Positions 1 to 24,733 of a stretch of DNA of 24,733 nucleotides are shown here, piece by piece. The position numbers and the translations under genes are program-made. The stretch's first letter is position 1; the number at the start of each line of letters is the position of its first letter. The DNA comes from a virus. Under the pieces are notes generated by a model. That model was not told the DNA's origin, searched no databases, and was given only the letters and a program-made list of their open reading frames with translations. The stretch spans positions 1 to 24,733 of the IMG/VR virus record IMGVR_UViG_3300042868_007011; one strand, given 5' to 3'.

Positions 1-1861
1 CTCTAATACGAGCAAGTTCTGCAATCTGTGGATCAGCCTGCTGAGGTGCCATACGTTCTACAAATTTGCGAGCTACTGATTCTGCCTGTTCACCAAACTT
101 CTTGCCTACCATTGTACACACGCCTTCTGGGCCTTTGGGGAATGTGCCTGCTTCCTTGTCATAGAAACTGTTTATAAATTCTGCCAATTCTTCGGTGTTT
201 AATCTTTCTTTTCGTTTTTCAAAATCTCGTTTCGGCTTATCATCTTTGTATTGAACATCTTTCATGCTCAATGGTTCTTGCCCTGCTTTTTTTCTATCAA
301 TTGCCGGTCTTTCATAATCTCTAGGATTATCTGGATCAACGGCTTCTTGTGGGATTGGTTCGGCTGGAACTTCAGCCGCTGGAGCTGCCGCTGGCTCTGC
401 TGCTACTGGTTCTTCTACTGGCGGCTCTTCCTCTGGCGCTGGTTCTTCAGCAGCGGCCATGTCTCCAAAATCTAATGCCTCTAACGCTTCTGGAGCATTA
501 AGCTGTAGCCAACCTTGTATCTGTGTTCGCATGTCTGCTTCTGGGTTCTCGCCTGCTTCTGCCTTGATTCTTTTGAATAGTTCAGGGTCCTCTATGATGC
601 CTTTTAGACTTTCGATAGCATTAGTGCCATCAACTCCTGCAGGAAATGCCTGGCCTACTAATTCTTGTAGTTGTTGTATTGCTGCTTGCTGTTCTTCCGG
701 ATCTTGACTAGTGATAGCAGAGTCTTCACCTAGCCCCATTACCCATGATTCAAATTTTCCAAACGGATCTAGTGTTTCGTCTGAGGTATCGATCTCGGCA
801 TCTTCGTTATATGGTTGTTCTTGCGTTAAGGCGACTATGTCGTCGTAGCCTATGGTGTTGTCTTCCTGCATTAGTTTGTACAAAACAGGAAATACTGATT
901 TGATATCTTCTTTGAAATTACGTACAGTAAACTTTTCTACAAAATCCTCAACAACATCTTGGGGAACTTCTAGACTATCTTGTGTCTGGAATGATTCTCT
1001 ATATGCCTCATAATGGCCTTGCTTGGCTAATTTTTGTATTTGCTCTCGAAGACTGTTTAGATAATTTGAGCTCTTTTCTACTATACTGTTGTTTTCTGAA
1101 TTCATTAAATCGTTTCTGACAACATAATTTCCAAAGCTCTTTAGCTGTGCAATTTCTTCACTCATACTAATAAGACTCTTTCCTAGATCGTCGTAAGGAA
1201 GACCGCCATTGGCCACGTGTCTTTGCATTGCGCGAGCACCTGCTAAGTGAATAAACGGATATTTGAATCTTTCACCGTCAGCATTTTCAACAAACAGGCC
1301 GGAAATATTCCGTGTTCGAGCTCCAGGCTGTGTATCATCCATAACTGCTTGACTATGCTTGATGATTAATCTAGTGTCCATTAATTTTTGGTAGCTCATA
1401 GTCTTGCTACCGTACATTGCGCTTTCACTCATAACGCCTTCTCCAACAGGTTTTTGTATTGTGTTCATATCAGGTTTCTTTGGTTGAGAGTTTTGACTTA
1501 GGAATGCATAATCTCGTTTGTCAAGATTGTCTTTGGCAATATCTCTTGTGTCAAAACTCAATAGTCTGCGTTTAGCAAACTGTCGTAATTCTTTTAGGAA
1601 TCCGTACCACCCAGTCTTTTGACCAGAGTCCATTCCTTCGGCGATGCCGCTGCTGAAATACACTTTCATGGAATTAGGTTCAGCTAAACTAATGCTGACA
1701 TGTCCTAGCGGTTTTTCACCTTCCATGTAATCAAAGTCGAAAAATCTTGCCTGTTCTGGGTTGATGGTAATTTGTCCAGTTTCTGCTCCTAATTTTAGGC
1801 CAGAAAATCGGCTACGTACTTTGTAGAATAAATCAGTGGCTATATTATTTCTTGCGTCCAT
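1..1861 (-). CDS. Large conserved phage protein of unknown function, C-terminus beyond left edge
   Basis: An uninterrupted minus-strand frame runs from an ATG at 1861 to the left edge (620 codons visible, no stop), so the 3' end is missing. I do not recognise a defined family. The N-terminal ~270 residues look globular (starting MDARNNIATDLFYKVRSR). The stretch at about residues 200–260 includes FKYPFIHLAGARAMQRHV, of a type I associate with conserved marine-myovirus proteins. After about residue 465 comes a low-complexity Ala/Pro/Glu linker (roughly complementary to 345–455), followed by a charged Lys/Arg/Glu region. It lies directly behind gp17, and its late promoter overlaps the gp17 stop codon, so expression with the late virion genes is inferred. 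A structural or head-assembly role is plausible but unproven. Confidence 0.8.
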   Translation of the reverse strand, partial: MDARNNIATDLFYKVRSRFSGLKLGAETGQITINPEQARFFDFDYMEGEKPLGHVSISLAEPNSMKVYFSSGIAEGMDSGQKTGWYGFLKELRQFAKRRLLSFDTRDIAKDNLDKRDYAFLSQNSQPKKPDMNTIQKPVGEGVMSESAMYGSKTMSYQKLMDTRLIIKHSQAVMDDTQPGARTRNISGLFVENADGERFKYPFIHLAGARAMQRHVANGGLPYDDLGKSLISMSEEIAQLKSFGNYVVRNDLMNSENNSIVEKSSNYLNSLREQIQKLAKQGHYEAYRESFQTQDSLEVPQDVVEDFVEKFTVRNFKEDIKSVFPVLYKLMQEDNTIGYDDIVALTQEQPYNEDAEIDTSDETLDPFGKFESWVMGLGEDSAITSQDPEEQQAAIQQLQELVGQAFPAGVDGTNAIESLKGIIEDPELFKRIKAEAGENPEADMRTQIQGWLQLNAPEALEALDFGDMAAAEEPAPEEEPPVEEPVAAEPAAAPAAEVPAEPIPQEAVDPDNPRDYERPAIDRKKAGQEPLSMKDVQYKDDKPKRDFEKRKERLNTEELAEFINSFYDKEAGTFPKGPEGVCTMVGKKFGEQAESVARKFVERMAPQQADPQIAELARIR

Positions 1862-1866
1862 AGTTA

Positions 1867-1874
1867 TATTTATC
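1867..1874 (-). promoter_or_regulatory. T4-type late promoter motif for the left-edge gene
   Basis: The minus strand reads GATAAATA followed by TAACT and the ATG at 1861. It matches the T4 late consensus TATAAATA at seven of eight positions. It overlaps the gp17 stop (TGA, 1873–1875). The 5-base spacing would put initiation at or beside the start codon. Confidence 0.65.
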
Positions 1875-3459
1875 AATATCCAGTGCTGACGAAGATCGGC
1901 ATAGGCATAGCGTCTTCGGTGATTCTTTCTGACATTTTTTCGTAGATTTGAGGATCCCAGTCGCTGAGCACGTTGGCCATGCGCATGATCAGCAGCGTAG
2001 CACTAACTAGGTCGTCGTGTTCGCCGGTTTTAGCGCCAAATCCTACTCCGTGGGCAACAAATGTTTTAAGTTCTGAAATCAGCGGTTTAGACTTCAACAC
2101 CATTTTTTGCGTTTCTAACATATGTTTTAACTGGCTACAAGAAGTGATCTTTGTGCGATGTGTGGTATTAAATCCCTTGCGGAATTTGCGAACATGGCCT
2201 TTACGCATAGGTTCGCTAAGAAAAAGTCCGTGGAAATTTTCTTCGCCTAAATCGTTTATCACAATTAAAGCAGCTTCACCTAACGTGTTATTTTCTACTG
2301 AATAGTATATCTGCGGATTACCGCCTTTTTCCTCTGCTCGCTCGTGTATGTACCTAAGTATCTCTCTCATGTGCTTAACTTGACTTTGTATAGGTGTTAG
2401 ATTGTGTCGCCACTCTGCAACCTGTTCCATGCTAGGCATTTCAAACACTTGGATAGCACCGTAGTCTCCACCAGTTCCTAGTGAAGGATCGAGTGCTACT
2501 AGATATGTGGCTTTGGGATCAACATCTTTATACCAACGTGTCTGCCCCATAGTCATTATCGGCTCAACACCTTTCATTTCTGCGAGTCGTACTGCGTTGA
2601 TTAGGGTTTCATCGAAGATCAAGAATTCGCAGTCAAATTCTCTACGGAATCGTTCTTCACCAATTTTGCTTCTTTCGGTCTTAGCCCATTCCTCGTCGCG
2701 ATCTGGATGTTCAGCCCAGTGTGCAAAAAACGAAGCAAATCCGTTTTGACCCAATGCCGACTCATTACCGTACTCATCAAACTTTTTGTTTGCTTCGGTC
2801 CAGATAAGAGCAAACTGATCTTCGTCTGAGTTTGGTGTTGATGTAATAATACATTTACCACCTGTAGATAATGTTGGACTTAACGCAGTCCAGAACTCTT
2901 TGGCTTTCTCTGGAGGTTGTACAAATGCAAACTCATCGCAATAGATCAATGAAAGAGATTTACCACGACCAGTATTTTCTGTAGTTGTTACTGCCTGAAT
3001 ACGTGCGCCGTTGTCGTATTCGATTGTATTTCTATTATACGAGTAAACGCCTGCACGAATGAAGTCTGGTAAGTTCTCATAACCAAATCGATAACGATTC
3101 ATGATATCCTGAGCACCTTCGTATTTGTGCGCAGCAATCAATACCTGACATTCCGGAACAAACATAGTATACCACAATAGATACGCACATGCACAGGTTG
3201 TCTTTCCCATCTGTCGAGGCAACATGGCAATGCATTGTTTATTAGTATGATATGATTCGATCAAGCGTTCTTGATATTCGTAGGGCTCGAACGGAATCGA
3301 ACCTCTTGTAGGATGCTGAATTTTTAAGAAGTTTTTAGCAAAGTAAATTGGTCCTGTAATTGGATCCATACATGCTTCTAGATGCTTTACCTCCTCAAGT
3401 GTATACCGTTGAGGGGCATGTGCCTTCTTGATTAAGTTACCGTCTAATGATTTTGCCAT
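1873..3459 (-). CDS. gp17: Terminase large subunit (gp17), packaging ATPase and nuclease
   Basis: 528 aa (T4 gp17 is 610). It is the motor that pumps DNA into proheads and cuts the concatemer. The ATPase has Walker A around residues 80–88 (LPRQMGKTT, like T4 SRQLGKTT), Walker B ending in D175-E176 (LSLIYCDEF) and the coupling motif TSTPN at 206–210. The RNase H-like nuclease domain shows D324 (VALDPSLGTGGDYG), E389 (YYSVENNTLGEA) and D482/D483 (EHDDLVSA), matching the catalytic acid triad of the family. The start ATG at 3459 follows a late promoter motif by 4 bases. The gene lies downstream of gp16, as in T4, but separated from it here by two extra genes and a terminator. Confidence 0.97.
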   Translation of the reverse strand: MAKSLDGNLIKKAHAPQRYTLEEVKHLEACMDPITGPIYFAKNFLKIQHPTRGSIPFEPYEYQERLIESYHTNKQCIAMLPRQMGKTTCACAYLLWYTMFVPECQVLIAAHKYEGAQDIMNRYRFGYENLPDFIRAGVYSYNRNTIEYDNGARIQAVTTTENTGRGKSLSLIYCDEFAFVQPPEKAKEFWTALSPTLSTGGKCIITSTPNSDEDQFALIWTEANKKFDEYGNESALGQNGFASFFAHWAEHPDRDEEWAKTERSKIGEERFRREFDCEFLIFDETLINAVRLAEMKGVEPIMTMGQTRWYKDVDPKATYLVALDPSLGTGGDYGAIQVFEMPSMEQVAEWRHNLTPIQSQVKHMREILRYIHERAEEKGGNPQIYYSVENNTLGEAALIVINDLGEENFHGLFLSEPMRKGHVRKFRKGFNTTHRTKITSCSQLKHMLETQKMVLKSKPLISELKTFVAHGVGFGAKTGEHDDLVSATLLIMRMANVLSDWDPQIYEKMSERITEDAMPMPIFVSTGY

Positions 3460-3463
3460 ACTT

Positions 3464-3470
3464 TATTTAC
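3464..3470 (-). promoter_or_regulatory. Late promoter motif for gp17
   Basis: GTAAATA on the minus strand, four bases (AAGT) before the gp17 ATG and immediately after the terminator hairpin. No Shine-Dalgarno sequence fits between motif and start. Confidence 0.6.
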
Positions 3471-3500
3471 TGAAAAAAATAGGCTCCGAAGAGCCTATTT
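3471..3500 (-). terminator. Rho-independent terminator with UUCG tetraloop
   Basis: On the minus strand a 10-bp stem (AAATAGGCTC / GAGCCTATTT) closes a TTCG loop and runs into seven T residues. It lies just after the stop of the acidic repeat gene (3517) and just before the gp17 promoter, so it ends the upstream late transcript. Confidence 0.9.
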
Positions 3501-3516
3501 GGTTAATACTATTGAC

Positions 3517-4185
3517 TTAAGAGCTTTTGGCTTCGTTTAATCTTCTCTGCAATTCTGCACGGATGGATTCACGGAAAGCATCTTTCTGCATTGGGTTATC
3601 ACCGCCAGCAACTTTTGGATATGTACCTTTTGATCTGTTTAAATCATCGCCGTTTGGTACTGCTGCATCCATGCCCTTGAAATCTGGACCAGAGGCGCCG
3701 TCTGGAGAATTAGCCCATTCATCTTTTTTCTTATCGTCCATGTCGTCCATGTCAGGACCTTTGTCGTCCATGTCAGGACCTTTGTCGTCCATATCTGGGC
3801 CTTTGTCATCCATGTCGGGACCTTTGTCATCCATGTCCAACGGTAGCATCTTTAACGGTGGCAATTCTGGTTTGATGCTCATAATGCTTGGGCCCGGAGG
3901 TGTTAAACTTGGCAACGCAGGCATCCCCCCTTGTGGCTGATTAATCATATCCGGATTAACTTTGGTCATCAGCTTCATTAGGCTTTCGATATTGTCCATG
4001 CCCTGAGCATTTAGATTTAAACTCATAGACGGAGGAGGTGTATCTGGCTTTGAGTTCATTGTAGAATGCATTGGCGGTGCCATGGGTGGCATATCGCCAC
4101 ATTCTTCTACGGCTAATGATTGTGGTTGAGCATCAACTGGTTGATCCAGCTCACGCATTCTTTGCATTAATTCATTGAAATTCAT
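3517..4185 (-). CDS. Acidic, Met/Pro-rich protein with DMDDKGP tandem repeats
   Basis: 222 aa, no recognised family. The N-terminus (MNFNELMQRMRELDQ) is helical and charged. Residues ~30–115 are rich in Met and Pro, then a seven-residue unit DMDDKGP is repeated four times, followed by DMDDMDDKKK. The C-terminus (AFRESIRAELQRRLNEAKSS) is a predicted amphipathic helix. The composition suggests a mostly disordered protein, perhaps a scaffold, internal head or packaging accessory, but that is inference from its place between gp16 and gp17. A strong SD (AGGGAG) precedes the ATG at 4185. The gene starts 1 base after the preceding stop, so it is probably translationally coupled, and it ends at the terminator. 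Confidence 0.85.
   Translation of the reverse strand: MNFNELMQRMRELDQPVDAQPQSLAVEECGDMPPMAPPMHSTMNSKPDTPPPSMSLNLNAQGMDNIESLMKLMTKVNPDMINQPQGGMPALPSLTPPGPSIMSIKPELPPLKMLPLDMDDKGPDMDDKGPDMDDKGPDMDDKGPDMDDMDDKKKDEWANSPDGASGPDFKGMDAAVPNGDDLNRSKGTYPKVAGGDNPMQKDAFRESIRAELQRRLNEAKSS
3751..3834 (-). repeat. Four tandem 21-bp repeats inside the acidic gene
   Basis: Units at 3751–3771, 3772–3792, 3793–3813 and 3814–3834 each encode DMDDKGP. The first two are identical in DNA, and the others differ at a few positions without changing the peptide. The array stays in frame, so unit number could vary by slippage. Confidence 0.95.
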
Positions 4186-4186
4186 A

Positions 4187-4750
4187 TTAACTCCCTAAAG
4201 CGCTCTTTGCGCCAGCTTTATCTGTTTTGGCCTTAGGCAGCTTGTATTCTGTCTGCACACCCTCTTTCTTTCGAGCCTTGGCGACCTTATCTAAATCTTT
4301 TAAGAAACCCTTGTTGAAATCATCACCGAAGTAGTCTTTGTGTTTGGCATTGGTAGTTTCTTTATAATTAGAATCTGCCAATAGTGCTTTGCCAGATGGT
4401 TCGTTGTCTACCAACAGTTGATCAATTTCACTAGGTTCTCCGCTTCCTCTTACTCTAAAACTTTCTTCAGCTAGCCCAATGGACTTAATGCTGTTTGTAA
4501 TTTCTTGAGAATTAATTGGATATTCACAGATAACTTCAAAAACTGTTACTTCTGCATTAGACATGTTAGGAAAGTCTAGAGGAAATTTTTGGATAGGAGT
4601 TGTAGCTACTTTTTCCAAAGTAATTAGTTTGCATCTATCCAGCTCTGTTTTTAATTTATCTTGAAATCCTTCGGGAATTTCGCCAGCAACTTTGACTTTA
4701 AAGCTGTAGACTTTTTTGCTTTCGGAAAGATATTCTTTAAAAGTTTTCAT
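4187..4750 (-). CDS. Probable capsid-targeted internal/head protein
   Basis: 187 aa. The N-terminus MKTFKEYLSES closely resembles the capsid-targeting sequence of T4 internal proteins IPI and IPIII (MKTYQEFIAEA). It contains an L-x-E site of the kind cut by prohead protease gp21, predicted cleavage after E9. The remainder is an unrecognised globular part (about 13–125) and a Lys-rich, probably disordered tail (about 130–187). Lys-rich tails are common in proteins packaged with DNA. It lies between gp16 and gp17 and starts 8 bases after the gp16 stop, with a late motif overlapping that stop. The targeting function is inferred from the N-terminal resemblance only, and the protease gene is not in the window. 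Confidence 0.8.
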   Translation of the reverse strand: MKTFKEYLSESKKVYSFKVKVAGEIPEGFQDKLKTELDRCKLITLEKVATTPIQKFPLDFPNMSNAEVTVFEVICEYPINSQEITNSIKSIGLAEESFRVRGSGEPSEIDQLLVDNEPSGKALLADSNYKETTNAKHKDYFGDDFNKGFLKDLDKVAKARKKEGVQTEYKLPKAKTDKAGAKSALGS

Positions 4751-4755
4751 AATGT

Positions 4756-4762
4756 TATTTAG
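4756..4762 (-). promoter_or_regulatory. Late promoter motif before the internal-protein gene
   Basis: CTAAATA on the minus strand, 5 bases (ACATT) before the ATG at 4750 and overlapping the gp16 stop codon (TAA at 4759–4761). Confidence 0.5.
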
Positions 4763-5244
4763 CCCTTTTGACCTAATTTTTTCAAGAGCTCGTTTCGATC
4801 GGTAATAACATAACCCTGTCCATTTATCACGTCATTTGGGTCTGCACCGCTATCGTTGTCAATCTTCAATTTCTTAAGTTGCAGATCTACGGCTTTTAAC
4901 CTTTTTTCTATTTTTGCATTTTTAGCATTAATAGCATTGCTCATCATACTAGCTGCTACTTCAAATATACGACCCGAGTAGCGTACTTCTACATTCATGC
5001 CAAGATCCATGAGATCGTCATAGGCGGTTTCTGCTTTCTTTGCTAGCGAATCAAGTTCAGCATCACCTAGTTCATCTAGCTCTTTTATCTGTGGCAGACC
5101 TCTAGTGATCTCTTGGACTGCTTGATAGCTCTGATCTAACGATTTTACTTCTTCATGGACGGGCGTGTCAACAACTAACGGTTCACCAGCCTTGGAAGGT
5201 TCTGATTCTGCTAAATTAAAAAGTTCTTCTAATTTTTTGGTCAT
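4759..5244 (-). CDS. gp16: Terminase small subunit (gp16)
   Basis: 161 aa, close to T4 gp16 (164). The family protein forms a ring that recognises DNA and stimulates the gp17 ATPase. The central segment (about 60–125) includes AETAYDDLMDLGMNVEVRYS, resembling the T4 gp16 central helices, followed by a long helical, coiled-coil-like stretch (KNAKIEKRLKAVDLQLKKLK). The tail ends in RNELLKKLGQKG, like the T4 'REELMKK' end. It lies 7 bases after gp4 and upstream of gp17 in the same transcript direction. A degenerate late-type motif (GATAAGTA) overlaps the gp4 stop ahead of it. Confidence 0.85.
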   Translation of the reverse strand: MTKKLEELFNLAESEPSKAGEPLVVDTPVHEEVKSLDQSYQAVQEITRGLPQIKELDELGDAELDSLAKKAETAYDDLMDLGMNVEVRYSGRIFEVAASMMSNAINAKNAKIEKRLKAVDLQLKKLKIDNDSGADPNDVINGQGYVITDRNELLKKLGQKG

Positions 5245-5251
5245 ATTATAC

Positions 5252-5692
5252 TTATCTGCGTTTTCCGCCTTGATGGAAAATATCGCCTTCGTTTACTACA
5301 CGGAATTTGATACCTTTTTGTTTACACCAGGCAGTGGCAGCTTCCCACTTGGCCATATTTTTTACATATTGTTGCTGATTGTATTGGCTCTTGCCCACAC
5401 TTTCCAACTGTGTCTGGCTCAACGGTTTTACTTCTACTACTTCTGCATGTTTGGTTCCGTTTTTATCTACATAAACCACGAAAAAATCTGGAACATAAAT
5501 CGTATGTTTGCCAGTCAACGGACAACGATATGGAATCTGTATGCTTTCGCTAGCCCACTTTTCTACTCCGGCATGCTCATCTAGTGTCCGCATAAAAACA
5601 AATTCCCAACTACTGCGAGCCAACGGAGTTTTTGTCCCCACATACTTATCGGGGTTCTTCATCTCAAAGCGTCCTTGAGCGAATTTAGGCAT
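5252..5692 (-). CDS. gp4: Head completion protein gp4 (PD-(D/E)xK nuclease fold)
   Basis: 146 aa, like T4 gp4 (about 150 aa), which is needed to finish DNA-filled heads before tails join. It has the TnsA/gp4-like nuclease layout: RSSWE with E30, then P68-D69 (YVPDFFVVYV), then E87-x-K89 (VVEVKP), and a downstream helix YNQQQYVKNMAKWEAA. These are the expected acidic and lysine residues of a PD-(D/E)xK active site, so it is probably catalytically intact. The ATG at 5692 overlaps the preceding gene by 8 bases, which suggests coupling. Confidence 0.85.
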   Translation of the reverse strand: MPKFAQGRFEMKNPDKYVGTKTPLARSSWEFVFMRTLDEHAGVEKWASESIQIPYRCPLTGKHTIYVPDFFVVYVDKNGTKHAEVVEVKPLSQTQLESVGKSQYNQQQYVKNMAKWEAATAWCKQKGIKFRVVNEGDIFHQGGKRR

Positions 5693-6053
5693 ATATGTTT
5701 CTTATCTGGTTGGGTTTAACATCAGCAGTCCTAAATCCCAATACTGATGTAGCTGTTCGATTATTATTGAGTATTTCGCCGACTAGCGAACTTAGTTTCA
5801 TTACATCAAAATTTGCAATAGTGTCTAATATTTTAAAAATCGGAATGTTATCGAGCTTGGCCTGTTTCAACAACACTGTAGACACTACCAATGCTGCTTC
5901 GTTGGCAAATCCTTTCTTCTCAAAGAATGCCACCGTGGCGTTAACTTCATTGGCGGCAAATTCTAAAGGCTGTTCTCCGTAGGTTTCAAAAAATAACTTA
6001 GATGCTGCCGCACTGTCTTCTCTAACAAACTCTGGTAGATTAGTTGTTGCCAT
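5685..6053 (-). CDS. Small conserved tail/head-region protein, unknown function
   Basis: 122 aa and mostly helical by appearance. The ending LNNNRTATSVLGFRTADVKPNQIRNIYA, with an NNNR-TS-LGFR signature, looks familiar from small conserved proteins of T4-like marine phages, but I cannot assign a function. The start is well supported: the SD AAGGA is formed by the last codons of the gp54-like gene, whose TAA lies one base upstream of this ATG. It overlaps gp4 by 8 bases. A virion assembly role is inferred from the neighbours. Confidence 0.8.
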   Translation of the reverse strand: MATTNLPEFVREDSAAASKLFFETYGEQPLEFAANEVNATVAFFEKKGFANEAALVVSTVLLKQAKLDNIPIFKILDTIANFDVMKLSSLVGEILNNNRTATSVLGFRTADVKPNQIRNIYA

Positions 6054-6054
6054 A

Positions 6055-7179
6055 TTATCCTTGGTTGTCTGGAGCAGTTACTGGTCTTCCAGTAAATGCC
6101 GCTGTTGCGATCACAGTCTTTTGCGTACCTGTTGTTGTACCGGTGTTGCTGCTGCTCTTTGGAAAAACAGTGCCCACTAGTCCCCCAACCGTGCTAATTG
6201 CTGAAGAAATATTTCTAGGATTGCTTAGAATATTAATAGCTTCGTTCTTGAGGCTGTCTTTACTCAATCCTTTGAAATTTTTGTAGGTGTTTACACTGGC
6301 AATCGCAGTTCCTAAGAATCCACCAAAACTAGAAAATGCATTGCCGTTTGATATGTCGCCAAATATACTTTCTAGACCATCTAGCACTCCGCCGTCTCCT
6401 AGTAAATTCGCAACACCTCCGCCTGCTACTGATAATGGGCTTGGTACTGTGTCGTAATGCAGTGTGGCAAAGCCCTTAGGACTATTCTGCCTTACATCGC
6501 CTGCTGAATATCTCACCGATTCGTATTCTAATGTCAGTTGGCTTTCTAAGAAATCTCCTTCAGCATACGAAACTGTGCCGTGATTCCATGATTTAATTTT
6601 AGGGTTGACTAATGTATATCCTAAGAATCTTCTTCGACTCATGGTGTATACACTCACGGATTTAAAGAAGGGCGGCTCAGAGCCGTTGTCTAATCCGTAT
6701 CTAAATTTATCTTTGAACGTTCCTGTGGGCCTATAATGGTTGGCTTCAAATGCAGCAGCAGGATTAGAACGATCTGCCACATAGTATCCGTAGTAGATAG
6801 CCCACATGGCATTTACTAATCCAGCATTGTCATCGTGCATTGTGATGTTTACTGGTTCATAATTTAAGTTTTTATAAATTACTTTTTTTCTATTATATTG
6901 ATTCTTAACTACAGAATCAAAATTGTATTTTGGTAGATCTGCAGATTTCACAAGAAGGCCTAGTTCTCTACCATGTTTTCTATTTTTGAATTGTGGAGCT
7001 CTGTGAGCATCTTCATCGATTTCAAAACTTACATAGAATAGGAATTTTGATCTCGGAGATAATCTAAATGTATCATCTACAAAGATTCGAGTAGCATGTT
7101 TCCAGTTAGAAACTATGCCTTTGGGGTTAGTGAGTCCTGTGCCTACACCGGTTAGAAATCTTGTGAATTTATTTGCCAT
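6055..7179 (-). CDS. gp54: Tail-tube-fold baseplate protein, gp54-like tail tube initiator
   Basis: 374 aa (T4 gp54 is 320). The core at about residues 88–245 has the tail-tube-like pattern seen in gp19/gp54/gp48: LVKSADLPKYNFDS, a conserved NYEPVNITMHDDNAGLVNAMW segment, and FLGYTLVNPKIKSWNHGTVSY leading to SQLTLEYESVRY. The C-terminal ~120 residues are Gly/Ser/Asn-rich with a helical stretch, like the tail end of gp54. In T4, gp54 sits on the baseplate and starts tube polymerisation. Its position directly downstream of gp19 fits. gp48, the related tube cap, is the main alternative. It has its own late promoter after the gp19 terminator. Confidence 0.7.
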   Translation of the reverse strand: MANKFTRFLTGVGTGLTNPKGIVSNWKHATRIFVDDTFRLSPRSKFLFYVSFEIDEDAHRAPQFKNRKHGRELGLLVKSADLPKYNFDSVVKNQYNRKKVIYKNLNYEPVNITMHDDNAGLVNAMWAIYYGYYVADRSNPAAAFEANHYRPTGTFKDKFRYGLDNGSEPPFFKSVSVYTMSRRRFLGYTLVNPKIKSWNHGTVSYAEGDFLESQLTLEYESVRYSAGDVRQNSPKGFATLHYDTVPSPLSVAGGGVANLLGDGGVLDGLESIFGDISNGNAFSSFGGFLGTAIASVNTYKNFKGLSKDSLKNEAINILSNPRNISSAISTVGGLVGTVFPKSSSNTGTTTGTQKTVIATAAFTGRPVTAPDNQG

Positions 7180-7184
7180 ACAAA

Positions 7185-7192
7185 TATTTATG
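7185..7192 (-). promoter_or_regulatory. Late promoter motif for the gp54-like gene
   Basis: CATAAATA on the minus strand, 5 bases (TTTGT) before the ATG at 7179. It lies just beyond the gp19 terminator, and no SD lies between motif and start. Confidence 0.65.
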
Positions 7193-7196
7193 TCGT

Positions 7197-7225
7197 AAAA
7201 AAAGCCCGAATTTCTCGGGCTTTTT
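7197..7225 (-). terminator. Rho-independent terminator after gp19
   Basis: On the minus strand an A/T-extended GC stem (AAAAGCCCGA / TCGGGCTTTT) with a 5-base loop is followed by a T run. It starts about 14 bases beyond the gp19 stop at 7239 and ends the gp18–gp19 transcript. Confidence 0.9.
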
Positions 7226-7238
7226 ATTACTAGGTTAA

Positions 7239-7886
7239 TTAACCCTGGTTGCCTGCGCCGCCGCCGGTTACTGCTTCGCCTAGGGTTCTTCCTACCGCAG
7301 CTCCAATTCCTCGCTCGATACCAGCACCTGTTGCGCCTGCAAATTGTGATAGGTTATCGTAAGCAATGGTTAACGCCACAGTTACCGCTTCGTTGGTTCC
7401 GTAGTTTAAATCGCCGTAATCGGCATTCTGGACAAAACAACCGTAAAGTTCAAACGATTCTAAAGTAGCATTTGCCAATCCGCCATTTCCGCCGTCTAAG
7501 ACTTCAATACGTGTGGTAAATTTGTAATCAATACCTGAACGTGCTGACGCTTGTTCCATGAAGTCGAACTGTTTCTGGATTTGTTGACCAACAAGTTTCT
7601 GTACCTGCCCACTGGCATCATCACGTAAAGTTAATGTGATGTTTTCTAGTGTATAGCGACCTGCTAGTTTTACTTTAGAGTTATAAATTGGCAACTCCAT
7701 TTCTTCAAAACTAACTTTTGGTCTAGTTACGTCCTGTACCTGTTTCGTCAGCTCGGTTGCAGCAGCCACACCAAAACCGATTAGAGTAACTCTAAAGCGA
7801 TATTTTAGTTTAGGCATCAACAGTATTTGTGTACTGTTGGCCCCAGCGGTTGGCACGCCGATATTATTTAATGATGTAATTGCCAT
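7239..7886 (-). CDS. gp19: Tail tube protein (gp19)
   Basis: 215 aa (T4 gp19 is 163). It polymerises into the inner tube of the contractile tail. The core contains KYRFRVTLIGFG, a KVSFEEMELPIYNSKVKLAGR strand region (T4: MNRKINVAG), YTLENITLTLRDDA, and a final strand NEAVTVALTIAYDNL (T4: NEIQTFEVTLALDY). The extra length is mostly an N-terminal lead and a Gly/Ala-rich C-terminal tail after about residue 185. The SD AGGAGAG lies across the end of gp18, whose stop is 2 bases upstream, so the abundant tube and sheath proteins are translationally linked. A terminator follows. Confidence 0.92.
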   Translation of the reverse strand: MAITSLNNIGVPTAGANSTQILLMPKLKYRFRVTLIGFGVAAATELTKQVQDVTRPKVSFEEMELPIYNSKVKLAGRYTLENITLTLRDDASGQVQKLVGQQIQKQFDFMEQASARSGIDYKFTTRIEVLDGGNGGLANATLESFELYGCFVQNADYGDLNYGTNEAVTVALTIAYDNLSQFAGATGAGIERGIGAAVGRTLGEAVTGGGAGNQG

Positions 7887-7888
7887 TT

Positions 7889-10800
7889 TTAAATCTCTCC
7901 TGTGTTCTTGACACGCAATGGAATGTAGATGAACTCAACTGCTTTGACTGGTTCAATCGCGATATCAACATAAAGTTCATTACGATCTATTCTAGCTGGT
8001 GTGTTGTTAGTTTCATCGCAAACTACTGCAAAGTCATAAAGTGCTCTTAGACCTACTAGTTCTAATAACAAGCTCTCTACTGCTTGCTTGATCTCGTCTC
8101 TAGTGATCTTATCGTTGGGTTCAAACACATAAGGGCGAGCAAGTTTATTCAATTGACTACGTAGATATACTGTTAAACGTGATACGTTAATTCTATCTAA
8201 TGCAGAAGCGTTTCTTGCACGAGTCTTTTGACCGTAGTTAACTAGACCAACACCGTTGAAGAATGTCAGTGGATTAACTTTTAAATCATACAATGTATCG
8301 CGCTGACCTTCATTCAATGCAACAGTTTGGAATTCACCGCTTACTGCATCAATATATCCAACTGCTGTTGCGTTGGTAATGCCACCGCGTCGTGTTCCTG
8401 CTGGTGCAAACCAAGGATAACTAACTTGGTCGCTTAACGCGATAGTACGCATCATCATGTGGCTTGCTGGAACAACTGCATTTGTACCGCCTAGGTCTGT
8501 GGTAAATCCATTTGGATAAAACACTGCACAATATTCGTCATATGATACAATGCCAGCATCGCCGTTGTCTGTTACTAATTCAGCATTGGTTCCCCAGTTT
8601 GTCAACGATGTTGCATCGCTAGGTAATCTCAATGGAGTGTCGCCAACTACGAATGCAGTCACGCCTCGGTCAATGTTTAAATTGATCAAGTTGCTTAATA
8701 GCTCAGGATATCCTGGAGCAGCAATGATGTTAAAGTTTCTGCGTTCTTCGTCTCGGATTTCTGAGCTAGTATCCACCACGCTCTTCATCGCTGCAATAAC
8801 AACACCGCGCTGTGCCTTACGGCCAAAGCTTCCTGATCCATCTTCGTTGTTTGGACTAGCAGTGGTCCAACGATCAGTTGCATAACCATCCATGCTTTCG
8901 TCGTTGTTAAAACGAGTGTTATCCAATGACGTATCGATATAGCTGTTGTTATAACGTTTTACGTTTCCGCCTGATCTACGTAGATTCCATAGCAACATGC
9001 CTTTTGGATATAACGCTGGATCCGGTGCATCTGGATCTAAGAAGTTGCTGGTCAACATATCTTTGATAGTTGCTGCTGTGTCGCCTGTTGCACCACTTGC
9101 ACCATAACGTGCATCTGCAAATAACACACCTTCTTCAGTTACTTGATCAGTCTTGTCTAGCTGTGCCCACTCTAGATTCGTACCATCCCAACGATAAATT
9201 GTTGGATAGTTTTCCATATCAGCTGTGCTGATCCAAAGATCACCGTTTACTAAGTTAGTTCCGTCGCTTTGACCGCCAACACGCTCTGGTGCTGTGGCGC
9301 TAACGATAGGACCAGCTGGACTGGTTAGAGGGAATGCTGTAGCATCTTGGTATCCGACCCAGGTAGTTCCGTTATGATACATAACGTCTACTTCGCTGAA
9401 TTCATTGTGATACCATAGTTGACCGTCATTTGGCTCATTTAATGGAGCATCAGCAGTGGCTTTAAAATCGCTGGCTGCAAATGGTTCCCAATTAGATACC
9501 AAATAATCTGCGGTTGCTGCGGCAGGCAATGTAAAGAAGTTTGCTGTACCAGTCAATGTATTGATGTTGAATGGAGTAAACAATGAAGCTATTGGACTAC
9601 CTGTGCCGTCGGTGATTCTAAAATCACCGCCTAGCTTATGATAAATCTGTAATTCATTATTGTCAGTGACTGCCGCTTCAATATTTGTAAAGCCCGCAGC
9701 ATTGATTCTACCAGCAACAGTTACTGCATCTGCTGCTGTACCAAGAGCAGTAAAGCTGATGGTCTTGGCAGCGTCCAGCGCCAGTGTTACTTTTAATGAC
9801 TCGCTGATAGTAAATGTTTTTGCGCCTGCGCTAATAGTACTTGTAGTGATTTCACTGGATGTGATTGTAGCATTTCCAGTAGCAGACCTACGCCACATTC
9901 TAAATGTCGCTGTAGCAGGATCAACGTCGTATCCGCTGTGTTCTTCGCTGTTTGTCTGAACAAACAATGTATCTACTGCTAGATTTGCACCACCACCTGC
10001 ACGATCTAGGTAATACAATGCTGCATTAGTAGATGCGTAGATAGGTGCTTCATAAGATACCCATGATTCTGTGGCTGAATCCCACTGTTTAACTCTCCAA
10101 CGTGCGCCGTTTCCTGGTTCAGTTGTTTTGATCCAAACAGATCCTGTCGGACGAGCCTCAGTATCACTACCTTTCCATTCTGGAACTGACGTATGAGGGG
10201 TTTGCTGTAATGCTGGACCGTAGTATGTTTTTGCTGTAATGCCTAGTTCTGTTAGAACTGCTGTGCCAGCACCAACAACGACTGCATTTGCCTTAGATGA
10301 ATCACCGTCAGTTTCAACAGCACCATTTGAATACAGATATAGTTTGCTGCTGACTGCTCTAGCTGTGATACCTGCGATAGACAAACCGTTAATTGTGGTA
10401 ACTAGATCTGTTAATCCGTGTCCACCGCTGATAGTAACAGTGGTTCCGTTGATGGTAAAATTACCAGGTGTTAATGTTGTTACTGTGCCGCCGATAACTG
10501 TTGGGTGGCTTGCACACCATGCATTTGATCCAAGCAATACCCAATCACCGGCTGCGACTAATGTGCCGCCACCTGGGATTCCGTTGCCTGTGCCGTTGCC
10601 AGCTGACTTATACCACATCGTAGCATTTTCTCTAGATGCAGTGTATGTTCCTGTGCCGTCAACAGTTTGAAAAACCACAGCATAGTCGCCAATAGATCCA
10701 ACTGATGTTCTTGGAACTCCGCTTGTTACTTTTGCTTCATCATCGTCTGTTAATACGATCGGTGTTTTCAATGCAAACTTTTGACCGCCTGTGGTACTAG

Positions 10801-11260
10801 CTGCGGCACCATTCCATTCTTGAATACCCCAAGTAGTTGCTTGTGTATCGACCCACCATTGTCCATCTGTGGGGTTTGCTCCCGGGGCAGTTGCTTGACC
10901 TGCTAATTCGTTTAAGTCTACATTCGCCCTTACTAGGAACGCTGCATTTGATACTCCTAGCAAGCTGTAAGCTGCTAAAAGTCCGTATTCATTTCTCTCT
11001 CCGCCGTGTACTGGGCTAGCTGAAGCTGTCTTTTCAAAGAAAGGTACACCATACAGATCCAAAAGATCTTTCTGACTGGTGAGCTTAAATGCTTTGCCGG
11101 CATTTGCCGCGGTGGTTGCTGAGGCGACGCCTGTGCCTGCTGAGTTAATCTTGTCTTGCGCAGTAGCTACTACGATAAGAGGAGTTGTTCCAGGTTCAGC
11201 TGGTGTATAAAAACTCTCGTCGATTACCGTAACTTGTACGCCTGGTGATGTTAGTGCCAT
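7889..11260 (-). CDS. gp18: Contractile tail sheath protein (gp18), with a ~600-residue insertion
   Basis: 1123 aa against 659 in T4. The N-terminus (MALTSPGVQVTVIDESFYTP…GTTPLIVVATAQ) and the C-terminal third from about residue 735 (EERRNFNIIAAPGYPELL, NPLTFFNGVGLVNYGQKT, VYLRSQLNKLARPYVFEPND, AIEPVKAVEFIYIPLRV) are sheath signatures that form the inner contractile core. Between about 115 and 730 lie inserted modules expected on the outer surface. Four G-x-x-W…W-x-G-x-x-W type repeats occur near 128–151, 371–402, 608–637 and 671–700. Two Ser/Thr/Ala-rich β segments (about 260–340 and 465–560) resemble flagellin-IN-like repeats. The ATG at 11260 has SD AGGAG and a late promoter upstream. Confidence 0.95.
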   Translation of the reverse strand: MALTSPGVQVTVIDESFYTPAEPGTTPLIVVATAQDKINSAGTGVASATTAANAGKAFKLTSQKDLLDLYGVPFFEKTASASPVHGGERNEYGLLAAYSLLGVSNAAFLVRANVDLNELAGQATAPGANPTDGQWWVDTQATTWGIQEWNGAAASTTGGQKFALKTPIVLTDDDEAKVTSGVPRTSVGSIGDYAVVFQTVDGTGTYTASRENATMWYKSAGNGTGNGIPGGGTLVAAGDWVLLGSNAWCASHPTVIGGTVTTLTPGNFTINGTTVTISGGHGLTDLVTTINGLSIAGITARAVSSKLYLYSNGAVETDGDSSKANAVVVGAGTAVLTELGITAKTYYGPALQQTPHTSVPEWKGSDTEARPTGSVWIKTTEPGNGARWRVKQWDSATESWVSYEAPIYASTNAALYYLDRAGGGANLAVDTLFVQTNSEEHSGYDVDPATATFRMWRRSATGNATITSSEITTSTISAGAKTFTISESLKVTLALDAAKTISFTALGTAADAVTVAGRINAAGFTNIEAAVTDNNELQIYHKLGGDFRITDGTGSPIASLFTPFNINTLTGTANFFTLPAAATADYLVSNWEPFAASDFKATADAPLNEPNDGQLWYHNEFSEVDVMYHNGTTWVGYQDATAFPLTSPAGPIVSATAPERVGGQSDGTNLVNGDLWISTADMENYPTIYRWDGTNLEWAQLDKTDQVTEEGVLFADARYGASGATGDTAATIKDMLTSNFLDPDAPDPALYPKGMLLWNLRRSGGNVKRYNNSYIDTSLDNTRFNNDESMDGYATDRWTTASPNNEDGSGSFGRKAQRGVVIAAMKSVVDTSSEIRDEERRNFNIIAAPGYPELLSNLINLNIDRGVTAFVVGDTPLRLPSDATSLTNWGTNAELVTDNGDAGIVSYDEYCAVFYPNGFTTDLGGTNAVVPASHMMMRTIALSDQVSYPWFAPAGTRRGGITNATAVGYIDAVSGEFQTVALNEGQRDTLYDLKVNPLTFFNGVGLVNYGQKTRARNASALDRINVSRLTVYLRSQLNKLARPYVFEPNDKITRDEIKQAVESLLLELVGLRALYDFAVVCDETNNTPARIDRNELYVDIAIEPVKAVEFIYIPLRVKNTGEI

Positions 11261-11291
11261 TCCCTAATCTCCTGGTAATAGTTGCTCATAC

Positions 11292-11298
11292 TATTTAG
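11292..11298 (-). promoter_or_regulatory. Late promoter motif for gp18–gp19
   Basis: CTAAATA on the minus strand, 31 bases before the gp18 ATG, leaving room for a leader with a clear SD (AGGAG). This differs from the short-spaced promoters elsewhere in the window. Confidence 0.6.
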
Positions 11299-11313
11299 CG
11301 GCTACGACTAAAA

Positions 11314-11709
11314 TTGGCACGTTATACAAGCAGAAAAAGGGGCAGAAAAGGTACGGTTCTTTTAAATACTAGTATGAGACCTCTTTGCAAGTGCGGGCAA
11401 CGCCCTAGAGCTGTTAATTACAAGAAGAATAACAGAGTATACTATCGTAGCCTGTGTGAAATATGCATGGCCAACGGAATTAACCACGGGATACCTCGTT
11501 GGTATAGGGCAGGTTATCGTGTAAAACAACAATGCGAAAAGTGCGGATTTAAATCACCGCATAAGGAAGTATTTAGAGTATTTCACATTGACGGCAATTT
11601 AGACAATTGCCGTCCGGCGAATCTCAAAACAATATGCTGTAATTGCGCTCAGGTATTAGGCAAGGACGGTATAATGTGGAGGCAGGGCGATCTTATCGCT
11701 GACTACTAG
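11314..11709 (+). CDS. HNH-type zinc-ribbon protein
   Basis: 131 aa from a TTG start (MARYTSRKRGRKGTVLLNTS); the next in-frame ATG (about 11374) would lose the basic N-terminus. Two zinc-ribbon-like pairs are visible, C25-x-C27 with C48-x2-C51, and C74-x2-C77 with C108/C109 and C111. The HNH-like core is H91-I-D93-G-N-L-D-N-C-R-P-A-N103-L. The last His usual after the final Cys of HNH nucleases (CxxCH) is Ala112 here, so cleavage activity is doubtful and a DNA-binding role is possible. It is the only plus-strand gene left of 13 kb and overlaps the 3' end of the kinase gene by 54 bases in antisense. Confidence 0.8.
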   Translation: MARYTSRKRGRKGTVLLNTSMRPLCKCGQRPRAVNYKKNNRVYYRSLCEICMANGINHGIPRWYRAGYRVKQQCEKCGFKSPHKEVFRVFHIDGNLDNCRPANLKTICCNCAQVLGKDGIMWRQGDLIADY

Positions 11710-12312
11710 GCTTTCTGCTTGCTTGTATAAGTCATCGATAGATCCGTTATTATCGATGACAGAATCAAATTCAGTTCCAACCCAGGCCGTTTCAGAAGCG
11801 TGTATTTTTTGCATTTTTAGATTTTGCAATGCCCAATTATGGCCAGCATTAGCAGCTAGGGCAGTATCGTACCACTCGGGTAAATCGCCTCGCTTGACCC
11901 ATACTATTTTGCCACCTGCATTTTTGATAGATTGTATTTCATTAGGAAATCTGCAATCACTGATCACAACATGATCTTTTGAATTACGGATTTTATTTTC
12001 TAGGCCAGCGATCCATATATCGTCATGAAACGATCTACGACATACTTCTGTGCCCCAATATTGCAGAACCCATCTAGGAGTTAATGTAGGCATCGACAAT
12101 CGTTCTGCCCACCACGGATCCACTTGCTCGCGCCATTCACGGGCTTCTTTGGTACGCCCTTCTAGCATGGTCCGATCCCAACCAAACACCGCTGCGACCG
12201 CATCTTTTAAAGTTGATGCAAAACTTTCTCTACGAAATTCATGAAAATTTACTAGATAATCGGCAATAGTATCTTTGCCCGATCCGATAAAGCCACATAC
12301 ACCTATGATCAT
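11656..12312 (-). CDS. gp1: Deoxynucleoside monophosphate kinase (T4 gene 1 type)
   Basis: 218 aa (T4 gp1 is 241). It phosphorylates dNMPs for phage DNA synthesis. Walker A is G7-FIGSGKDT at 7–15, followed by a substrate-binding helical region (STLKDAVAAVFGWDR), then VVISDCRFPNEI at 115–126, matching the 'PDTRQDHE' region of T4, a late KIHASETAWVG loop and VIDNNGSIDDLYKQAE, equivalent to T4 'VITNDGSLEELFSKI'. A TTG lies in frame upstream at 12324, but GGAGG ahead of the ATG at 12312 decides the start. A nucleotide-metabolism gene amid virion genes is unusual, and it carries its own sigma70-like promoter. Its 3' end overlaps the HNH gene convergently. Confidence 0.88.
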   Translation of the reverse strand: MIIGVCGFIGSGKDTIADYLVNFHEFRRESFASTLKDAVAAVFGWDRTMLEGRTKEAREWREQVDPWWAERLSMPTLTPRWVLQYWGTEVCRRSFHDDIWIAGLENKIRNSKDHVVISDCRFPNEIQSIKNAGGKIVWVKRGDLPEWYDTALAANAGHNWALQNLKMQKIHASETAWVGTEFDSVIDNNGSIDDLYKQAESLVVSDKIALPPHYTVLA

Positions 12313-12332
12313 AATGTCCTCCAATTAAGAAC

Positions 12333-12361
12333 ATTATACTATATTATTTTAAACAGGTCAA
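12333..12361 (-). promoter_or_regulatory. Near-consensus sigma70 promoter for dNMP kinase
   Basis: On the minus strand TTGACC (12356–12361), a 17-base spacer, and TATAAT (12333–12338) match host vegetative promoters at 11 of 12 positions. Predicted start about 12326, giving a short leader with SD GGAGG. The −35 overlaps the gp13 stop codon (12358–12360). It is the only strong sigma70-type promoter I see in the window. Confidence 0.8.
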
Positions 12362-13113
12362 CCTATTACCCAACCCCAACCTTGCGTAGTAACACCAGTT
12401 TTGAGATCTTCCATTAATTTGTCCATTTCGGCCTGTGCTTCAGATTTCATTGCAGCGCCGTTTAAGCTGCTTCCGCCACCCGGGCCTGCAATTTGAGCAA
12501 ATTTTTCACGGGCTTGTCCTAGTATCATCTTACAGTTTGCCAATGAATAATCTTTGATCCACTGTCCTGCATAGGTATCTGTTATGAGTGCAAAATCAGG
12601 TCTTCGATTGTAGGCGTGGATCATTACACTTTCTTCGGATCTAGGACGTTGATGTATCACTAGTTTTCTACTTTGAGAATTCCATGTGTAATTGATAAAG
12701 GATCCGAACATTTTACCTACAAGTTCTTGATATCCTGCAAACAATTCATAAGTTGCCAATCCACCCATATTTGTCGAACTTAGCAAGTATGTGTTTGTAT
12801 AAGCTAGATTAAACGGTTCAAACACTGTACCGCCGCTGCCGCCACCAGTTCGAGATCCAATGCTTCTCCTGTGGAGTTGTCGTATCTGGATGATTTCTTC
12901 AGGTAATATATATTCGTTAGTATCTACTAATAGATTTAGAAATATATAACTTTCTTCCACAGCATTGTCGCTTCGCTGGCGAAAAACTGCCAAAGCTCTG
13001 TTTAATGCTGTTTCGTAATGTATAGGATCTAATTCTACATCAATCATTCCGTCGCCTAGCATGGCTTTGCAATAATCGTAGACCGCTTGTTTTGATTGTT
13101 CGTTTTGGCTCAT
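12358..13113 (-). CDS. gp13: Neck protein gp13
   Basis: 251 aa (T4 gp13 is 309). In T4, gp13 and gp14 form the neck that closes the filled head and receives the tail. The N-terminus (QAVYDYCKAMLGDGMIDVELDPIHYETALNRALAVFRQRSD) matches the T4 opening '[34 protein letters not shown]'. Later features include EYILPEEIIQIRQLHRRSIG and the final helix KMILGQAREKFAQIAGPGG. The ATG at 13113 is 5 bases from a late promoter motif. It is read away from gp14, whereas T4 has the two genes in tandem. Confidence 0.9.
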   Translation of the reverse strand: MSQNEQSKQAVYDYCKAMLGDGMIDVELDPIHYETALNRALAVFRQRSDNAVEESYIFLNLLVDTNEYILPEEIIQIRQLHRRSIGSRTGGGSGGTVFEPFNLAYTNTYLLSSTNMGGLATYELFAGYQELVGKMFGSFINYTWNSQSRKLVIHQRPRSEESVMIHAYNRRPDFALITDTYAGQWIKDYSLANCKMILGQAREKFAQIAGPGGGSSLNGAAMKSEAQAEMDKLMEDLKTGVTTQGWGWVIG

Positions 13114-13118
13114 GCTAG

Positions 13119-13126
13119 TATTTATC
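13119..13126 (-). promoter_or_regulatory. Late promoter motif for gp13
   Basis: GATAAATA on the minus strand, 5 bases (CTAGC) before the gp13 ATG. It is back to back with the gp14 promoter. Confidence 0.7.
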
Positions 13127-13132
13127 GTAGCG

Positions 13133-13139
13133 GTAAATA
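13133..13139 (+). promoter_or_regulatory. Late promoter motif for gp14–gp15
   Basis: GTAAATA on the plus strand, followed by TATGACT and then ATG at 13147. Only 6 bases separate it from the divergent gp13 motif. Confidence 0.6.
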
Positions 13140-13146
13140 TATGACT

Positions 13147-14430
13147 ATGCCAAGACTCTCATTATATCGCCCAGAAAAGGGCAATGATTACAAATTCATC
13201 GATAAAACTATCTGGGAAATGTTCCAAGTAGGCGGCACAGATGTGCTAGTCCACAAGTACATAGGGCCCGGTGCTTCTGCTGAAACCACCCCCAGTACCC
13301 CTAATTATACTTCATCAAATGAAACGCAAATACAAGATTTGCTGTTTTTAGAAAACAGAGATAGACGGTACGATCCCGATGTTTTCCTGTTGAGGGGAGT
13401 CTATAATATACAAGATACTGATTTTAATCTAAGTCAATTTGGACTATTTTTACAAAATGACACGATTTTTATCACGTTCCATATGAATGATACTGTTGAA
13501 AAATTAGGCAGAAAAATCATAGCAGGGGATGTACTAGAGTTGCCCCACTTAAAAGACGAGTATGCTCTCAACGATTTGCAGTTTGCATTGAAGAGATTTT
13601 TTGTCATTGAAGAAATTACTAGAGCAGCAGAAGGTTATTCTGTTACTTGGTATCCACATTTGTATCGTGCAAAATGTAAACCCCTAGTTGACAGTCAAGA
13701 ATTCAAAGATATTCTTGATGCAGTTAACACCGATGCACAGGGCAACGCCGATCCAAACGGTAGCACTCTAAGAGACATCATGTCTACTTATGAAAGAGAG
13801 ATGCAGATCACACAGGCTGTATTAGATCAAGCTGAGGCCGATGCTCCTAAGAGCGGATATGATACTACTAAATTTTATACCATACAGAAAAACGACGAGG
13901 GTCGATCCGAAATCCTTTCAGTAGATAATAATTCGATATCCGCAATTAGTGCAGACTTGCAAACACAAGCCACAGACGCCGACGGCAATTTATTATTTGA
14001 CACCAACGGCGATCCTATCTATGTAGGACATACCGCGTCTACTGTGTTGGTAAATCCCAATTACAAAGACTATCCGGGATATCTCACAGCCGACGGTGTT
14101 CCACCAAACGGTATTCCGTTCACCGCGGGTATCGCATTTCCGCCTGCTCCAGTAGTAGGTCAATACTGTCTTAGAACTGATTATCTGCCTAATCGATTAT
14201 TCCAGTGGGCAGGATCGAGATGGTCTAAAGTAGAGGATGATGTAAGGATGACTATGAGCAATTTGGGTGAGAGCGATGTGGGAGCTGGGGATACGTTCCA
14301 AGGCAAAGATGTAAGACAGACATTAAAGACCACGTTCATTAATAACACAACAGTTGATACTATAGATAGAAAATCTGTAAAAGAAAAACAAAGCCTATCT
14401 AAGGCGCTTAGACCACAGGCGGACGAATAA
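13147..14430 (+). CDS. gp14: Neck protein gp14 with C-terminal extension
   Basis: 427 aa from ATG 13147 (an ATG at 13141 adds two residues); T4 gp14 is 256. The frame is open to a TTG at 13096, but that overlaps the gp13 start and the promoters. The core (residues ~35–185) has FLLRGVYNIQDTDFNLSQFG and GLFLQNDTIFITFHMND, then AGDVLELPHLKDEYALNDL and FFVIEEITRA…WYPHLYRAKCKPL. This matches the T4 order 'FGMQVQDEVTLSINPNLF…[28 protein letters not shown]'. The added C-terminal part holds a Tyr/Trp module (VGQYCLRTDYLPNRLFQWAG, then RW; about 337–359) like those in gp15 and gp18. TAATG couples it to gp15. Confidence 0.9.
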   Translation: MPRLSLYRPEKGNDYKFIDKTIWEMFQVGGTDVLVHKYIGPGASAETTPSTPNYTSSNETQIQDLLFLENRDRRYDPDVFLLRGVYNIQDTDFNLSQFGLFLQNDTIFITFHMNDTVEKLGRKIIAGDVLELPHLKDEYALNDLQFALKRFFVIEEITRAAEGYSVTWYPHLYRAKCKPLVDSQEFKDILDAVNTDAQGNADPNGSTLRDIMSTYEREMQITQAVLDQAEADAPKSGYDTTKFYTIQKNDEGRSEILSVDNNSISAISADLQTQATDADGNLLFDTNGDPIYVGHTASTVLVNPNYKDYPGYLTADGVPPNGIPFTAGIAFPPAPVVGQYCLRTDYLPNRLFQWAGSRWSKVEDDVRMTMSNLGESDVGAGDTFQGKDVRQTLKTTFINNTTVDTIDRKSVKEKQSLSKALRPQADE

Positions 14431-15932
14431 TGGATTATTTTTATGATGGCCAAATACGCCGATATGTAACTCAATTCATGCGAGTATTCATCGGATTCAA
14501 ATATAAAGCAGGCGACGGTGAAGAAAAACATGTTCCTGTACTGTACGGAGACATGACTCGACAGGTCGCCAGCATCATCAAAGATAATTCCGAAAATAAA
14601 ATGATGAACGTTCCTAGAATGGCCTGTTATATTTCTGGATTGGAGATGGACATGTCTCGGATGTCCGATGCCACTTTTGTCAGTAAGGTAAACATTAGGG
14701 AAAGACGATATTCTGATGACGGTCAGGGTGGTAGAGAATACGAAAACAATCAAGGCGGGAATTATACCGTAGAAAGATTGATGCCTACTCCGTTCAAACT
14801 CAGCATGAAAGCGGACCTCTGGACGTCAAACACTGATCAAAAATTGCAACTTCTAGAACAAATATTGGTATTGTTCAACCCCAGTTTAGAATTGCAGACC
14901 ACAGATAATTACATAGACTGGACTAGCCTAAGTGTGTTAGATTTAACCACAATAAACTTTAGCTCTAGAACAGTGCCTAGCGGAGAATCAGAGATAGACA
15001 TATGTTCGATGGAGTTTGCCATGCCCATATGGATCACACCACCAGCTAAGGTAAAGAAATTAGGAGTAGTTCAAAGTATTATATCAAATGTATTTTCAGA
15101 AACTGGAGAACTTCAGACTCTAGAAGACCTGGTTTATAATAAAGCCAAAGGCAGTTTTGATATCACTACAAATAGATATAGAGTATTGTTATTCAAATCT
15201 CAAAATGGTCAGCCTTACGACTACGATCTAACATTAGTTAATCCAGATCAAGCTGTGTTGGCATTGGGCATCGATCAGAAAGAATTCAAAGCTGGTGCGG
15301 CTGTGGATTGGATGACTATATTAGATATACAAGGAAGCTATGTGTCTGGCACTAGCCAAGTACATTTTAAACAGGCCAGTGAATATTACATGGTAGGAAC
15401 ATTTACCATCAATCCTGTAGATCCAACAGTGATTGTTGTTACTTTTGATCAAGATACTATCCCGTCAAACACGTTGATCGCTAGTTCAATAGCCGGCATA
15501 GCTTCTAGAGGCACAGTCGATGCCATCATCGATCCGTACAAATATAATCCCGTCGACACCTACGGAGGGCATGACAACATTCCGTTGGGCATTAGATATC
15601 TAATGCTCGACGATGTTAATACTAGTCAGAATCGAGGTGGATTTATAAAATATCCCAACGACCCGTCTGACGGAAGTTCTAAAGATCCATATCGAGGCCC
15701 AGCTGCATGGCGAGACAAAAATGGAACCGATCCAATTATAATGGCTAATTCCATAATCGAGTGGAATGGTACAACATGGATTGAAATATGGGATCCAGAC
15801 ACAGGAGTGAATCCAACATATATGCAGAATCTCAGAACGGGAATACAATATCGATGGGATGGCCTACAGTGGCTCAAGGCGTTCGAAGGAGAGTATGCGC
15901 CAGGATTCTGGAATTTTGTATTGATTCCCTAA
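14430..15932 (+). CDS. gp15: Tail sheath stabiliser gp15, with large C-terminal extension
   Basis: 500 aa against 272 in T4. In T4, gp15 caps the finished tail and binds the neck. The start (MDYFYDGQIRRYVTQFMRVFIGFKYK) parallels T4 'FGYFYNSSFRRYATLMGDLFSNIQIK'. The core continues with HVPVLYGDMTRQVASI, TPFKLSMKADLWTSNTDQKL, LVLFNPSLELQTTDN and a final EFAMPIWITPPAKVKK, like T4 'FEVNGWMYPPVDDAE'. After about residue 235 comes an extra β-rich region ending in two Trp modules (IEWNGTTWIEIW and YRWDGLQWLKAF) at about 443–482. The ATG overlaps the gp14 stop by one base. Confidence 0.9.
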   Translation: MDYFYDGQIRRYVTQFMRVFIGFKYKAGDGEEKHVPVLYGDMTRQVASIIKDNSENKMMNVPRMACYISGLEMDMSRMSDATFVSKVNIRERRYSDDGQGGREYENNQGGNYTVERLMPTPFKLSMKADLWTSNTDQKLQLLEQILVLFNPSLELQTTDNYIDWTSLSVLDLTTINFSSRTVPSGESEIDICSMEFAMPIWITPPAKVKKLGVVQSIISNVFSETGELQTLEDLVYNKAKGSFDITTNRYRVLLFKSQNGQPYDYDLTLVNPDQAVLALGIDQKEFKAGAAVDWMTILDIQGSYVSGTSQVHFKQASEYYMVGTFTINPVDPTVIVVTFDQDTIPSNTLIASSIAGIASRGTVDAIIDPYKYNPVDTYGGHDNIPLGIRYLMLDDVNTSQNRGGFIKYPNDPSDGSSKDPYRGPAAWRDKNGTDPIIMANSIIEWNGTTWIEIWDPDTGVNPTYMQNLRTGIQYRWDGLQWLKAFEGEYAPGFWNFVLIP

Positions 15933-15943
15933 TAAGTAAAGGT

Positions 15944-16330
15944 ATGCAACAGCGTGCCGGATTATTATTTTTAGCCAGACCCACAGGACGTATACTATTG
16001 ATTTTAGAAGATAGTAAATGGACTGTGCCCACATTTGCAAGATCTGGCCCGTTGTTAGAAGATGCCGATTCACTGCTGTCAAAATACAGTCAAGGTCGCA
16101 TACTACCGATCGAGTTGTATCTTTCAGAAGATCGTGGCTTTGAATATGGAACTTATGTGTGTCTAGTTGAAAATGAATTTTTAACGCAAGCCGCTGCCAC
16201 TATTTGTTGGAGTCATCTTGATCAATTGCCCAAACAATTGCATAACGGCCTCAAGGCCACATTAAATAATTCAACAATAAAAACAAAAATTGAAACTATT
16301 ATGGAGTTAGAACGTGCTAGAGTTAATTAA
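15944..16330 (+). CDS. Degenerate Nudix-fold protein
   Basis: 128 aa from ATG 15944, 11 bases after gp15, with AAAGG upstream. An in-frame start inside gp15 is possible but unlikely. It keeps the outline of a Nudix hydrolase: AGLLFLARPTGRILLILED at the N-terminus, an ELYLSEDRGFEYGTYVCLVENEF strand pair, and CWSHLDQLPKQLHNGLK near the end. The metal-binding box (G-x5-E-x7-REUxEE) is absent; the equivalent stretch around 30–52 lacks the REUxEE core. It is therefore probably not an active hydrolase. The family assignment is my pattern judgement, and its position after gp15 suggests a virion-assembly or regulatory use. Confidence 0.65.
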   Translation: MQQRAGLLFLARPTGRILLILEDSKWTVPTFARSGPLLEDADSLLSKYSQGRILPIELYLSEDRGFEYGTYVCLVENEFLTQAAATICWSHLDQLPKQLHNGLKATLNNSTIKTKIETIMELERARVN

Positions 16331-16592
16331 CAGTCAACGATTTCAAACAGAGTATCAAGGCTATCAAGCCAAGATTGAAAAAATCACCGACGACAACGTA
16401 AAGAGTCAAGCTGCTGGTCTTTTAAAAACTTTGGTCAACGAAGTAAAAACGCTCGACAGCCAGCATCAAGAAATGTTTTCGGGTAATCAAGTACCTATGG
16501 GATTAGGAGATGTGAGAAGCGGTATTGTTGGTATTCGTAAAAAACTCGACACACTTCTCAAAGACTGGGACAAGCAGTCATCTAAAATTTAA
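16314..16592 (+). CDS. Small helical protein, unknown function
   Basis: 92 aa from a GTG start with GGAG 7 bases upstream, overlapping the preceding stop by 17 bases. The whole sequence looks α-helical with heptad-like spacing (YQAKIEKITDDNVKSQAAGL, then LVNEVKTLDSQHQEMF and GIRKKLDTLLKDWDKQ), so a coiled coil or small chaperone-like role is possible. No family is recognised. It is the last gene of the gp14 operon and overlaps the tail-fibre gene tail to tail by 4 bases. Confidence 0.75.
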   Translation: MLELINSQRFQTEYQGYQAKIEKITDDNVKSQAAGLLKTLVNEVKTLDSQHQEMFSGNQVPMGLGDVRSGIVGIRKKLDTLLKDWDKQSSKI

Positions 16593-18628
16593 AGAGTACC
16601 AAACGCTTTAACTGTAATACTACCGACCATAGGAGCATGAGAGCCGCATTGATATCGATATCCGCCGCTGATATCTATAGGTATCTTCCAATATAATGTT
16701 CCAGAATCTTTTCCCTGTGCAGACGATCCAGTAGACACTACACCTGCGGTACTGACATGGGTCAACCCAGTATTATAATTTACTCCAGCGCCATTCTGTA
16801 TAATAAACGGATGCCCAGTGGCAATTAAATTAAATGCAATCGTAGTTCCGTTGATGGCATATATCGTAGGATTGTCGGTAGAACCGTATTGATCAAATCT
16901 GTAAGCTGCTGCACTATTATTAGAAACTGTCAACATAGTAATCGCTGGAAGATAAAATTTATCCACAGTCAATCCGGCAGAATCACCCAAATCAGTAAAT
17001 TCATTAACTAATGTAGATGAGTTAGCGATAGTAATCGTGTCTGTGCTGGCATCGGTGGTAATTAAAATTCCTGTGCCTGCGACTATAGTAAGAGTGTCAG
17101 TGGCCGAATCTGCCACAACGTTTGATTGGCCAGCTACTGCTATGGTAGCAAAGCTGTCTGACGCCGTGCCGCCGCCGGCAGCAGCAATAGTTATAGTGTC
17201 TGTGCCGGCGTCTGTGGTTATGGTTATGTTTGAGCCTGCTACTAATGTTAATGTGTCAGTGGCCGAGTCAGCCACTACATTAGACTGTCCAGCTACAGCT
17301 ATAGTAGCAAAACTATCTGATGCTGCGCCGCCACCCGACACAGTGGCCCATGTATTATCGCCTCTCAGGTATGTAGTAGCATCTCTAGTACCTGATGCTC
17401 CTAATCTTAAAACAGGCACAGTGCCGCTGGTAAGTTGGCTAGCATTCAAAGCAGTGAGATTAACACCACTAGCAGCTGGCAATGTTGCAGGTAGTGCTGT
17501 GAGATTCACTCCGCTTACTGCAGGTAGTGTAGCTGGGAATCTACCATCCGGTATAGTGCCCGAAGTTAATTCAGTGGCATTTAAGGTAGTGAGCAATGCG
17601 CCACCGCCGCTGAAGTTGGTAGCTGTAAGTAGTCCAGCATCTGATATGGTTGCAGAACTGTTTTGAATAATAGTACCTGTGGTACCATCATAGCGTACGA
17701 TAGCGTTGTTGATATATCCGCCACCGCTGCTAAGAACATCTCCTGTACCTGCTCCCGAAGCCCCCGGCGGACCTTGTTCACCTTGTGGTCCTGGTACACC
17801 AACAGCAGAAGTAGCTTGTCTTGTACCGTCTGCGAATACAATTTCATTGCCTACCACAACATCGGATTCAAAATTCACTGCGGGAGTTACTGTGATAGCT
17901 GTGCTATCTGCACTGTCTATGGTGTTGGCAACAAAAGTTATGTTGCCTGTGCTAGCTGTGCCTGTAATGGTAATAGTATCTGTGCCAGCATTCGTAGTCA
18001 GTGTAATACCTGTGCCAGCTACAAGGGTAAGAGTATCTGCAGTTGTGTCTGCAGTTACTGATGTCTGCCCAGCTATTGCAATGGTACTGAATGTGTTAGG
18101 AAGGCTGCTTTCTGCGGCCACAGGCACCCATGCTCCGGCATGAGCATAGTATAGTTTACCTGTGTCATGCACATGGGCTATCATACCGTGATAATCCACA
18201 GGAGATACTTCTGCTATAAGATCAGCATATGTGTCCCAATGGAATCTAATACGATTTTTTTGACCCGTAATGTCTATTACTCCAGACAATATCAGGGTAT
18301 TTGTGCTGTCATCTAGCCAAGTCAGTGCTGTAAGATCGTTGACTTGAGAGCCGTTCGACGGATAGTAGGCTATTTTACCTGCTACTCCCGTCTGTACGCC
18401 GCCGCTAAATCCTGCTGAATTAGCTTTGGCAAGAAAATCTGAGTTTGATACATTTGTAAGATTTGCGTTGGCAAGATTTATCCCGCCAGTATTAGTGCCG
18501 TCATATAATCTTAAAGAATTTGCAGTGCGATCATAAAATATTTCGCCACGAATACCAGATTTTCTATTTAAAAAATCAGCATCTCTAGGTATGATCCTTA
18601 TTGCATCTAAAACAGGTATCTTGGCCAC
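16589..18628 (-). CDS. Tail-fibre-like protein with collagen-like and cupredoxin-like parts
   Basis: 679 aa from a GTG start with SD AAAGGA. The N-terminus (IPRDADFLNRKSGIRGEIFYDRTANSLRLYDGT) is typical of phage fibres that begin with a virion-binding segment. Residues 180–221, 440–481 and 493–534 are three related Ala/Thr/Asp-rich repeats (F-TIA-AGQ…DTLT-VAG…TDTITI). A Gly-x-y stretch (GVPGPQGEQGPPGASGAG, ~277–294) could form a short collagen-like triple helix. Residues ~560–679 look like a cupredoxin domain with H606 (GHPF), C661, H664 and M667 (YQCGSHAPMVG), the four type-1 copper ligands. It probably binds cells or surface material. It has its own late promoter. Confidence 0.88.
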   Translation of the reverse strand: MAKIPVLDAIRIIPRDADFLNRKSGIRGEIFYDRTANSLRLYDGTNTGGINLANANLTNVSNSDFLAKANSAGFSGGVQTGVAGKIAYYPSNGSQVNDLTALTWLDDSTNTLILSGVIDITGQKNRIRFHWDTYADLIAEVSPVDYHGMIAHVHDTGKLYYAHAGAWVPVAAESSLPNTFSTIAIAGQTSVTADTTADTLTLVAGTGITLTTNAGTDTITITGTASTGNITFVANTIDSADSTAITVTPAVNFESDVVVGNEIVFADGTRQATSAVGVPGPQGEQGPPGASGAGTGDVLSSGGGYINNAIVRYDGTTGTIIQNSSATISDAGLLTATNFSGGGALLTTLNATELTSGTIPDGRFPATLPAVSGVNLTALPATLPAASGVNLTALNASQLTSGTVPVLRLGASGTRDATTYLRGDNTWATVSGGGAASDSFATIAVAGQSNVVADSATDTLTLVAGSNITITTDAGTDTITIAAAGGGTASDSFATIAVAGQSNVVADSATDTLTIVAGTGILITTDASTDTITIANSSTLVNEFTDLGDSAGLTVDKFYLPAITMLTVSNNSAAAYRFDQYGSTDNPTIYAINGTTIAFNLIATGHPFIIQNGAGVNYNTGLTHVSTAGVVSTGSSAQGKDSGTLYWKIPIDISGGYRYQCGSHAPMVGSITVKAFGTL
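16592..16951 (-). other. Cupredoxin-like C-terminal domain of the fibre protein
   Basis: This encodes residues ~560–679. His606, then Cys661-x2-His664-x2-Met667 in YQCGSHAPMVGSITV, is the order and spacing of type-1 copper proteins (plastocyanin and the related cytochrome oxidase II fold). All four ligands are present. Copper binding is inferred. Confidence 0.65.
17027..17311 (-). repeat. Tandem pair of fibre repeats (units 2 and 3)
   Basis: Units 17186–17311 and 17027–17152 encode nearly identical ~42-residue segments that differ at many third codon positions. A third, more diverged unit lies at 17966–18091. Confidence 0.85.
17966..18091 (-). repeat. Fibre repeat unit 1
   Basis: It encodes residues 180–221, related to the pair at 17027–17311 (FSTIAIAGQTSVTAD…DTITI) but more diverged. 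Confidence 0.8.
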
Positions 18629-18648
18629 TTGGTATTATCCTTTTTTTA

Positions 18649-18656
18649 TATTTATC
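18649..18656 (-). promoter_or_regulatory. Late promoter motif for the tail-fibre gene
   Basis: GATAAATA on the minus strand, 20 bases before the GTG start, with AAAGGA in the leader. Confidence 0.65.
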
Positions 18657-18685
18657 ATGAATGCAGCCCTGTGAGCATTAGTGAA

Positions 18686-18705
18686 TTAAATAACTGACTA
18701 TTTAA
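18686..18705 (+). promoter_or_regulatory. Possible late promoter and inverted repeat ahead of the oxygenase operon
   Basis: TTAAATA (18686–18692) and its reverse complement TATTTAA (18699–18705) form a 7-bp inverted repeat with a 6-base loop. The plus copy is a weak late-promoter match 27 bases before the ATG at 18720, with AAGG as SD. No good sigma70 pair is seen here. Confidence 0.4.
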
Positions 18706-18719
18706 TAAGGTATACGAAA

Positions 18720-19337
18720 ATGCAAGCACCAATGGAAAAAAAAGTTGCTGAAATATTTCCAACGATTATTGTAGGGTACGAAAATCCAAATTTTTCAAAA
18801 ATAAATCCCAAGCTAATCGAAGTGTTAGAAACAATGGCCTATACTCCGCCGCCGTACATTCCCGAGCAAACTCTTGATAATCATTTAGAAAAAAATCCAG
18901 CATTTGCAGAACTGTTCGAGTGGATTAGTCAATGCATTGAGGATTATCGCGTATCGTTTAAGTATCAATGCGATAGTCTAAAACCAGTGTTGTCGTGGGT
19001 TAACCGGGGTAACAAAGACACTGAGCATACAGCTCATACTCATCCGAATTCATTTATATCTGGAATATATTACATTTCCGATAATCCTAGTCCAACATTT
19101 TTTACAGATCCGAGACTTCAAATAAGAAACGGAATTTCAGTGAATAGCTTTACTAAGTTTGGGCAAAATGTTTGGCCGTGCCCTTCAGAAACCGGAACCC
19201 TTGTATTATTTCCTTCGTGGTTAGAACACTATGTTGATGCGCAACCTAACTTAGTTGGATTGAGATATACTTTGAGTTTAAACATAATGCCCAAAGGTCT
19301 AGTTAACGGCAACGGTTTAACTGAGATGACTTACTAA
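18720..19337 (+). CDS. 2OG-Fe(II) oxygenase, 'SGxYY' phage type (1 of 7)
   Basis: 205 aa. The layout fits the putative 2OG-Fe(II) oxygenase family common in marine phages (PF13759-like). A conserved HTHPNSFISGIYYIS block carries H106 and H108, then GTLVLFPSWLEHYV carries the distal H170, then LRYTLSLNI carries R182, the likely 2-oxoglutarate anchor. The first ligand pair is HxH rather than the textbook HxD, as in others of this sub-type. Substrate unknown. It is the first gene of a coupled operon; its TAA overlaps the next ATG (TAATG). It diverges from the tail-fibre gene. Confidence 0.85.
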   Translation: MQAPMEKKVAEIFPTIIVGYENPNFSKINPKLIEVLETMAYTPPPYIPEQTLDNHLEKNPAFAELFEWISQCIEDYRVSFKYQCDSLKPVLSWVNRGNKDTEHTAHTHPNSFISGIYYISDNPSPTFFTDPRLQIRNGISVNSFTKFGQNVWPCPSETGTLVLFPSWLEHYVDAQPNLVGLRYTLSLNIMPKGLVNGNGLTEMTY

Positions 19338-19915
19338 TGCAGAATATGAAATTATCAGATTTTATCTTTGTAAAAAATTCAATTCCTCTAGAGACTTGTC
19401 AGACTGTTATTAATCAAACTAACGAGTTAGAATGGATCACACATTCTTGGTACGATCAAACTGAAAACAATAGTATATCGCACAACGAAAAAGAATTAGA
19501 AGTGTTGTATCCAGATCATAGCACTTCACAACTGTTAATGGATTACGTGCTTTCAGGATTTAAAGAATATCGAACTTTGTGTCAATCATTTAGCCCCAAC
19601 ACAGATTTTTCTAGAATAGTGACACAATGTTGCGGTATTAGATTAAATCGTTACAATGCTAATACACTTATGAGACAACATTTTGATCATATTCATTCAT
19701 TATTTGATGGTACTCAGAAAGGGATTCCAGTACTATCAGTAATAGGAATTTTAAACAATGATTATCGAGGCGGAAAATTAACGTTTTTTGATGATTACGA
19801 AATTGAAACTACGGTTGGAGATATTATTATTTTTCCTAGTTCTTTTTTATATCCTCACAAAGTTACAGAAGTGTTAGCAGGAACAAGATACAGTTTAGTC
19901 AGTTGGGGTTGGTAA
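19337..19915 (+). CDS. 2OG-Fe(II) oxygenase, prolyl-4-hydroxylase type (2 of 7)
   Basis: 192 aa. The C-terminal half shows the P4H-like double-stranded β-helix motif: RLNRYNANTLMRQHFDHIHS with H115-x-D117, SVIGILNNDYRGGKLTFFDD, GDIIIFPSSFLYPHKVTEV with H174, and TRYSLVSWGW with R184. All iron and co-substrate residues are present, so it is predicted active. Of the seven oxygenases it most resembles classic prolyl hydroxylases. The start overlaps the previous stop by one base; an ATG nine bases further in is possible. Confidence 0.88.
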   Translation: MQNMKLSDFIFVKNSIPLETCQTVINQTNELEWITHSWYDQTENNSISHNEKELEVLYPDHSTSQLLMDYVLSGFKEYRTLCQSFSPNTDFSRIVTQCCGIRLNRYNANTLMRQHFDHIHSLFDGTQKGIPVLSVIGILNNDYRGGKLTFFDDYEIETTVGDIIIFPSSFLYPHKVTEVLAGTRYSLVSWGW

Positions 19916-19917
19916 TT

Positions 19918-20685
19918 ATGGAGAAAATTTTCTTTGCACCAAAGATGGAAGGATATTCAACACCGTATGAACATCCGCTGTTTGAAGAAGAAGTGTTTAT
20001 ACCGCCAATGCCGTATCTTGAACATTATAAAGAATATCACTATAAACATGTTTATTGGAAATGTCCGGCTTGGCAAAAATATTATAAAAATTGTTATGTG
20101 ATATTTTCTCAAAAAGATATTGAAATTAATTATAAAAAAGAAAGCGGCGAAATCCATAGAGATTCGTTTGAACATTGTGTATTCGACGAAGGTGTCGAAG
20201 CTGGATTAATTGCTCCGTTTATCCCCAATGGTCCACAAATTCATCACACAATGCCGTATCACGGCGTTGCCGTTGGACAGATTCGGCAGCATTATGTTTT
20301 TTGGAATGAATCTAAGAATAAACATCTGTGGGTAGAAATTATTTCGGCCCCCGATCTGCTTAGAACCCACGGAATGGAATTAATTTCGGCCGAGTATCCG
20401 TTTAGTAGATGGTTGCGACCTTCTCTGTTTGCCTTTAAATTTTACAACGAATCAACAGTGTTAAAACGCGGAACTCCGTTGGGTGTTGTTAGATTTAAAG
20501 ATGTAAATGCTCATGGTGTTGATTTTAATCTAGAAAGAAAAAATCCAAGCGACACCGTCAAAAGAAAATCGCAAAATCATTCATTACTCAAATATTTTTT
20601 ACCCAATAAATCCTGGGGCATGATTAAAGACGAACCCAAATCAGACAGATGTCCGTTTAGTAAATTTTGGAAGAAATCTAAATGA
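19918..20685 (+). CDS. Phage protein of unknown function in the oxygenase operon
   Basis: 255 aa from ATG 19918, two bases after the previous stop; a TTG further upstream is in frame but overlaps the upstream gene. It has aromatic-rich KHVYWKCPAWQKYYKNCYVI, a middle part with HHTMPYHGVAVGQIRQHYVFW, and RWLRPSLFAFKFYNES followed by RGTPLGVVRFKD. The pattern recalls a phage family of unknown function (DUF6065-like) often found near such oxygenases, but I cannot confirm that. No catalytic motif, signal peptide or membrane segment is evident. The C-terminus is Lys-rich. Its stop overlaps the next start (ATGA). Confidence 0.75.
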   Translation: MEKIFFAPKMEGYSTPYEHPLFEEEVFIPPMPYLEHYKEYHYKHVYWKCPAWQKYYKNCYVIFSQKDIEINYKKESGEIHRDSFEHCVFDEGVEAGLIAPFIPNGPQIHHTMPYHGVAVGQIRQHYVFWNESKNKHLWVEIISAPDLLRTHGMELISAEYPFSRWLRPSLFAFKFYNESTVLKRGTPLGVVRFKDVNAHGVDFNLERKNPSDTVKRKSQNHSLLKYFLPNKSWGMIKDEPKSDRCPFSKFWKKSK

Positions 20686-21716
20686 AGCACTGTTGGCATG
20701 TGTGGGACGATTCTAAAACTAGTCCTTTAGAAAAATATGTTAGAGAATTATCAACCGATTCAAGAAATTCTTTAATCCTGTGTTCTGCTGAAGAATCTTA
20801 TCCCTCCAAGATGTTAATAGAAAAAATGATACCCTTAGACAGCGACGGATGGCCAATTTCATTTGGACATTATCCTCAGTTTGTACAAAATTTAAAAAAA
20901 CTAGAAACAGTCGATATTATTATAGGATCTAACGACCCAACAATTGGTGCTGACTATCTAATACTTGGGAATGTACATACTTGGTCTAATTTTTTTCTAT
21001 TTGTTGCATATGATAAATTAGATATCGAATCTCTGTCTAACAACAACATATTTTCAAAATTATTTTTATCTATGAACACCAAGGCAAAATACCATAGATG
21101 TTTACTAATGGACTTGCTGCATCGAGATTCACTAACAGATATTGGAATATACTCATGGCATCAACAACCAGTCAGTTGGGAGGAGGGTGTTTATAATTGG
21201 CAGTACTGGGAGCCTAAAAAAGTATCGTTTGATGAACATTATGATCCAACTTCTCAAAATAGGGTATTACATCAACACAAATTACCTAAAGAATTTAATT
21301 ACTCATTTTTAATATTAGTACCAGAAACATATATTGATCAAATATTCATTACTGAAAAAACTTGGCATCCTATACTTTCAGAGAAACCGTTTATTTCGTA
21401 TGCGGCTCCGTTTTTCCATAGAGAATTAGAAAACCAAGGGTTTGAATTATATACAGAAATTATAGATTATTCGTTTGATAGCGAATTAGATTTTAAAATA
21501 AGAGCAGAATTAATAGTTAAAGAATTATCACGATTAAAAGTTTTAGATTTTAATAAATTGTATGAAATAATTAAACCAAAGTTAAAAAAGAATAAACAAG
21601 TTGCAATCAATATTATGAAAAATAAAATAGGGGTCCCGGCTATCGCATATCAATGCAGTCAATATAGTGAGTTAATTTCTCGAGTAATTACTAGGATAGA
21701 AAATATAAATGAGTGA
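20682..21716 (+). CDS. Glycosyltransferase-like protein
   Basis: 344 aa. The clearest element is IFITEKTWHPILSEKPFISY at 221–240 followed by FHRELENQGFELY. This matches the donor-site pattern (TEK…A/P…G/K-P-xxx) at the end of GT-B glycosyltransferases such as the fucosyltransferase/exostosin group. An upstream SMNTKAKYHRCLLMDLLHRD at 130–149 also fits those families. The N-terminal half is unlike anything I know, so the sugar donor and acceptor are unknown and the assignment is moderate. It sits within the oxygenase operon (ATGA overlap before, 8-base overlap after), suggesting glycosylation of a hydroxylated target or of an envelope or virion glycan. Confidence 0.65.
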   Translation: MKHCWHVWDDSKTSPLEKYVRELSTDSRNSLILCSAEESYPSKMLIEKMIPLDSDGWPISFGHYPQFVQNLKKLETVDIIIGSNDPTIGADYLILGNVHTWSNFFLFVAYDKLDIESLSNNNIFSKLFLSMNTKAKYHRCLLMDLLHRDSLTDIGIYSWHQQPVSWEEGVYNWQYWEPKKVSFDEHYDPTSQNRVLHQHKLPKEFNYSFLILVPETYIDQIFITEKTWHPILSEKPFISYAAPFFHRELENQGFELYTEIIDYSFDSELDFKIRAELIVKELSRLKVLDFNKLYEIIKPKLKKNKQVAINIMKNKIGVPAIAYQCSQYSELISRVITRIENINE

Positions 21717-22416
21717 GATGTATTCATTGTTCCCAACCCCTGTACTAAGAGTACCAGCTACCTTAGAAAACTACGATCCTGTTCAGTTAGAAATACAAGC
21801 GGCATGGAATTTGATTCAATCAACAACCGATTTCTCGTCTACTTCTTATCTTTATAAAGATACAGATATCCGACTAGCTGACAAAACTTATGACTTTATT
21901 GAAAAATTTAACTGTGTTAATTTAAAAAATAGAATAATTGAGGCGGCCAACGAATACTTAGATAAGTCAGGCTGGTTGGGAATGTTTACCAGCGACCAAC
22001 GAGTGGTTATTAAAAACTCATGGATCAATATTGCAGGTATTGGAGATTTTCATGATGTACATTGCCATCCAGGTTATGCTATATCGGGCTCATATTACTT
22101 TAGAGTTAGCGAAAAGCAAGGGGCTCTTACATTTAATAATCCTAACCCAATGATGTTTGCCTGCGAGTTTCCAGGCGGTAGAATGTGTCCTCAACGCACA
22201 GACGTGGTTCCAGACGATGGTGATATTATACTATTTCCAAGTTGGTTGGTTCATAGTACTAAAAAAAATACTACTGCTGAAGATCGTATTGCTGTTGCAT
22301 TCAATATTGATCTAATTAATATAGTAGAGGATCGAGTATTGGGATTAAATAAAGGAACACACATACCGCAGCATGGTAAAGAACTTTCGTTAAAAGGCTT
22401 AAGAAATACTAAATGA
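21709..22416 (+). CDS. 2OG-Fe(II) oxygenase, 'SLFPTP' type (3 of 7)
   Basis: 235 aa. The N-terminal YSLFPTPVLRVPATLENYDP motif is shared with the gene at 23477. The catalytic half has WINIAGIGDFHDVHCHPGYA with H118 and H120, ISGSYYFRV, GDIILFPSWLVHSTKKN with H182, and EDRIAVAFNI with R193. A C-terminal tail of about 35 residues (from 201) is absent from the paralogue. It overlaps the glycosyltransferase gene by 8 bases and the next gene by 4. The N-terminus carries the exact 41-base match to the paralogue. Substrate unknown. Confidence 0.87.
   Translation: MSEMYSLFPTPVLRVPATLENYDPVQLEIQAAWNLIQSTTDFSSTSYLYKDTDIRLADKTYDFIEKFNCVNLKNRIIEAANEYLDKSGWLGMFTSDQRVVIKNSWINIAGIGDFHDVHCHPGYAISGSYYFRVSEKQGALTFNNPNPMMFACEFPGGRMCPQRTDVVPDDGDIILFPSWLVHSTKKNTTAEDRIAVAFNIDLINIVEDRVLGLNKGTHIPQHGKELSLKGLRNTK
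21760..21800 (+). repeat. 41-bp exact direct repeat, copy A
   Basis: Identical to 23525–23565. Both lie in the same frame and encode TLENYDPVQLEIQ and flanking residues. Similarity drops on both sides. Confidence 0.9.
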
Positions 22417-22967
22417 TTACTGTAATCGACGACTTTTTGCCATACATCGAAAGTGAAATATTATCTAGGGCATTAACAAATCCGCAAGTTACATGGGTAG
22501 GGTCTAATGCAGTATACGACGATGATCCGTTATCTCCTAGATGCGATCCTAAATATAATTTTCAATTATGTCATGTATTTTTAGAGTCTAAATCACAGGT
22601 GATGATAAACAAAAATACATTTCATTTACTAGATACATTAGTTAAAAAAATTAATGCATCGGAGTGGGTTAGAATTAAATTAAATTTAAACCCTTGCAAT
22701 TCTCAAATTATAGAGCACGGGTTTCACATTGATCATCATTCGCCAAGACCAGATTCCTGGACAGCAATTTATTATGTGAATAGCAACGATGGATACACAC
22801 TGTTTGAAGATGGTACTAAAGTAGCAAGTATTAAAAATAGGTGTGTAATATTTCCATCAAAATTGCGCCATTCTGGAACAAATTGCACTGATGTGTATGC
22901 ACGGCTAGTATTGAATTTAAATTTTTATAAAGAAAATATAACAGAGTTAACTAACTGTGGATTATAA
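22413..22967 (+). CDS. 2OG-Fe(II) oxygenase, short type (4 of 7)
   Basis: 184 aa. Catalytic signatures are IIEHGFHIDHHSPRPDSWTA with H105-x-D107, IYYVNSNDGYTLFEDGTKV, CVIFPSKLRHSGTNC with H153, and YARLVLNLNF with R164. All expected ligands are present. The opening ITVIDDFLPYIESEIL is a typical start for P4H-like phage oxygenases. Coupled by ATGA overlap to the upstream oxygenase. Substrate unknown. Confidence 0.85.
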   Translation: MITVIDDFLPYIESEILSRALTNPQVTWVGSNAVYDDDPLSPRCDPKYNFQLCHVFLESKSQVMINKNTFHLLDTLVKKINASEWVRIKLNLNPCNSQIIEHGFHIDHHSPRPDSWTAIYYVNSNDGYTLFEDGTKVASIKNRCVIFPSKLRHSGTNCTDVYARLVLNLNFYKENITELTNCGL

Positions 22968-23466
22968 ACTATTTCAATCGTCTTACGTCGTTGATAATCA
23001 ACAATCGTTTATCGAACACTGTAATTTTGTAAAATTGCAAAATTCAAATACAGATCTAACTAAAAGCTATTACAAATACAACATTTTTTCAGCCACAGCT
23101 GGCTCTATATATTTCTATAATTTATTTAAAGAGCTTAGAGACATTATTAGAACAGAATTGCCCACAGGATCTCTTTGGATGCAGGCATGGATTAACTATC
23201 ATACTCAGGATCAAGTACTTGACTGGCACAATCATTCTTGGGATTACCACGGGTACATATCAATCGATCCAAAGCTCACTATTACAGAATTTGAAAATTA
23301 CAGTATAGAAAATAAAGTAGGCCAAATATATTTTGGTCCAGGTAAACGGTTGCATCGCGTTAAGACTGTGAAGCCATTTGACGATTATCGAATAACTATA
23401 GGCTACGATATAACTACTGATCCTGTTATGGGAACAGGATGTCTAGGCCTATTCCCCCTTTTATAG
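22957..23466 (+). CDS. 2OG-Fe(II) oxygenase, HxH variant (5 of 7)
   Basis: 169 aa from a GTG start overlapping the previous gene by 11 bases; no ATG fits near. Ligand candidates are H91-N-H93 in VLDWHNHSWDYHGYISI, H133 in GPGKRLHRVKTV, and R145 in DYRITIGYDI. The overall jelly-roll order matches the other oxygenases, although this one is more diverged and the FPS motif before the distal His is replaced by YFGPGKR. It is probably an iron/2OG enzyme, with less certainty than its neighbours. Confidence 0.75.
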   Translation: MDYKLFQSSYVVDNQQSFIEHCNFVKLQNSNTDLTKSYYKYNIFSATAGSIYFYNLFKELRDIIRTELPTGSLWMQAWINYHTQDQVLDWHNHSWDYHGYISIDPKLTITEFENYSIENKVGQIYFGPGKRLHRVKTVKPFDDYRITIGYDITTDPVMGTGCLGLFPLL

Positions 23467-23476
23467 AGAATACATC

Positions 23477-24142
23477 ATGCCATTATACAATCTTTTTCCA
23501 ACTCCTATTTACAAAGATCCAGCCACCTTAGAAAACTACGATCCTGTTCAGTTAGAAATACAAGCAGCCTTGAAGACTATTAAAGAAACCGACGATTTAT
23601 CTCATGTATCGTATATCTATAAAGATGCAGGTGCTCGTAAGCAGGCAAGAGGAGATCACGAAAAAGCATATTTTATTTCTGATGATTTAATCGGAGAATA
23701 CGGGCTTGTTAATTTAGAAGCTAGAATTTACGAAGCACTAGGTCGATACTTAGCTTTAGTGAATTGGAGTGCGTTATCGCAAACTAAAGATGCAGTAGTT
23801 CCAAATTTATTAAATGCCAATTTTAAAATAATGAATTCTTGGATTAATATTGCAGAAAAAGGAGTACGACACGATTACCATTCGCATCCCGGGTATACAA
23901 TTGCCGGGTCGTATTATTTTAGAGTTAGCGCAGACCAAGGGGGGATCAATTTTAATAATCCAAATTTAATGCTGTATAATTGCGGATTTCCAGAAGGCGC
24001 TCAGTCGCCGCAAACTTTAGAATTAATTCCAACCGACGGGGATATTATTTTATTTCCGGCTTGGTTGCAACACGGAACAAGTATCAACACTACCGACGAG
24101 GAACGTATCAGTGTTGCATTTAATATCAATTACATAGTCTAA
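23477..24142 (+). CDS. 2OG-Fe(II) oxygenase, 'NLFPTP' type (6 of 7), paralogue of 21709 gene
   Basis: 221 aa. It shares the layout of the gene at 21709: LFPTPIYKDPATLENYDPVQ, WINIAEKGVRHDYHSHPGYT with H135 and H137, IAGSYYFRV, GDIILFPAWLQHGTSIN with H199, and EERISVAFNI with R210. It has about 25 extra residues in the middle (around 50–115) and lacks the C-terminal tail of its partner. Last gene of the operon; AGAG serves as a weak SD. It converges on the right-edge oxygenase with 9 bases between stops. Confidence 0.87.
   Translation: MPLYNLFPTPIYKDPATLENYDPVQLEIQAALKTIKETDDLSHVSYIYKDAGARKQARGDHEKAYFISDDLIGEYGLVNLEARIYEALGRYLALVNWSALSQTKDAVVPNLLNANFKIMNSWINIAEKGVRHDYHSHPGYTIAGSYYFRVSADQGGINFNNPNLMLYNCGFPEGAQSPQTLELIPTDGDIILFPAWLQHGTSINTTDEERISVAFNINYIV
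23525..23565 (+). repeat. 41-bp exact direct repeat, copy B
   Basis: Identical to 21760–21800, 1765 bases apart. It sits at the equivalent codon positions of the paralogous oxygenase gene. Confidence 0.9.
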
Positions 24143-24151
24143 CCAATAAGA

Positions 24152-24733
24152 TTATTTTTTTTGCATTTTTTTGTGCATTTCTTCAAGTTTATGTATATGA
24201 TCTAATTCAGACAAAAAATCAGACAGGTCTGGTTCTCCAAGCGTCGGCTCTACTATTCCTCTGTCTTTTCGCAATTCTTGATTTATTTTACATCTACTGT
24301 TTAGCGTGTAGTTGAATGCTAGACTAATTCTAAATCCTTCTTTAGGATTTTCTCCGGCGTGCCAATAAAAAGAAGGAAAAAATACCATTCTATTCTTTCT
24401 AAATTTTACTCTATACACTTCTTCGGGTGGGTGCATTTCTCCTGAATCATCTACTACAGGATTTTCATAGAATACTGTATCGCCATCTTCTCCGTCAAGA
24501 TAATATAACAGAGTCCACATGTCTTTCATATCCCAATCCATGTGGATAGCTAATTTATCCTGCGTTGGAAATTGACCATTAAAATGCACTCGATGAATGT
24601 TAACAATCTGGCCGTCAGGAATTATTGTAGGCAGTAATTTGTCCACCCACAGGTCGTGGCAATATGTTGCAACATTATCTACATCTCCTGCAAACGGTCC
24701 TCTATTACCTCGATGTGTTCCTGCCTGAGCTAC
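24152..24733 (-). CDS. 2OG-Fe(II) oxygenase (7 of 7), 5' end beyond right edge
   Basis: The minus-strand frame is open through the right edge, so the GTG at 24646 is probably internal and at least 29 more residues (…GNRGPFAGDVDNVATYCHDLW) precede it. Catalytic residues are in DKLAIHMDWDMKDMWTLLYY (H-M-D), a GDTVFYENP strand, VFFPSFYWHAGENP (distal His) and GFRISLAFNY (Arg), all present. The C-terminal ~55 residues form a charged helix ending MHKKMQKK. It is read towards the six-oxygenase operon, so it belongs to a separate transcript. Substrate unknown. Confidence 0.87.
   Translation of the reverse strand, partial: VAQAGTHRGNRGPFAGDVDNVATYCHDLWVDKLLPTIIPDGQIVNIHRVHFNGQFPTQDKLAIHMDWDMKDMWTLLYYLDGEDGDTVFYENPVVDDSGEMHPPEEVYRVKFRKNRMVFFPSFYWHAGENPKEGFRISLAFNYTLNSRCKINQELRKDRGIVEPTLGEPDLSDFLSELDHIHKLEEMHKKMQKK

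Follow-up and report, generated by a model that had tools for sequence, protein, structure and literature searches.

We propose that, in a clade of T4-like jumbo phages, a conserved minor head protein of 187 amino acids (aa) carries a T4-like capsid-targeting tag at its N-terminus and would be cleaved after the glutamate at residue 10 (E10). We put the probability of this reading, which was built from sequence comparisons, at about 0.66. The protein is encoded in a 24.7-kb virus record (hereafter, the window), a fragment of the T4-like jumbo-phage type. In a comparison of two near-complete relatives, G001 and G002 (~64,000 residues each), just three proteins keep the exact motif YLxES: the major capsid protein, at its predicted propeptide end; the gp21-type protease, at its C-terminus; and the 187-aa protein, at its N-terminus. 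Of the new evidence for the predicted tag and cut, this three-protein match is the strongest.

The gene and its locus

The open reading frame (ORF) lies on the minus strand at positions 4187 to 4750, with its ATG at 4750-4748 and its stop at 4187-4189. The N-terminus of the protein reads MKTFKEYLSESKKVYSF, and the opening residues of the ORF are MKTFKEYLSESKKVYSFKVKVAGE. The start codon call is correct, because 95 distinct close homologues share the same aligned Met. Other minus-strand genes of the window encode a gp13-like neck protein, a dNMP-kinase-like ORF, the sheath, and two tail-tube-like proteins. Immediately around the 187-aa gene, also on the minus strand, are a 161-aa upstream ORF that weakly resembles the small terminase (4759 to 5244; phrog_16202, 1.7e-14; phrog_445 terminase small subunit, 8.8e-5), a gp4-like head-closure gene (5252 to 5692; phrog_218 head closure, 4.4e-38), a downstream 222-aa acidic repeat protein for which the profile search gave no family match (3517 to 4185), and a gp17-like large terminase (1873 to 3459; phrog_36964, 4e-119; Terminase_6N, 3.6e-19). 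The GPDMDDK repeats of the acidic protein are encoded by a 21-base tandem repeat of 4.6 copies at 3741-3837.

When we compared the window with PA5oct, PBECO4, Munch, CBB, RaK2, XaC1, and Vibrio 2.275.O, the conserved order proved to be that of the 187-aa gene beside the gp4-like head-closure gene and the small-terminase-like ORF. The initial annotation had placed the gene beside the terminase; gp17 is indeed near in the window, but this adjacency is not general, as gp17 is located elsewhere in PBECO4 and CBB.

The hexamer TAAATA stands at 4756-4761 (minus strand), just before the 187-aa gene, and also precedes starts at 1861 (minus), 3459 (minus), 7179 (minus), 11374 (plus), and 13113 (minus). 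It is common in the clade (window, G001, and G002), where the ATG follows 10 to 11 bases from its first base with no Shine-Dalgarno sequence between, and of 60 distinct upstream regions for the 187-aa gene, 59 carry it. The TAAATA-to-ATG spacing peaks at 10 to 11 in G001, with no such peak in PA5oct. The T4-type late promoter element is centered near −10. If TAAATA is an element of this type, the first base of the transcripts would be the A of the ATG, making these late mRNAs leaderless.

Two other features of the window deserve mention. A cluster of 2OG-Fe(II) oxygenase-like ORFs occupies 18720-24142 on the plus strand (18720-19337, 19337-19915, 21709-22416, and 23477-24142, with a weaker member at 22413-22967), in which 21709-22416 and 23477-24142 resemble paralogues. 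A small HNH/zinc-finger-like ORF (11314-11709, plus strand; an HNH_3 match that misses the Pfam cut-off, E 9e-4) sits between the kinase and sheath genes on the opposite strand; in G001 and G002, its counterparts open with MRPLCKCGQRP and have TAAATA ahead of them.

A conserved virion family

A profile search matched residues 1-113 of the 187-aa protein to PHROG 14802, a family of virion structural proteins (E 4.7e-8), and the match survives removal of a relative's first 11 residues (8e-8). Judged by sequence, then, the protein is a member of a conserved virion family and no orphan, and its earlier description as new and uncharacterized falls away. A Pfam search with the protein gave nothing significant. 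Homologues were recovered by tblastn in Sinorhizobium phage Phosso and in PA5oct-type, PBECO4/121Q, Atu_ph07, and Munch-type phages, and via intermediates in CBB, GAP32, RaK2/K64-1, XaC1, Vibrio 2.275.O, and Serratia BF. Within IMG/VR, a single-sequence search yielded 61 confirmed relatives and a profile search at least 379; scans queried with the PA5oct and Vibrio homologues returned no matches.

The members of PHROG 14802 include CBB_210, PA5oct gp282, RaK2 ORF047, PBECO4 gp016, and XaC1_279, all classed as virion structural proteins. They share with the window's protein homology over residues 1-113, an N-terminal helix in the same position, and the same neighbors, but they are only 22 to 32% identical to it, several have lost E10, and their tails are acidic where the window's is Lys-rich. 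CBB_210 was found in CBB virions (13 unique peptides, 60.5% coverage; PMC5259590) and PA5oct gp282 in virions by ESI-MS/MS according to its record; both results place the homologue in the particle as a whole, be it in head, neck, or tail.

The gene behaves like a core gene. Twelve contigs were selected by the capsid gene alone; gp17 is present in four, all four of which carry the 187-aa gene, and the remaining eight are fragments with neither. Identity to the G001 and G002 orthologues is 72 and 65% for the 187-aa protein, 66 and 66% for the sheath, 65 and 68% for the second tail-tube protein, and 83 and 90% for gp17, placing the protein at the level of sheath and tail tube and below gp17. The T4 internal proteins, by comparison, are described as highly diverse defense proteins with only the tag in common (PMC3012670). 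This contrast casts doubt on a counter-defense reading and suggests, at the level of sequence conservation, a standard head part and not an injected anti-defense weapon.

An N-terminus like the T4 capsid-targeting tag

The T4 record gives MKTYQEFIAEA as the beginning of both ipII and ipIII, and MKTFKEF as that of ipI. The likeness to MKTYQEFIAEA noticed at the outset is real, although it had been ascribed to IPI and IPIII when it belongs to IPII and IPIII; what IPI and the window protein have in common is MKTFKE[FY]. The 1,429 ORFs of four related genomes and the window were ranked on how well their 11 N-terminal residues scored (BLOSUM62) against MKTYQEFIAEA. The G001 orthologue scored 34 (z 6.0) and the G002 orthologue 30 (z 5.4), and the next ORF scored 16. 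The window protein's tag scored 31, a value reached by 1 of 305,225 ten-residue segments in those proteomes; as the T4 comparison was chosen post hoc, the rank weighs more than the p-value. The phrog_2667 profile (“internal head protein”) matches the G001 and G002 orthologues with scores resembling those of T4 IPII and IPIII, a match that disappears without the first 11 residues, and it matches the window protein itself weakly (E 0.1).

These comparisons support the prediction that codons 1-10 (4721 to 4750, minus strand), encoding MKTFKEYLSE, specify a capsid-targeting propeptide. The initial annotation had also proposed looking for further MKT-F/Y-xE starts; our search of G001, G002, PA5oct, and PBECO4 found no other protein with a comparable N-terminus, leaving one tagged protein per genome, the 187-aa orthologue. 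We found no paper reporting the literal tag sequence. Past the tag, the body of the protein matched neither Pfam IPI_T4 nor the PHROGs of the T4 internal proteins, so that the statement that it has no other resemblance stands toward those proteins, though it overlooked PHROG 14802. A BFVD match to Ip7 of phage MX01 (E 3e-3, TM 0.22) was weak and nonspecific and was dropped. Like IPI, IPII, and IPIII, then, the protein has a first 11 residues of the same type, [LI]-x-E with a small residue after it, and a gp21-type protease in its phage group; unlike them, it is near-neutral, is present in one copy per genome, and is no fast-changing accessory gene.

The predicted cut and the prohead protease

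The predicted prohead-protease site, L-S-E|S, spans codons 8-11 (4718 to 4729, minus strand). All 95 distinct close homologues have E at position 10; position 8 holds L in 93 of them and I in 2, position 11 holds S, N, or G, and position 9 varies among A, T, S, V, and I, in a set fetched partly with a pattern covering the N-terminus, which may inflate N-terminal conservation. The first homologue scan relied on internal peptides alone, and the four contigs picked by their capsid gene keep MKTFKEYL[AT]ESKK. Fixed positions 8 and 10 around a free position 9 are the pattern expected of P3-x-P1. The L-x-E site proposed earlier is thus present, but since it spans residues 8-10, the P1 Glu is E10 and not E9; we infer a cut at E10|S11 that would leave S11 as the new N-terminus.

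The window, a 24.7-kb fragment, has no protease gene; Peptidase_S77 is encoded in all nine genomes tested. The G001 capsid gene adjoins protease and scaffold genes and carries NTRKYLAESATAGATSAGN near residue 40; most of 89 examined capsid proteins have YLxE[ST] at that position. By homology to T4 gp23, this should be about the end of the propeptide, the pairwise alignment being loose at the cut. The protease C-terminus of relatives contains KYLAESLKK, and the same end of T4 gp21 reads ALAEAMKKAL. The T4 control sites are FLTE|A in gp23, FIAE|A in ipII and ipIII, and ALAE|A at the C-terminus of gp21, and auto-cleavage of the protease C-terminus is documented in a giant phage (PMC5694885). Two further motifs of the form YLxEN are conserved, YLRENYPEDF near residue 43 of one ORF (G001 C1 85848-89252) and YLAENGGRIR deep in a 2,555-aa ORF (123747-131414), each with a G002 counterpart; they may be protease sites or chance.

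Cleavage cannot be universal in the family, because E10 is lost in PA5oct (YYDA), Phosso (YLSS), Munch (ILTS), XaC1 (ILTA), and RaK2 (ILTD); it is retained in CBB, PBECO4, Vibrio 2.275.O, and Atu_ph07. Nor is L-x-E kept at the protease C-terminus of PA5oct or Phosso. These losses do not refute cleavage in the window's clade, since equivalent head proteins are processed differently among giant phages (PMC5694885). In SPN3US/phiKZ-type phages, as predicted here, the prohead protease removes N-terminal propeptides and processing differs between relatives (PMC5694885), but those propeptides are mostly >100 residues, and we saw no sequence relation to the window protein. With T4 gp24, gp23, and other gp21 substrates, it would have in common a short N-terminal propeptide ending in L-x-E that is cut at maturation; its fold is unrelated, and it is no shell protein.

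Predicted structure and the tail

An AlphaFold2 (AF2) model built from 62 sequences (mean pLDDT 64.8, moderate) places helices at residues 4-10 and 143-162 and a beta-alpha-beta-beta-alpha-beta domain at approximately 12-104 (residues 12-104, 4439 to 4717, minus strand; pLDDT ~70-80 over most of it). The domain resembles ribosomal S6/PII-type ferredoxin-like folds in Foldseek and VIA-align, with Z up to 8; as modeled, this is a common arrangement that carries no functional message. Sliding clamps appeared in a family-profile search of the PDB at E 0.6-0.8, which we judged to be chance. On the model, the predicted cut falls in the linker that joins the helix to the domain and would leave the domain whole.

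Residues 116-187 (4190 to 4405, minus strand) form a mostly flexible tail with low pLDDT and a helix at 143-162. It is Lys-rich as first described (15 K, 1 R, pI 9.5), although over its full length the protein is close to neutral (pI 7.6), and within the family only the window's clade has such a Lys-rich tail. The tails of distant relatives are neutral or acidic (pI ~4-6.5 in PA5oct, PBECO4, Atu_ph07, Phosso, and Munch), and a DNA-binding role for the tail can therefore not hold for the family as a whole.

Alternative explanations

Under the reading that we favor, the 187-aa protein would enter the prohead together with the scaffold core by virtue of residues 1-10 and would then be cut after E10 by a gp21-type prohead protease, whose predicted site on the major capsid propeptide is the same YLxE|S motif. 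The mature 177-residue protein, a ferredoxin-like domain with a flexible tail, would remain there as a minor, conserved constituent of the head, with a role that is probably structural or packaging-related. The loss of E10 in relatives keeps one serious, if unlikely, rival in play, namely, that the N-terminal helix is never cut and docks permanently, e.g., to the portal, the neck, or the inner capsid face, with L-x-E serving helix packing. Conservation of the helix beyond E10, a residue for which five relatives have A, S, or D, would fit such a role, as would the presence of the PA5oct homologue in the virion without E10 and the position of the gene next to head-closure and packaging genes. 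A docking helix does not, however, account for a motif identical to those of the capsid propeptide and the protease C-terminus in the same genomes, for a residue 9 that varies freely between fixed residues 8 and 10, or for the similarity to the T4 tag. A tentative way to join the two is that the tag is removed by the shell protease in some lineages and left as an uncut helix in others.

It is improbable that the protein is ejected with the DNA, like a T4 internal protein, to block a host nuclease or other defense. The resemblance of the tag to IPI-III and the homologues in virions speak for the anti-defense role first suggested, but the gene is a core gene kept across phages of many host genera and present wherever gp17 is, its body evolves like the structural genes and not like the highly diverse T4 internal proteins (PMC3012670), and the whole protein is near neutral and not basic; we regard that suggestion as unsupported. 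Most improbable of all is a chance likeness to the T4 tag. Eleven residues are few, the comparison was picked afterwards, and [LIV]xE[STNAG] occurs somewhere in the first 15 residues of 25 to 29 ORFs per relative genome; yet the tag score falls far outside the distribution, and the N-terminus is nearly invariant across the 95 distinct homologues.

Implications

The family, the order of its genes, the finding of homologues in virions, a protease gene in relatives, and the recurrence and conservation of the motif across the capsid, the protease, and the 187-aa protein all rest on searches or published work, from which we deduce targeting, cleavage, an inner location, and the role. A jumbo-phage “structural/hypothetical protein” thereby gains a specific prediction, a ten-residue packaging tag cut at E10|S11. 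If this is true, YLxE|S would be the protease motif of this clade, the tag could be used for loading cargo into jumbo-phage heads, and T4-type targeting would extend past the variable anti-restriction proteins. If cutting is lineage-dependent, the T-even tag would be an old shared device of head assembly, put to anti-defense use only in some phages.
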